In this document: in pieces, positions 1-64,000 of the stretch
How positions within the stretch are numbered: the first letter of the stretch is position 1
Layout of the letters: each line of letters begins with the position of its first letter
Origin: Coemansia sp. RSA 487
Taxonomy: Eukaryota > Kickxellomycota > Kickxellomycetes > Kickxellales > Kickxellaceae
Assembly (NCBI GenBank): GCA_027577595.1
Contig: JANBRJ010000043.1
Location: 79,166-143,165 of the forward strand
Length of the DNA stretch: 64,000 nt
Reading direction: 5' to 3'
Position numbers and translations under genes: made by a program
The notes under the pieces: generated by a model
Databases searched by the model: none
Told to the model about the DNA's origin: nothing
The model's input: the letters and a program-made list of their open reading frames with translations, nothing else

Positions 1-3000
1 ATCCTTAATATCCTCAATGCCTTAAAGGCGCCGCTTCGTAGCCATTTGCCAGAGATGCGGGAGACTACTGCTAGTACACTTGAAATTGGGCTTGACCTTG
101 TTCTCCTTCATGACAAGTCAGTAAGGAGCATGCTTCTTGACAACATGTACCAGGAGCTTCTGCACAACCACAGGCTTGGTAGCGTCGAGGGATACCATTC
201 AGCGCTGCTTATATGCCAAGCAATGTTACTGCATGGCAGCAAATATATGGAAGCGCACTACAACCACGTCAGCGAGATGGTTCTCGAGCTAAAGGAACAC
301 AAAAACCCCACTGTTCGCATGGCAGCAATCGGCTTGTTGCCCATTCTAGCCCGCTTTTCGCCAAAGGTGTTTGCAGAGCTAGAAATTGATGGCAAGACAC
401 TGATGTCCAGGGCATGTGGGTATCTAATCGATGTAGCACAGAGGACCGACAAAGAGAGCCAGGCAGCGTTTTTGGCGCTTGCAAACATTGCAAAGTCCTG
501 TAGCCCCGATTTTCTGCAGTTTCTTGAGCCTACAACGCGTTCAATCAGGAACGCACTCACTATGTATGCTAAGCCTCAGCCACCGCAGACAGGCCGCTAT
601 AAACAGGTACCTACCGCCATTCTGCAAACGATCGCAATTCTAGCATCTGCCATGGGCGCAGACCTCACTCGACACATGTACGGGATTCTTGATCTTATGT
701 TTGTCACCGGACTGAGCAACGAGCTGTGTAATTCCTTGTCTGCTCTTTTACTCAATGTTGGTCAGCTACGGCCAGCAATCCAGAACCGGCTGCTCGATAT
801 GATATCGATTATCCTCGTGAAAGTGCCGTTTCGTTCTGATGAGCCCGCGCTTGATGAAATCAATCAGCGACTGGACCTTGTCTCGCTGCATCACACACTC
901 CCCGCCTTGCGTACCAGCAACAGCAGCGACAGCAGCAGCGACAGCAGCAACAATAACGTCACCCTAGACGACAGCGAGGCAATATCGATCAAGGATATAG
1001 CAAAGGACATTACAGTCACACACGAAACATTGGTATTTGCGCTCCAAACTTTGGCGCGCTTCGACTTTAGCGAAGAAAATCTGCCCGAGTTTGTACGCAA
1101 TGCTGTGTTGCGGTATGTTGGAAATGGCAGCGCCGATGTGCGCAAAGCGGCAATGCAGTCGGCATTCCAAATACTGCTTTCCGACTCAATGTACATACAG
1201 CCCGAGGGACCCGGCACCGAGGTGGCAAGTGAAGTAGTCGAGCGTCTCATTGCGGTTGCGGTTACTGACATTGATCCTACCGTACGGTTGGTAGCAGCCC
1301 AAACCTTGGCGCAGGGACCGTCCCTTGATTTCCACTTGGGCAAGGAACAAAACATTAAAAGCATGCTAATGCTGGTCAACGACGAGATTTTTGAAATGCG
1401 CCTAACCGTGATTAGCATCATAGGACGGTTGACGGCTATCAACCCAGCAAACACGGTCCCATCGATCCGTCGAATATCGTCGCAGCTGCTCATGGAGCTT
1501 GAGTTTGCAAACACAAACAGCGAGCACGAGGAATGCATCCAGCTTTTGATGGAGCTGACGAATGTTGCTGAACGGTGGATGAAGCCGTGCGTCAACGATA
1601 TTTTCTTTGCCATCTTGCCGCGCATAAACAGCAGCCCACCGCGGCTCGCAAGCAAGTTTTTGGACATGGTTGCGGCTCTGGCACGTGTGGGCGGAAGTGA
1701 GCTTGTGCCGCATTCAAACCAGCTTTTGTCCAGCATTGTAAACGTATTTAATAGTCAGGCTAGTGGGTCGGTTTGCTTGTCGGCGCTTCGAGCGCTGGGA
1801 AGCTGTGCCAGCTACTGTGGTATGGCCATTGATCCGTACATAGAGTACCCAAAGCTGTTCAGCATCCTAACAGGCATCCTAAGAAGACAGCCTGATGACG
1901 AAATTCGTATCGAGGTCGTGCGGGTGATCGGCGCACTTGGTGCAATCGACCCGCACAAATACAAGGGCATTGCGGACACATATACTGGCGCTCAACGCGG
2001 AGGCGACGGCAGCGATATCAATGGCACAGGCGCTCACATCCACACCCACACCAACATCAATGCCGGCGAGGGAACCTCCAATGGTGGTACTAGCGTCAGT
2101 GCTGTTGCTGGAGCCAGGAGTAACGTGCCATTCAGCTTTGCAAACGGTGTGCAGCTAAACTCTCGACAGGAAAGAAGAAAAGGCAAAGCTAAGCGTGCTA
2201 GAAGGAAAAGACTACAGGTTCAGCAAGGGCCACCTCCCAACGTAGTAACATTGCTTAATGACGACGATTCGCCCGAGATATTGTCTGGCGATATACCTAC
2301 TAACCTGAATGGCAGGCAGTTTACATGCGAGAAGCACTACTATACAGAAGTTGCAATAAAGGTGCTGATTCGCATCCTTGACAACACATCAGATACCAGC
2401 TCCGACCAATACGCTGTGCAGGCGCTACTGCACATGTGTGCTCCTTTGAAAGCCAGCTGCTCACCCTACCTACCGCTCATTATACCTGCAATCCTCCGCA
2501 CTATGAAAGCCTCGCCGCTGCAAATGCCCACGTTCTTTATACAGCAGCTTACAAAGCTTGTAAACATTGCAGGCGAGTTTATTCGGCCATGCGTGGATCC
2601 GTTATTTGAGTTGTTTGACAAGGATTCAGCGATCAACGACCAGCACAAACTCTCGCTAATTGGCCTGGTCGAAGCTCTGGCCAGTGCGCTATATGGCGAG
2701 TTTGGAATGCACATGACAAGTGTGGTGCAGTTTCTAGTGTCTGCTATGGAGGAAGACACGTCGGAATCATTACTGGTCACACAGAACGTACTGGGGGTGC
2801 TGGTGATCCTTAGCCCCGGCCTCGAGAGCTATCTGCAGCTGATAATACCGCGTCTTGTTTACATGCTGAATCCAAAAAGGGCATCAGTCGCCATTATAAG
2901 CATGTGTTTGGATTGCATATCGCTGATAGTGTCGGTCGTTGAATGTAGCAGCTTTGCGTCATGTATTATACTGCCGCTCGTGCGCCTTCTCCAGAGCAAA

Positions 3001-6000
3001 CAGTCACAACAGTCCCTGCACGAGCCTATAATGCACACGCTATGTACGCTGATGGAGCAGCTGCAGTCCGATTTTGCCATGTATATGCCAACAATCGACG
3101 TGATACTAAAAAGACACAGCATTCCGCCACACGAGCGGTACAAAGAATATTCCTCGCTGCTTTTCTCTGGCCAGTTGGTTCCAGTAACGCCTTCTGTGCG
3201 TGTTCGGTCATCGTCAATGGGGAATCTGCCCGAGCAAAGCGATGACATATCCAGTCTCCATGTCGACGTAACAATTCTGCAGCGGGCATGGGCCACACGA
3301 AACCAAATGACAGGAGATGACTGCATCAGATGGCTGAACAACCTGTTTTCTGAGCTCTTGCAGCAGTCTCCGTCGTCTTCGTTGCGCGCATGCTACAACC
3401 TGGCTCTCAAAAATCCAAAGCTTATCAGCGAGCTATTTAACGTGGCATTTGTTTCTTGCTGGGCGGATATTCCCATCCAGAACCAGCTGGAGCTGGTAAA
3501 ATCGCTAGAGGGAGTAGCCTCCAACCCGGATGTACCGTTGGAGTTTCTTCAGACGATCCTGGACATCGCCAGCTTTATGGAACGCGACGAAAAGAAGCTC
3601 CCTATCGACGTAAAGATTATAAGCAGTTATGCGGGACGCTGCCATGCCTTGGCAAAGGAGATCCGCTACAGGGAGACCGAGTGGACGCTAGAGCGCAACG
3701 ATGAGGCAGTTGAAAGGCTTATCGAACTGAACCAAGATCTGGATCTGGATGACGAAGCCATTGGGCTGTTGAATTATGTACGCAAGGATAAGCCGACCAC
3801 AAAGGATAACGTCAAGTGGTGCTTGCGGCTGCAGCGTTGGGATGATGCCCTAGCAATATATCAACGACAGGAGCTCCTCAACGGGCCGTCAAACAGCAAC
3901 CTGATTGGGCAGATCCGCTGCCTGTTTGAAATATCTGACTGGAATGCACTAATTCCTATATATGACCGCATTTGGCGTGGCAAGGACCGTGTGTTGCAAA
4001 CACAATCCGCAGAAATCGGCGTAAAGCTTGCTTGGAATGTCGGCGACATTGAGCGTATGGAGTTTTATCTGTCCAACCTGGGGAGCACAGACATAGCTAC
4101 ATCGCTTGATAATGCACTTCTTTGCGTTCACCAAAACAGATTCGACGATGCCGCAAACTATATAAATGAATGTCGAGAGAAACTGGGCCATGCGCTTGAT
4201 GCGCATCGCACCGAGTTTTACAAACAAGGGTATTCGCAGATTTTCTACTGCCAGATGCTGTCAGAGCTCGAGGAAGTCATTGCGTTCAAGCTGTCTCCTT
4301 ACGATGTAGAGCGTCAGACAGCACTTGTCAGTACATGGAGGCAGCGTCTTGGAGGCATCCAGCAAGATTCTGGCATGTGGCAAAAGCTTTTGAGCATCCA
4401 CAGCATGGTGCTGCGGCCTGTCATGGACCTGGATACATGGATAAGTTATGTCAACCTCTGCCGCCGGTCCGGAAAGCTAAACATGGCGCGCAATGCTATC
4501 TGCCAGATACTGGACGACGAGGCTAGCTATATGGAAGAAGTGTTTCGCGGTAAAGCCTCCAGTGATCAGCCTGTCGACATAAAGACTCAGGCTCAAGAGT
4601 ACATGAGTCTAAAGGAGCGGTATGTTGTCAACCGAAGCGACATGTCCCTTAATACTGCAATCCGCATGTCTCAGCAGCCAACGCTCGTGTACTCATACTT
4701 GAAATACAAATGGGCTGCAAACGAGCGCCACGAGGCATTCCAGCTTCTCGAGTCGTTTATCAGGGAGTATTCCAGCAAAACTGGCTTTGATCCGCGCAAC
4801 TTTGAAAACTTTGCAGACCACACGGATGCGCGGAGGTTCATAGCTACCGGTAATGACAAAACTGCTTATTTCCTCGCACGCTTTTACTTTAAACACGCCC
4901 AATGGTTGAGTATTGTGCAACAAAACTCATCCTTGGCACAAGCAACGCGCGGGAGCCACTTGGGTTTGGATAAAGGCGATGGTCTACATACGTGGAGATC
5001 AAATGTTTCCGACTCGTCTGGTACCCCAAATAACGGACCAGCAAGCGGATTTGGGACAACGATCAACAGAACAGACTCTGACACAGGAAGAACAAATAGA
5101 TCAGATCGACTGACTGACGATACAGACATCTTGTTTAGAGTACGAGGCGAGCAGATCAATGAGCTGATACTGGACTCTTATCGTGCGGCTACGGTGCTTG
5201 ATCATAAATGGTACAAGGCATGGCATTCGCTTGCCTTACGGCACTATCTCGAGACGCAGAGAGAGGATTCTGAAAATGCAAATGTTTCAAACAAAACCAT
5301 CGACAGCCATGTAGTTCCGGCGGTGTACGGGTTTTTGCGATCAATTCAGCTTTCAAGAGGCGATACCGCAATGCAGGATGCACTTCGACTCCTGACAGCG
5401 TGGTTCAACTATTCACAGCATGGGAGCGTCGTCCAGGTGGTTCAAGAAGGACTTGATTTGGTGCCAATGAAAACGTGGCTGCAGGTCATTCCGCAGATTC
5501 TGGCCTGTATCCATATAAAGCACGAAGGCACGAACAGGCTGGTTCGACAGTTGCTTACGAAAATCGGCAGAGCCCATCCGCAGTCAATTTTGTTTTCGCT
5601 ATACGTGACAGCCAGATCAAGCCACCAGGAAAGAAACCATGCTGCAAAGGATGTACTGGCAAAAATCCATATCATTTATCCCGAGCTTGTGGAGGAGGCC
5701 GAGGTAGTTAGTCGCGAGCTTGTTCGGGCTGCGTGTCTTTTGCCAGATATGTGGCTAGAAGCGCTAACAAACGCCAGCAGGTATTATAATAGCTATGGCG
5801 ATAAATTGCGCGCATTAAGCCTTTTGAAGCCACTGCACGATCGCATGAAGGCACTTTACACACCAAATGAGCGCAGATTTGCACAAGAGGTTGGCAGCGA
5901 GGTTTTGGCAGCAGAGCAGTTTATCAGCCGCTATTTTACGGCAGCTCCTCATAGCCGGGACATTGAATGGATACACAAGGCGTGGGGGCAGTACGCAAAG

Positions 6001-7221
6001 CTGCAGGGCAAGCTGATGTATATGGCACGCCAGGTACGTAAGCTGTATACGTGGGATGTTGCGCCAATCCTTTTGCAATGTCGCAACATGCATCTTGCGG
6101 TTCCTGGGTCATACCATCCAGATCACGAGGTCGTGCAAATCGAATCCTTCTGCAAAGAAATGTCGGTCTATCCAACCAAGCAGAGGCCACGGCTGATACA
6201 CATATGCGGATCGAACGGCAAAAAGTACAAATTTTTGCTAAAGGGAAACGAAGAGCTGCGCCAGGATGAACGGGCAATGCAGCTGTTTGGGCTGATAAAC
6301 TCACTGCTCATGTATGACGAAGTGACATCGCATCGTTCGCTGGCCATAGAGCGGTTCCCGGTGATTCCTTTGTCGTCAGATGCAGGGCTGATTGGGTTCT
6401 ACCCGAACTGCGACGACATGTTTAACGTTGTTAAAAAGTTCCGGGAAGCGCACAAAAAATCAGTGAGAGCAGAGCAGGATATGCTGCTGCAGTTTGCGCC
6501 AAACTACCAGACACTTACAGCGACACAGCAGGTCGAGGCCTTTGAGTACGTACTTTCCAATTCTTGCTGCGATGATCTGCAGTGGGCAATGTGGTATAGG
6601 TCGCCTAGCGCGGAGGTGTGGATGCAGGAGCGGACAAACTACACAAGATCGATGGCGGTGATGTCGATGGCTGGATACGTACTGGGTCTGGGCGACAGGC
6701 ACCTTTCGAACATCATGATACACAGCAAGAGCGGAAAGGTTGTGCATATTGACTTTGGCGACTGTTTTGAGGTGGCGGCGCATCGCCCGTCTACTCCAGA
6801 AAAGGTGCCATTCAGGCTGACGCGGATGACGATTTCGCCAATGGGAGTCAACAGGACCGAGGGCTCATTCAAACTAACAGCAAACCATATGATGCGTGTG
6901 CTCAGAGCCAACCGGGACTCGCTTATGGCAGTGCTAGAAGCATTCGTGTTTGATCCGCTGGCTGTGTGGTCGTTTATCCAGGATTCAGGCGACATTGAAG
7001 ATATCCAAACGCAGCTACAGAAGCCACAAGAGGACGGTTTGCAGACAAGCGACTTGAAAGCGCGAGCTGTGATCAAACGTATCCAGGACAAGCTGATGGG
7101 AAGAGATTTCAACCGGAATGTGTCGCTTTCTGTGGAGGAGCAGGTGGACAGACTGGTACAGCAGGCGGTGCTTTCCGAAAACTTGGCGCCAATGTATTTG
7201 GGATGGTATCCATTTTGGTAA
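1..7221 (+). CDS. TOR: Serine/threonine kinase TOR (PIKK family), 5' end cut by window
   Basis: The frame is open from base 1, so the N-terminus lies outside the window. About 2,406 codons are visible; family proteins have roughly 2,400-2,500 residues, so little is missing. The order is HEAT repeats (to about base 3,400), FAT (about 3,800-5,700), FRB (about 5,700-6,020), PI3K-like kinase domain (about 6,190-6,990) and FATC (last 75 bases). Kinase motifs seen are the lysine-containing FLLKGNEELRQDER, the catalytic loop GLGDRHLSN and HIDFGDCFE. TOR is the catalytic subunit of TORC1/TORC2 and couples nutrients to growth. A Gly/Thr/His-rich linker followed by a basic patch (RQERRKGKAKRARRKR) interrupts the HEAT array near 1,980-2,215. 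The FRB keeps the ASR serine and AW tryptophan but lacks several other rapamycin contacts. The FATC ends MYLGWYPFW without the usual cysteines. No intron is seen. It could be one of two TOR paralogues. Confidence 0.96.
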   Translation: MLNILNALKAPLRSHLPEMRETTASTLEIGLDLVLLHDKSVRSMLLDNMYQELLHNHRLGSVEGYHSALLICQAMLLHGSKYMEAHYNHVSEMVLELKEHKNPTVRMAAIGLLPILARFSPKVFAELEIDGKTLMSRACGYLIDVAQRTDKESQAAFLALANIAKSCSPDFLQFLEPTTRSIRNALTMYAKPQPPQTGRYKQVPTAILQTIAILASAMGADLTRHMYGILDLMFVTGLSNELCNSLSALLLNVGQLRPAIQNRLLDMISIILVKVPFRSDEPALDEINQRLDLVSLHHTLPALRTSNSSDSSSDSSNNNVTLDDSEAISIKDIAKDITVTHETLVFALQTLARFDFSEENLPEFVRNAVLRYVGNGSADVRKAAMQSAFQILLSDSMYIQPEGPGTEVASEVVERLIAVAVTDIDPTVRLVAAQTLAQGPSLDFHLGKEQNIKSMLMLVNDEIFEMRLTVISIIGRLTAINPANTVPSIRRISSQLLMELEFANTNSEHEECIQLLMELTNVAERWMKPCVNDIFFAILPRINSSPPRLASKFLDMVAALARVGGSELVPHSNQLLSSIVNVFNSQASGSVCLSALRALGSCASYCGMAIDPYIEYPKLFSILTGILRRQPDDEIRIEVVRVIGALGAIDPHKYKGIADTYTGAQRGGDGSDINGTGAHIHTHTNINAGEGTSNGGTSVSAVAGARSNVPFSFANGVQLNSRQERRKGKAKRARRKRLQVQQGPPPNVVTLLNDDDSPEILSGDIPTNLNGRQFTCEKHYYTEVAIKVLIRILDNTSDTSSDQYAVQALLHMCAPLKASCSPYLPLIIPAILRTMKASPLQMPTFFIQQLTKLVNIAGEFIRPCVDPLFELFDKDSAINDQHKLSLIGLVEALASALYGEFGMHMTSVVQFLVSAMEEDTSESLLVTQNVLGVLVILSPGLESYLQLIIPRLVYMLNPKRASVAIISMCLDCISLIVSVVECSSFASCIILPLVRLLQSKQSQQSLHEPIMHTLCTLMEQLQSDFAMYMPTIDVILKRHSIPPHERYKEYSSLLFSGQLVPVTPSVRVRSSSMGNLPEQSDDISSLHVDVTILQRAWATRNQMTGDDCIRWLNNLFSELLQQSPSSSLRACYNLALKNPKLISELFNVAFVSCWADIPIQNQLELVKSLEGVASNPDVPLEFLQTILDIASFMERDEKKLPIDVKIISSYAGRCHALAKEIRYRETEWTLERNDEAVERLIELNQDLDLDDEAIGLLNYVRKDKPTTKDNVKWCLRLQRWDDALAIYQRQELLNGPSNSNLIGQIRCLFEISDWNALIPIYDRIWRGKDRVLQTQSAEIGVKLAWNVGDIERMEFYLSNLGSTDIATSLDNALLCVHQNRFDDAANYINECREKLGHALDAHRTEFYKQGYSQIFYCQMLSELEEVIAFKLSPYDVERQTALVSTWRQRLGGIQQDSGMWQKLLSIHSMVLRPVMDLDTWISYVNLCRRSGKLNMARNAICQILDDEASYMEEVFRGKASSDQPVDIKTQAQEYMSLKERYVVNRSDMSLNTAIRMSQQPTLVYSYLKYKWAANERHEAFQLLESFIREYSSKTGFDPRNFENFADHTDARRFIATGNDKTAYFLARFYFKHAQWLSIVQQNSSLAQATRGSHLGLDKGDGLHTWRSNVSDSSGTPNNGPASGFGTTINRTDSDTGRTNRSDRLTDDTDILFRVRGEQINELILDSYRAATVLDHKWYKAWHSLALRHYLETQREDSENANVSNKTIDSHVVPAVYGFLRSIQLSRGDTAMQDALRLLTAWFNYSQHGSVVQVVQEGLDLVPMKTWLQVIPQILACIHIKHEGTNRLVRQLLTKIGRAHPQSILFSLYVTARSSHQERNHAAKDVLAKIHIIYPELVEEAEVVSRELVRAACLLPDMWLEALTNASRYYNSYGDKLRALSLLKPLHDRMKALYTPNERRFAQEVGSEVLAAEQFISRYFTAAPHSRDIEWIHKAWGQYAKLQGKLMYMARQVRKLYTWDVAPILLQCRNMHLAVPGSYHPDHEVVQIESFCKEMSVYPTKQRPRLIHICGSNGKKYKFLLKGNEELRQDERAMQLFGLINSLLMYDEVTSHRSLAIERFPVIPLSSDAGLIGFYPNCDDMFNVVKKFREAHKKSVRAEQDMLLQFAPNYQTLTATQQVEAFEYVLSNSCCDDLQWAMWYRSPSAEVWMQERTNYTRSMAVMSMAGYVLGLGDRHLSNIMIHSKSGKVVHIDFGDCFEVAAHRPSTPEKVPFRLTRMTISPMGVNRTEGSFKLTANHMMRVLRANRDSLMAVLEAFVFDPLAVWSFIQDSGDIEDIQTQLQKPQEDGLQTSDLKARAVIKRIQDKLMGRDFNRNVSLSVEEQVDRLVQQAVLSENLAPMYLGWYPFW

Positions 7222-8889
7222 GCGCATCCTTTTGAAGCTCGGTTGCATAAATAACAATTTTATCAGCTCAATGAAATGAATAGCGCACACTATTTTAGTT
7301 ATATTATCTTTTCATGTGCTGGTGTCTAAAATGGCAATTGAGGCAAGTGGCAGTTAAACTGCCTGCCAAACTCGAGACAGATGCGGCACCAATGGAGCAA
7401 ACATTCTAATTTTATGCGAGATAGCCTAAAAAAAGTGTGAGTGAAATAAAAAAATTACTATACAGCTCGGAAATGCATGAACGCCAAAAGCATGGAGATT
7501 CTCACCACGATGAGCGGACATTTTTATTTTTTCTCACCTGGCAAAATGTCACTTTTATGTTTACTTTCAGGTGACAGGTACTGGTAAGCCCTTGCGTGCA
7601 AAGTTGGTGTAGTGTCTACCAACGTGACTCTTTTTTTTTTAATGCGCAGCAGCATATACAGAGCATAGCAAACATATTGAGTTCAGCGGGGGTGGAGCAA
7701 GGGAAGGTAAAAATTGCTAATGCTGTGCGCGTATGTTTATTTTTTGTTCTTGGGGCAAGCAGCAGCTGCAAAAGGATTCAAAATAAAGTGCCTTTGTCAT
7801 TCAAGCCAGTGAATTATTCTACAAACAGCGGTAAATAAATTACAGGCAACCGCTTTGTAGACAAGCAGCGTGTGGAGAGCAAAGGGGGATGGAGAACAGT
7901 AAAAACAAAGGGAAAATGGCCTGTACAATAGAGCGCTTAAGAGGAGATATGCCAAGGACAATGTGTATTTACAATATCTGCTCACTTCCAGTCCTTTGTA
8001 CGTGTGGGGATTGTTCGCCCATCGCACGCGTGGGCGCTTATAAAGAGACGGTACAAAGACGTTTTGCGCCGGTTGCAGAAACACTGGTGTTGGAACCAAA
8101 AAGAAAAAGAGGGTTATGATTCGGCTGTTGATATAGTGTGCTGAGATAGGGTTTTTTATTGTTTATTTTTAGCATTGAAAGAGCTGCAATTTGAAAGAGA
8201 AGCGAGTGCTTTGTAGGATTGCTTGAGTGATGATGCAAGGATTGACCGCCCATCTCTTTGTTAGAAAGGCACTGGTGCGGAGCCTCATGGCTGCGGGAAC
8301 AAGAAAGGCGCGCTTTCGTTTCTGTAAACATCGGCAGGATCAACAACATCCCCCACTCATTTTGCCCACCCTCATTTCTTCCCCCCCTGCACTGCATGCC
8401 TGCCTTTCCTGCACTGTCAGGCGCGGGCAGGAGGAAGAGTGCGTTTTTTCTGCCCAGCTTTTTTGTATTCCCTGCCAAATAAGGGAATCCTGGACATCTC
8501 CGTCCTTAACTGGGCACTGCCACCTGCTCTGTTTTGATATGCGTTTTCTGCTGCACCTCATTTAAAACACAGCGCCCCTGCCTCGTTCCTCCATTTCCTT
8601 TTTTTCCCGGCTTCTTCTGTTCACATTTTTCTCTTTCAAAACCCACCCTCTCACATATACATCTCTGAATCCAATTCCATTTCATCCGGGCAACCTCCCT
8701 AACTATACCTTTGCCAGCTCTCGGTTTCTTTTGGATTCTTCGCATCTTCATCCATACTATTATTATTTCTATTCCTCAACTGTGCCTTTAATTGCAAACT
8801 CATTAGTAAATACACGCGCAACGCATACCTACCCCTCTTTCAATCACATTTTCCCCTCGCATATCATTATCGCCTAAAAATAAATAGCC
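7222..8889. other. Intergenic region, TOR 3' side and promoter of the next gene
   Basis: No convincing gene is seen; short open frames here lack family features and have poor codon structure. The first part is AT-rich with poly-A and poly-T runs. The last 350 bases (about 8,540-8,885) are strongly C/T-rich on the plus strand and lead into the ATG at 8,890, which looks like a pyrimidine-rich promoter or leader. Confidence 0.5.
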
Positions 8890-10317
8890 ATGGCCACTGC
8901 ACAAGTCGAAGATAGCTGGGTTGTCGTTGACAAGACCACCTCCGGCACGCTGCGCGCAAAAGCCAGCCAAGAGTCGCTTTACCTCAGCGACGACGAAACC
9001 GATGCGGTGCGCCCACGCGTCCACGTCCACGCCAGCAAGCTGGCCCACCAGGCCATCTCTGATGACCTTTCGGCAGAAGCCAGCGGCAGCGGTGCACTGG
9101 CGCCCGAGCTGCTTGATTGGATAAACAATGCGGCAAACGAGTCGTCCAGCGCGCTACCGCTGGCAAACCGCAACACCTCTGTGTCAAAGTGCTCGTACCG
9201 CACAAACAGCAGCTCGGCAGGCAGCCGCCAGCGCCGCACGCACCGGCGCTCCAGCGTACATGCGACATCGGAAGTTTCGTCGCTTCTGGGCGGCCAACAA
9301 CAGGCGGACGCACAACCGGTGCTGGAAGGTGTTGATATGTTCAACGAGGGAATGTTTGTTGTCAAGGTCGTCGAAGTCAAGCAGATTGGCGCGACAAAGC
9401 GTAAGTGCTCATAGTCCCATTGTTTTGACCCACCCATTTTCCTCCAAATGGGGGTTTCCTGTTTCTTTGTTTGGATTGTTGTCGGGCTTGTTTATTCCTC
9501 CCCAAATGCAGATTACAAGTGTGTTTTCTGATTCTAGATTCCCTCAATTGTTCGCTAATCCAAACTGGCAAATATCTTTGTTTGTTTTTTTTTTTCATGC
9601 CCCGACATTTTCTTTTCTTGTAGCGATGAACATCCAGTGTGTTGCTCAGGTAGGCGACGAGCGGTTTGTGATCCCGCCCGTCGCAACAAGACCAAAGAGC
9701 TACAATACGTGGTCGGCAAAGATGAATGACACCTTTGTGTTTGACGTCTCGCGCCAGTTTACCTTCAACCTGGGTGTCTACGGAACCCATCCCAACCCCA
9801 CGCGCCCAAAGCCCTCGAACCCCCTCACCAGCCGTGTATCGCTTGTTTCCCGCCGCCATAACAGCATTGCAAGGAACAGCATTGCGCTGTCGAACGACTC
9901 CAACCCCTCGCTGCTCTCCAACAGCTCTACACGCACCACGACCAAGATCAAGCGCGGTCTGCGCAAGATCTTCCGCAACAAGAACGGTATCGACTCGCCT
10001 GCAGAGGATCCCGCATATACCGGGTACAGCGTCCCTGCCACGCCGATAGCAACGGAATCGTCAACCAGCTTCAACCGCAACAGCACGCTGATGCCAGTCG
10101 GGGAGGCATCGTCCCTCGTGTTTGACAACGACCAGGTCCAAACCGAACAGGCAACCGACGAGACTGGCCGCTCCATCGAGGTGCAACGGCACTCGGTTGC
10201 CATGAACAATAACAGCAACTCCGACTTTGAAGGGCCTGCTAGCTTCATCGGTGGCGCCCAGCAAATGCCCTCGTCGGCCATCTTTGGCGGCTACAGTATG
10301 CAGCCAGATCAGCAACA

Positions 10318-10348
<31 letters not shown>

Positions 10349-12232
10349 GGGCTGCCTCAGAACCTCTTCCACCAGCACCCGGCGTTCTCGCGGCTCTCAA
10401 GCTACCTACCCCGTAGCCGCACAAACACCACGACGTCGGCACATGAAATCAACTACAACGGGCCACGCCTGCGTGCCTTCTCCAACGCATCCACTATCAG
10501 CTCCACGCCACAGCCCGTAGGCGAACTGTTTCTTGACTACAAGGTGGACCGGCGCGAAAAGAGACGCGCGACATTCACGCTCCCCGTAGTCAACCAAGAG
10601 CAAGTAGTGATGCGTGGCGGGTCGCATGTGGAGATGGCCGTTGTGCTCGAATACGGCATCATTGTGAACGAGACGTTCCAAGAGCGCGCGGTGCGGCTGC
10701 AGCGTGAGCGCGAGCGCGAGCATGTTGACCAACAGCACGAAAGGCGCCAGCGATTGGAACGGCAGTGGGCTGAGATAGACGACCAAGACAAGATGCCCCG
10801 GCTGCGCAGCAATGTCAGCGTGTTTACTCGTAGCGGCCGCGTATCGACATGGAAGAGATACTGGGCTGTTCTGAGCTGCTCGCGCATCCTGTTCTATGAC
10901 TCTGAGGACGACGAGGAAAAGGGCGTGCAGCCGGTTGCGAAGATCTCGTTGTTCCACTTGCATGATGCAGGCATCCCAAAGTCCGACCTTGTCAACATTG
11001 GACCCACGGGGCTTGAATTGCACTTGTCGCCCCTGGCAATGACCGACCGCCATCGCCGCAAGAGCGCGTTCCCGCGCGAGTCCTCTGTCAACGGAGGCGC
11101 CCAGGCGCTGGCTGCAGCTGCAGCACGGGATATTTTCACTCACCCGCTGCCTGGCATGGAGGGTCTGAGCATCAGTCCCGATGCTGGCAACAAGAAGGAC
11201 GACCCAAGCACATTGCCTTCTGACGAGGACGATGCAACACTGTTCAAGTACAGTCAGTGGCAGTGCCGTGTCTATGTTCTGCTGGATACTCTTGCGGACC
11301 GCGATCTGTGGCTACAGGAGCTGACACTGACCACGGTGCCCAGCGCCGAGTTTGCGCGTTTCCGTGCCAGACAGCGCAAGGCATGGCGCACTGAGGAGTT
11401 CGAGTCGGCCACGGAGTCGCTTAGACTTTCTGGAAAGAAGCTGCAGGTCGTTGCAGCCCAGGCGCTGGAGATGATGTCGTCGGAGCACAAGGCACAGGCA
11501 AAGAAGGTGTTTGTGGACTCTGTTGGTGGTGGCGGCGGAAACCGTGTGCTCTCCATGTCTGCTATTGGCGTGTCAAACGACAATGGCGGCTTCGGAAGCA
11601 TTGCAGCAGCTGCTGCTGCTGACGAGGACGAAGACGAGGAGCTTGAGGGAGCCACGCTGACTAGCACAAAGGCGTCTGCATTCGATGCGCATTTCAAAAA
11701 GAACAGCAAGCTCGTTCTGGTCACCGACAGCCCTTCTTCCTTCTCAAACCGCAACGGTGGTATGAAGAAGGGAGGCGGCTTTGGTAAGCCTAGCAAGGTC
11801 GAGATCAGAGCCGTTGTCGATAATAACAAGCCCAACGGTAGGACCAACGAGAACCGCAAGCCTGCAGCAATGGCGTTTGGAAAGCCAGCGACATTCAACC
11901 TGCTTGTCAAGCCATCCCTGAACTCATCCGACCCACATGCCACGCTGGTGTCTTCGCCGATATCGGCGCCAGCAAAGAAGCGTCTGCGCGCGCGGCGCCG
12001 CTCCAGCTCAGTTGCTGATCTGCGTCGCAGTATGGATACCAGCAATGTCGCATCGTCATCCTCCGACGAATCGCGTGGCAGTCCCCTTGTCAACGTCGTT
12101 GCGCCGCCGCATCATTCCCGTCGTGACTCGGGCGACAGCACTGTTATCGAGGTTGTGGGCACCGCAAAGGAACGCCGCCCTGGCACTGTGAGTCGCCGCT
12201 TCCTCTTTGTATGGAATATCAATGATATCTAA
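8890..12232 (+). CDS. Anillin/Bud4-like protein with PH domain (two exons, possibly three)
   Basis: Exon 1 is 8890-9400 and exon 2 is 9624-12232. The 223-base intron starts GTAAGT and ends TTCTTGTAG. The splice restores one frame (1,039 aa) across a conserved-looking beta-rich stretch (FVVKVVEVKQIGA then MNIQCVAQVGDERFVIP). A C2-like region, a long disordered segment with a polyQ run (about 10,310-10,350), a second beta-rich block (ELFLDYKVDRREKR) and a charged helix precede a PH domain (about 10,830-11,330; WKRYWAVLSCSRILFY, then a C-terminal DRDLWLQELTL helix). This C2-like plus PH order resembles the anillin homology region of fungal Bud4/Mid proteins, which organise septins and the division site at the membrane. 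The family assignment is inference; the PH domain is clear. A GTGAGT at 12,188 could start a further intron ending at 12,313, replacing the last 15 residues by 17 others. Confidence 0.8.
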
Positions 12233-12522
12233 AAAAGTTACATCCTCTCTTCTCCCCCCCCCCCATCCATTGCGTTCATATTTCATTTCTATTTTTTTCT
12301 TTTCATTTTGAAGAGCAAACCTCATTGGCATTTTTGCATCAATTGCTGGTGCTTTGGCCGATGCTAAGGCGCTTTTGTACTAAATACATATTTGTTTTAC
12401 ATCAATTACATTCTATTAATTGTTTTGCTTCTATTGTCCTCCTTGCTCTTGGAACTCTAAACTATCAGATACATTGTTCAGAACAATTATTTGAAAAATG
12501 TTGCACTTTACACAATCTGGCT

Positions 12523-15500
12523 CTACCGTTTCTCTGGCAGAAAAGCCAGCTGCTGAGTCTTGGTTTCGCGGCACGCCTCAATATACGCATTGCGGACGCC
12601 CTTGACCATGCTCCAGGACTTTACTTTCTGTGCCTTGAAGAACATTTCATCCAGGGCCTTGTTGACACCAAGCTTGCACACCTGCGCCGAAGTAACCCAT
12701 TTCCACGACCTAGAACCAACGGGGTTTGTGGGATTGGAGCTGTAGAACCACACAAGCGTGTTGCAGTCGTCGGACTGCTTGTCCTCGTGCACTCCCTCTG
12801 GAATATCGGGCATTTGCGGGTCGCAGATCGCGGCAGGAAACCATGGAAACGATGTCATTTTTGCCCACACTGGCGTCCCAATCGCGTACTGCGACGAATC
12901 TTCGCCTAAAAATGCAGCTGTGGGCAACGCAATGCCATTGCTGTACCGCCGCTGCGAAGCACTCGTGTCCGGGGTAGCTACTTTCTTTAGTTTCTTCTGT
13001 GGTGTGTTTTTCTCGCTGCGAGCAGCAGCAGAAGACCGCTTTGTGGGAGTCACAGGAATTGTTGTTAGCGGAACCGTAGCCATGCTGGTACGACGCAGCC
13101 GGGACTTGATCACATTGACATCGTCAGGGATGTCGTCGTCGGGCAGCGGCGTGTTCGGGTGCAAGAAGGCATACCGTCCACGCAGTTGCTGGCGCACATC
13201 GGGCGGGGGTATAGACATTTGCTCGAATAGCGTGAGCTGTCTGCTGCTGCTGCTGCTGCTGCTGGGGCCTTGTGTTTTGCGTCGATTTGCCACCGCCTTC
13301 TTTTGGCCCTCGGGTGCTCTAAGCCTGGGCTTCCGTGGCTCGCTGGCTGGTGGCTCCCGGTTGGCTGGTACGGGCTTCTTCTTGGGAGTAGTGCTGGTTT
13401 TGTCATTCTTGCTTCGTTTGAGCTTCTCTGCTGCTGTCCCTGTTTTCTTGCCTTCTGCGCTGCGAGTTTTGGCGCTTTCGCTGACTGCCTCTGTGGGCCC
13501 CTTGGCTGCCTTGCTGTCTTTGGGTGTGCCTTTTCCTTTTGCCTGCTTACTCGCATCGATATCGGCATCAGCATCGGTCACTACACCCGCTGAGGGCTGG
13601 TTGTGCCGAGAGGAGCGGGTCATGGGTGCCGTCGCTGGTGTGCTGCTAGGAGCAGCAGGCTTCGCAGGGGTTAGCCCTGTCTCAGGAGTCTTCTCCGCAA
13701 CCTCCGTACCATCGCCACTGGCATTCTTCGCTTCGCTGTTAACGGAAGATGGGATTCCGCCGTCCAGCTCAAAGATACCCATGTCAACATCGACCAGAAG
13801 CCGACCGGATTCGGGATCAATTGGCATAGCGCTTATCCTTTCCTTGGCTTCGGCCACCAGCCGCTCAACATGTCGTTTGATACGCGTGGCCAGCTGGTAG
13901 TAGTACGTCGTGGGCTTATTGTATATCATGCAGTTGGCAATGACCAAGTTGAGGTGGCGCTCGACTTCGTCCACGGACCTGTACTTGTGCTCGCGTATGT
14001 TTTGTCGAATGGTTCTAAAGTCCATAGGCTCCTTGATGACGTCAAAATAGTCGGGTGCATCATCCAGCGTCACCGGGTAGCTGAGGACACCGCGAGGGTC
14101 GCGTCGTTCGATAAGCTCATCGACCATATCCAACAACACAGGGTTCAAGGGATCAAAGACTTTGCGCAAGTACTCGACCAGAAGCCGTGCGCTTTTGAGC
14201 TTCTCGCGCTCCCTCCTGCGCACGCTCTCGACCAACAGGCGCACGCGCTCGAGATCTGTCCGGATCCGACGCAAAGCCATTTGTCTCTGCTCCTCAGCCA
14301 TCTCTATTTCTCTCTGCTGTGTGACCGAGGCCGTCCAGGGCTCCAAATGTAAGCGCTTGAGAAGCGGAACACCGTACCGCGTGAACCGTTTGAGCGCCCA
14401 GTACCGCGCGATTTGGCTAACCAGGTGGATTCGCTGGTTGGCACCAATGCGGTTTGCCGGCACAGCCGTTTCTACAACCTTGGCAAACACGTACTCATTC
14501 AGAACGGGACGGCCTGGATTGAATATGCGCATCGTCAGCTGCAGCGACGCATCCTCGCTGGCCTTGTACTTTCCAGATCCCAATGGGTCCCCGCCTGCTG
14601 CAGCTTCCATAGTGGCTGCAGTCGCTTGGTCGAACAGCGCGGCCACTTCTTCTGTTGGGTGTGCCAGCAAATCCACCGATGTCGCCGGCCACCACTGACC
14701 ACCACTGCCATTGGCAGCCTGCCCGCTGCTGGCGCCATCGCCAGCCCCATGGAGTATCGACACAAGGTCGGACGAGAGCAGCGATAGTGCGGCGGCAGCT
14801 GTAGGAGTGGACGATGATCCTCCAACAGGAGGGTTCTTGCGCCGGGTGTTGCCCAGGAACTTGAGCGGAGCCGACAGATCGATCTTCTGCGTATGCGTGG
14901 GCAGCGAATGGCGCTCACAGAATGGGCGGCGCACGGGTTCTCCTGTGCGCCTATCTAGCTTCTCAACCATCGAGAAATGCGCTTTGCGTGCGCACGTTAC
15001 GTGGAATGCGGTACAGCACTGGCGGTGTGAACACTGGATGCACGCGCCGACCTTGCGGCGACATAGGTGGCAGCAGAGCTTCCAGCGCGACCTGGGGATC
15101 TGGTCGACGCTGTCGATGGGCTCCATATACGTAGTGTTGGAGATCCCGACCTCGGGGATCCACAGCGCGCACAGAAGATGCACCCACTTATTGGTGGTTG
15201 TTTTCTTGAATGCCCCACCGCGCTGAGGACATAGGATGCATGCAACCTCCTTGTCTGGAGACAGCATGCAGCTGCGACACAGCCACTGGCCCTCCGGGAT
15301 GTACGGCACGCCGTAGCAATCCTGATGCACAGCCAGATTGCATCCGTCGCAATACACAATGACGTTGGCGTTGTCGCACTCCTCTTCGTTGCAGATCGCA
15401 CACGCAGACTCATCGGTTGGCAGCTGCTTTTGGTGGATTGCAGAGATCGCGCGCTGTGCTTCCTTGACAAGCTCAAACCACTCCTTCTCCATGTGGTCGA

Positions 15501-17295
15501 TGATACGCTCCAGCATATTGGCCGAGATCTCCACCGACCCTTGCGCCGCGCGGCTCTCGTTGAGTCGCTGCAGCCAGAGGCGGTCGGCGTCCTCCAGGTC
15601 GTACTCGATGCGCTCGGCCAGATCCTTCTCGGTCAGCTCGATGTTACGGATGTAATGGCCTTCCGGTCGCTTGAACTCGGCAGGTCTGTATCCGAGATTC
15701 GCCGCATTGCCCTCGATCTGCCTGAACCGGGTCTCTTTCAGCGAGAGCACCGGGTTCTTTGGCGCAAGAACCACTACTGACGATTGCGGCGTGCCGGCGT
15801 ATGATGCCGTTGATTTGCCCGGCCCAGGCGACCTCAGCACCAAAGATGATGGACCCTGGAACGGGTCTATCCCTAGGTACGCGGGAAGTGATGCGGTATG
15901 GTGCCGGTTGTTGATTGCTGCTGCCTCGGGGTCGTTGAACACAAGCTTGATCGACAGGCCGCTCGAGCTGCGCGATGGCTGCGGCAGCCGGTCGCCCAAT
16001 CCGTTGCTTTCGTTGTTGTTTGCGGCCTTTGTGTCGCCATTAGATGCGCTGCTAAGATCCTGCAGCGGGGTTTCTGAAGCCGCAGATAACGGTGGTATCG
16101 ACGACAATGACGTCAAGGGCGCCGAGGATGCGGCAGACAGAGACTGGTTTATGGTGTCTTCAGCCGACGATGCTGTAAGCGGAAGCTGCTGCTGTGTTTG
16201 TTGTGTGCCAGGCGACAATGTGGTTGATGATGGCGAGTCGACTGTGGTTCCATGGAACCTTATTTCCATAGGCGTAAAGACATTGAAGTCAGGGAAGAAC
16301 TCCTTGTAGCTGCGCTCCTCGCGCGGCTTATCGATGATCGGCGGGGGAGAGATGGGCGTTTCTTGCGGCAGAAAGAGCTGTTTCCTGGATTGCGAGCGTG
16401 GCGGCGCCGGCGAAGAAAGGGCTTCTCCCGCTGGCACCAGTCCACCACCAGAGATAGATGCAATAAGCGATGGCGCAACCCTTTTGCGTCCTGATGAGCC
16501 AGCTTCGGCTCTGTGTGCCAGCCTCACGGCACTTCTTGAGGGCGTATCAATCTTCATAGACAAGTAGTCGTCGCTGTTGTTGGCGTTGAGGTCTGGCGAG
16601 TCTGGGGGCATCTGGTTCCGCAGCGACGAGTGTCTGTGCACGTTATCCGCACGTCCTTTCCGCAACCGCCGCGAAACAGATGTTGTTGGACTCGACGCGT
16701 ACCCCTTCTGGTCGACAGCTGCACCGTCAAACAAGCTGCCGATATCGCGCAGCCCATGCGTTACGCGTCGCCGACGCGTCGTGCGCTCGGGTGTTATTTT
16801 GGGCGACCCATTCTCACCGCTGCTGTTTGATGGTTCGTGCTGGTCGCGCAGCCGCAAGCTTTGCCGCAGCCTCTGATGCAGCGGATAGCGCGAGGGCGTG
16901 TCTGGCTCGTTGTCCCTGCTGCTACTTAGTCGCATAGACGTGCGGCGGCGCGTATGGCGTGGGGCTGGGCTATTTGATTCGCTTGAAAATTCCAACTGCC
17001 TTTCTTCCTCCTCTTCTTCTAGATCGCTTCCCGATGATGTTTGCACAAACTCTTCGTCACCTTCGTCGGCAGTGTCAACCACTATTTCTTGGCCGCCCAT
17101 CTCGGCATCGCTGCTCCGTGTCTCGTTGTCGGCTGTCGATTGCAGCAAATGGTGTGATGCTGCTTCTATCGCAGCCCTGTGCCCCTCGTTTGTTCTCTGT
17201 TTGCTCTGTTTGCGACGGCTTCTCCTCTCTGTGTTGTCGTAATCGCTGGAACTCGATAATGTCCGTGCGATGCCTCGTGCTGGCGTATGTCCCAT
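12523..17295 (-). CDS. NTO1: BRPF/Nto1-type chromatin reader (PHD-zinc knuckle-ePHD, bromodomain, PWWP)
   Basis: An uninterrupted 1,590-aa frame. A long disordered, basic N-terminus is followed by an EPL1-like segment (about residues 519-570, RFRQIEGNAANLGYRP) that in this family contacts the MYST acetyltransferase. A PHD finger starts at about 632 (CAICNEEECDNANVIVYCDG), then the zinc knuckle and extended PHD (to about 800, ending CTAFHVTCARKAH). A bromodomain lies at about 1,050-1,146 with the acetyl-lysine Asn in CMIYNKPTTYYY, and a PWWP domain at the C-terminus (about 1,469-1,590, SFPWFPAAICDP). BRPF proteins scaffold MYST/HBO1-type complexes (NuA3 in yeast) that acetylate H3. Budding-yeast Nto1 lacks the bromodomain and PWWP, so this protein has the animal-like full architecture. 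A polySer tract and Pro/Lys-rich linkers separate the domains. The ATG at 17,295 is the first in frame. Confidence 0.95.
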   Translation of the reverse strand: MGHTPARGIARTLSSSSDYDNTERRSRRKQSKQRTNEGHRAAIEAASHHLLQSTADNETRSSDAEMGGQEIVVDTADEGDEEFVQTSSGSDLEEEEEERQLEFSSESNSPAPRHTRRRTSMRLSSSRDNEPDTPSRYPLHQRLRQSLRLRDQHEPSNSSGENGSPKITPERTTRRRRVTHGLRDIGSLFDGAAVDQKGYASSPTTSVSRRLRKGRADNVHRHSSLRNQMPPDSPDLNANNSDDYLSMKIDTPSRSAVRLAHRAEAGSSGRKRVAPSLIASISGGGLVPAGEALSSPAPPRSQSRKQLFLPQETPISPPPIIDKPREERSYKEFFPDFNVFTPMEIRFHGTTVDSPSSTTLSPGTQQTQQQLPLTASSAEDTINQSLSAASSAPLTSLSSIPPLSAASETPLQDLSSASNGDTKAANNNESNGLGDRLPQPSRSSSGLSIKLVFNDPEAAAINNRHHTASLPAYLGIDPFQGPSSLVLRSPGPGKSTASYAGTPQSSVVVLAPKNPVLSLKETRFRQIEGNAANLGYRPAEFKRPEGHYIRNIELTEKDLAERIEYDLEDADRLWLQRLNESRAAQGSVEISANMLERIIDHMEKEWFELVKEAQRAISAIHQKQLPTDESACAICNEEECDNANVIVYCDGCNLAVHQDCYGVPYIPEGQWLCRSCMLSPDKEVACILCPQRGGAFKKTTTNKWVHLLCALWIPEVGISNTTYMEPIDSVDQIPRSRWKLCCHLCRRKVGACIQCSHRQCCTAFHVTCARKAHFSMVEKLDRRTGEPVRRPFCERHSLPTHTQKIDLSAPLKFLGNTRRKNPPVGGSSSTPTAAAALSLLSSDLVSILHGAGDGASSGQAANGSGGQWWPATSVDLLAHPTEEVAALFDQATAATMEAAAGGDPLGSGKYKASEDASLQLTMRIFNPGRPVLNEYVFAKVVETAVPANRIGANQRIHLVSQIARYWALKRFTRYGVPLLKRLHLEPWTASVTQQREIEMAEEQRQMALRRIRTDLERVRLLVESVRRREREKLKSARLLVEYLRKVFDPLNPVLLDMVDELIERRDPRGVLSYPVTLDDAPDYFDVIKEPMDFRTIRQNIREHKYRSVDEVERHLNLVIANCMIYNKPTTYYYQLATRIKRHVERLVAEAKERISAMPIDPESGRLLVDVDMGIFELDGGIPSSVNSEAKNASGDGTEVAEKTPETGLTPAKPAAPSSTPATAPMTRSSRHNQPSAGVVTDADADIDASKQAKGKGTPKDSKAAKGPTEAVSESAKTRSAEGKKTGTAAEKLKRSKNDKTSTTPKKKPVPANREPPASEPRKPRLRAPEGQKKAVANRRKTQGPSSSSSSSRQLTLFEQMSIPPPDVRQQLRGRYAFLHPNTPLPDDDIPDDVNVIKSRLRRTSMATVPLTTIPVTPTKRSSAAARSEKNTPQKKLKKVATPDTSASQRRYSNGIALPTAAFLGEDSSQYAIGTPVWAKMTSFPWFPAAICDPQMPDIPEGVHEDKQSDDCNTLVWFYSSNPTNPVGSRSWKWVTSAQVCKLGVNKALDEMFFKAQKVKSWSMVKGVRNAYIEACRETKTQQLAFLPEKR

Positions 17296-17799
17296 CCTTG
17301 GCTGGCTATAAAGGACTATTGCCTTGTCTGCTATGTTTTTCTTTTTCTTTCTCTTTTTCTGCGTGTGTGCGTGTGACTTGATGTGCCTATTCTATGACTT
17401 TATTGAAGAATCGGATTGCGATCAACTTTGCTGTTAGCAACATACGCGGTTAATTAAACGGGAAAGTTAATGCACGAAAGGCTGATTTCTAATAAAAGTA
17501 AAGTACCTTTTTTTTTCTACAAAATCGTTTTTAATGAAGAAAACTAAAGAGCAAGGTGACCAAAAACTTTATCCGCTACGTTCACAAGCAAATGCGAATG
17601 GCCAAGCAAAAAGAAAAAAAAAGCTGTATAAATTATAAACATAAAAGGTGTTTTAATTGATTTCGAAGCGGCAAAAAAAAAAAAGACGATGCTACTGGCA
17701 CGGATTGAGCCCAACAGTCCCAGCGTCATATACGCAAGCCAAACATGGCATGGTTTGGGGTAACGTCATGTGACAAGTACAGGAATATGCAAACACCCG
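17296..17799. other. Intergenic region between two minus-strand genes
   Basis: AT-rich spacer holding the promoter of the BRPF gene and the 3' flank of the sugar transporter. Several poly-A/poly-T runs are present. No coding or RNA gene is recognised. Confidence 0.5.
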
Positions 17800-19005
17800 C
17801 TATTTTGTGAGAACACGCCGTTTAGTTAATGTGGATGCAGATGTTTCTGCGAGTTTATCGGAATTTGATGAAGAGGCCCTGGTCACTGTTTGCAGCGATG
17901 GACCTACAGTGCCTTGCTCAGCTGTGGAAGCAGCTGCTGGCTTCTGGGCGCTCTGTGAATATGCAAAGGTGCCGACAAAGACAAGCGCACAGCCGCACAT
18001 CATTCCCGGAGTGACTGGATTACTGAATATGACAACCGATAGAACGAGGCTGACGAGTTTGCGAAAGTTCAAAACGACATTCAGCGTGAGCGATGTCGAC
18101 ATGGTCGTAAGTTTATGTACACCTGAAGCACAGACCAGCTGCGAAAGAACGTTGACTGCCAGCGCCAGCCACAGGTACGGGACATTGAATACATCCAGAG
18201 GCTGCGACTGCGAAATGGCCACAAGCTGCCTGTAAATGTCGTTGCGGAAAAAGAAGAACATGGGCAGTGCCAGCAAGTGGTTGTAGAAGAGGCCCTCTTG
18301 CCAATGCTTGCCGTACTTTACGTACGTCGTCTCCTGGTACAGGCCGAGGAGCGCAGCCAGCACAACGCTGAGCGATAAAAATACAATTCCAATGGCCGAG
18401 TCGCTTATCTGGAGCCCATGATTGGTGTGGGTAGCGGTGGCGCCAGGCGTCCCGCTGTCGTCTTTGGAGCCAACGCTGGCCATCGTGGCAACTACAACGC
18501 CAATGCTGACCATCACCACAGCCACGACTTGCTTTGCAGGGTACCGTTTCTTCATGACGAGGAACCCGCAAGCCATGTTTGCTAAGAGTCCACTGGAACG
18601 AAACACGATATGCAGCGGGATCGATACCTTGAAGCCAAAGGCCATGTTATTTAGCGCAGAGACACCGAAATACAGCCCCACCATGACTAGCCACCTTTTG
18701 AGCGGTACCTTTGTGGGTCGCAGTCGCGGAAGCCACGAACCATGCGGTATGTGTGTATGTCTGGGAAGTCCCGCCAGCGTAATGAAGAGAAACTGCCCAA
18801 ACGTTATGAGATTACCGCACTTTGGCACCTCGCGCACCAGACTCTCTAGCGCATAAACGTTGGAGCAGCAGCCGCCGAATATCGACGCAAACACTAGTAT
18901 CCAGTCGAGTGCCAGCACTGACGATGCTATTGCAGCAGCCCTTTCCTTGGCGTCTGCTCTAACTGGTGCTGACGGCCGTCGTGGTTTTTCGGCGGCGTCC
19001 TGCAT
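17800..19005 (-). CDS. YEA4: UDP-N-acetylglucosamine transporter, Yea4/SLC35B4 type
   Basis: A 401-aa multi-pass membrane protein of the drug/metabolite (nucleotide-sugar) transporter superfamily with about ten hydrophobic helices. The strongest family mark is the stretch GFKVSIPLHIVFRSSGLLAN followed by MKKRYPAKQ, typical of SLC35B4/Yea4 proteins. A second mark is the C-terminal repeat STSLTLNVVLNFRKLVSLVLS. Such carriers bring UDP-GlcNAc into the ER/Golgi lumen in exchange for UMP and support chitin and glycan synthesis. The frame extends three codons upstream to a GTG, but the ATG at 19,005 (MQDAAEK) is the sensible start. The Ser/Thr-rich C-terminal tail is variable. It is divergent to the next gene on the plus strand. 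Confidence 0.92.
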   Translation of the reverse strand: MQDAAEKPRRPSAPVRADAKERAAAIASSVLALDWILVFASIFGGCCSNVYALESLVREVPKCGNLITFGQFLFITLAGLPRHTHIPHGSWLPRLRPTKVPLKRWLVMVGLYFGVSALNNMAFGFKVSIPLHIVFRSSGLLANMACGFLVMKKRYPAKQVVAVVMVSIGVVVATMASVGSKDDSGTPGATATHTNHGLQISDSAIGIVFLSLSVVLAALLGLYQETTYVKYGKHWQEGLFYNHLLALPMFFFFRNDIYRQLVAISQSQPLDVFNVPYLWLALAVNVLSQLVCASGVHKLTTMSTSLTLNVVLNFRKLVSLVLSVVIFSNPVTPGMMCGCALVFVGTFAYSQSAQKPAAASTAEQGTVGPSLQTVTRASSSNSDKLAETSASTLTKRRVLTK

Positions 19006-19912
19006 CTCGACCACGTAAATTGAATAAGCTGATTTGACGGTCTATAGGGAAATGGATATAAAAATAAAAGTAAAAATAACAAAAAGGGATACAAAAAGGA
19101 GGGAGGGTGCTAAATGGAGAAAAAAGCGGCTTTGGTTGCCACTTTTTGAGTGCAAACGAGCAACAGGAAGGATCGGTAAATCAGATGCAAATCAGATACT
19201 CAAGCTGTGGCCAAGTTTGATCGAGTTTGTTTTTTAATTTTAGAAATGTTAGGGGTAGGTATGGTTTTGCATTTTGCATTGTTTCAAAGAGAGAACGAAC
19301 GAGGGTTCTGAAACGAGAATAGGCATGTGCACAAAAACTTGGCAATGTAGGAAAGAAAATCCCTTGCCTCGGAGAAACATAATTAATATAAGCAAAGAAA
19401 AACGAGTATTTTTCTTAATTATTCATTGCTGAGCAAACGACGGACAATGAAAGGAATGAGATGTGGAATAAAAACGAGTTGCAGAGCATGAACACGAGAT
19501 AAGCAACAACAAGCAAAAGATAAAAAACATGTCCAATGACACATGCTACAGCATTACATCATCTCATTTAACCCCTTTCTTTCTGTTGATTAAGCATTTA
19601 TTTGCACGCACATACGCATTTATTCGACTTTGGGGAGACGTTTGCTTCATTTATGCTTGTTTCGAAAGGTCTTTCCTCAGTCAAGTCTATTGCGAGTTCT
19701 TTGTTCAATTGCAGCCAAACTTTCCGACTTTTATCTATACCGCAAAGACCTATTTATTTTTCTTTTGACTGTTTTTCTTTTTTAAAAACCGACTTTTTCC
19801 TGAAACACCTTATATAGCCCACAAAGAAGTTTTGGCAGCCTTCTTGTTTCTTTCTTTATTCCGCATCACCAACATCTTCTAATTTTTCCATCATTGATAA
19901 GTATAGGGGCTA
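19006..19912. other. Divergent intergenic region (bidirectional promoter)
   Basis: AT-rich region between the minus-strand sugar transporter and the plus-strand low-complexity gene, so it must carry both promoters. No RNA gene or recognisable element is seen. Open frames at 19,529-19,817 look like chance T-rich frames. Confidence 0.5.
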
Positions 19913-21511
19913 ATGGAGCAGATAAATAGAGCGAAGAACACTAATAACAACGGCAACCTGGACCCAACAGCGCCTAGTATGGATTCCTTACATTCAGAGG
20001 CTACTATCGCGCCAAAGAAGCCTCCCAACGCCGTTAGCAATGGGTCGGTTTATCCAGTATACAATTATCAAACACCGCAAGAAACAACAACGCTTGGACA
20101 TCACCAGCAGTACATGATGAGCCAGTATCCACAGCCGCGGCAGTACCAGCAAGAAGAACAGGGGCAAGCGCCGCAGCAGCCGCCGCAGCCGCCGCATCAA
20201 ATCCAATCTCAGCCACAGCCACAGCCACAGCCACAGCAGCAGCACCAGCAGCAGCACCAGCAGCAGCACCAGCAAAACCAAGAACCGAATCACTGGAAAC
20301 CAGGACAGCCGCAGCAGAACAACAACGCGGGAGGCGGTTGGTTGGGCGCAAGCACAGAGTACGCTGTTCCACCAACAGCACCTCAACAATCACAGCACGG
20401 CCAACACCAACACCACTTCTTTCCAAACCTTCATGCATATGCACACGGGCTTCACAATGCATATTCGCAGCCAAATCTCCACACACAGTATGCTCCTCCT
20501 CATGGTGGCGGCACTGCTATGGTGGGAGGGCCTCCTCAACCACCGCCGCCAACAATTCCAGAAAATACAGAGCCTCGTCTGCAAGATGGGAAAGGCAGTG
20601 GCCGTCCACACACTCTGATGAGCTGCCTTCGCGACGGGCTGCGCAACATCACAATAATCGAGCTTGCGCCGCTATCGACACTGGCAACAGCTGCGTTCCT
20701 CCACCACTACAGACACCGCCATTCGAACGACTTTATACCGTACAAGCCGCCCAAGTGGGTAAAGTACATCAAGAACTCTCTCTATGCGTACAGCACGTAC
20801 CGCTTCTTGCTCAACAACGGCATAATCAAGAAGGATGCTATAAAACAGTTTATCCCTACCGGAGGAGGAGGAGGCACACGAGACATCCAGGGAGGCGGCG
20901 AATATCCGCCGGAAAAGTACGAGCGCAGTAGGTCGTTGGATGTAGACGACGCCGCTGGCTCTTCTTTCGCAACCATGGGTGGCGGCGTTCAGGCGCCAAG
21001 CGTGTTTGTGTTTGACCCTCGCCATGCAATACCAAAGGCGTATGCCAAAGACTACTATCGATACGTGTATGACGATGCAGCCGACCTTCGCCAGACGCCC
21101 GCATATGTGCTGGGCGGGGCAGCTGCGATACGTGCGCTGCGCAACGAGGCACATGTACTCAGTATGCTGGCATCGGAGCCCCAGATGACGTCTGATCTGG
21201 ACGTTGAGCAGATGGCGATGGGGATGGCTATCGCGGAGGCTGAGGAGTGTATTGCGCGTAAGCGGCAGCAGGTGCGGAGGCTTGCAAATGACGACACGAT
21301 CGAGTATGTTGGGCGGATTTCTCTGGCCACAATGGGCAAGATCAGGGAAGACAAGCGGTTGTCCATGTCTAGCAAGGGCGCCGCACAGTACTTATCATAC
21401 AACAGCAAGGCGCAGGAGCAGCAGCAGTACCCATACAGCAGCAAGGCACAGGGGCAGCAACAGCAGTGGCCTGCACATGGCTATAGATCTGACAGCACAT
21501 CGTTTTACTAA
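19913..21511 (+). CDS. Unknown Gln/Pro-rich protein, paralogue A of a tandem pair
   Basis: A 532-aa protein with no function recognised. Residues about 50-200 are a Q/P/H-rich low-complexity region (QPQPQPQPQQQHQQQHQQ type). A first conserved block at about 238-306 (LRDGLRNITIIELAPLSTL, then YKPPKWVKYI) contains a hydrophobic helix. A second block at about 376-460 has YYRYVYDDAADLR, LGGAAAIRALRNEA and QMAMGMAIAEAEE, followed by DTIEYVGRISLATMGKI. The same two blocks occur in the next gene in the same order, so the pair arose by tandem duplication. The MGMA-x-x-EA helix loosely resembles motifs in fungal DUF-type stress proteins, but that is only an impression. The Q-rich end (residues about 495-520) is a second low-complexity tract. 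Confidence 0.85.
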   Translation: MEQINRAKNTNNNGNLDPTAPSMDSLHSEATIAPKKPPNAVSNGSVYPVYNYQTPQETTTLGHHQQYMMSQYPQPRQYQQEEQGQAPQQPPQPPHQIQSQPQPQPQPQQQHQQQHQQQHQQNQEPNHWKPGQPQQNNNAGGGWLGASTEYAVPPTAPQQSQHGQHQHHFFPNLHAYAHGLHNAYSQPNLHTQYAPPHGGGTAMVGGPPQPPPPTIPENTEPRLQDGKGSGRPHTLMSCLRDGLRNITIIELAPLSTLATAAFLHHYRHRHSNDFIPYKPPKWVKYIKNSLYAYSTYRFLLNNGIIKKDAIKQFIPTGGGGGTRDIQGGGEYPPEKYERSRSLDVDDAAGSSFATMGGGVQAPSVFVFDPRHAIPKAYAKDYYRYVYDDAADLRQTPAYVLGGAAAIRALRNEAHVLSMLASEPQMTSDLDVEQMAMGMAIAEAEECIARKRQQVRRLANDDTIEYVGRISLATMGKIREDKRLSMSSKGAAQYLSYNSKAQEQQQYPYSSKAQGQQQQWPAHGYRSDSTSFY

Positions 21512-22035
21512 TGTTGAATTTTTATTTTTTGTGACCTGTGTATTAATTAGAATTTTTTTCCCCTTTCGATAGATTAATTGTTTAGGAAATGCGAGGACAT
21601 TGGGAAGGAGGGATGGGGAGATGATGCATATGTCAGGTGGCATTCCGGATGCGCAGCATGAGCTCAAGGCACATCTCTGCAGTCAACTGACATGTCATAT
21701 TTTGACAGCTTTGCTACAGATTAGACGTTTGTGCTTGAGTATGTTGGTTGAAGCATTTCGAATGTTCCTCTCAGTGTGAGCTTTTTTTCTTGCGCTTTTT
21801 TTGGGGAAGCGTTGTTGGGACTTGCTTGTCCCGAGTCTACATTCTTTTTCCTTCTTTTCAGTTCACAGATATTCCTCCTTCCTTTCTTTACGCTTTGCTT
21901 TTTTTTTGTACAAGGCGGACTTTTAACATCTCTTTTTCTTATTTCCAGACTTCTTTATGTGATTTTTCTTTCCTTCTCTTGTCCTTTTTATATATTTCTC
22001 CCTACCTTTTCTATTAGCCATTTGTTTGCTAACAT
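21512..22035. other. Spacer between tandem paralogues with T/C-rich leader
   Basis: The last 250 bases (about 21,776-22,030) are almost entirely T and C on the plus strand and run up to the ATG at 22,036. They look like a pyrimidine-rich promoter/leader. No gene is seen; the 89-98 aa Phe-rich frames are products of this composition. Confidence 0.5.
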
Positions 22036-24015
22036 ATGGAGTATTCGCAGAATTATAGCTACCAAGGAATGAACAACGTTGCCAACATGGCAGAAGGCGG
22101 TCCCGTCAGCATGGGAACCGCAGGTGGTGTCCCTCCACATCATCCAGGAAACAACAACGATACCGCCAGCATGATATCAGGTATAACGGAGTCGACTGTG
22201 CAGCCAGGGATGGCGCATGGCGCAACGGCAAGGAACGGCAGCCCCTTTCCACCGCAGCAGCAGCAACAGGGCGGAGGATACGGGCCGTACGGAGGACAGC
22301 AAGGAATGGCCCCGTATAACCAGCAGCAGCAGCAACAGCAGCCTCCTATGTACTCGTCGTCCGCATGGAACCCCGGCCAGCAGCAATATGGCCATGCTGG
22401 GCCCGTTACCACAGCACCAGGGACCGAGGCTGGCGACTACGAGTCCCTTGTGTCCGGCGCACCGCCTTATGGCAACCGCCCGCCACCACCAAGCCAGCTA
22501 CAGCGCCCCCCGTTCAACGGGAATAACCGCCCGGGAATGCCTCCCAACGGCAGTCGTCCTCCGCCATCGCACACGAATGGATATGACAGCGACAGCTCGG
22601 ATGGATACACAGCTACTACAGTAACAAGAAAGGACGCGTCCAAGTTCAGCTTTCTCGATAGCCTGAAGGACAGTCTCAAGCACATTGAGATTATGGACAT
22701 CTTGCCCATTGCCGGCATGCTGGGTGCGGGCATCTACCATTACTTCAATAACAGGAGCAGCAAAAAGCCAAGCTCATATAAGGAGCCCTCGTGGATGCAG
22801 TACATGGCCACGGCAGCACCGCTGGCGCAGATTGCCTTCGAGCAAATGGGCAAGCAGGGCAAGAAGGGCAAGTATGGCAAGCATGGCCGCCCTGGTGCTG
22901 GTGGTTTCGGCAGCAGTGCGTTTGGCGGCGGCGGTGGCCGCCACAATAGCGGTGGCGGCCTGACCAGCGCTATCCCGTGGACTGCACTCATCAGCACGCT
23001 TGCAGGCACGATGATGCACTCGGGCAACTCGGGGCGGCCTCACGGAAACCGTCCGCACAGCGGCGGATTCGGTCATTCGGGCTATGGCACCAGCGGCGGG
23101 TTTAGCGGCAGACCGTCGATGCAGCAAAGCGGCGCATACTCGTCATACGGCGGCGGGCGTCCAAGCATTGGCGGCTATCAGCCCAGCCAGTTTGGAGGCA
23201 CCAGCGGCGGCGGCGGCGATCCGATTTCCAAAATGATGGGCAAGATCATGGGCGGGCTGTTCAAGGGCAAGAAGCCGCCAGGCTCCGGCGGGGGCTACAG
23301 CACGCGCGACCTGGAGTCGTCTGACAACAACATCCTCAAGCAGTTCGACGACAGCTGGGCCGTGCAAAAGTTCGTGGCAGAGCACTACTACCGCCATGTT
23401 TACCGCAAGAATATGGATTTGCGCAACGCGTCGGCCAAGACGCTGGGCGGCGCAGCTGCTATCCGTGCGCTGCGCGAGGAGGCGCGCATGAGCGTGATGC
23501 TGACTCCCGACGACCCATCGGTGCCAAAGGACCTTCCCTACGACCAAATCGTCATGGGCATGGCGCTCTCCGAAGTCAACGACCTGCTGGACCGCAAAGC
23601 AGAGGCTGGTCCGCTGCATCCAGAGGAGACACTCGAGTTTGTTGGCAAGATTGCACTGGCCACTATCATCAAGATCAAGATGGATGAAGAGCAAGGCGCT
23701 TCGCTCCAGCCTCGCAAGTCACACTCTGAGCACCGCATCCACTCCTCCTCGTCGGAGCATCGCAGCAGCCGTGACCACACCAGCTCGGATCCGGCTCGCA
23801 AGCACAAGAGCTCCTCCTCCCGCCATGCGTCGTCATCCAACGACCACCACCGCCACCACCACGGCCACGGATCGTCAGAACCCGGACATCGCCACCACCG
23901 TAGCAGCGGCCACAGAAGCAGCCGCCACGACCACGAGAGATCTTCCAGAAGCAAAGATCCGTCCGATGCAAGCAACAAGTACCATTCACGTCCTGTCGAT
24001 CCATATGCCCATTAA
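22036..24015 (+). CDS. Unknown Gly/Gln/His-rich protein, paralogue B of the tandem pair
   Basis: A 659-aa protein homologous to the preceding gene. A Q/G/P-rich N-terminus leads to block 1 at about 208-273 (LKDSLKHIEIMDILPIAGML, YKEPSWMQYM). A long Gly/Ser-rich linker follows (about 285-430), then block 2 at about 443-531 (YYRHVYRKNMDLRNASAKT, LGGAAAIRALREEA, QIVMGMALSEVNDLL) and ETLEFVGKIALATIIKIKMD. The C-terminal 110 residues are rich in His, Ser and Arg (HHRHHHGHG). Low-complexity flanks with a folded core suggest a scaffold or condensate-type protein, which is inference. Function unknown. It is in the same orientation as paralogue A with about 0.5 kb between them, so each probably has its own promoter. 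Confidence 0.85.
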   Translation: MEYSQNYSYQGMNNVANMAEGGPVSMGTAGGVPPHHPGNNNDTASMISGITESTVQPGMAHGATARNGSPFPPQQQQQGGGYGPYGGQQGMAPYNQQQQQQQPPMYSSSAWNPGQQQYGHAGPVTTAPGTEAGDYESLVSGAPPYGNRPPPPSQLQRPPFNGNNRPGMPPNGSRPPPSHTNGYDSDSSDGYTATTVTRKDASKFSFLDSLKDSLKHIEIMDILPIAGMLGAGIYHYFNNRSSKKPSSYKEPSWMQYMATAAPLAQIAFEQMGKQGKKGKYGKHGRPGAGGFGSSAFGGGGGRHNSGGGLTSAIPWTALISTLAGTMMHSGNSGRPHGNRPHSGGFGHSGYGTSGGFSGRPSMQQSGAYSSYGGGRPSIGGYQPSQFGGTSGGGGDPISKMMGKIMGGLFKGKKPPGSGGGYSTRDLESSDNNILKQFDDSWAVQKFVAEHYYRHVYRKNMDLRNASAKTLGGAAAIRALREEARMSVMLTPDDPSVPKDLPYDQIVMGMALSEVNDLLDRKAEAGPLHPEETLEFVGKIALATIIKIKMDEEQGASLQPRKSHSEHRIHSSSSEHRSSRDHTSSDPARKHKSSSSRHASSSNDHHRHHHGHGSSEPGHRHHRSSGHRSSRHDHERSSRSKDPSDASNKYHSRPVDPYAH

Positions 24016-24117
24016 TGGAAAGGAAAAAAGTATATATATTTTCTTAACCCCCCTTTAAATGTTTTTATATTATTAACCCCTCTGTCATTTTCTTTATCTA
24101 TGTGTTTAATTTAAACT

Positions 24118-24438
24118 TTAGTTATAAAATGGATAAAGTAGTCTACGACAAGTAGGACATGTGGCTGCGCTTCCGGTCAGCCAAGGGTCTATACACCCTG
24201 TATGAAATGAGTGCCCACACGACAGCACCCGAACGCCTTTTCCTAACGACTCAAAGCAAACCAAGCACGATTCTGCTTTGCTTGTCGCCACAATGTGTGC
24301 TGGAAACGTCTGCTCTATCTCGTCCACCGATAATGTGTGTATCCTGTGCTTTTTCGCTGTCTCGTCAATATCTGTTACTCTTGTCTGATGCTGCCTGAGC
24401 ACCTGCCACCATTTGTGGATACGCAAACGCAAGTCCAT
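24118..24438 (-). CDS. Small RING-H2 finger protein (putative E3 ubiquitin ligase)
   Basis: A 106-aa frame from ATG 24,438 (MDLRLRIHKWW). Its C-terminal half is a complete RING-H2: CLVC, then CGHSFH-x2-C, then CPTC, giving the C3H2C3 zinc-ligand order. The basic/aromatic stretch before it (RLRIHKWWQVLRQ) resembles the juxtamembrane part of membrane-anchored RING-H2 ligases, so an upstream exon with a signal peptide or membrane helix may be missing. The frame does extend 22 codons upstream, but these are encoded by an ACAA microsatellite (repeated VCLF) and are unlikely to be protein. RING-H2 proteins bind E2 enzymes and promote ubiquitination; the target is unknown. The 5' structure is uncertain. 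Confidence 0.7.
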   Translation of the reverse strand: MDLRLRIHKWWQVLRQHQTRVTDIDETAKKHRIHTLSVDEIEQTFPAHIVATSKAESCLVCFESLGKGVRVLSCGHSFHTGCIDPWLTGSAATCPTCRRLLYPFYN

Positions 24439-24456
24439 TATCTTTAATCTACTCTT

Positions 24457-24504
24457 ACAAACAAACAAACAAACAAACAAACAAACAAACATACATACAT
24501 ACAA
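24457..24504. repeat. ACAA/CATA microsatellite
   Basis: About eight ACAA units followed by CATA units. On the minus strand it would extend the RING-H2 frame as a VCLF repeat, but it more likely sits in the 5' untranslated region or an intron. Confidence 0.9.
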
Positions 24505-25067
24505 ACGTAAAAGTATAAACCTATATATTTAGTAGCGAAGATAAGAAGAGCAGCAACATATTTTATTTAGTGGAGCTTTCTTTTTCAGCATGGGTGTCAC
24601 GAGCGTATATCTCAAAAATTCTCATGAAAATCACCATTATTGTTAGCCAAAGATTGTTTCTCTTTTCTAGCGCCTTTTGTACGTTTTTGGAATTTTAGCA
24701 TGCACCAATGTCAGCTGGTCAAGGTTTGTCTGATTGAAACAACTGATGGTAGCTCGCTTCTCCAGCTGAAAAATTCCTGTTCACAGTGGCAAGAATGACG
24801 CAAGCTGTAAGAAATAATGGCTGAATATTTTAAATGCATCCCACTCGATTACACAAGACTTGGCGCACCTTGCCAATGCGGAATTATACTTTAATTAACC
24901 AGAAGCATGATTTGATGTTGGAAACGAGGATCCAAAAAGTTCATAATTAAGAATATCAGTTCCATTTTTCAAGCCAGCAATTAGCATAAGGTCCTCGTAA
25001 TGGTTCCGATTTAAAGAATAGCAGTGGCTACCAGAACCACCAAATACAACTAATCTGAACAAATGCA
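24505..25067. other. Intergenic region, AT-rich, possible unassigned minus-strand exons
   Basis: No complete gene. On the minus strand an open stretch from about 25,085 to 24,895 reads like protein (VHLFRLVVFGG, then LMLIAGLKNGTD, ending SNHASG-stop) but has no ATG and no clear splice partner. A second stretch follows a TTTTTCAG. These may be exon remnants of a lost or spliced gene. Confidence 0.3.
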
Positions 25068-25445
25068 CTAACCCGTGATATCAAAAATGCAGCCTATTCT
25101 TTTGGCTGCGTTAAAAATGTCGATACCACACAAACTCAACAGACAGAACATCTCAAATGATATTCCTTTCCTGAACGTGGAGACTCGCAACGGCTGATCT
25201 GTAGAAGTCTCGGTAGTCAAAATCTCTCCTGTCTCGGATACTACAACGGTTCGCTCCAGTTTGTTGGCGTACTCCATAAACAGACCTAGATTGCTTATCA
25301 TGAAAAAAACGTTGCTATCGTATTCTTCCAAAAAGCTAAACCTCTTGAAATCGTATGGCATAATAGTAACCCATTCGCCTTTATCGTATTCGTTTACGAT
25401 TCTGCCGAGCACTACAGAACCCATGTTATTGTCTACAAAAAACAT
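25068..25445 (-). CDS. Unknown small protein, member 1 of a local three-gene family
   Basis: A 125-aa frame starting MFFVDNNMGSVVLGR. Function not recognised. It aligns over its whole length with the gene at 26,389-26,769 and over its second half with the frame at 25,834-26,070. Shared marks are the MF(F/L)V(D/E)NN start, a DKG(E/K)W motif, a hydrophobic stretch ending N-x-L-G, a R-V-x(1-2)-F-R-K segment, and a C-terminal ID-I-x-NAA-x(3)-GC motif. No signal peptide or membrane helix is evident. A TATA-like element lies about 90 bases upstream of the ATG at the same spacing as in the sister gene, which supports this start. The AT-rich codon use differs from the housekeeping neighbours. Confidence 0.65.
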   Translation of the reverse strand: MFFVDNNMGSVVLGRIVNEYDKGEWVTIMPYDFKRFSFLEEYDSNVFFMISNLGLFMEYANKLERTVVVSETGEILTTETSTDQPLRVSTFRKGISFEMFCLLSLCGIDIFNAAKRIGCIFDITG

Positions 25446-25833
25446 GATATAAAATAAATATGGTTATTGCTTTTACAATCGTTTACACGGCGGTCCTGAT
25501 GAGTTTGTGCTTTGTAGATGACAAATGCCACTTTATATACGCTGATGTGGTTGATTATTGAAACAATTTTCATGTTCTTGAATATTTATAAATAAAATAA
25601 AAGTCTATTAACATATAATTTGTGAATTGGGTTATTCTATATTGACCTTTTGTCCAGAAAGTGGTGCTGTACTTGTTTTCACTTTGTTACGATATTGATG
25701 CCAACTGGAATACCACTGCCAAAATCTAAATCGTTCAGTAATCCAGCACTACGATATAACGATTAAATCCACTTCTTGCTTACTTTGAAGCCGCTGTTTG
25801 AATGGAAAAGCTAAATGGAAAAAAGAAGAAACA
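25446..25833. other. Spacer between family members 1 and 2
   Basis: AT-rich. It holds the TATA-like element and presumed promoter of member 1; nothing else is recognised. Confidence 0.5.
25531..25540 (-). promoter_or_regulatory. TATA-like element of family member 1
   Basis: The minus strand reads GTATATAAAG about 90 bases before the ATG. The sister gene at 26,769 has a similar element at nearly the same distance. Confidence 0.45.
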
Positions 25834-26070
25834 TTAATGTTCCGTAAACTTCATAACGCAGCCCGCCCTTGCAGGTGCGCTTAGCATATCAGTGTCGAGA
25901 AGCCCCAGAATTCCGAGTCCGACATAAAATATATGCCTGTTAAATGTGGCGACACGCATGGCCATTTCGGTCAAAGCTTTGGAAATCAGAATGGACTGCG
26001 TGTCAGTAACCACAACATCCCACTCCAATCTGCCGATAACCGCTGCGTGTCCTCCCAGACCACCCATCAT
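25834..26070 (-). pseudogene. Truncated member 2 of the local three-gene family
   Basis: A 78-codon ATG frame corresponding only to the C-terminal half of its two neighbours. LEWDVVVTDTQ aligns with LERTVVVSETG, MRVATFNRH with LRVSTFRKG, and LDTDMLSAPARAGC with IDIFNAAKRIGC. The same frame stays open upstream of the ATG and encodes FLNDCNYNIFAMMGGLG, which aligns with FLEEYDSNVFFMISNLG of member 1. The homology therefore extends past the available ATG, and no in-frame start or N-terminal motif (MF-V-x-NN) follows upstream. It is either a decayed copy or a gene whose 5' exon I cannot place. Confidence 0.5.
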
Positions 26071-26388
26071 GGCAAATATGTTGTAATTGCAATCATTTAG
26101 AAAGGATGGTATTGTTTTGGTTGATTTTTGAATGATGAGTGCTTGTTCATGAATTAATATAAATAAAAGAGAATTATATAATACTCCTTTTTCGTGAATT
26201 GTTGAAGTTCAGGATTGATGATTGGTTTTTCAATTGTTATATTATCACTATCATTCAATAATATATCACTGTTTAAATTTTGTTGAGGAATTTCTTCTCA
26301 ATATTGTAGGTTATTGTTTTGTGTGTTTCATTTTAATTAGCTTCTTAAGCCATCCTTATGAAATAATAGAAACTAAAAGCAACCGATA
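26071..26388. other. Spacer between family members 2 and 3
   Basis: Very AT-rich. The part adjoining 26,070 encodes the broken N-terminal remnant of member 2. A TATATAA-like sequence near 26,175 may be a relict promoter. Confidence 0.4.
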
Positions 26389-26769
26389 TTACTCTTCAAG
26401 CTCAAATTCGCAGCCCACTGTCGCGGCAGCGTTTACGATGTCGATTGTGCATAGATCCAGCAAATCAATAACTTCGCCAGATATAGTTTTTCTGAACTGA
26501 ACGCGATAATTATCTGGTCCTGTCCCATCTACAGGGATAATAATGTCGTTTTTCTGGGTAATCTTAATACTCTCCAACCCCATTCCATTAGCAGGCTCTG
26601 CGTGCATGCCCAAATGGTTTACCAGGAAAAGCATGCTGAACGTGTGACTTTGCGAAAAGAAAAGTATTTCCTGATGCCTTGCTTCGATACGAATCCATTT
26701 GCCTTTATCGTTGTCGGTTGCAAGTCTCGCAAGGATGGCATAATTAGAGTTATTTTCGACAAGAAACAT
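26389..26769 (-). CDS. Unknown small protein, member 3 of the local three-gene family
   Basis: A 126-aa protein from ATG 26,769 (MFLVENNSNYAILAR). An upstream in-frame ATG at 26,802 would add 11 residues. The inner start is preferred because it lines up with member 1 (MFFVDNN) and puts the TATA-like element about 90 bases away, as in that gene. It shares DKGKW, a hydrophobic LFLVNHLG segment, VQFRK and IDIVNAAATVGC with its sisters. Function unknown; it is acidic at the C-terminus (GCEFELEE). No signal or membrane segment is seen. Confidence 0.65.
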   Translation of the reverse strand: MFLVENNSNYAILARLATDNDKGKWIRIEARHQEILFFSQSHTFSMLFLVNHLGMHAEPANGMGLESIKITQKNDIIIPVDGTGPDNYRVQFRKTISGEVIDLLDLCTIDIVNAAATVGCEFELEE

Positions 26770-27816
26770 GGTGGAAAAAAGCAAGGAATATTGATATTGC
26801 AACGGTTTGCTTGTTGGTCAAGATGGTTTTGTGCACTTTGACCAAATGTTTTCGCTCTATATATGCCAATGGTGTTGATTGCTGAGAGCTCTATTTTTCT
26901 TGTTCCTGAATCGATGGACATAAATGGTAGCTATTGCATAGATCCAATGAATGAATGGTTTTATTCTTGATTGACCATCCGTTTAGCAGTGACATTTGGT
27001 TACAACCATTCCTAAACCAAGGGGTGAACTGATGGGTTGATATTATCTAACAGAAATAAACCTTGAACCTTTACGGACGTTGTGGTTCACGTGGCAGTAA
27101 GAAAAAGCAGATCAAGAAAATAGGACTAACTAGCACATTTGTCACTAGCAGTCCTGTAGTTGAGCCAGTTAGCCACAGTTTCACGTTTTGAATATTGCAG
27201 CTTTTTAGGCACTGTCGAGGAAATGCTGGTTTATAATTACCTGTGATAAATGTCTTGACAATGCATGACTATAATTGCCAGCTACTTTGTGTAGAAATCA
27301 AACATTTTGCTATTGCTAGACAAAATACAAGACAAGCACCAGTGAGCCTGACTTTATATGTATCCAAAATTTCTTTTGACATTTATTTTTAGGGTTGAGC
27401 TTTGCTGTGCAATATATGAAATACAGCCAGAAACGCCTGGGGGCTTTTTGGTATTCTAGCAACGTAAAAACTGGATATTGCTCATGCCAATACCCAGAGC
27501 CAAATATAATTAGTATACTTTATATAATTGGCCAATAACACATAGATACTGGATTTTTTTTCTTGCTTTGGAAATATGCGATCGCAATGTCTGATATATT
27601 GGAACATGTTATAGAAAAGCAGGTTGCTTGATCACGGAAATCAAATCATCCCCGCTTTACAAAAAAAGCAGTGCTCATCTCTTTGCCCATGTGTTTATCG
27701 TAAATTTTCAATTTACCTCCTTTTTTTCTCCTTTTCAAAAGTTTTTGTAAATCTTTCCTCCTTTTTTTTACCAACTTGTTGAATTTGACTAGACATAATC
27801 CGAAAAACAAATCCAA
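26770..27816. other. Divergent intergenic region before TIM8
   Basis: About 1 kb, AT-rich, between the minus-strand family cluster and plus-strand TIM8. Apart from the TATA-like element near 26,860, nothing is recognised. A T-rich tract at about 27,715-27,775 precedes the TIM8 ATG. A short Lys-rich frame near 27,075-27,210 lacks an ATG. Confidence 0.4.
26856..26866 (-). promoter_or_regulatory. TATA-like element of family member 3
   Basis: The minus strand reads CATATATAGAG about 90 bases before the chosen ATG. Its spacing matches that of member 1. Confidence 0.4.
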
Positions 27817-28062
27817 ATGACTTCGGAAATTGATGAGAGTACGAAGAAGGACTTGATGAAGTTTGTGGAGCAGGAGACGGAAAAGGCAAAGGTGCAGTCG
27901 CTGGTACATGAATTCACAAGCCGGTGCTGGGAGACATGCATCAAAAACTCAAATTCCAATAGCCTCGACAGGAATGAGACGGCGTGTCTGCAGAACTGTG
28001 TAGAACGTTTTCTGGATACCACTACGCATGTTATTAAGCGGCTGCAAAACAGTCAGCTGTAA
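27817..28062 (+). CDS. TIM8: Mitochondrial import small Tim chaperone Tim8
   Basis: An 81-aa protein with the twin CX3C signature of small Tim proteins: C37-x3-C41 (CWETC) and C57-x3-C61 (CLQNC), separated by 15 residues. The segment after the second pair, VERFLDTTTHV, is the usual Tim8 form. These cysteines form two disulfides in the intermembrane space. Tim8 works with Tim13 to escort hydrophobic precursors to the TIM22 or SAM machinery. Length and layout are normal, and the ATG at 27,817 is the only reasonable start. No intron. Confidence 0.95.
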   Translation: MTSEIDESTKKDLMKFVEQETEKAKVQSLVHEFTSRCWETCIKNSNSNSLDRNETACLQNCVERFLDTTTHVIKRLQNSQL

Positions 28063-28169
28063 GCGAAACTGTTTATTAGAAATAGAAGTGGATCGGCTAT
28101 TTCTTCATTTTTTTTTTACAAAAACTCGAATAGAGCGAATAAATAAAGTGCTTACTACATGGAAAGGGC

Positions 28170-30353
28170 CTATGGTGGATTAGCTGAGCATTTGTCTATT
28201 GGGGCAGCAGCAGCACCCCAGCTCATGATGCCAATGTATGTTACGTAGATGAGAATAATGGTTCCAATGATCCCAAGAACGACGTCCTTAATTCGAGTCC
28301 AGCGATGACCAGCGCTGATCTGGTAGTGCAGCGCGGTTGGGAAGATGAAGCTCAGCGGGGTGCACGAGAAGGCACCAATGATGGCGATAAAGTTGTCCAG
28401 CTGCTCAGCACCAAAGATGGCTATGGATGCAACCACAAAGGTCAGCAATGTGCGGAAGACGTTCTTCCGCCACTTGATTCGAGGGTTGCCTTTGCCCGAG
28501 TGCGGGAAGATGCCAGACTCGAGGATGCGCACGGCCGGGAACAGCTGTAGCGGCACCGACATCATAATGGCCAGCGAGTAGAACAGCTGCACGAGGATCG
28601 TTGGCGGGCCTTTGGGAAGGTTGATCAGGATCACCGTCTCGACCGATTCACCGAATGCCATATACGACAGGGCGCCAATGCCGACGAAAACGACGATGCA
28701 TATGGCCAACGCTACAGTCAACACCTTGGCAAACTGGTCCTGGTGCTTCATGCTGTCGATGACCGGAATCACCAGCGTCACGCCTTCGTATGCAAACACA
28801 GCCGTCCCAACGAACAAGGGAAAGCGCGCAGGGTTGTACTGCACAATTTCGGCCATCCCGTGGCTGCTGATGTTAAAGATATCATATGCAAGTACATATC
28901 CGAGTCCCAGCATGATAAAGATGTTGGCGGCCAGTGCAAACGGTGCAAACTGCTTGATGCGGCGCACCCACGAGAGTGGAATGTACGCAACGAGCTGCGC
29001 GAGCACCCAGAAGGTCGGCGAGAAGTTAAAGCGGCATCCGGTAACTGCGTTCCACAGGTCGCGCATATTCGTTGCGACAAAGATGGTATACGCAGAACAG
29101 AACCCGATCTGCGCAAACAGGATGGAGACAGTGACTGTGCGGCTGGCCCACCGCCCAAACAGCTTCTCAGCCAAGTCGCTGTAGCTGCCGCCGACCCTCA
29201 GATACACTTCGCCCAGAATCACCATGCAGTGCCACGCGTACCACGCCACGAAGAACATCATCGCCGACGATGCCACTAGCCCACCGTTGGAGAACGCCTT
29301 GGGCAGCACCAGCACGCCTGTGCCGACAAACGCCTTGAGCAGCAGGAAAAACGCCTTTTTGTTTGACGCTGTTGCGTGGATGCTCCGCCGAGATGTGCCC
29401 GTCGCTTGTCTGTGCAGCAGCGGCGTGCATGCATCGACAGCTCTACTGTCTTCCTCATCGTCTTCGTCCTCGTCACTTGGGTAGTCACCGCCTGCAAAGT
29501 GCCCGTACAGCCCGATGAAGTCGATGAAGTTCTCAGTAAGCATGTTAGCTGCTGGGTCGCGGCCCTGCCTGACCGCCCTGTCGTGGACAAACTGGCGCCG
29601 GAAGCCGCCGGGTATGCCCATCTGCTGCTGCGAGTACGGGACGCCCCAGTCAGAGTCTGAGGCCATGCCCGAGAACGAGCCCCTTCGCTGATGCCTGCGC
29701 GCCGAGGGCACCTCGCTGCCCGACTGGTCGTTTTCCCGATGCCACCGGTAGATGCCGTACGTTATGTCGCCCGACAGAAGCTTCAGCGGATCCGCCACCA
29801 CCGCTTCGCTAGGCTTGCTGGCTCCTCCACTGTCTCTATCGTCATCCTCTTCATCGTTGACGTCTCCAGCGTACCCATCCTCGACGTCGCCAAAAGCCTG
29901 CTGCTGTTCACGCGCCAACGAATGAAACTCACCAGCCGCAGTACTTCCTTCTTCCGCCACCAGTGGTACTGTCGCTACTGCTGTGTTTTGGCCGGTGCGT
30001 GTCACCAGGTGCCGCTTCAACCGACGCACAGCCGCAGCCTTGTCAAGTGACTTGCCAGCCCGTTGCTGGAAAGACCCAACGTCGCTTCCATTGTCCTCGT
30101 CACCTGCACTACTGCTGTTTGCCGCCACTTCGTCCATGTACAGGCTGCGTGGAACTGACGACGGCGGCGATGCAAGGCGGTCGGTTGCTCGTGCAAGTGA
30201 TGCTGGATTTTCTCGGCTTCTAGGGATGCTTTGCGCTACAGCTGACGTTGCTGGCCCATTCGTATCTGTCCCATTGCTGTCGTTCGTAGTTTCTCGCCGC
30301 TGCGCATTGCTTGGCAGCCTATTATCACTGTCAGATGGGCTATCAGACGTCAT
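28170..30353 (-). CDS. Vacuolar amino-acid transporter, Avt3/Avt4-like (AAAP family)
   Basis: A 727-aa protein. The N-terminal ~325 residues are hydrophilic, Ser- and acid-rich and end in a conserved pre-domain (LTENFIDFIGLYGHFAGGDYP). About eleven transmembrane helices of the amino acid/auxin permease fold follow, starting KKAFFLLLKAFVGTGVLVLP with the substrate-binding GTG motif in helix 1. Family marks further on are FAYEGVTLVIPVIDSMK and LINLPKGPPTI. The long cytosolic tail plus this core is typical of Avt3/Avt4 exporters, which move neutral or basic amino acids out of the vacuole. It ends close behind TIM8 in convergent orientation (about 107 bases between stops). Exact substrate unknown. 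Confidence 0.93.
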   Translation of the reverse strand: MTSDSPSDSDNRLPSNAQRRETTNDSNGTDTNGPATSAVAQSIPRSRENPASLARATDRLASPPSSVPRSLYMDEVAANSSSAGDEDNGSDVGSFQQRAGKSLDKAAAVRRLKRHLVTRTGQNTAVATVPLVAEEGSTAAGEFHSLAREQQQAFGDVEDGYAGDVNDEEDDDRDSGGASKPSEAVVADPLKLLSGDITYGIYRWHRENDQSGSEVPSARRHQRRGSFSGMASDSDWGVPYSQQQMGIPGGFRRQFVHDRAVRQGRDPAANMLTENFIDFIGLYGHFAGGDYPSDEDEDDEEDSRAVDACTPLLHRQATGTSRRSIHATASNKKAFFLLLKAFVGTGVLVLPKAFSNGGLVASSAMMFFVAWYAWHCMVILGEVYLRVGGSYSDLAEKLFGRWASRTVTVSILFAQIGFCSAYTIFVATNMRDLWNAVTGCRFNFSPTFWVLAQLVAYIPLSWVRRIKQFAPFALAANIFIMLGLGYVLAYDIFNISSHGMAEIVQYNPARFPLFVGTAVFAYEGVTLVIPVIDSMKHQDQFAKVLTVALAICIVVFVGIGALSYMAFGESVETVILINLPKGPPTILVQLFYSLAIMMSVPLQLFPAVRILESGIFPHSGKGNPRIKWRKNVFRTLLTFVVASIAIFGAEQLDNFIAIIGAFSCTPLSFIFPTALHYQISAGHRWTRIKDVVLGIIGTIILIYVTYIGIMSWGAAAAPIDKCSANPP

Positions 30354-30698
30354 CAGCCTTTAAGCCTATTTTTGTGGTTTTCTGGTTCTGAGAAACCCCT
30401 GATAGGTGGAATAATCGAAAAGAAAGAGAAAATTGTAAATTTATTCTATGTGAATCAAAAATGTACTTAATTTGAAGAGCAAAAAGAAAGAGGGAGGAGG
30501 AAGGAGGAGAGTACACAGGACCAAGACATGGTCGCAAATACCCCCCTACCAGTCTCCTCCATATTTAGCTTTGCGGCTTTTTACTATTGCATTCCACATT
30601 GGCACATGACCTTGAAAGCTAGTTTTATTCCATGTGTCTCCTGGACATCCATAATTTGACCACAGCAAAAAGCTATTTTAAGGACCCAACTTCGAGCT
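30354..30698. other. Short intergenic region
   Basis: Promoter of the Avt-like gene and 3' flank of the TBC gene (both minus strand). No further feature is seen. Confidence 0.5.
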
Positions 30699-32834
30699 TT
30701 ACTGCTTCAGGTTGCTTAGTTCGACATACACTCGGTCTAGGTCACGCAGAACGACACGAAGATCTGCCTCTGACATTTTCCGCGACCGGATTCCCTGTGC
30801 ACCTGGCGACGACATATCGCCACTTGGGTTGCGTAATATTCTCAGTCCCTGTTGCTGTGACACTAACGATGTGGACGATGATCTCACCACCTCGTCCTGC
30901 CAAACCTGCGACACCATGTGCAACGCAGCACCGAGCACATCCAGATGCGCCTTGCTTGCAGTGCCTTCCTGTATCCGTATAAGATCAACACACTGTGCGG
31001 CCATTGTGGATACCTGCGCAGTGACCGATCCAAGCGCACGCACGGCCTCCGCTGGTGTCCGTCCGTCATTGCTCTCAGTCGGTGATACAACATCCATGGG
31101 TATCTGGTTTGGCGACTCTGGCTGCGATTGCAGATCATTGCCTCTTGGTTCGCTTATAGCAGCCATTCGAGCTGCTATAAGCGGACTCGACGGACTACTG
31201 CTTTTGGGGCTTCTGGGCGAAGTGCCTCCATACCCATTTGCACGCCGGTGCTGAAGCGTATTACTTGTGTACATCTTTCTTCCCTGCCATGTGACGGCTA
31301 TAGGGGCAGATGCCACCGAGTGGCCACCACCCACAACAGCACTGCTACTTATATTCTGCTGTTTAGCGCCAGAAGTCTCGGGTTTGTGTGTGCCAACAGC
31401 CAGTCTACGTGCACCATCAACTATGCCCTGTTTCAAAGCTTCGGTTTCCTCTATAACATCCCATGCCTCCTCCTCCCAGACCTCGTACTGGCTGGTAATG
31501 AGCGTTGCTGTTTCTGGCGACGGGCGGCTACGCAGATAGGCTGCCTGGAGAGCCAGCCGCTGAATCGGCATCATACCATGCTGTGTCATGGCAGCGTACG
31601 GGATCTTTGGCATCGGCACAGGCATATCCGAGGCTCCAGGCGACGCAGCAAGGTATTGATTGGGAGACAAAGGCGAGTTCGACAAAGGGGGCGTCTGCTC
31701 AAGAGCATATTGTGTCGGGCTGGGCAGCGGAGGCAAATGCAGCAAAGTGTTGAGGTTATCGGCATAGTCGCCTAGCAAGAGTGGCCGGCGGTTCGCCAAA
31801 AGAAGAACTACGCCTATCCAATCGACCAGTCGCAAGGGGCCACCGTGGTTATCGGCGAAAAGCATGCCCCACAGAACGAGAACGTCCTCCAGATGTGTGA
31901 ACTCGCGGCTGAATAGCAGCCGGTACCACCGGATCCCGAAAAGCTGCGGCTCAATGTCTAGCGTCTGTAAATGCAATGCCAGCCGTGGGTCCACTGTCTC
32001 CAGCTTCTCCATCATCATATAACATTGCGCGATAATCGGCGTGTGCGCTTTCATTGCGTCGATGGCCGCTTGCTTGTCCTCTTTGCTTGTCCCCTGCTTC
32101 CGTCTAGCTGGTCGTAGTGGCGGAGACGTAAAGCTGGGCGACTGGTACCACGGTAAGCACAACCGCATCAGCCTGTCAAACATCGCAAATGTGTCGTGCT
32201 CGATAAAGCGATTACTCAGAATATTGTCAAGAAAAAACCTCTGCTTTACGTTGTCAGTGCACTGCTCTTCGCCAACGGCATCTCTATCAACGACCATCAA
32301 CAGAGGACCCAAGAGCTCGTGCATCCCTTGCCTGTACTGCAGACTGCTGTGTACCTTGGCGTACACGAAGAGAATGTCACACATTGTCTTTTGCACATGC
32401 GGCTGTCTAAAGTACTCTTCCTCAGGAAACGTCCTAGCCACATCCTGCATAATCGTTGTTCGCAGCTCCTGATCTTTATGATACTGGAACCACGGGCTGT
32501 CCTCATCAAGCGATAGTGGGTTCATTCGCTTCCAGTCCATATCCTGCTCGGGTTTGGCAACTGTACTTGGGTCTATCACGTATTGGCTTCTAAGCCCATC
32601 GTAATTTTTACGCTCCTTTTCGGCAATAGCGCTCCATACACGTTGACATTCGTCGTCCTCTTCGCCGAAATTCTCAATGGGAAGTACGTCTAGGTAGAGC
32701 CGCCACCGCAACGACTGTAGTGGCAGCCCGTTCACGCCCGCTGCATGTGGCGAAAACGCAAGTGCTCGTAGATGCGCTGGCGAAATTGACGCTAAGCGCT
32801 TCAATGTGTTCCAATCGTCACGCAAATTGCTCAT
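30699..32834 (-). CDS. TBC-domain Rab GTPase-activating protein, TBC1D5-like
   Basis: A 711-aa protein whose first ~410 residues form a TBC domain. LRSLRW-type entry is seen as LQSLRWRLYLDVLP, the arginine finger in MQDVARTFPEEEYF (about residue 130) and the glutamine finger in YRQGMHELLGPL (about residue 170). The domain is split by a long insertion after RLCLPWYQSPSF, as in the TBC1D5 branch. These residues stimulate GTP hydrolysis by Rab proteins; TBC1D5 acts on Rab7 with retromer at late endosomes. The rest is Ser/Pro-rich with a short predicted helix at the end (LRVVLRDLDRVYVELSNL). The Rab target is inferred from the family only. Confidence 0.9.
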   Translation of the reverse strand: MSNLRDDWNTLKRLASISPAHLRALAFSPHAAGVNGLPLQSLRWRLYLDVLPIENFGEEDDECQRVWSAIAEKERKNYDGLRSQYVIDPSTVAKPEQDMDWKRMNPLSLDEDSPWFQYHKDQELRTTIMQDVARTFPEEEYFRQPHVQKTMCDILFVYAKVHSSLQYRQGMHELLGPLLMVVDRDAVGEEQCTDNVKQRFFLDNILSNRFIEHDTFAMFDRLMRLCLPWYQSPSFTSPPLRPARRKQGTSKEDKQAAIDAMKAHTPIIAQCYMMMEKLETVDPRLALHLQTLDIEPQLFGIRWYRLLFSREFTHLEDVLVLWGMLFADNHGGPLRLVDWIGVVLLLANRRPLLLGDYADNLNTLLHLPPLPSPTQYALEQTPPLSNSPLSPNQYLAASPGASDMPVPMPKIPYAAMTQHGMMPIQRLALQAAYLRSRPSPETATLITSQYEVWEEEAWDVIEETEALKQGIVDGARRLAVGTHKPETSGAKQQNISSSAVVGGGHSVASAPIAVTWQGRKMYTSNTLQHRRANGYGGTSPRSPKSSSPSSPLIAARMAAISEPRGNDLQSQPESPNQIPMDVVSPTESNDGRTPAEAVRALGSVTAQVSTMAAQCVDLIRIQEGTASKAHLDVLGAALHMVSQVWQDEVVRSSSTSLVSQQQGLRILRNPSGDMSSPGAQGIRSRKMSEADLRVVLRDLDRVYVELSNLKQ

Positions 32835-33170
32835 GTCTAAAAATTACAAGCCTTGCTTCTAAAAGTACAAAAAAAAAGTCTACGATTCCAACACGTGGAA
32901 AGGAAAATAAAGTGTAACAAGCAAAAAAAGATTGTTATCAAAAAAGGATGACTTTGGCTCTGTTCGTTTGTCAGCTCTTTTTCACAAAGGAAAAAACCTG
33001 GTATATGAAGTCTGACCAAACCCTGACCTTTACATGTTGGTAGCGTCATGCCAATTCTGTTCTAGAATGCAGATTTCTTACAATACCCACACGTAAAGTC
33101 CAAAAGTTGTTCTTTAGTAATATTAGAAGCTGTGCAGAGAGTGATTGTTTGTTAATTTCCTAAAATCAAC
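32835..33170. other. Intergenic region upstream of the TBC gene
   Basis: AT-rich promoter region shared with the left flank of the tRNA duplication. Nothing else is recognised. Confidence 0.5.
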
Positions 33171-33205
33171 GCAGTAAATTGGGTTGATTTAGCTGCAGAT
33201 CTGAT

Positions 33206-33277
33206 TCTCCGATAGTATAGTGGCGAGTACGCCAGTCTGTCACATTGGCGACCCGGGTTCAATTCCCGGTCGGAGAG
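33206..33277 (+). tRNA. tRNA-Asp(GTC), copy 1
   Basis: 72 nt with acceptor TCTCCGA pairing TCGGAGA and discriminator G. The anticodon loop is CTGTCAC (anticodon GTC) on a CCAGT/ATTGG stem. The T arm is CCGGG-TTCAATT-CCCGG, which also serves as the B box. A T6 run follows as the Pol III terminator. No intron. Confidence 0.97.
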
Positions 33278-33490
33278 CTTTTTTCTTTTATTTGGTGATT
33301 TTTTAGCTTTCAGCAATTGCTATGCAGACAGGAGGCACGGGCGATTACTGATTAATTTTCAATGGAGGCGGAATTGCCAACCATTGAACAATCTGTTCAT
33401 TTTTAGCTTCATCCATGTGAAAAGATAAGATTCAGTGTTTTTTTTATCAGAAATTACAATTTATTGTCAAGATTTATAATAATAAAAAAG

Positions 33491-33562
33491 CTCTCCGACC
33501 GGGAATTGAACCCGGGTCGCCAATGTGACAGACTGGCGTACTCGCCACTATACTATCGGAGA
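33491..33562 (-). tRNA. tRNA-Asp(GTC), copy 2, inverted
   Basis: Identical 72-nt sequence to copy 1 on the opposite strand, again followed by six T residues. It is part of the inverted duplication. Confidence 0.97.
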
Positions 33563-33839
33563 ATCAGATCTGCAGCTAAATCAACCCAATTTGCTGCTCC
33601 GTTTTCCAGATGATTAATAATAGATAACCATCCAAAGTGTAAATATGGACATTATGCTAATATTTTTTTAATGTGCCAGCAACAAATCGTTAAGGAAATA
33701 AAAAACGAAATAAAAGTGGGTGGAAGGGATCTTACACTCATATTTATCAAAATATGTTATGTCATTCTCATGAGCCTTCGTAACTAGAAATTAAAAGAGA
33801 AAATTTATTTTTCTAGAAAAAAAGTACAACTATAGAAAG

Positions 33840-36148
33840 TTAGACACATAGGCGCTTGTTTTGTAGATTTTCCTTGTCCACATTATCTTTATCTGATTGC
33901 TTGCGTTTAGGCAAAGACGATTTTCTCCCAGCTTCTGTCACAGTAGTGGTATCATCGTTGCTTTCAGGAAGCATCAGCTGCAACGCAACTTGATCCACGA
34001 ACCTTTTTGCATACTCCCTGCACAGTTCACGCCTAAAGTTCTTCTTGTACAGTAGCTTGCCTCCAATGTATCGGCCGTCCTTTGTGAATAGGAAACAGTA
34101 CATCGCATCTAGCACTCTGCGCAACGCTTTGTTAACGCCACCAATTTCAACACCAAACGAGTCATAAAAATGGCCTCGTTCTGAAAGATATCCAACGCGA
34201 GCCCACGCAAAGTCATGACTATCGAAACACTTGAACCCTCTAGGCTCCTCTTCAGTACGGTTGGATAGTACATGCAGAATGACATAGAACAGTGATTCTA
34301 AATCGTGAATAAGCCCACGCTCTTTGTCGCTGACAAGCATTTGTATGCTTATGTACTGCGGTGTACCCGTCAACATATCGTAGTTTGCTTCCATTTGAAT
34401 GATCAATTCTGGGTCCAAGTGCCACTTTCGCAGAGCTGCCTCGTTTCTCTTCATGACTCCAGCATTGTCTGGCTTTACGACTTTCGCGTAACCCCAATCA
34501 ATCACAGATGCGTTGCCCTGAGAGCTGATTGCGATGTTCCCTGATGAAATGTCACGATGGAATACTCCAGCAGCCTGCGCATGGATCAAACACGAAGATA
34601 CTTGGGCAATGTGTTTTGACACAAGCCCAGACGCCTTTGAGGCCTGCCCGTTCTCGTAACGCGCCTGACCGAAATTCATTATTGTATCCCCGCAATCCTC
34701 CATGATAATGTATTCGAATCGGTATCCAAAGACATCCTTCTTCAGTATACCGCTGTCAAGCACTTTCGGTGTGTTCGGGACATTCGCTTTGGTCAATATC
34801 TCGTAAACCGCTCCTTCTGTTAGTCTACCAATCGGAGTCCACGTCAGTTTTATGATAGCAGCTGTTTTGCCTTTACCATACATTGTTTTAACAATGAAAG
34901 CGAGGCGTCCGACAATGCGCGCCCTCGTACATACCGGCGTCTTGGTAAAAGGTATTTCTCCTGAATCGTTTAAAGTTGCGCTAGCAACAAGAACGATGTC
35001 ATCAGTTTCCTTTTTGAATTCGATGAACCGCACATACTTGGGGATTTCGCAGCACTGTCCGAATCTATTCGACGGCAGAGTCAGAAGAAACCAGAGATCT
35101 TGCAATGTCATGCATATACTTTCCATTGCAACATCATCAACTGCATTGTCGGCCAGGATATATGTGTCATAGCATATCATCCCAACTTCTACACGAATAA
35201 CTCCTTTGCGTGTAAACACGAATAGTGAGATGTTGCAGCCGTGCAAAAAGAATATCGGGACAAATGTACGCATGGGCTGCTTTTCCCAAATAGGCAAGGC
35301 ATAGTCCGCGATTTGGCCAAGTACAGACTCGGGCAACTCGGCTTCCGGATACTCGTCGGTTTTAGCTTCCAGAACTGTATGAACAAACTCGAATCCATCA
35401 CGTTTGTTGTGATAATAGAACATAATTTCTGATTTCTGCCGTGTACCGGGAATATGCTTGGTTTGATGACCAACTACCATACAATTGGGGGTTCGAAGGC
35501 TTGGTGGCCTTTCGGTTCCAGTCTGCAACAACCACGCTTTTACAACAGTGACCATCTCTTTCCACAGCCTGCGGAAATAGTCTGTCAGCGCGATTTCGCC
35601 AATTTGCCTAGGACCGACAAGACTCTTGCCATCAGGTCGAGCAGTAATCCTTTTGTCTACGAGTGACGGCGCACGTCTTGCTATATCCCCAAATATACCG
35701 TCTACTGACTTGCAAAAAGCCGTATGTTCCTTCAAGATGCCTAAGGATGAAAGTAAATTGGCGAAGTTCATCTTCACAGCGCGACCCTTTAGTTGCTTAG
35801 CAAGGTCAGAGTGCCTTTCAGCCAGTTTTTGGTTCATCTCATTAGTTACTGAAATCCCAGTGCCATATTTTCGCACTATCGGAGTTGACCTCATGCTGCT
35901 GCTCATTGCGGGCTATATAGGAGTTAAAATATATTTAAAATAAAAGCTAGTTTATATATTGGTAACAATTTCATCACCTTACAAATGCAATATGTAGTTG
36001 GGTTTTAATTTACCTCTTGGTTGGCGTGTACTACAGACTGCTGTCCAACGCCTCCTCTGGATACGCCCAAAACAAGGTCAACCGGAGAGACCAGGCCTTT
36101 CGCCGCTTTAGATCTTCTGGTGGGAGTTATTGCACTATTTGAGGTCAT
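33840..36148 (-). CDS. FunK1-type fungal protein kinase (two exons)
   Basis: Exon 1 is 36014-36148 and exon 2 is 33840-35912. The 101-base intron starts GTAAAT and ends CTATATAG and joins in phase 0, giving 735 aa (MTSNSAITPTRRSKAAKG at the start). Without it the frame would begin at an internal ATG (35,906). The kinase core shows the catalytic loop FHRDISSGNI, VIDWGYAK in place of DFG, and the family block TGTPQYIS followed by HDLESLFYVI, all marks of FunK1. The N-terminal ~350 residues are the beta-rich region common to this family (TVLEAK, then GVIRVEVGMI). The C-terminal tail is basic and Ser-rich. FunK1 kinases are fungal and expanded in some lineages; their substrates are mostly unknown. 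Confidence 0.9.
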
Positions 36149-36261
36149 TATGTCTGAAAATGCTAGTAAATCGACAAAAAAGTGTTTGCTGGAAACAAGA
36201 AAATGGTGTGCAAAAGGGCAAAAAAGCGAAATAAAGAGAAATTAATGCGCAGCATATATAT

Positions 36262-36594
36262 TTAAAAAAAACATTGTTTACGTTTAACAAGCATTTTCAT
36301 TATTATTTGAGATCCAAATTTGAGTAAAGTCTGAACAATTAGACCAAAAGCTAAATAAACGAACAATTAGATTAAAATAAAATAAATGAAACTCCAAACC
36401 TACCAGTGGATCAAGCATACAGTGGCTTTGAAAGGGGTTGCTTGATTCTGTATCTATAAAGTTAATTTCGATGAAGCTGAACATAGCAGTGGCAGCATGT
36501 ATGTCCACTGGAATGCACTTCTGGTAGCTAAGAATTCCAATTACCATGTCTCTTCTCCAGTAATTGATTGTGGAAGCCTGGCCAATTGTTTCAG
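36262..36594 (-). CDS. Possible two-exon small gene or gene remnant
   Basis: A minus-strand open stretch from about 36,594 (TIGQASTINYWRRD) continues past ATG 36,547 to ...FQSHCMLDPL and then meets GTAGGT at 36,403. A splice to the acceptor after TTGTTCAG (exon from 36,330, phase 0) gives a short basic end, FGSQIIMKMLVKRKQ. The protein-like composition suggests real or former coding. There is no family match, and the first Met falls inside the good-looking stretch, so a 5' part may be missing. Low confidence. Confidence 0.25.
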
Positions 36595-37167
36595 TTCAAT
36601 CCAGGGTATTAATATGTTCTTCCTCCCATGATATTTACTACTGTCTATAGTGCTTACAATTAGGCTCGTCAGGTTGGCGAGCCGCCATCATAATGTGATT
36701 GATTCACAAAGAGTAGTAGCAATTTGTAGTGTTTTCAAGAACACATGAGTCTAGCCAAACGAGGCTGAAGTTCTTTTTCATTTACTGCAATAAAACTGTT
36801 TTTATACCGGAAGTTTTCTATTGTTAATGCCACTTGTCCTTCCTGCTTTGAGGGCATGGTTTGATCAGAATTAGTCGAAACGGCAATACCGCGTTTTTGG
36901 ATTCTCGTCTTGCTATATCTACCTGTTTATGTTAAGCAAGCAGCAAAATAAGAACAATGCTATTATCCATTTCTGTATAAGATCATATGAGGTGGCCTGT
37001 CTTCATACACGCTATCCCCACAATCGGGTAGTTTGAAATACATAATATAAGAAAAATTTCGCAATTTTTCTGCTTTGGAAAATGAGAGAAAAATCCATTT
37101 AATTTTCGATTGCACTTTCCAAACCACACCTGCTAGTATTGATAAGCGTTACAAAAACAAAAAACAA
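36595..37167. other. Intergenic region before ELP6
   Basis: AT-rich, no gene recognised. The ELP6 reading frame is open from about 37,075 but lacks an ATG there, so this part is taken as leader. Confidence 0.45.
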
Positions 37168-37938
37168 ATGTACAAGACACTATCTTCAAGTGTCAACTGG
37201 GCGCAAGGACTTCCAGAGGGCGGAACAACGACACTGGTGTGTGGGGACATCGAGGCAGATGGAGGTGTTTTGGTACCGCATTTCGTGCAAAGCGGGTTGC
37301 AGGAAGCGAGCGAGAACAACGTTGTACTGGTTAGTCTAACACAAACAATGAGCCACTACATGCATATAATGCGTAAAATGGGCGTCAACCTGGCCAAGCA
37401 AAGGGGGTTCCAGTTTGTGAATGCGCTGACGCTAAAGAATGTGGATTACAGCGACTTGCCAGCAGCCACACGGCCGCATTTCACAGTCACCGAGTGGAGC
37501 GGGTTCTTCCGCTGGCTGTGTGATTCACAGCCGCCCGGATGCACGCTGATCATCGACGGGCTCTGCTCGCTGCTCGACCAAGGGTTCGGGTGTGACTTTG
37601 TTTCGGGCATCGTGGACACGTGTCAGCGGATCATTGAGGACAAAGCAATCAAGAGCAATGGCGCTGCGAGGCTGGTGATCATGCTGTTTCTGGACGACTT
37701 TACGGAGCCGCTGGTCCGGTCGCTGATCCGCAGGTCGCACTATTTTTTCAATTTCGAGGGTCTGTCGTCAGGGTCCTCGACAGAAGTGGCTGGGCAGCTG
37801 ACGGTGGTTCCTGGGCACCTGTACTGCCACATCCAGGCGCAGTCATCAGGGAAATTCAAGCCAGTGCTTTTGCACTACAGAGTATCAGACACGACAGTCG
37901 AGTTCTTTTCTCCGGGCCAATCTCGGATGGTGCTTTGA
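37168..37938 (+). CDS. ELP6: Elongator complex subunit Elp6
   Basis: A 256-aa protein with a RecA-like fold lacking Walker motifs. Family marks are TTLVCGDIEADGGVLVPHF near the start, SHYMHIMRKMGVNL, the central TLIIDGLCSLLDQGFG and the C-terminal YRVSDTTVEFFSPG. With Elp4 and Elp5 it forms the hexameric ring of Elongator, which is needed for wobble-uridine modification of tRNA. The frame extends upstream to a TTG at 37,075, but the first ATG (37,168, MYKTLSSSV) sits where the family usually starts. No intron. Confidence 0.9.
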   Translation: MYKTLSSSVNWAQGLPEGGTTTLVCGDIEADGGVLVPHFVQSGLQEASENNVVLVSLTQTMSHYMHIMRKMGVNLAKQRGFQFVNALTLKNVDYSDLPAATRPHFTVTEWSGFFRWLCDSQPPGCTLIIDGLCSLLDQGFGCDFVSGIVDTCQRIIEDKAIKSNGAARLVIMLFLDDFTEPLVRSLIRRSHYFFNFEGLSSGSSTEVAGQLTVVPGHLYCHIQAQSSGKFKPVLLHYRVSDTTVEFFSPGQSRMVL

Positions 37939-38060
37939 AATCAAAAGATGGAATGTCGTTTTTTTGTCCTTATATACAGAAAGAGAGTGAAAAGCAAGAC
38001 TAGTGAGAGCAAAAAGGAAAGGAAAAGGAATAATAGCAAGTAAAGAACAATGAAAAAAAT

Positions 38061-39946
38061 TCAGCATTGAACCGAAGCGCATGGCGGGCCAGCTGACGAG
38101 GTCTGGGGCTGTGTTAACGACAGCTCCAGAGCAATCTGTGGAAGCAAGAGCTCGGCGATGACGCTTGCCGCTCCAAGAATCGCTGGGGCAAGCCTCATAA
38201 CCGTCGGGTCAAGATCAACAAACATATCGGTGGTGTTGGATTGCTGTTGCTTCTGATGGCAGTCATCGTCTTCTGGGACACTGTCGTCGATGTCAAGCAG
38301 CGCATCTACAGCCTGCTTGCGACGGGTCTCCATGGTGATCTCGTCAAACTTTGTGCTGAATGACACAGGGAGCATAGTGGTGTTGACAGTGATGTATCCG
38401 GAGCTGTTGTTCTTTGGCGCCCAGCTGCCATTTGTGGTGGTGGAACCAGTAGCAGCGCTCTTCTTTGCGGCTGACTGACCAATGTCTTTGTGCGGGTTGA
38501 AGCGCACCATCGGAGCAGCTGGGGGCATGGTAGGCGGCACCACTGAAGTCGCTGCAGGCGATACGGAAACAGCCTTGGCGACGGGCTTTGTTGCTTGCTG
38601 CTGCTGCTGCTGGGGTGACTTTTGCGCGACCGAAGAAACACCAGCAGATGTGCGCAGCGCAGGAGAAGCTAGGGTCTGCGAATGAGATGTTGCGCTGAAC
38701 CTTTGCCTCAGCTTCTGGAGCTCGTCGCGCAGCTGCTGGTTCTCCTTCTTCGATGTGATAAGGTCCTTTCTCAGACCATCGGCCTCTTCCTTGTGCATGC
38801 GCACCTCAGCCTCGAGATTCGATATGTACTCTACAAATTTGGTTAAGCAGGCGTCAGCAGAAATCATACAAACAGAAAGGAGGGGGTGGATCAGTAATGG
38901 AAAACAAGCGGAGAAAAAAGCGGACACCAAAAAAAACCGAGCAAACACCGCCGCCGCCAATAGTGGGGGGGAGGGGGACGGTCATGCAAGAAGGGGGCAT
39001 ATAGAAAGAAAATAAAGCACCTCGTGCCAAGCTGCAACAGCGATTACGCAAGCGCGGGGTGAATTAGTAATGTAAGGAATTATCAATCAGCCTTACCTTT
39101 GCGGCGCACTCGGAAGTTGCGTGCAGAGATCTTATTGCGAATTTGCCGACGCTCCTTTGATGACATCGATTTTAGATCGACCCCTTCAAGCCCGTCCGAT
39201 TCTGCTGCCATTTCAAGGAAAGCAGACTCATCGTTTGGGCTTTCCGCCCTGCCATTGCTGCTTTTGAAAGAAGTAGTCTTGCGTGCAGGGGATCTAGGGG
39301 TGGTGGGTATGTTCTTGGGAGCAGAGGCAGTAGTTGGAGGCCCACCAGCAGTAGAAGACGCACGCTTGCTAGTAGCAGCGCTGAGCGCCTGCTGCTGAAT
39401 GGTCTTCTTCTGTGGGTTGCTCGCGCTGCTGGTGTTTTTGCTGCTGGGCTTTGGCTTTTGTGCCTTTGGTTTGTCTTGCAGAGCCGCAGTGTTTGTGTCC
39501 TGGCTAGCAGGCTCTGATGTAGCTGTCTCTGCGGAGTCAACCGCCATGAGCTCATCATTCTCGTGGACACCCGCCGCAGCAGACGCCATCAGGTTTGCAG
39601 GAGCAGCAGACGACTCAGCGGGGTACGAGAGCGGGCCCAGGGCTGAGAGAAAGGCTTCGGTAAGAAGGGAGTTGGTATCAACGACACCAGAAGAAGCACC
39701 ATCGTCAGGCGTGGGGTTATAAAGTTGTCCAGTGCTGTTAATCTGGAAGCTGTTCAGCGAGCTCGGGTCAACGGTTGCTGCGCCCGGGCCGTTGACACTG
39801 TTGAGCAGGAGCTGCAGCAAAATATCGTTCCCCAGCATGTTTGCCTTATCGACGTCCATGTCTGTGTTGTTGTCTGCCGAATTGGCGTCAGCCGACGAAG
39901 GGTCGATGAGGAACTGGTTAATGTAGGTGTTGAATGAATCGTCCAT
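38061..39946 (-). CDS. bZIP transcription factor (two exons)
   Basis: Exon 1 is 39097-39946 and exon 2 is 38061-38830. The 266-base intron begins GTAAGG and ends AATTTGTAG. The splice lies inside the bZIP: exon 1 ends in the basic region (RRQIRNKISARNFRVRRK) and exon 2 starts with EYISNLEAE of the zipper. The joined protein has 539 aa. Leucine-zipper heptads run through EAEVRMHKEEADGLRKDL to the LRDELQKLRQRF segment. The NKISARNFR core is the DNA-contact motif of fungal bZIP factors. N- and C-terminal arms are Ser/Ala/Gln-rich and acidic, as in activators. The C-terminal hydrophobic end (PAILGAASVIAELLLPQI) may be an amphipathic helix. The target site is not deducible. It is divergent to CTR9. 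Confidence 0.92.
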
Positions 39947-40846
39947 GTTTTAAATAAAAAATAATAGCTATTAGTTTGGTAGAAAGAGAAAGGAGAAAAA
40001 ATAGTCAAAGGCACAGATAGGTTGCCAAGAGCTTGATATACAGGGTTAAGAATGTCAAGGAAGGCAATGGAAGGCTGATATTGTTGAACAAGGTGGGAAA
40101 TAATAAAACTGGGTATGAAAAAGAAAGAGAAAAATGCACTCTGTCGCAGCAGTCCGCAAGAAAGCAACAAAAGTGATGGCCAGGCGGTGGGGTGTCTTGG
40201 CGGCTTTTATACAATCTGTCGCATTCCCCGGTTCTGCCGCCCAAAGTCTGTAACTGGTTTTAAAAGAGGCGCAAGTTCGGGTTCGCTTTTTTTGGTCAGC
40301 TTTCTGGCCTGCGCGCTTTGCATGCTCTCCCCCTCGTCCGCTCCCTTAAAAGCACTGTTAATCAGCTCATCCATACAAACTGTACAAAGCGTCTCTCCCA
40401 CAAAGAAAGGGGCACACTCCAGCTCAGATTTTAGAATATATCTGCCGCAGCTCCACCCTTTGCACTTTAGCTTGTGCGCGCACTATTGCTCTATTGTTAC
40501 CGCATAAACGTAAACACTGGTAGATCCTGCTGTTTGTCTGCACTTTACAGCTCTTTCCTGCTGATTATGAAAAGCCACATACACGCTAATCCTGATCCAA
40601 TCAGCATGATCCGGTATTAGTTGCATGTTCACTGTTTGCTGCCGTTTTTTTTCGAGTGATGGTGGAACACGCGTAGGAAGGAGGGGGCAAAAAAAAGCAA
40701 TTTTGCTTGAATTTGTCGTGTTTCGTTCGACTTCTTTTTATGTCTCTTTGCTTCTCGTGTAATCGCAATCGGCTTTTTTCATTTGTATACTTTTTTATTT
40801 TTATTTAAACAGAGCCGTTTTCTAATCCACCAAGCAAGCAGAAGCA
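39947..40846. promoter_or_regulatory. Divergent promoter region, bZIP gene and CTR9
   Basis: A 900-base region between two genes transcribed away from each other. Poly-T tracts (about 40,645-40,800) precede the CTR9 ATG. Short frames here have no family features. No individual factor site is called. Confidence 0.5.
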
Positions 40847-43800
40847 ATGGTCGCCCTCGAGCCACGCGTCATTGAGGTTCCCATCGACAACTCAAACGAT
40901 GTGCTGGAAATAGACTGCTCGCAGCTTCCCGAGCACGCAACAGAGATTTGCGATATCCTCGAAAACGAGGGCAGCGCACTGCGGTTCTACCATCTCTTTG
41001 CACTCGAGTACTACAAGCAAGGCAACACCGAAGAAGCCACGGTTGCGTTGAAGCGCGGGATTGCAAACGCCAAGGCAAATGACCAGACGGCCAAAGTGCC
41101 CTTGCTTGCGCTCCTTGCCAGCATCTATGTCCAAAAGGCAAAGACCACGGCATCCAGCGCAACCAGCGGCGGCCGCGACATGATCTTGCAGATGGCGGCG
41201 ACTTTACTCAGCGAGGCCGAGAGGATCAACCGCAGCGAGCCAAACATCTTCCTGGTCAAAGGGATGCTGGCCATGGCGCAGCGGCTGCCGGACTCTGCGC
41301 TGGCACAGTTCAACACTGCGCTCCAGTACGATGCAACCAATCTGTCGTGTCTCCTGGGCAAGGCACGGGTGCTGTACGGGAAACGGCACTTCCAGCAGGC
41401 GCTGGCGATCTACCAGCAAATTCTGACCATTAAGCCCACGGGGAAACCGGACGCCCGCATCGGTATCGGAATGTGCCTGTGCAAGCTTGGATATGCCGAG
41501 GATGCGCGCAGGGCTCTTGCGCGCGCCATCGAGGTCGACTCGATGGCTGCTGCGCCGCATATCCTGCTTGCCACAATGGACCTGAACGAAGTCAAGCGCT
41601 CCGTGGACCCACGCATCTCCAATGGCGCAACAGCCGACCAGCTGGAAAAGACTTTCGCGAAAACCGAGGATCTGCTGCACAGAGTAATGGACAGCTTGCA
41701 CAAGGCGTACAAGCTGCAGCCAGAAAACCCAGCGGCGCTGATCTTCCTTGCGGACCGACTGTTCTTCCAAAGCGACTACGACGGTGCGCGCAAACTGGGC
41801 GAGCATGCCTTGAAGGCGGCAGACACGATGGCGATCCAAGCAGAGGCGCACTACCAGATAGCACGCGCGTACCATGCAGCCAAGCGCTTTGACATGGCGT
41901 ACGACGCGTACCAAAAGTGCTTGGCGATCAACGAAAGGCACAGCTTAGCGCGGTACGGGCTGGGCCAGATGCAGCTGCAGCGCACAGACATGTCGAGCGC
42001 CGAGGCAACATTCCAGCGCGTCCTTGACCGCCATCCAAGGTGCGTTGAGGTGCTTCGTGCTCTCGGATACTTGCACGCGCGGCTGCCCAACACAAAAGCA
42101 AAGGCGCTCGAGTACTACGAAAGAGAAATGCAGGTGGTTGCTGAGGAAGCGGCTGAGCGCGTTGGCTCCTCAGATGACGCATCGACCTGGTTTGATGATG
42201 CCAATTTGTTCCTGGAGGCTGGGCTTTTGTATGAGGCGTCGAGCGCGAAGAGAGCGCGCAAGTCGTACCTAATGGCTGCCAACATCTTGGTGCGCACGGC
42301 GGGCGGACCGAGCGGAGTGCTTCCAGAGCTGTGGAACAACCTTGGTGCGCTGGGCCAGCTGACAGCCGATAGCAGCGATCTAGTTCTTGCAGAGTACAGC
42401 GCAGCGGCCTCTGGATGCACCGAAGCACTGGCAGCGGCACACGCGCGGATATCCGAAAAGAAGGCAGCGTCTGGCGGCGCGGCCCCTTCCAAGCTGGCTA
42501 GCGAGGTACAGAGGCTCGAGAACACGCTGGTGACAATCAGCTACAACGTGGCGCGGTTCTACGAACACAGTGGACTGTGGGCAAAGGCGGAGGCGCTGTA
42601 CCATAAGCTTCTGAACGACGTGCCAACCTACGCCGACGCACGGCTGCGGCTCGCGTACATCGCCTTCTACTGCCGCGGCGACGGAGAAGCAGCGCTCGCC
42701 CACGTTGCGCAGGCTGTGAAGCTGGACCCCAAGCGCACGTCGGCATGGCTGATACGTGGAAACATCGAGCTGCAGCGTAATAACGTCCAAGACGCGCGCC
42801 GCGCTTTCGAGCACGTGCTCAAGGAGATCGCCAAACACGACGTCTATGCACTGTGCTCGCTGGGAAACTACTACTTGGCCGCAGGCAAGTCCGAAAGCGC
42901 ACGCGCCTCGACTACCAGCAGCACAGTATCGTCTTCGGTTGCAAAGAAGGCAAAGGATCTAGCGGCACAGAACTACAAGCGCGCATTGGAGTTCTTTGAC
43001 AAGTGCCTGGTGCTCGATCCCAAATGTGCGCTCGCGGCACACGGTGCTGCAATTGCGATGGCCGAGAATGACTTTGCCACCGAGGCTAGGCGCGTGTTCC
43101 AGAGCGTCAGGGACGCCGCCACAACCGGGCTTGGACCCGCGTCTCTGTGCAACCCAGCTGCCACTGAGCTTGTTTTCAAGACCGCGGGCTGCAAGCACGC
43201 CCTGGTTTCGTCGGACGCAAGGACGCCCCATACTGCATCTGTTGGTGAACTGCCGCTTGTTGGATGCGATGTCATGCTGTGGTCTGCTGTCAATGCTGCG
43301 CATGCGTATGTCGAGGTCGGGAATTACCGCCAGGCTGTGCTGGCATACGAGGCGTGCTCCCGTCGTCTTGAGGACACAACTGCCGGACTCGAGGCCGCAG
43401 ATTTGCAGTCAAAGGGAGGCTCACATGCAACCGGTGCAATGATTGTGTCTGCACTGGAGCCTGTTGTGGAACCAGCCTCTGCTGCCGACTCAACGGACGA
43501 CAAAGCAGCCACGCTACAGATGATGACCAAATCCGAAAGAACCGACCGTGCCAAGGCCAAGCGTGACATACAGTTATACCACGCACGTGCGCTGTATATC
43601 CAAGCCAAAGCTGACAAGGACATAGAAGTGATGCGGTTGTCGCTGGAGCTGATCCGCCAGACTTGCGACAAGTTCGATGTCAAGCTGCCCGAATCAGCAT
43701 TGTCGAAATCTGATAGCAACGGCACTGATGCTAAGGACGAAACCACAGCCGTAACAGCCACTGATGCCGATGGCGATGTCAGTATGAAATCCGCCGAGGA

Positions 43801-44908
43801 CGATGACAAGCAGCATCGACACGTCCAGGTGCGGCTGCAGCCTGAGGACTGCCTGCTTCTCTTTGATCTTGCGCTTGTCGAGCAAGCGGTTGCGCAGCTG
43901 GCCAGCGAGATGCCTGAATCGCAGCGGACCTTGCAGATACTTGACGCAGCCACTAGTGATCTGGAGCACAGTACCACAACGTTTACGTTCCTGGCAAGCT
44001 GGGGCAAGGCCGCGCTGAAGAAGCGCCAGAAGCTGTTGTACAATCCCAAGCTTTCCTCCGAAAGGGCTGCGTTTAGCAAATCGCTTATTGCAAAGCTTCA
44101 GCGCAAGAGACAGGAGCAAGAACAGCTTGAGCGTCAGCGCCAGGAGAACGTCGAGCTGTGGCGCAAGCAGCGGGAGGAGGAAGTGACAAGAAAGAAGGAG
44201 GAAGCCGAGAAGGCCGAAAACGAGCGTCGTGAAGTCGAGGACAGACTGCTGCGTGAGACGGAGGAACGCAATGCCATTTTACGTGAGCAAATGGCCGCTG
44301 ATGCTGCCAAGCAGATTGCAGAGGCTTCTGCGTTGGCCAGCGCGCCGGCTTCAAAGTCGTCTAAAAGAAAGACCCGCGCAAAAGAAACTGAGGATGCGTT
44401 TATTTCCGACCATGAAGATCTCGATGGATACTATAGCTCTGGTGGCGACACCGGGGCTGATAGCAACGATGAAAACGATGGAGCTGCTGATACCATAAGT
44501 GTGCAAGCGTCAGACGCAAATGGTAGCCGGCGGAGGCCTCCGCAGCGCCCGTCTACGCGGCGGATTTCACACACTGGAACGAAGAAGCGCAAGCAGGTGT
44601 TGTCTAGGCTCAGAAAGGACAAACAATCCATTAGCGCTGTGCAGTCTGACGATGATCAGGCTGATTCTGCCGATACTGCTGGCGCGGCGGGAGCCAACGA
44701 GGAAGAAGTCTATGACTCGTCTACACCCAATAAGCGGCGGAATGTGGAAGAGTTGGGAGCTCGGGATGGCATACCAAGCAAAGGCGACAATAACGACGAC
44801 AACGAGATAGGAGCCACGCCACCTCCGCAAGGAAAGGCCGAAGCATTCATTGGGGGAAGATACAAAACTAAGGCTATTGTTGCCGACTCTGATAGCGATT
44901 CCGAGTAG
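40847..44908 (+). CDS. CTR9: Paf1 complex subunit Ctr9 (TPR protein)
   Basis: A 1,353-aa protein. It starts with the Ctr9-type entry (IEVPIDNSNDVLEIDCSQLP) followed by about 15-19 TPR units over residues ~40-1,000 (for example FQQALAIYQQILTIKPTGKP and ALEFFDKCLVLDPKCALAAH). A charged coiled coil follows (KLQRKRQEQEQLERQRQENV onwards, to about residue 1,150), then an acidic/basic disordered tail ending DSDSDSE. Ctr9 is the scaffold of the Paf1 complex on elongating RNA polymerase II and supports H2B ubiquitination and H3K4/K36 methylation. It is longer than the yeast protein, mainly through Ala/Ser/Thr-rich insertions between TPRs. No intron. Confidence 0.95.
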   Translation: MVALEPRVIEVPIDNSNDVLEIDCSQLPEHATEICDILENEGSALRFYHLFALEYYKQGNTEEATVALKRGIANAKANDQTAKVPLLALLASIYVQKAKTTASSATSGGRDMILQMAATLLSEAERINRSEPNIFLVKGMLAMAQRLPDSALAQFNTALQYDATNLSCLLGKARVLYGKRHFQQALAIYQQILTIKPTGKPDARIGIGMCLCKLGYAEDARRALARAIEVDSMAAAPHILLATMDLNEVKRSVDPRISNGATADQLEKTFAKTEDLLHRVMDSLHKAYKLQPENPAALIFLADRLFFQSDYDGARKLGEHALKAADTMAIQAEAHYQIARAYHAAKRFDMAYDAYQKCLAINERHSLARYGLGQMQLQRTDMSSAEATFQRVLDRHPRCVEVLRALGYLHARLPNTKAKALEYYEREMQVVAEEAAERVGSSDDASTWFDDANLFLEAGLLYEASSAKRARKSYLMAANILVRTAGGPSGVLPELWNNLGALGQLTADSSDLVLAEYSAAASGCTEALAAAHARISEKKAASGGAAPSKLASEVQRLENTLVTISYNVARFYEHSGLWAKAEALYHKLLNDVPTYADARLRLAYIAFYCRGDGEAALAHVAQAVKLDPKRTSAWLIRGNIELQRNNVQDARRAFEHVLKEIAKHDVYALCSLGNYYLAAGKSESARASTTSSTVSSSVAKKAKDLAAQNYKRALEFFDKCLVLDPKCALAAHGAAIAMAENDFATEARRVFQSVRDAATTGLGPASLCNPAATELVFKTAGCKHALVSSDARTPHTASVGELPLVGCDVMLWSAVNAAHAYVEVGNYRQAVLAYEACSRRLEDTTAGLEAADLQSKGGSHATGAMIVSALEPVVEPASAADSTDDKAATLQMMTKSERTDRAKAKRDIQLYHARALYIQAKADKDIEVMRLSLELIRQTCDKFDVKLPESALSKSDSNGTDAKDETTAVTATDADGDVSMKSAEDDDKQHRHVQVRLQPEDCLLLFDLALVEQAVAQLASEMPESQRTLQILDAATSDLEHSTTTFTFLASWGKAALKKRQKLLYNPKLSSERAAFSKSLIAKLQRKRQEQEQLERQRQENVELWRKQREEEVTRKKEEAEKAENERREVEDRLLRETEERNAILREQMAADAAKQIAEASALASAPASKSSKRKTRAKETEDAFISDHEDLDGYYSSGGDTGADSNDENDGAADTISVQASDANGSRRRPPQRPSTRRISHTGTKKRKQVLSRLRKDKQSISAVQSDDDQADSADTAGAAGANEEEVYDSSTPNKRRNVEELGARDGIPSKGDNNDDNEIGATPPPQGKAEAFIGGRYKTKAIVADSDSDSE

Positions 44909-45049
44909 TGTTTGCAACATTTTCTTGTGCTTTTTATTTCAATATGTTTGCTCTTACTGTCCAATGCTTGTAAAAAAATAAATAAATACGGCATGTGCAA
45001 AATTTATTTCGTTGAAAAATAAAAATAAGACAAATCAAAAAGGAAATCT

Positions 45050-48000
45050 TTACTCTCCAAAATCGTTTGCCTTTGCCAACTCACTAAAATAGCCACCATT
45101 CTGCAAGAGCTCATCTGGAGGACCAACCTCTACAATCTCCCCCTTGTCCATGACGATAATCCTATCGCTGTTCATAATTGTCTCTAGTCGATGAGCAATG
45201 GTTAAAACTGTTGATTCCTTGAATTCAGAGCGGATGAGCTTTTGCATGTCCTGGTCTGTGTCCAAATCAACACTTGCAGTAGCCTCATCCAGGACAATTA
45301 CCTTGTGCTGGCGTATAAGCAGGCGACAAAGACTGAAGAGCTGCTTTTGCCCACCACTAAAGTCATAATCCATGTCTGCATATCTATCAAGGCCATGTGG
45401 CATTGTTCCATGAACCAATACTTCCGTTCTTAGCTTTGATTTTGTAATAAACAAAAGCATAAATAGCTTGTGTGTCCAACTCGAAGCCTTAAAATCTTGA
45501 TTCCATTCGTCAATTTTTTTTTGAGTATCTTTATTGAGATAATCAAGCCATGTTTGGTCATCAGCATCAGCATCGGCATCCCTTGCTATCTTTTGTGGTT
45601 GTATCAGCTCAGCAATCCCGCATTTTATTATACCAGCCCACATATCCTCAATTGTGTGCTCTTCAAGTGGGTCAAGATTTTTCTTAAATGTGCTGCTAAA
45701 TAATGTTGGTTCTTGTGGTATAATGCCAATCTTTGGACGCAAGTAACCAAGATTCATTTTGCTGATATCACAGCCATCAATAAGAATAGATCCACTGCAG
45801 AGCCTGCTATTTACCAAGCAGAAAATTACACGTGCAAGAGATGATTTTCCAGCACCAGTGCGACCAACAATCCCAATCTTTTCCCCTGGATGGATGGTAA
45901 GGTTTATATTCTTTAGCGAATACTCTAAATCGCTCCTGTATTTCATGCTAAAGTCTTTAAACTCGATTTCCCCTGTAGCTGGCCAAACACCTTCTGGCTG
46001 CAATGCACCATCAACAAACATCTTTTCCAGTTCCACATCAGTATATTCCCTCAACAGGTCAACGTTTGTGGATACTTTTTGGATATCTTTAGAAATATCT
46101 GCAAGTATCACAATATTAGAAATAAGTGTACCAGTGAGTTGGTTGTATGTAATAAAATCACCAGAGGTCAATCTCTGTCCGCTGTAGTTGCTAATTACCA
46201 ATAGACAAAATTTGGACAACATTGATAAAATCTCATTTGCAAAACAATAAAGAAGCAGCTGGAAATCATCCAGATTTGATTTTGGTAATTCAATACTTTG
46301 GCGCTCATCAACATTAGCAATGTATTTGCCTATAAAGTGCCTACCAACTCCAAAAATTCGAATCAGATGCTTACCATCTGCAATGGTATCACTGATTTTT
46401 TCTTTTTCTACATTTGATTCAGTCTCAATCTCATTAAGAAATGTTTCCAATGGTTCAATGAGAATATTTTTCATCACCTGGATTACGGTCAGGAATGGAA
46501 TCACTAATAGTATATGTGGCTTGTTAAAACAAATCTTATACAGCGCCAGTATTGCAGATAAAGTTGTATTTACATTTTCTGAGATGTAATAATCTATACC
46601 CATATGTAGTTGCTGAATATTATCCTTATCTGTTGATATCCGCTGTCTAATCCTGCTATCATAAAACGACAGTGGTGCATGAATCAAGCTGCTTCCAAAT
46701 TCATATATGAGCTTATTTTCCAGCCTGACTCTACTGGGATCTTTCACCGTGTTCATGGTTTTCCACCTAATATTATCAGCGAATCTCCTGGCCATTTCAA
46801 TATAGATGTATCTCAATGCTGGATTTCTGCCTGCTATATCAATGTTATTCGTGTTGTCATTTAGTGCATCTAGTTTGAGCTCATCAAATATATAAGACAT
46901 GATTGGATGCACTAAACTTGCCATTGCAAGTAAAGCCAAAATGGGAATTCCACAAAGTTTTATAATATACCGAGTGTTATCCAATATGCTATACTTATTC
47001 ATCTTTAAACTCTCCTTTTCTTTCGATACTTTGTTATTGTCATTTATAGTGCCTGTATCAGTGGCATAGACAAATTCAGTAGATGCTGGGTCTACCATAA
47101 TTGGCGAATGATATTCTTTTGCTATCTGGTCCTGAAAAGTCACACAGCAATCATCTACTGTAAGTACCTTGTTAAAATAAGGCAAAATATTTCTGTCATT
47201 CAATGACATTATGCAGATTCTATCCTTCAGCATCCCAGAACTCATAATAACATGATCGAGGATATGTCGCTTCACATGTGCATCAACTGCTGATAAGGGA
47301 TCATCCAATATGTATATATCTGCTCTAGCATATAGTGCGCGGGCAAGAGCTAGTCTAGCCTTTTGACCACCAGAAATATTAATACCTCGCTCTCCAATTA
47401 CTGTTAAATCGCCATATTTCCAAGTCTTAACATCGTTGGCAAATGCACAGGAGTACAAGATCTTGTTGTAATGCTCCTTGTCAAATTCTTGGCCAAATAG
47501 GATATTATCACGCAATGTTCCATTCATAATCCAAGGAGACTGCTCTACATATGCAACTGATCCAATCACGGAACCTGTACCTTTAGTCATCTCAACCTCA
47601 CTGCACAATGAACTTAAAAGTGATGACTTTCCAGAGCCTGTATCACCAACAACAGCAACCAAATCGCCAGGAATGGCAGTAAATGATACATCCTTTGCAG
47701 CAACTGTATTAGAATCCCATTTAAATTCACCATTATCAACAGTAACCACCGAATCCATATCTTTGGTTAAAATGTGAGGTAATGTATTTGTGGCTTTTCC
47801 TTTAATAAACACCTCAATTTCATATATTCTCTCTACCAATTTACTTATAGAGCTAAGTGAATCGCTTATTTCAAATAGTGCATAATCTAGCGAAGATATA
47901 GTTGAATCAACATGGATAATATCTGCATTTGAAAGCTTTGATGTACCCTTACCATATTGGCAATATATATATATGCTTAGGTATGTGGAAATTTCTTGAG

Positions 48001-49318
48001 AATATGAATCAAATATTCCAAATATTGACCAAGATATTTTTGCAATAGGTGCATACCATGGCTTTTTATCATCTGAATCCGTAGAAAACATATTGTTTAC
48101 TTTTAGCTTGGGGTCAAGATATAAATTTTCCCATCCAAACATTTTGATGGACCTTATATTGTGATATATTTCATCTGTATCAAAATTACTTAAGTCTCGC
48201 ATATCCATGGTCATGTATTCATAACTTGAGCCAAATAACAGTGTAAGGGCCCACGAGATGCCTGCCCTTGCTGCTTTGATCAGCACTGGTATTAATATGA
48301 GCCAACCGATCTGCATATAAAGCATGGTAACATGAGTAATGACTCTTACCAAAGCAGTCACCATTTTATGCAAACGCTTTAAATGGTGAATTACCATCAT
48401 GGCACCACAGGATGATAAATAATCTGTATAGCCATAATGGTGCTTGCTAACTAATGGAAGGCGAAACATTTCAAACTCGAGAGCTCTGCCAGCTCTTTCC
48501 GTTTCATTGTCAATGTAAGATTGCACATGGTATGATTGAGATGACAGAACATTAACCGTAAATTCAATCAATATGGTCAAATAGACAGCATTCCAATTGA
48601 CATTAGAAGAATCTAAAATCTGCAAAACTCGATTGCTTATCAGGGAATCCACAGAACTTAACATGGCAAGAACAGACCCAAGTATGTAAAGAGGAATCAT
48701 TGGTTTCCACATCATTCTGACTATTGCACGAATCAGAAACATCGGCTCATCTACATTATAGTTAAACTCTCCTATTAGTGTACCGAGCTGCATGTGTTTT
48801 GGGAGCTTCTCTATATCACTTAAAGTAATTTTGCGCAACCTTGACAAGGATAGCAAATGTCGCTCCTGTGTGTACAGAAACATATGTTTTATGTTTTGTA
48901 ATACAGTATTGCTGTATGAATCAAGATGGGTCAAAGAAAGATATGCATGCATGAGGATGCAAGTTATGTGCTGGGCATTATCCATACCTGCTTCATTTAA
49001 TGCAAAGTAGATACTTAGAAAGTTAATAGCCTGGAAATAATAGTAACCAGATGAATAAAAAGTAAAAACTGGCATAATTGCAATTGCCATAGGATACAGA
49101 TAATCCATCCAAACAATGCAGTTTTCAAAGGTAAGCACACAGAGAATCACATAGCAGCACTGGGTTACAACACTAACCACTGTTGTTGATGCTGCCTTCT
49201 TGCCTTTGTATGCAAGAAAAAAGGCTAAAGCGATAAAAGCACCATTGGCAGCTGGGTGCACTAACCTCATGCCCAATGCCAATACATGTATCATATTGTT
49301 CCAAATGTTGTACATCAT
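45050..49318 (-). CDS. ABC transporter, ABCC (MRP) subfamily
   Basis: A 1,422-aa full transporter: short N-terminal hydrophobic part, TMD1, NBD1, TMD2, NBD2. NBD1 has Walker A GDTGSGKSS (about residue 556), signature ISGGQKARLALARALY and Walker B IYILDDPLSAVDAH. The Asp after the Walker B Asp is the ABCC-typical degenerate site, and the H-loop His is not seen (CIMSLNDRN). NBD2 has Walker A GRTGAGKSS (about 1,149), FSGGQKQLFSLCRLL, VIVLDEATASVD and H-loop TIAHRLETI. ABCC proteins export conjugated organic anions or move them into the vacuole; the substrate is unknown. Codon use is far more A/T-rich than in the flanking CTR9 and RPA2 genes. NBD2 has an Asp-rich insertion (RDADADADDQTW). It is convergent with CTR9, with only about 140 bases between stops. 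Confidence 0.93.
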   Translation of the reverse strand: MMYNIWNNMIHVLALGMRLVHPAANGAFIALAFFLAYKGKKAASTTVVSVVTQCCYVILCVLTFENCIVWMDYLYPMAIAIMPVFTFYSSGYYYFQAINFLSIYFALNEAGMDNAQHITCILMHAYLSLTHLDSYSNTVLQNIKHMFLYTQERHLLSLSRLRKITLSDIEKLPKHMQLGTLIGEFNYNVDEPMFLIRAIVRMMWKPMIPLYILGSVLAMLSSVDSLISNRVLQILDSSNVNWNAVYLTILIEFTVNVLSSQSYHVQSYIDNETERAGRALEFEMFRLPLVSKHHYGYTDYLSSCGAMMVIHHLKRLHKMVTALVRVITHVTMLYMQIGWLILIPVLIKAARAGISWALTLLFGSSYEYMTMDMRDLSNFDTDEIYHNIRSIKMFGWENLYLDPKLKVNNMFSTDSDDKKPWYAPIAKISWSIFGIFDSYSQEISTYLSIYIYCQYGKGTSKLSNADIIHVDSTISSLDYALFEISDSLSSISKLVERIYEIEVFIKGKATNTLPHILTKDMDSVVTVDNGEFKWDSNTVAAKDVSFTAIPGDLVAVVGDTGSGKSSLLSSLCSEVEMTKGTGSVIGSVAYVEQSPWIMNGTLRDNILFGQEFDKEHYNKILYSCAFANDVKTWKYGDLTVIGERGINISGGQKARLALARALYARADIYILDDPLSAVDAHVKRHILDHVIMSSGMLKDRICIMSLNDRNILPYFNKVLTVDDCCVTFQDQIAKEYHSPIMVDPASTEFVYATDTGTINDNNKVSKEKESLKMNKYSILDNTRYIIKLCGIPILALLAMASLVHPIMSYIFDELKLDALNDNTNNIDIAGRNPALRYIYIEMARRFADNIRWKTMNTVKDPSRVRLENKLIYEFGSSLIHAPLSFYDSRIRQRISTDKDNIQQLHMGIDYYISENVNTTLSAILALYKICFNKPHILLVIPFLTVIQVMKNILIEPLETFLNEIETESNVEKEKISDTIADGKHLIRIFGVGRHFIGKYIANVDERQSIELPKSNLDDFQLLLYCFANEILSMLSKFCLLVISNYSGQRLTSGDFITYNQLTGTLISNIVILADISKDIQKVSTNVDLLREYTDVELEKMFVDGALQPEGVWPATGEIEFKDFSMKYRSDLEYSLKNINLTIHPGEKIGIVGRTGAGKSSLARVIFCLVNSRLCSGSILIDGCDISKMNLGYLRPKIGIIPQEPTLFSSTFKKNLDPLEEHTIEDMWAGIIKCGIAELIQPQKIARDADADADDQTWLDYLNKDTQKKIDEWNQDFKASSWTHKLFMLLFITKSKLRTEVLVHGTMPHGLDRYADMDYDFSGGQKQLFSLCRLLIRQHKVIVLDEATASVDLDTDQDMQKLIRSEFKESTVLTIAHRLETIMNSDRIIVMDKGEIVEVGPPDELLQNGGYFSELAKANDFGE

Positions 49319-49754
49319 AAATGTAGCTACTTAATATAACTGTCTGCAAAATAGTAAAAAAGTTAGAATATAATTCAAGCAAAGACAAGGAATAAAGCCC
49401 AACATTTACAATTTAGGGTGGTTATGCAAAAACACAAAAATGCCTAGAATTCGCCTCCATGTACAATGGTTAAAATTTAAAAAGGTAAAGATGTTGACAG
49501 AAAGATTAGGCTTGTTCAAAATTGCAGTCTTGAAAGATAAACAAAAAGGGTAAAAGAAGAAAACAAAGCTAATTAACACATAAAGGCAGCCGTACAAAGG
49601 AAAATTAATAGGTGTACAATCCACTCTTCATATAAAATTTACCAAAAAAGATTAGTTTTAATCCAGAATTTATACATAGTATAATAAAATAGAGGAAATT
49701 TTGGCAGTTCATCGAAATCTCCCTTGGCATCCACCCCAACTTTCAGTGATACTC

Positions 49755-50004
49755 TGTGACGGATTTGCCATGGACCGGGGATAAAATAACACAGAGTAAT
49801 TATTCAATATCTTGTTCCTCAAACTAGATATAAGAAGAAAAATCCTTGCCTTCCCCCGAAGGCAATGACCCACGGGAAACGCTGCTCTTATATGTAACAG
49901 GAGGCCGTTACATGTAGTGGACTATTGCATTGTTAGCGTTTAGTGGCTGTGCAAACCCATTATCATGGGTTTGCCTTGCATACGACACTCACACTAGCGT
50001 GACA
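49755..50004. mobile_element. Solo LTR, copy 1 (250 bp)
   Basis: Starts TGTGACGG and ends CTAGCGTGACA (TG...CA ends), flanked on both sides by the 5-bp direct repeat TACTC (49,750-49,754 and 50,005-50,009). It is related along its length to copy 2 at 51,201: ATGGACC near the start, a TATATGTAACAG segment followed by GCCGTTACAT, and CACTAGCGTGACA at the end. No internal coding region remains, so it is a solo LTR left by recombination. The superfamily cannot be told from the LTR alone. Confidence 0.88.
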
Positions 50005-50294
50005 TACTCACTGGAAGCACATTTTCATTTCCCTCTGGTCACGGAAGATTGATACAGATGCCGTGTTCTATGGTTTAGATATAACAAATGCATCACAACT
50101 TCTGATGATTAAAGAGCACCGGAAGTTGATTTAATGTAGTGAGGCATATTTGATGGGCCAAATCCTCCTCACTTGTGTTATATTTTTATAGTTTAAGATA
50201 TCCTCCAATAATTATTGACAGCTATAAAAGCCATATTTTGTTTTCTTCCAAAACAAGAGGAACTTTAACTCCGTGAAGATAGGTGTAATAATAA

Positions 50295-50324
50295 TCAGCT
50301 TGGAACTTACAAGCTGAGCCACAA
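50295..50324. repeat. Hairpin repeat, copy 1
   Basis: TCAGCTTG and CAAGCTGA form an 8-bp stem around a 7-base loop. A closely similar 30-base unit lies at 51,736-51,765. It probably belongs to a small dispersed element; its limits are not clear. Confidence 0.5.
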
Positions 50325-50599
50325 GTGCAGGTTTACTTGTTGTAGTGTTTGTATGGCTACAAAATCCAGGCTGTTCATAAAAAATAAAGATAAGGAGCTT
50401 TAGTTCCGTCACGACTTTTATTTGTAACAATAGGTTAATTTTAACAAAAAATGTGCAAGCCATTATTTTCTCCAATTTATAAATCCTAAAACTCAAGTTA
50501 CTATGCCCAAGAAGCTAAAAAATACTTTACTTAGTCTTTTTAATAAATAGTGGTAGCAGTACTGGGATATATAAAGTAGGCCGACTACAACTGCTTTGC

Positions 50600-50833
50600 C
50601 TACTTGGTACTCTTTTTAAATGATTTTAGGTTGTTCTTTTCTGAAACATTTGCATGTTTTTCAAAATCTTTGACATTTTCCTGCTTAATAGTTATTGTTC
50701 TTTTACACTTGAACAGGCGAGTGCCTTTATAAGTTGCAGTATTATTTGTAAATCCAGTACATTTTGTTTCCAGTTTAGCTTTATTCCATTTCTTTGCAAG
50801 CCCAATAGTATCTTCCTTTTCCGTCTTTGGCAT
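50600..50833 (-). CDS. Doubtful small Lys-rich open frame
   Basis: A 77-codon frame starting at an ATG (MPKTEKEDTIGLAKKWNKAK), rich in Lys and Thr with two CK motifs. It has no family match and no partner nearby. The local AT-rich composition favours Lys codons, so it may be chance. Confidence 0.2.
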   Translation of the reverse strand: MPKTEKEDTIGLAKKWNKAKLETKCTGFTNNTATYKGTRLFKCKRTITIKQENVKDFEKHANVSEKNNLKSFKKSTK

Positions 50834-51200
50834 TTTCTCTGTTAATTGTTTGAATTCTACTGTTACCTATACCAGTGATAGTTTTAAAATTTAGTTGCTT
50901 GGACGAATTGTAAAGTGGAATATTGGTTGTGTGTTGATGGAAATATTTGGCTTTTTATAGCCCCACTCTCAGTTCTTGCTTGTTGAATAAAGTGTATATT
51001 CATTATTCAATAGTTGGTTTGATATAGCTACTTATTTCTTTTGCACTTTCTATCTGATCTTTACACATTGCATATATCTTTCACAAAAAGCAAACAAAGA
51101 AATTTTATATGCAAGTTCGTAAAGAAAAATTATGATTACTTAGTACCAAAAGAAAGAAGCATTGTAAAATGAATAACAGTGTTTTTTGGGGGAGGTGTAT

Positions 51201-51465
51201 TGTGACGAATCGAGCATGGACCTGGGATGGATAACAAGGAGTATTCAGATGATGTTTTATCTTTTATTTCCTTTCCATAAAAACCAATGAAATAAAAATA
51301 AATCCATGCCATTTTCTCAAAGGCAATGTCCAAGGAATGTTGCCCTTTTATATGTAACAGAGAGCCGTTACATATAGTGCACTATTACAATGTCCACAAC
51401 CAGTGGTTGCCCCAACCCATCTGTATGGAAATCAGCCCTGCATATGACAACACACTAGCGTGACA
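51201..51465. mobile_element. Solo LTR, copy 2 (265 bp)
   Basis: Starts TGTGACGA and ends CTAGCGTGACA, flanked by the 5-bp direct repeat TGTAT (51,196-51,200 and 51,466-51,470). It is a diverged relative of copy 1 in the same orientation. The different target-site duplications show two independent insertions. Confidence 0.88.
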
Positions 51466-51735
51466 TGTATCAAGTCAATAGAAATGGAAATTCTGCTATA
51501 AATAAAAATCTTGATGGAACTGAAGCTCCTCTTCTACATTTATCCAAACAAAACATTGGATGTAATAGCCATTAAAAATCTATATCAAACAACTTGATAA
51601 CGATTGTGGTTTGGAAACTTACGAGTCTAACTGTTAACACGCTCTGGGGCTTAAAAAGAAAAGGGTGGAAATATAGGATAGACAAAACAAGTAGGATAAT
51701 TAAAGTGACAGTGTGTGGGCGTATGTGATAACGAT

Positions 51736-51765
51736 TCAGCTTGCATCTTGCAAGCTGAACCGCAA
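51736..51765. repeat. Hairpin repeat, copy 2
   Basis: TTCAGCTTGCA and TGCAAGCTGAA (from 51,735) form an 11-bp perfect stem around TCT. It is related to the unit at 50,295. Imperfect inverted sequences around 51,524 and 51,916 (AACTGAAGCTCCT type) may be the ends of a small transposon-like element. Confidence 0.5.
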
Positions 51766-52102
51766 CATGATTGATTAGCGAGTCAATAATATTGTTGGAT
51801 AGCATAAAACATATGCTATCCAATTATCTGAATAGTTTTGATTATTACGGCTACATAGAGGCCATGTTTTATTGTTAATAAATGAGAAAGGAGCTTTATT
51901 TCAGTTTTAAAATATTAACAATCTTTGTAATGGCGTGTAAAAGTTAGAATTATAAGAGAATACCAATTTGGCTACTTTTTGGAACAGTATTTGTTGGTAG
52001 TTTACATTTGCCTGATGAAAAGCATAATTTTAATGGCTCAATAATAGTCTAAATTTATCAAGCGCTCAACATCAGAATTGGAAATTAGCTTGCTAATTGC
52101 TA

Positions 52103-52175
52103 GGCCGCGTGGCCCAATGGATAAGGCGCTTGACTACGGATCAAGCGATTCCAGGTTCGAGTCCTGGCGTGGTCG
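52103..52175 (+). tRNA. tRNA-Arg(ACG)
   Basis: 73 nt. Acceptor GGCCGCG pairs with CGTGGTC (two G-U pairs), discriminator G. The D arm is GGCCCAATGGATAAGGC. The anticodon stem-loop is CTTGA-CTACGGA-TCAAG with anticodon ACG (ICG when modified). The T arm is CCAGG-TTCGAGT-CCTGG. A run of T follows at 52,177. No intron. Confidence 0.97.
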
Positions 52176-52429
52176 CTTTTTTCTCTCCTTATTTGCTGAT
52201 CGCGTAATCGAGTGATTAATTGAGTTTATATATTTTTTGTTGGAAGTCAAATTTTTTTTTTTTCGCTTGCTGATCTTTAAAGGGCGATAACTGTAGAGCT
52301 TTTTTCTGTTTCTACTTTCTCTTCATTTTCAGTTATCCTTGCTGTTGGTGTTTATATTTCTATATCGCTATAGAGCTTTACTTTTTCTTTCAAACAATCA
52401 AAAAGGGAATAGAAAAGGAACAGGTAGTG

Positions 52430-55400
52430 ATGGCGCCTTCAGGGTTTAGAACGCTTGAGCGACAAAGGGCGGCTGTGGTGCCAGGGCAAGAGCCTGAGTA
52501 TCCGATGATGCAAAACCTCACAGCGCCTCACATCGAGTCGTTTAACACGATCTGGGAAGCGGCAGGTCCCAGCACGCCGTCACTTGTGGACTTGGCGATG
52601 GATTTGCTAGGCAAGCAAACAGTGTTTGACGGTAAAGGTAATGCGGACCAGCCGTACGGCAACAAAATAACGTACTGGGTGACGGGATTACGATTGGACC
52701 ATCCGTCGGTTTCTGCCCGTGAAACCAAGTCGAAGAGCCGACTAATGTACCCTACCGAATGCCGCCAAAGAGCAGTAACGTATCGCGGGCGTTTATCGGG
52801 AACGCTGCATTACAAAGTGAACGACAACCCGGAGATCACGGAGGAGCGCAATTTCGGACAGTTGCCCGTGATGGTTCGATCCAATAGGTGCAATCTGCAG
52901 AACATGAGCCCTGCACAGCTGATCGAGCAGCATGAAGAGCCCGAGGAAATGGGTGGCTACTTCATTGTCAACGGAAACGAAAAAGTGATCCGTCTACTGA
53001 TTGCGCAGCGCAGGAACCATGTGCTTGCGATCCAAAGACCATCGTATGCGAACCGTGGTCCGGGATTCACTCCCTATGCTGCGCAAATCAGATGCGTTCG
53101 CAAAGACCAAACGTCGCAAACCCTAACGATGCATTACTTGGCCACGGGCAATCTGCTGATTCGATTCGCTATCCGGAAGCAAGAGTACATGGTGCCTGTA
53201 TCACTTCTGATGCGTGCGCTGGTGGGTGCCAGCGATAAGGAAGTGTTCGAGGCCATCGTGGGTGGTGATGCTGAAAACATTTTCGTGCGCGACCGTGTCG
53301 AATTGCTTTTGCGGTCGAGCAAGCAGTATGCGGTGTACACGCGGGAGCAAGCGCTTGCTTACCTGGGCGACAAGTTCCGCATAGTCATGTACGCCGCAGA
53401 CGATGCAAGTAATGCGGACATCGGACGTCTTCTGTTGCACCGCCTTGTGATGGTGCACTTGGAGAGCGATCGGGACAAGTTCAACATGCTGGCGCATATG
53501 GTACGCAAGCTGTACGCTTCGATCAGTGGCGAATGCCAGGAAGACAACCCGGACGCGCAGCAGATGCAGGAGGTGTACTTGCCTGGCCACCTGTACCTGG
53601 GAATCATCAAGGAAAAGATTGACGACTATCTGATGGGCATACGTCAGGAGATCGCCAAGGATATACGAACCCAGAAGGTCGATTTCTACAGCAACAGGTA
53701 CTTGGCACGCCTGTTTGCCCGTGTCACCGTGGATGTTGGCCAGAAGGCGCAGTACTTTTTGGCCACAGGTAACTTGGTCAGCAAGTCGGGGCTCGATATG
53801 CAGCAAGTTTCTGGGTACACGATTATTGCCGAGAAACTCAACTTCCTCAGGTACTTGTCGCATTTCAGGTGCATCCATCGAGGAGCGTTCTTTGCCGAGC
53901 TCAAAACCACGGGTGTGCGGAAGCTTCTTCCTGAGGCGTGGGGCTTCCTGTGCCCCGTGCACACGCCAGACGGTTCCCCGTGTGGTCTGCTGAACCATTT
54001 GGCGCACAAGTGCCTATTGTCGACGGTGGTTGAGGACACCGATGACGTGGAGCGTGTGCTGGTGCGGCTGGGCGTGCAGCCAGGGCTGCCGACCCCCGCT
54101 GTACGTGATGCGCGGCTGCTTACGGTGCAGCTAGACGGGCGGATCGTCGGATATTGTAGCCAAGCGGTTGCGGCGCAGGCAGCAGAGACACTAAGGATCC
54201 TCAAGCTCAAGGCATTCCAGTCACGTGGGCACGCTGGGGTGGCCAACATCCCGTACAACATGGAGATCGGGTTTGTTCCCGAATCGCACGGTGGCCAGCT
54301 CCCCGGTCTGTATCTGTTCACGACACCTGCGCGCTTCGTGCGACCCGTCACGCACTTGGCGACGCGACTGGAGGACCACGTTGGTAGCTTCGAGCAAGTG
54401 TACATGGATATTGCGTGCCTTGACGAGGATGTGCGTGTGGGCGTAACGACGCACCAGGAGGTGCTGCCTACGCACATATTGTCTGTGGTGGCTAACTTTA
54501 CTCCGTTCTGCGACTTCAACCAGTCGCCGCGGAACATGTATCAGTGCTTGACGGTGGACCACGATGTGCTTACAGCCTCTGGATGGAAGCCAATCGCCCG
54601 AGTCACAGCATCCGACCAGGTGATGACCATGAACCTGGAGTCCGGTGCGCAGGAGTGGAACAGGGTGCAGAGAGTTGCAAAGGTGGCGCATGCGGGTCCG
54701 CTGTTCCGGCTTAAGAGCGACCGCGTCGATGCGGTGTGCGACGCTGCGCATCGCTGGTACCTTAACACCAAGGATGCGCCTGATAGGTTTTCCAGCTGGA
54801 CGACCGAGGACATGACTACTGGACGTTTAGAAGCGCCGAAAGGCGAAGCAAGCAACAGCCAATGGGAGCGCAAGGGCACAGACACGGTTCACACGAACCA
54901 TGCGATCCCTGCAGTCGGCCGCAACGCCAACGGTCTGTATGCGTGGCCCGAGTTCTCTTCGTGGCTTCCTGCTGCTGCCAACCTCGACTGGTGCCGCTTC
55001 ATCGGGCTGGTTGTTGGCGACTATGTTCAGATCACCCGCGACTCGGAAGCACATAGTTGCGTTGTGCGGATTTCCAGGGATGATAAGCTAGCTACGACTT
55101 TGGCTCTGCTTGGCCGACTTGCCGGAGCTATCCCTGGTTTCAGCGAGCGTGCTGCTGCGTCGGAGGGAAAGACGGTTTGGGCCATTGACGGCACAGAGGT
55201 ATACGACTTTTTCCAGCCGATGCTCGAGGGCCCACCCTCGTTTGACCCATGTGACGAGGCACAGAGCCGCGAGTACGACCAAGCCCTCCACCGCGCACTC
55301 GCTAGCGAAGGGTTGGCCGACGGCAGCAAGCGTGCAAATGGCGCGAGGGGCCAACGCCGCTGGATGCATTATGAGTGGCTGACAAAGCTGAGCGTCTCCC

Positions 55401-57223
55401 AGGCCCGTGCTGTCATCGAGGGTCTGTCGTCCAGCGACAGTGCCACTACAGGATCCATCCCTCTGGTTCACGATCTCTCGATTCTTGGGCTTATGGCGGA
55501 CTCCAGGGCCAGCATCGAGGCAAGCCGCACAGGAGAAGGGGACGACCCTAAGGGCCAAACAACTTGGCGCATATCGTTTTCGTTTGCCCCCAGCGAGCAA
55601 ACCATTGCGGTGCCGCAGCCCGCGGTCTACGAGAACCCACATCACGACGGGTTTGTTTACTGTCTGGAGGTAGCCAACAATGAGAACTTTATGGCTCGAC
55701 GCAGGCACGTGGACTGCAGCACAATGCAGGATGCAGGGTTCTTCACAGGAAACTGCCAAATGGGCAAGCAGACGATGGGTACGCCAATGCAGTCGTTCCC
55801 GTACCGCACAGACAACAAGCTGTACCGCCTGCAAACGGGGCAGACGCCGATCTGCCGGCCCCGCATCTACGACGACTACGGAGTGGACGGGTACCCGAAC
55901 GGCGCCAACGCCGTGGTGGCGGTTATCTCGTACACCGGCTACGATATGGAGGACGCGATGATTCTGAACAAGAGCGCATACGAGCGCGGGTTCGGGTATG
56001 GGTCGATCTACAAGACGGAATACATTGATCTAGGCAAGTTCCGGAAATCGGGCGACGTTGTGACGACGCACTTCGGACTGGGCCGCGACGTCCTTTCGAA
56101 CACCGACGTCACCGAGCGCATCGACATGGACGGCTTGCCGTTCACCGGGCTGCGTGTCGAGGAAGGCGACCCGCTTTACGCTGTCATTGACGATGTGCGG
56201 GCGCGCACCCGCGTGCACATGTACAAGGGCGAGGCCGGGTACGTTGAAACCGTGCGGCTCCTGTCGACGGGTCCCGACTCGGAGCTGCAGCTGGTGGCGC
56301 TGACGTTCCGCATCCCGCGGTCGCCTATCATTGGCGACAAGTTCTCTTCGAGACACGGGCAGAAGGGCGTGTGCTCGGTCAAGTTCCCGGCAGTCGACAT
56401 GCCGTTTACCGAGACCGGAATGCAGCCCGATGTCATCATCAACCCACATGCATTCCCGTCGCGCATGACTATCGGAATGTTTGTCGAGTCCATTGCCGCC
56501 AAGGCCGGCGCGCTGCACGGCGTGTGCCAGGACTCGACTCCGTTCCAGTTCGACGAGACGCACACAGCGGCCGACTACTTTGGCGAGCAGCTGCGTAAGG
56601 CCGGGTACAACTACCATGGCAGCGAGCCCATGTACTCTGGAGTTGCAGGAACCGAAATGCGTGCCGACATATACATTGGCGTCGTGTACTACCAGAGGCT
56701 GCGGCACATGGTGAGCGACAAGTACCAGGTGCGCACCACAGGACCCATCAACCCGCTGACGATGCAGCCGATCAAGGGCCGCAAGCGTGGCGGCGGCATC
56801 CGTCTGGGCGAAATGGAGCGCGATGCGCTGATTGCGCACGGCGCCGCGTACTTTTTGCAGGACCGCCTGATGAACTGCTCCGACTACTCGTTGGCATATG
56901 CATGCCGCTCGTGCGGCTCCATCCTGGCGCCCATCGCTGTGCCTGCCGCGTCGCATACCGTAGACCTGCGCGCTCCTGCTGATAGCGCAAACCGCGCCCC
57001 GATGTTTGCTGGCCTTTCGGCTGCTGAGGCCCGTGCTATCATGGCGGCTGCGTCGGCGGACGGCGCGTCCCGCCGTGTTTCCGGCAAAGGCCCACTGGAC
57101 CTGCAGTGCCGCCTGTGCCAGAACGCAGAAGCCATCACCATGGTTGCGCTGCCGTTCGTGTTCCGCTACTTGGCAACCGAGCTGATGTCCATGAACATGA
57201 AGGTCACTCTGGACGTCAAGTAA
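52430..57223 (+). CDS. RPA2: RNA polymerase I second-largest subunit (Rpa2/Rpa135) with in-frame intein
   Basis: The ATG at 52,430 gives a 1,597-aa precursor (a GTG one codon upstream is not used). Removing the intein (residues 706-1108) leaves 1,194 aa, the usual Rpa135 size. Family marks are GGYFIVNGNEKVIRLLIAQR, WGFLCPVHTPDGSPCG, CDFNQSPRNMYQ joined to CQMGKQTMGTP, YDMEDAMILNKSAYERGFGYG and GDKFSSRHGQKG. A C-terminal zinc site is given by CRSC and CRLC. The GYFIVNGNEKVIRLL and SPRNMYQ-CQMGKQ forms separate Pol I from Pol II and III subunits. With Rpa1 it forms the active centre that makes the large rRNA precursor in the nucleolus. The C-terminal zinc region contains an Ala-rich insertion of about 50 residues. 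No intron is seen; since the subunit is essential, the intein presumably splices. Confidence 0.96.
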   Translation: MAPSGFRTLERQRAAVVPGQEPEYPMMQNLTAPHIESFNTIWEAAGPSTPSLVDLAMDLLGKQTVFDGKGNADQPYGNKITYWVTGLRLDHPSVSARETKSKSRLMYPTECRQRAVTYRGRLSGTLHYKVNDNPEITEERNFGQLPVMVRSNRCNLQNMSPAQLIEQHEEPEEMGGYFIVNGNEKVIRLLIAQRRNHVLAIQRPSYANRGPGFTPYAAQIRCVRKDQTSQTLTMHYLATGNLLIRFAIRKQEYMVPVSLLMRALVGASDKEVFEAIVGGDAENIFVRDRVELLLRSSKQYAVYTREQALAYLGDKFRIVMYAADDASNADIGRLLLHRLVMVHLESDRDKFNMLAHMVRKLYASISGECQEDNPDAQQMQEVYLPGHLYLGIIKEKIDDYLMGIRQEIAKDIRTQKVDFYSNRYLARLFARVTVDVGQKAQYFLATGNLVSKSGLDMQQVSGYTIIAEKLNFLRYLSHFRCIHRGAFFAELKTTGVRKLLPEAWGFLCPVHTPDGSPCGLLNHLAHKCLLSTVVEDTDDVERVLVRLGVQPGLPTPAVRDARLLTVQLDGRIVGYCSQAVAAQAAETLRILKLKAFQSRGHAGVANIPYNMEIGFVPESHGGQLPGLYLFTTPARFVRPVTHLATRLEDHVGSFEQVYMDIACLDEDVRVGVTTHQEVLPTHILSVVANFTPFCDFNQSPRNMYQCLTVDHDVLTASGWKPIARVTASDQVMTMNLESGAQEWNRVQRVAKVAHAGPLFRLKSDRVDAVCDAAHRWYLNTKDAPDRFSSWTTEDMTTGRLEAPKGEASNSQWERKGTDTVHTNHAIPAVGRNANGLYAWPEFSSWLPAAANLDWCRFIGLVVGDYVQITRDSEAHSCVVRISRDDKLATTLALLGRLAGAIPGFSERAAASEGKTVWAIDGTEVYDFFQPMLEGPPSFDPCDEAQSREYDQALHRALASEGLADGSKRANGARGQRRWMHYEWLTKLSVSQARAVIEGLSSSDSATTGSIPLVHDLSILGLMADSRASIEASRTGEGDDPKGQTTWRISFSFAPSEQTIAVPQPAVYENPHHDGFVYCLEVANNENFMARRRHVDCSTMQDAGFFTGNCQMGKQTMGTPMQSFPYRTDNKLYRLQTGQTPICRPRIYDDYGVDGYPNGANAVVAVISYTGYDMEDAMILNKSAYERGFGYGSIYKTEYIDLGKFRKSGDVVTTHFGLGRDVLSNTDVTERIDMDGLPFTGLRVEEGDPLYAVIDDVRARTRVHMYKGEAGYVETVRLLSTGPDSELQLVALTFRIPRSPIIGDKFSSRHGQKGVCSVKFPAVDMPFTETGMQPDVIINPHAFPSRMTIGMFVESIAAKAGALHGVCQDSTPFQFDETHTAADYFGEQLRKAGYNYHGSEPMYSGVAGTEMRADIYIGVVYYQRLRHMVSDKYQVRTTGPINPLTMQPIKGRKRGGGIRLGEMERDALIAHGAAYFLQDRLMNCSDYSLAYACRSCGSILAPIAVPAASHTVDLRAPADSANRAPMFAGLSAAEARAIMAAASADGASRRVSGKGPLDLQCRLCQNAEAITMVALPFVFRYLATELMSMNMKVTLDVK
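54545..55753 (+). mobile_element. Intein (403 aa) with LAGLIDADG homing-endonuclease region, in RPA2
   Basis: In-frame insertion between Gln and Cys of the conserved extein NMYQ^CQMGKQ. Block A is CLTVDHDVLTASGWKPI with catalytic Cys1. Block B is VCDAAHRWYL with its His at intein residue 69. An endonuclease region follows: motif 1 FIGLVVGDY (Asp at about 159) and motif 2 VIEGLSSSDSATTG (Asp at about 298). Block F is FVYCLEVANNENFMA (about 370-384), and the C-terminal Asn precedes Cys+1 of the extein. Both LAGLIDADG copies keep the Asp but lack the following Gly. The penultimate residue is Gly, not His, and about 20 extra residues lie between block F and the end. There is no GT-AG boundary that would make it an intron. 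It is a protein-splicing element and probable former homing element. Confidence 0.94.
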
Positions 57224-57354
57224 AGGAATCCACCCCCCCACCCAGCTAGTATCCATTCTTTCTTCTTCCCATCAATACATTCAATGCTTTATATAAGTTA
57301 ATTGGATAGAAATCAGCTGGAGGCTCCGCTGGCGGCAAATGTATAAAAAAAAAG

Positions 57355-58155
57355 TCACTGCTGGAACCGCTGCTTGATCCGCACTCCGCCAATGGCGCCA
57401 GCAGCAAAGTACGCCACCCCAACCACCAGCATCAGACTGCTGAACGCCAGCACCAGCGGAAACAGCACCCTTGAGAACCTGTCTCCCGTGGCTCCGCGCA
57501 TCTCTGCCAAAGTCGAGTCGCCGAGCACGAAAAACGCAACCACCACCTGCGTCAGCCCCAGCCCCTTCCACGATCTCTTATCGCTGTACATCGGGAAATG
57601 CCTCAGGACGCTCCTTGGCTTCTTCCAGTCGCACAGAACCAGAACCACCGCCATCGCCATCAGGATCACGCGGCACACAAAGTGCGGAACCGCCACCACC
57701 GTAACATGCCCCATGAGCATGTACACCTGCATTGCGCACACGCACGATGCCAGAAGAACCGCCGCGAATGTGTGCACGACCCGCAGCGCCACGAATGCTT
57801 GCTTCAGGCGAGGGCCCAGGGGATCCAGCGTGGATTTGGGTTGCTTGGGTACCAATGCTATTGTGCTTGTTTCGCCCACGGAGCTGGGTGCATAGCCATT
57901 GGCGGTGCGTTCGGGCATTATGTACGGGCTGGGCATCATGCTGTCGGCCATGCTTTGCGGCAATGGCTCAGGGCTGCCGACAAATGTCTTGCCCATCGTG
58001 TCCTTCCACTGGTGCTCGTAGTAGTAGTTGCTGTCGGTCTTTCCGCTTTGCATCGAGTATTCGGTCATCGCAGGCGTCAGCGTTCGGAACCTCTCTTCCT
58101 CGTCGGAATCCTCGTGTGCCATGGCACGGTTGTATCTACTTAGCGGGATGCTCAT
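57355..58155 (-). CDS. Four-helix membrane protein, function unknown
   Basis: A 266-aa protein from ATG 58,155 (MSIPLSRYNR); a longer in-frame start at 58,194 would add 13 residues in what looks like leader. The first ~135 residues are hydrophilic and acidic/Ser-rich (EDSDEEERFRTLTP). Four hydrophobic helices follow between about residues 140 and 255. The loop between helices 2 and 3, WKKPRSVLRHFPMYSDKRSW, is the most distinctive stretch. The layout resembles small Golgi/ER four-helix proteins of fungi, but I do not recognise the family. It is convergent with RPA2, with about 130 bases between stops. Confidence 0.75.
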   Translation of the reverse strand: MSIPLSRYNRAMAHEDSDEEERFRTLTPAMTEYSMQSGKTDSNYYYEHQWKDTMGKTFVGSPEPLPQSMADSMMPSPYIMPERTANGYAPSSVGETSTIALVPKQPKSTLDPLGPRLKQAFVALRVVHTFAAVLLASCVCAMQVYMLMGHVTVVAVPHFVCRVILMAMAVVLVLCDWKKPRSVLRHFPMYSDKRSWKGLGLTQVVVAFFVLGDSTLAEMRGATGDRFSRVLFPLVLAFSSLMLVVGVAYFAAGAIGGVRIKQRFQQ

Positions 58156-58875
58156 CGTTTTTATTGGAAATGGCCTTGTTGGTAGTGTATGCAATAAATA
58201 AATGTGTATGCAATAAATAATATAATGAAAAGTATATAGATAGATGCAATGTTGGAAATAAAAGTTCCTCTCAGGATGGAAGGGGTTTTCCAGGGTGTGC
58301 TTTCCTTTTTATATTTTCCAAAATGGTCTAGTCGCCGAGAAACCATTTTGCATGCACAAACATGCTCTAAAGAACAGCAATAACATTTATTCGGTAAAAA
58401 AAAATATATATATATGTGCTTTCCTTTGTGCCGGCTCTCCTATTTATTGTTAGATCTTTGACTTTCTATTGATCCTAATAATACTCCAATTTCTTTTTGT
58501 CCTTTCTATTGTGCAGAAAGCTAAATATGGACCCTTGACTCTAGTGAAAGAGGGCATTTCCTCCAAAGGAAAATAAGGCGAATGAGATTTATTTTGTCAA
58601 AGAAAGTAATGACACAGCCCGATGCCAAATTTTACTTTCAGTCTACTTATTCAAGCTTTCGCAATAACCTTTTCCAAAAAAAAAGTGAAAAAGTTCTCCA
58701 TTCAATGTCTATTTTAAATAAAATGAAATAAAATCAGAAAGAACTAAAGGCAGCTTGTAACATGTCATCACAAGCATAAAAATGGCTCGTACTATAATTC
58801 CAGTCTTGTGTCAGCCAGAAAAGAAAATGCGACAAGGCCAGAACAGGCGGAGAACTCATCGTCCTTGATTTGCCA
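58156..58875. other. Intergenic region
   Basis: AT-rich with poly-A and a TATA run near 58,400. Promoter of the membrane protein gene; no gene or RNA is recognised. Confidence 0.5.
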
Positions 58876-59172
58876 CTAAAAGCGGGGTCGCATCGGATGT
58901 TCAGCTACCAAGTGATCCATTAGCTCATTCCCGGTATCAAACGACGCTCCACATGTATTACATATATTCTCCGAGCTGCTGTTCGTAAAAATACGATGAG
59001 CTGGTGGTTTGGATGACCTCTTGTTGAGCATTGCCATTGCCAGTGGTTGAAAATATGCTGCTAGCTGTTCCAGCTGAAAGAAAGTGTACAGTGTGGCGAT
59101 GCCTAGTATATAGTACCAGTAAAAAGGCGTTAGGAAAAATTCAATGGTGGAGCTCTTGCATTTCAAAGCGGG
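58876..59172 (-). CDS. C2H2 zinc-finger exon, 5' end unresolved
   Basis: Open frame of 98 codons plus stop with no ATG at its head (it follows a TAG). The C-terminal part has one C2H2 finger, CNTCGASFDTGNELMDHLVAEH. Upstream is an apparent hydrophobic stretch (FFLTPFYWYYILGIATLYTF). That same DNA contains CCTAAC and TTTCTTTCAG, a good branch point and acceptor, so the true exon may begin after the CAG at LEQLAAYFQ. I cannot place the first exon. Single-finger proteins of this form have varied roles, so no function is given. Confidence 0.4.
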   Translation of the reverse strand, partial: PALKCKSSTIEFFLTPFYWYYILGIATLYTFFQLEQLAAYFQPLAMAMLNKRSSKPPAHRIFTNSSSENICNTCGASFDTGNELMDHLVAEHPMRPRF

Positions 59173-59429
59173 CTACTCCTCGCGCTTAAATAGCAAGATG
59201 AAGCAGGCGCAGCTGACCGTGAGCAGCAAGTACTACATGAACACATTGTGATGTGTGAGCGTTTCGGGAGTACATTGCATATGCAGATCTCCTAGTGTGT
59301 GCCTGGGATGTTCATATTCTTCCTTCGCTTGGTGGTGGCATCGCTTACTTGCAAAACAAGCACTCGGTTATTTATCTGCTTTGTAGGTTTCGTTGGCTCT
59401 TGGATAATAGCCATACACATCGCTAACAT
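59173..59429 (-). CDS. Tiny two-exon membrane protein (41-46 aa)
   Basis: Exon 1 (59349 to ATG 59,414 or 59,429) ends before GTAAGC. Exon 2 (59173-59232) follows an acceptor ATGTAG, with a 116-base intron. The phase-0 join gives a polar N-terminus (MAIIQEPTKPTKQINN) directly followed by one hydrophobic helix, VLVLQYLLLTVSCACFILL, and a charged end FKREE. This is the layout of a small tail-anchored ER or mitochondrial membrane protein. I do not recognise the family. Support is the coherent splice signals and the helix formed exactly across the junction. Caution: a chance match is possible at this size. Confidence 0.4.
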
Positions 59430-60717
59430 TTTGATTTTCTGCCGCTCCACAACAATATATATAGAAAATATGTGGCAATTGTAGCACTGCAAAGGGGCAT
59501 GGATGATTGCGAACAACAGTACCAGCCAATCGCTGCAATCGCTGCAATCGCTGCAATCGTGAACAGGCATTGCTCCGAAAACGATAGTGCAAGAAGACAT
59601 CAAACAAGGGAATCAAACATTCTCTCATTCAGAAACAGCGCCCAGTAGATTTCCATTTTTTAAAACTCATTCATCATACTGAATCACCAGAGCCACAGTG
59701 TGGCCGCCGATGTCCGCGAAGCAATGATAAACTGAAAGACTAACAGCAAATCTAGTGAAAAAATAGACTTGCTTGGGTGATAGCGACCGGAGTGAAGAGA
59801 AGCATGGAGCGAAACTTTCTGGAGAGTCTGGAAGCAGCGGACAGAGGGGTTTGCCTGGAGTCCATCCTGGGACACTGACACGCTTGACGATATATACACG
59901 TGTGCTGAGGCCGGTGGGCTCTACCGTCCAACCATGCTCTAGCTCCGCTCAAAGGGCCTGAAGCTGGAGTCGAATCTACGCCCACAGCATACAAGCACCA
60001 TGCTCATGCGCAATGAGACCAGCTTAAAATGCATTGATTTTCAACCTATTTCCGCAAATTGAGACCTGCTTTGGCTTGGTTTGATTTAAGATACTTTTAA
60101 ACCTGCCAAGCAAAGCCTGAGCCAAACCATCTCCATATTTGCACATCTGTCCATATTGGAAGGCTACAAAATGATCATAAAGTGGCCAGAAAGGTCGGTT
60201 AGGGTGTTTGAATGGTTTGAAATGGGGTTATAGTACCAGAAAAGTGCTTGGTATCTCTAACTGGCCAATAAATTCCGAAGTTGTAAAAAAAAGCCTTTTT
60301 GCGTTGCACTGCCAGTTGACCGGACCGTAGCGATTAGACTAATCAACTGGATAAGTCATGTAACTGATATTATCAAAGTATGAATAGACAGGGAGGAGAG
60401 GGAGGATCCGACCAGGACGACGACGGCAGCTGATAAAAAGAAGCAAATAAGGACAAGTGGCATGGGTGGACTGGGTGCTCTGATGGCCACATGCCAAGGT
60501 TGGTGAGGCCAAGCTGAGAACAGCAATGGTATACAAAAACAACAGGTTTACGGGCTTCATCGAGGCATTTAGCCATGAAAAGGCTGCGCAAATAGATAAA
60601 TGAAAGGCACAAGCCCATCACTCTCTTTCTCCTCTTTCCAATCGCACATTTTAGTAACAAATAGCAAATATTCAAAGTCCGTTCCCTATGCTATTGACAT
60701 AGCAGGAGCCCCAATAA
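59430..60717. other. Intergenic region with a GC-richer patch
   Basis: No gene is assigned. A patch at about 59,770-60,000 is markedly less AT-rich than its surroundings and has overlapping open frames on both strands, none with recognisable domains. It could be an exon, an RNA gene or a gene remnant. The rest is AT-rich. Confidence 0.35.
59527..59559. repeat. Short tandem repeat, 9-mer CAATCGCTG
   Basis: Three full copies and a partial fourth copy. Confidence 0.85.
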
Positions 60718-61077
60718 AACGTCCCAGACAAATTGTCTGGTCATAGTAGCACGCTCCAGTTCAGGAGGCTTTCGAGAAAAGCAGTCCTTGAGAAAAGACA
60801 AAATGATGTACGAAGCGAACTTGACTTTCGTCTTGTGCAAGACGTTGCGAGCATTATTAATCATGCTCAGCCTAGAGACTTCAAGCTTGCTGAACGAGCA
60901 TCACAGATTTTTGAAGCCGTAGCTGCACACGTGGAGAGCCGCCTCAACGAAGCCAGCAGCCTAAGTACAGCAGGCAATATCCAACAGAGCGATTGTATGG
61001 ATGCGGACGGCAGCTTCTCTCCAACGAGTGCTTCTCTGGCTGCTCTGCCTTGGGCGCAGCCAGAAACATACAAATAA
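60718..61077 (+). CDS. Candidate N-terminal exon of the second FunK1-like gene
   Basis: Open frame of 119 codons plus stop without an ATG. It encodes a protein-like helical stretch (RKAVLEKRQNDVRSELDFRL, then FKLAERASQIFEAVAAHVES) followed by a Ser/Ala-rich part. It lies just upstream of the kinase frame in the same direction. A TTCAG at about 60,763 could be an acceptor. No splice to the kinase exon could be fixed, so it may be a separate or decayed exon. Confidence 0.35.
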   Translation, partial: NVPDKLSGHSSTLQFRRLSRKAVLEKRQNDVRSELDFRLVQDVASIINHAQPRDFKLAERASQIFEAVAAHVESRLNEASSLSTAGNIQQSDCMDADGSFSPTSASLAALPWAQPETYK

Positions 61078-61212
61078 AAAGCCATTTGGATCGGAAAGGC
61101 AAATATACACACATATGTCAGCATTCATCCTACTTGTCGCACACCACGTTAAGCAGGCGATTCCGGTCACCTAAAGGGATACGGATGAGTGCGGGCTGGT
61201 CCTGCCTTTTGA

Positions 61213-62943
61213 AAAACGGACATCAACCCCAGCGACGCCGACGATGACACGAGAGTTGACCTTGTCTTGAGAACGCGCAGGGCTGGATGCCAAGTCAAGC
61301 TGCAGCCGAACCCTAGTTATGCTGGGACGTTTTGTGTAACTGAGATCAAGAGCAATCCGAGCACAAAGGATCTGAACGACACACGCGTGCAACTTTTCGA
61401 CTATTCACAAAACATCTATGCTAGCCAGCATGACCGGCGCTTCGTGTGGGGGCTCACGTTCTGTGGTGAATCAGTCAGTGCATACATTCTTAGCAACTGC
61501 CGAGAATATTCCTCGCCAGTGATAGACATAACAGATGTTATTGAGCGCAAAGAGCTTATCTACCTTCTCGTCGGTTGGTCGCTGTGCAGAAAAGGGCAGC
61601 TGGGTTTTGACGAGACGATCGTACTGTGTTCAGACATAAAGTGCTATGAAATCCACGTCCCATCGGGAAATGATCCTGGGATATCAATCCCGTATTGCTT
61701 GACGGATGTTATAATGGTTTCTGACAGGCTGTTTGGTTGCTACTGCCGCTGCTTTCTGGCCACGCCAAGAAGACCCCCGAAGTGCCAGTCTCAGTGGAAA
61801 ATCCGATCGTGTTCTCTGTCGTCAAAAAATTCTTGGATGGTCTGTGGTACATCGGAAGACGATGAAAATACTAATTTGGAAGCTGACGTGAAAGGACTTC
61901 GTATTGATGACGACATTGAGTCTTCATTTGTTTGGCCGTCGGCACAGCTTGCGCTTGATACGCTCGTCGACACTGGCGAGGTACTCAGCGAGATAAACAT
62001 TCTAGACAAGATCAACAAAGTTCTCGGCAGCAATACCGATTATAACGGACTGTATCCGACGCAGCTGAACGGCGGGTGGGTTCATCAACCATTGCATACC
62101 AGGCAAGTTCTTGACTGCACTCGCGAGATCTTGTTTGGACTTGAAAACGAGCAGAAAGGAAAAACGCCATTTTGTTTCCATGTCCGCTACGCAATGGAGC
62201 TGATTGGTGAACCGCTTAAACCCTCCATGTCTGCCTCTGAGCTCATCGTCGTTCTCTGCAATGCCATGCGTTGCCACAAGGCGATTAGCGACGAATGCAC
62301 TATATTTCATAGAGATGTTTTGGAAAACAATATTCTGGTTGTTCGGAATGGCAGCGGTGTCTATGGCTTACTTATTGACTTCAACTTTGCACTCGACCAA
62401 TCGGCGGGAAAACCTCCTGGGCGTCTCAAACAAACTGGCACGTTACCATTTATGAATATCGGCAGTCTAGCCAACTCAGAGATCCCACGCACGATGCTAG
62501 ACGATTGGGAGTCGCTGCTATACCTAGTGTGCTGGTATGGTACGTTTGAAATTAGCGAGAATTGCGAGGACCAGAACTTCAGGCATCGCATCAACCGGTG
62601 GTGTGTTGGCTGTGAGGAAGAAATAGCTGATCAAAAGCGCTCAGATCTTATCACTGTTGGAAACTTCTATGGCTGCACTGCTAGAGATTTTGGCAAGCGT
62701 GACAGCAACATCGGCGACGGTGAGCGTTTAAAGACGTTAGCTGTTCATTTGCACAAGTATATGTTCTTTAACCTTAGGTTTGGTCCTGCCCTGAGTATTC
62801 CATGTCACGGAACACAGATTAATAGCGAAAACGGTATAACCTCGATGCTTGACGACGATGATGGATACGATGGTAGCGACATATCCCCAATGAATAACCC
62901 CGAGAACATGGAGAATCCCTCTAAACCTATTGACCTGGTTTAA
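61213..62943 (+). CDS. FunK1-like fungal protein kinase, 5' end unresolved
   Basis: Open frame of 576 codons after a TGA, without an ATG in its first part. The kinase core has FHRDVLENNILVV (catalytic HRD and Asn) and LLIDFNFALDQ (DF without Gly, as is common in FunK1). TGTLPFMNIGSL and then LDDWESLLYLVCW is the FunK1 TGT...D-x-ES-L-Y-L block. The N-lobe part is TREILFGLENEQ to HVRYAMELIGEPLKP. The N-terminal region begins DADDDTRVDLVLRTR. Just upstream, in the +1 frame, DECGLVLPFEKR looks like its continuation, so a one-base frameshift or unrecognised splice near 61,215 is possible. The C-terminal tail is acidic. It could be a functional multi-exon gene or a pseudogene. It is only distantly similar to the FunK1 at 33.8-36.1 kb. 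Confidence 0.75.
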   Translation, partial: KTDINPSDADDDTRVDLVLRTRRAGCQVKLQPNPSYAGTFCVTEIKSNPSTKDLNDTRVQLFDYSQNIYASQHDRRFVWGLTFCGESVSAYILSNCREYSSPVIDITDVIERKELIYLLVGWSLCRKGQLGFDETIVLCSDIKCYEIHVPSGNDPGISIPYCLTDVIMVSDRLFGCYCRCFLATPRRPPKCQSQWKIRSCSLSSKNSWMVCGTSEDDENTNLEADVKGLRIDDDIESSFVWPSAQLALDTLVDTGEVLSEINILDKINKVLGSNTDYNGLYPTQLNGGWVHQPLHTRQVLDCTREILFGLENEQKGKTPFCFHVRYAMELIGEPLKPSMSASELIVVLCNAMRCHKAISDECTIFHRDVLENNILVVRNGSGVYGLLIDFNFALDQSAGKPPGRLKQTGTLPFMNIGSLANSEIPRTMLDDWESLLYLVCWYGTFEISENCEDQNFRHRINRWCVGCEEEIADQKRSDLITVGNFYGCTARDFGKRDSNIGDGERLKTLAVHLHKYMFFNLRFGPALSIPCHGTQINSENGITSMLDDDDGYDGSDISPMNNPENMENPSKPIDLV

Positions 62944-63913
62944 ATGGGTGTTAACGAGGAACAAATGATATAAAAACATCTTCTAAATATACTTCAGCGC
63001 CATGTAGGACAGGCGCGCAAGGGGCTCCAAACAGCCAGATAGCTTTATTACATTTATAACTTTTTGATTATTAGAAAATTCAAGTGTTCCAGTAGTAAGT
63101 GAGTTTATTCGTAAATTCTTGGTTTTGCGGGTCTTTTCACACTTTACAGCCTTTGTTTCGCTTGTTTCGCTTGTTTCGTCAGAAAAATGGCCATCCTCGT
63201 CCTGTTGCTATCTTTTGATGCCTAAAACATCCGAACTACAGACAACAGCGACTAAAAATCACAACAGTGTCCGGTATAAACTGAGATATATTGGTGATGT
63301 TGGAAGCATCTTAGTCAATATAAGTGATGCTTGCATTTCATGTGATCCATCTGTGGATTTGGCCTAGGCAGTCAACATCCGCAAGCAAAGTGACAAGCAG
63401 CGCATACCCCTTTCGGCGCAATTCTGCATATGTAAAAGACCTCAGCATCTAAATTAGCGTGCTTGGCTTTGGAGGTATCCCATGGCATGCCCGCTGCAGA
63501 ACGCTCTTTTCATGTTCGTTGGATTTAGTGAAGCAGTGCATGCGGAAGAGGTATAGAGTGGAACAAGTGGGACATAGCTAATGTCAACAACGGAGCGAGC
63601 GAAGAGATAAACACACCGCAGCCAGAGCCACTGTGAGCGAGTCTTCACAAAATTGCACATAAACCTAAATGCATTTCTCCTCTAAAACATCGACTGCTTA
63701 TCACTTTTGGAGCTGCCAGCACATTTGCCGCTTTTGGCTCCTCTCATGTCTTTTCCAACCTTCAGTGAATTTACAGCTGTCACAACAATACAAATCGCCC
63801 TTTACAAATCACGTACATGTTCCTAATGTATTTACAGTTGGTTATCTCATTGTTACGTTCGAATATAACAGCACAATAATACATAACCACTGTCTTTCAT
63901 GTCATTACTTATT
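62944..63913. other. Intergenic region
   Basis: No gene recognised. Short frames on both strands lack domain features. A 9-mer tandem repeat lies at 63,152-63,178. Confidence 0.45.
63152..63178. repeat. Short tandem repeat, 9-mer CTTGTTTCG
   Basis: Three copies, the first with one change. Confidence 0.8.
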
Positions 63914-64000
63914 TCAGTTTGAATACTTTGCTACCAGTTTCTCAACGGGTTCAGGCAAAGGATTCAGGCTTTGTGCAGATTTGAACACATCTACGTCGCC
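63914..64000 (-). CDS. Possible 3' end of a gene entering from the right edge
   Basis: The minus-strand frame is open from the window edge to TGA at 63,914. It encodes 28 residues of protein-like composition (LNPLPEPVEKLVAKYSN at the end). Too short to identify. Confidence 0.3.
   Translation of the reverse strand, partial: GDVDVFKSAQSLNPLPEPVEKLVAKYSN

Follow-up and report, generated by a model that had tools for sequence, protein, structure and literature searches.

A putative intein in a fungal RNA polymerase I subunit RPA2 carries a class 1 nucleophile within a class 3-like active site

The closest described counterpart of the insert reported here is the Pno RPA2 intein of Phaeosphaeria nodorum, allele RPA2-a, published by Goodwin et al. 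in 2006 (PMC1635734). According to that paper, the intein interrupts the second-largest subunit of RNA polymerase I (Pol I), comprises 455/456 amino acids, starts with Cys1, ends in Gly-Asn before a Cys+1, and lies in the hybrid-binding domain; its column in the alignment is 1195, which places it after the fork sites (843 and 853) and before the viral site (1516). The same source describes RPB2-a, RPB2-b, RPB2-c and RPC2-a, which like our insert are nuclear inteins of second-largest subunits but which occupy paralogous subunits and other alignment sites (PMC1635734). An open-literature search found an RPA2 intein named only in PMC1635734, and later lists may name the gene; PMC5784728 counts 21 nuclear RNA polymerase inteins by fungal group, with RPA and RPB2 absent from its main text. 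Because this kind of intein has been known since 2006, its presence in a further RPA2 gene is by itself no great surprise.

A second point of comparison is provided by the class 3 inteins, which are described as having no nucleophile at position 1 (PMC5222942, PMC7664689, PMC5050341) and, in the account given in PMC6195587, generally lack the threonine of block B. The class 3 intein Msm DnaBi1, as presented there, combines a DxxH motif in block B with the WCT triplet (W at B:12, C at F:4 and T at G:5) and with a terminal Asn that is preceded by His (PMC6195587). Functionally characterised class 3 inteins with either Gly or Asp at the position of the block B Thr are mentioned in PMC7891396.

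The window, that is the whole 64-kb stretch of DNA analysed here, contains a stop-free plus-strand ORF of 1598 codons (52427-57223) that encodes the exteins and the insert in one frame. The GTG listed as start at 52427 is mechanical; translation probably begins at the following codon, an ATG at 52430. Pfam recognized six RNA polymerase domains in the ORF, including the RPA2-specific PF06883, and its three best solved chains in the PDB were the Pol I RPA2 subunits 7aoc, 4c2m and 7ob9, which we take to be those of fission yeast, budding yeast and human, respectively. The best of them, 7aoc, aligned with residues 6-707 of the ORF protein, ending at the C of NMYQC, and the alignment restarted at CQMGKQ (residues 1110-1598) after a gap of 403 residues. 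When the short flanks were used as queries, NMYQ and CQMGKQ were found at adjoining chain positions in 7aoc, 4c2m and 7ob9; these three chains are therefore without the insert. Since the extein alignments are continuous across the junction, the insert can be assigned, exact to the base, to positions 54545-55753 (plus strand): 1209 bases or 403 in-frame codons, reaching from Cys1 to Gly-Asn and splitting NMYQ^CQMGKQ. The N-extein, delimited by the ORF, the solved-chain alignments and PF06883, extends from the likely ATG to NMYQ (52430-54544, plus strand), and the C-extein, delimited by the ORF and the same alignments, begins with the Cys+1 of CQMGKQ (55754-57220, plus strand; stop codon at 57221-57223). 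Counted from the ATG, the precursor has 1597 residues and the joined RPA2 1194, against 1174 in 7aoc and 1203 in 4c2m. An earlier, sequence-only reading of this DNA had proposed precisely this insertion and an RPA2 of normal length without it, and both proposals were borne out by the alignments to the three chains and by these lengths.

The insert displays Cys1, Hint blocks A, B, F and G, a LAGLIDADG region, a Gly-Asn end and a following Cys+1, and thus the combination by which inteins are recognized: a nucleophile at position 1 (C1), a terminal Asn (N403) and C, S or T at position +1 (C+1). The anatomy previously suggested for it, with Cys1, blocks A, B and F, two LAGLIDADG-like motifs, a terminal Asn and Cys+1, stood up and could be extended by block G, except that block B reads DxxH instead of TxxH and that the second LAGLIDADG motif has no Gly and is followed by a shortened stretch. 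In a tblastn search of 50,697 phage records, 84 records matched the insert at E<=1 (best 1e-6), and among the matches listed 57 of 60 began at its residue 1; one match lay inside a DNA polymerase, and the annotation of that record has an intein beginning one codon after the match. IMG/VR scans seeded by the phage matches yielded 43 loci, 29 of which were used in an alignment of relatives (A6); a 30-sequence alignment that includes the insert (A7) underlies all counts of relatives given below (n=29). Aligned to the A6 profile with hhalign, the insert scored 105.5 (98.4%) over residues 1-78, a value to be read with the reservation that the relatives behind the profile and the structure model were gathered outwards from the insert, so that the two tests are not fully independent. 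The best of 100 shuffled sequences scored 26.1 (5.0%) and the reversed insert 19.4 (0.7%); these controls rule out a chance Hint match. Of 1469 frames searched in the window, only the insert matched the profile strongly (E 6e-16, N-terminal part); its C-terminal part alone matched weakly (E 0.11, with another frame of the window at 0.046) and did so at the expected place.

No curated Pfam or NCBIfam model reached its cut-off with the insert; Intein_splicing remained below threshold at E 0.032, and an intein C-terminal model scored 15.2 bits where its cut-off is 15.6. At E<=0.01, the Pfam model Intein_splicing also matches only five of the 29 phage inteins in A6. A PDB sequence search with the insert returned nothing significant: the best hit was a nanobody (E 0.32), followed by the RecA intein in seven of the nine sequences listed (E 0.44-0.62).

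Structure prediction was consistent with the profile results. With the insert sequence as sole input, the AlphaFold2 model was uninformative (mean pLDDT 36); with alignment A7 the mean pLDDT was 64, with block means of 84-96 for residues 1-70, 84-93 for residues 361-390 and 70-87 for residues 271-350; residues 71-270 were of low confidence (block means <=61). The well-modelled stretches 1-70 and 361-390 are the two ends predicted to form the Hint domain. A Foldseek search of the PDB with this model retrieved 14 chains at E<=0.001, every one an intein or the intein-like BIL2 domain, among them VMA inteins, PI-PfuI, intein endonuclease II and PI-SceI. Whole-chain TM-scores were low (0.43 for the best match), and the matches to small Hint domains spanned about 85 columns at 1.9 A. 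Sequence and predicted structure together identify the insert as a real intein. The proposal of a nuclear RPA2 intein that interrupts NMYQ^C, for which the absence of a Hint match had been named as the result that would count against it, is supported by a Hint match found by profile (hhalign 98.4%) as well as by predicted structure.

We consider it highly probable that the insert is a full-length nuclear RPA2 intein that splices out of the 1597-residue precursor to leave a Pol I subunit of 1194 residues. Its anatomy and insertion point can be read directly from the DNA, and the Hint fold is indicated by profile and prediction. The intein would be translated within the precursor, fold as a Hint domain, cut itself out and join Gln to Cys+1; the first attack may come from Cys1, as in class 1, or from C373 of block F, as in class 3, and the insert carries both residues. 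If this is the sole RPA2 gene, splicing must work, because the polymerase could hardly keep so conserved a block interrupted. Pol I makes rRNA; with no second RPA2 copy to assume the task, rRNA synthesis would depend on protein splicing, and without splicing the supply of new Pol I, and eventually of ribosomes, would cease.

The relatives found were phage inteins (A6 and loci L057-L061), whose blocks A, B, F and G can be aligned to those of the insert, with approximately 21-38% identity in the tblastn pieces. They differ from the insert in their hosts and in their host proteins, which by annotation are DNA polymerase, DNA methylase, terminase and portal protein. Loci L010, L012 and L013, together with those in A6, form a phage intein family with Cys1 and, in most members, the WCT residues and TGN ends; a near-identical copy of L012 (L060) is held by a Gordonia phage portal protein. 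In plasmids the insert matched one record, whose annotation includes an intein homing endonuclease (E 0.03), and in PHROGs there was one weak match (E 0.1, residues 1-72). The insert matched 14 stretches of viral contigs and 13 of genome contigs from bacteria and archaea, and no relative was confirmed among them; viral contigs queried with the C-extein or with the L002 intein yielded none either.

The residues C1, H69 of block B, C373 at F:4, and the final G402 and N403 are common to the insert and all 29 relatives. Cys1, the predicted class 1 nucleophile at the start of block A, is encoded at 54545-54547, and the block B region (residues 58-73, 54716-54763), placed by alignment A7, includes D66 (54740-54742), H69 (54749-54751) and W71 (54755-54757). 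Block F, FVYCLEVANNENFMARR, covers residues 370-386 (55652-55702) with C373 at 55661-55663, and block G (55745-55753) comprises T401 at G:5, found in 27 of 29 relatives, before G402 and the terminal N403; all of these features lie on the plus strand. W71 (B:12), C373 (F:4) and T401 (G:5) constitute the WCT triplet of class 3. In the relatives, residue B:7 is T (28/29) or S (1/29), whereas the insert has D66, so that block B reads DAAH in place of TxxH. The TxxH motif is usual for class 1 inteins without strictly defining them. Between blocks F and G the insert furthermore has eight extra residues (387-394, 55703-55726, plus strand), a gap in 29 of 29 relatives. An in-frame GT...AG stretch of 21 bases was observed in and adjoining these extra residues, a length too short for a fungal intron.

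Most relatives (25/29) combine Cys1 and TxxH with the full WCT triplet, and a further one has Ser in place of Thr; WCT alone is therefore no proof of mechanism in this group, in which the insert differs by pairing WCT with DxxH. The position-1 nucleophile of class 1, Cys or Ser, is present as C1, and since class 3 is set apart by having none, the insert is not filed as class 3. As judged from these residues, it is a class 1 nucleophile inside a class 3-like site. The sequence-only reading had recognized Cys1 correctly and had overlooked both the WCT triplet and D66. A 2011 paper by Tori and Perler reportedly addresses, in its title, a widening of the definition of class 3 inteins.

One alternative explanation is that the insert follows class 3 chemistry, with C373 rather than Cys1 attacking the N-terminal junction and forming the first branched intermediate, and Cys1 being a leftover. 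W71, C373 and T401 do co-occur with DxxH in the insert, as W, C, T and DxxH do in Msm DnaBi1, with which it also shares the terminal Asn (after Gly in the insert, after His in DnaBi1); the general lack of the block B Thr in class 3 (PMC6195587), and the Gly or Asp at that position in functionally characterised members (PMC7891396), point the same way. Against this, the insert has the Cys1 that class 3 inteins are described as lacking (PMC5222942, PMC7664689, PMC5050341) and a Cys+1, which in 2016 was known from a single class 3 intein (PMC5222942). The 25 relatives that combine Cys1, TxxH and WCT, with the one that has S, also argue against it, as does the report that a class 1 intein onto which WCT had been grafted showed little or no splicing (PMC7664689). 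We therefore regard class 3 chemistry as a tentative possibility. Unlikely, in our view, is the further proposition that the active site has shifted to the class 3 mechanism, leaving Cys1 as a relic, and so represents a natural step between class 1 and class 3 in an essential eukaryotic gene; a direct step of this kind is itself argued to be improbable in the discussion of PMC7664689. Whichever residue attacks first, a class 1 nucleophile among class 3 residues offers a concrete and testable case for the origin of class 3 splicing, and the phage relatives with Cys1, TxxH and WCT offer a graded series for comparison.

The stretch around the junction is presumably the first part of the hybrid-binding domain. 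From position -35 to position +89 relative to the junction, 7aoc, 4c2m and 7ob9 have a single Cys in common, namely the Cys+1 of NMYQC; the Pno RPA2 intein, which is followed by a Cys, therefore probably sits at the same residue as the insert, a placement reached by elimination from the domain and the shared Cys. Both inteins interrupt the same subunit, and both have Cys1, Gly-Asn and Cys+1 (PMC1635734). They differ in length (455/456 residues in the ascomycete, 403 here) and are compared by description only; the LAGLIDADG region of Pno RPA2 is reported as degenerate (PMC1635734), and that of the insert looks decayed too. Most likely, the P. nodorum intein RPA2-a and the insert are allelic, and the insert is very probably a new member of the RPA2-a kind. 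An arrival independent of the P. nodorum intein, or an insertion at a different residue and hence a new allele, draws on the fact that Pno RPA2 is represented here by its description and that its residue was placed by elimination; the common subunit, the shared Cys1, Gly-Asn and Cys+1, the position in the hybrid-binding domain (PMC1635734) and the single shared Cys that fits near the junction make it rather improbable. The previous suggestion of a notable, perhaps new allele is correspondingly weakened by the 2006 description of an RPA2 intein (PMC1635734) that probably occupies the very residue interrupted here.

The endonuclease region of the insert shows signs of decay. A first LAGLIDADG-like motif, FIGLVVGDYV (residues 152-161, 54998-55027, plus strand), was placed by eye in a part of the model with low confidence, where A7 does not align it with the motif of the relatives. 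The second, VIEGLSSSD (residues 290-298, 55412-55438, plus strand), retains D298, at which the 29 relatives have D in 25 cases, E in three and a gap in one. The acidic residues of both motifs thus remain (D159 by eye, D298 by alignment), and the Gly after D298 is lost; from there to the next helix the insert has five residues, the 28 domain-bearing relatives 10-18. From these features the endonuclease looks decayed and is probably inactive, in which case little or no homing would be left.

This decay, together with Asp in place of the near-invariant block B Thr (T66D) and the eight additional residues that lie between block F and block G, raises the question of a dead or dying insert whose splicing is lost or very poor while another RPA2 copy does the work. 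D66 and the extra residues could indeed make for poor splicing. Yet the exteins and the insert are open across 1598 codons, C1, H69, C373, N403 and Cys+1 are all retained, and Asp occurs at the same place in a working class 3 intein (PMC6195587); we judge a dead insert very improbable. The Gly preceding the terminal Asn is found in all 29 relatives, and a phage intein with this arrangement is reported to splice (PMC5050341). A splicing intein remains the favoured reading.

That the insert is a spliceosomal intron or an assembly artefact has nothing in its favour except the bare fact that a eukaryotic gene contains an insert, and is practically negligible given its intein homology, its open frame of 403 codons, and its ends in the four registers that restore NMYQCQMGKQ (TG-AC, GC-CT, CT-TG and TT-GC), the absence of a GT-AG register ruling out a spliceosomal intron. 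The frame of the insert contains no stop, compared with 10 and 14 in the other forward frames (10, 14, 2, 8 and 17 in all five others), and its codon preference resembles that of the exteins most in its own frame (0.051, against at most 0.018 in the other five). A chance open frame was ruled out by a first-order Markov simulation, in which none of 20,000 sequences stayed open.

A scan for the block NQSPRN[T/M/I]YQC in viral contigs (three loci) and genome contigs (seven loci) revealed an intein at this place in none of the ten. At two of them, L051 and L053, a polymerase gene has the site unoccupied; the remaining eight look like chance matches. L051 (1924-1950) and L053 (4269-4295) encode eukaryote- or virus-type second-largest polymerase subunits with an uninterrupted NTYQC or NMYQC; the contigs that carry them are assigned to a Rhodobiaceae and a Leptolyngbya MAG and are probably contaminants.

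Elsewhere in the window, an uninterrupted ORF of 1590 amino acids on the minus strand (12523-17295) combines EPL1, PHD, bromodomain and PWWP domains and is, we assume, BRPF-like. This ORF and the other long uninterrupted ORFs of the window presumably point to an early-diverging fungus. A fungal host is also indicated by two ORFs that match the fungal kinase family PF17667, at 33840-35906 (minus strand) and 61267-62943 (plus strand), with E values of 1.7e-22 and 1.3e-43. Two tRNA-Asp(GTC) genes, at 33206-33278 (plus strand) and 33490-33562 (minus strand), run in opposite directions approximately 210 bases apart.
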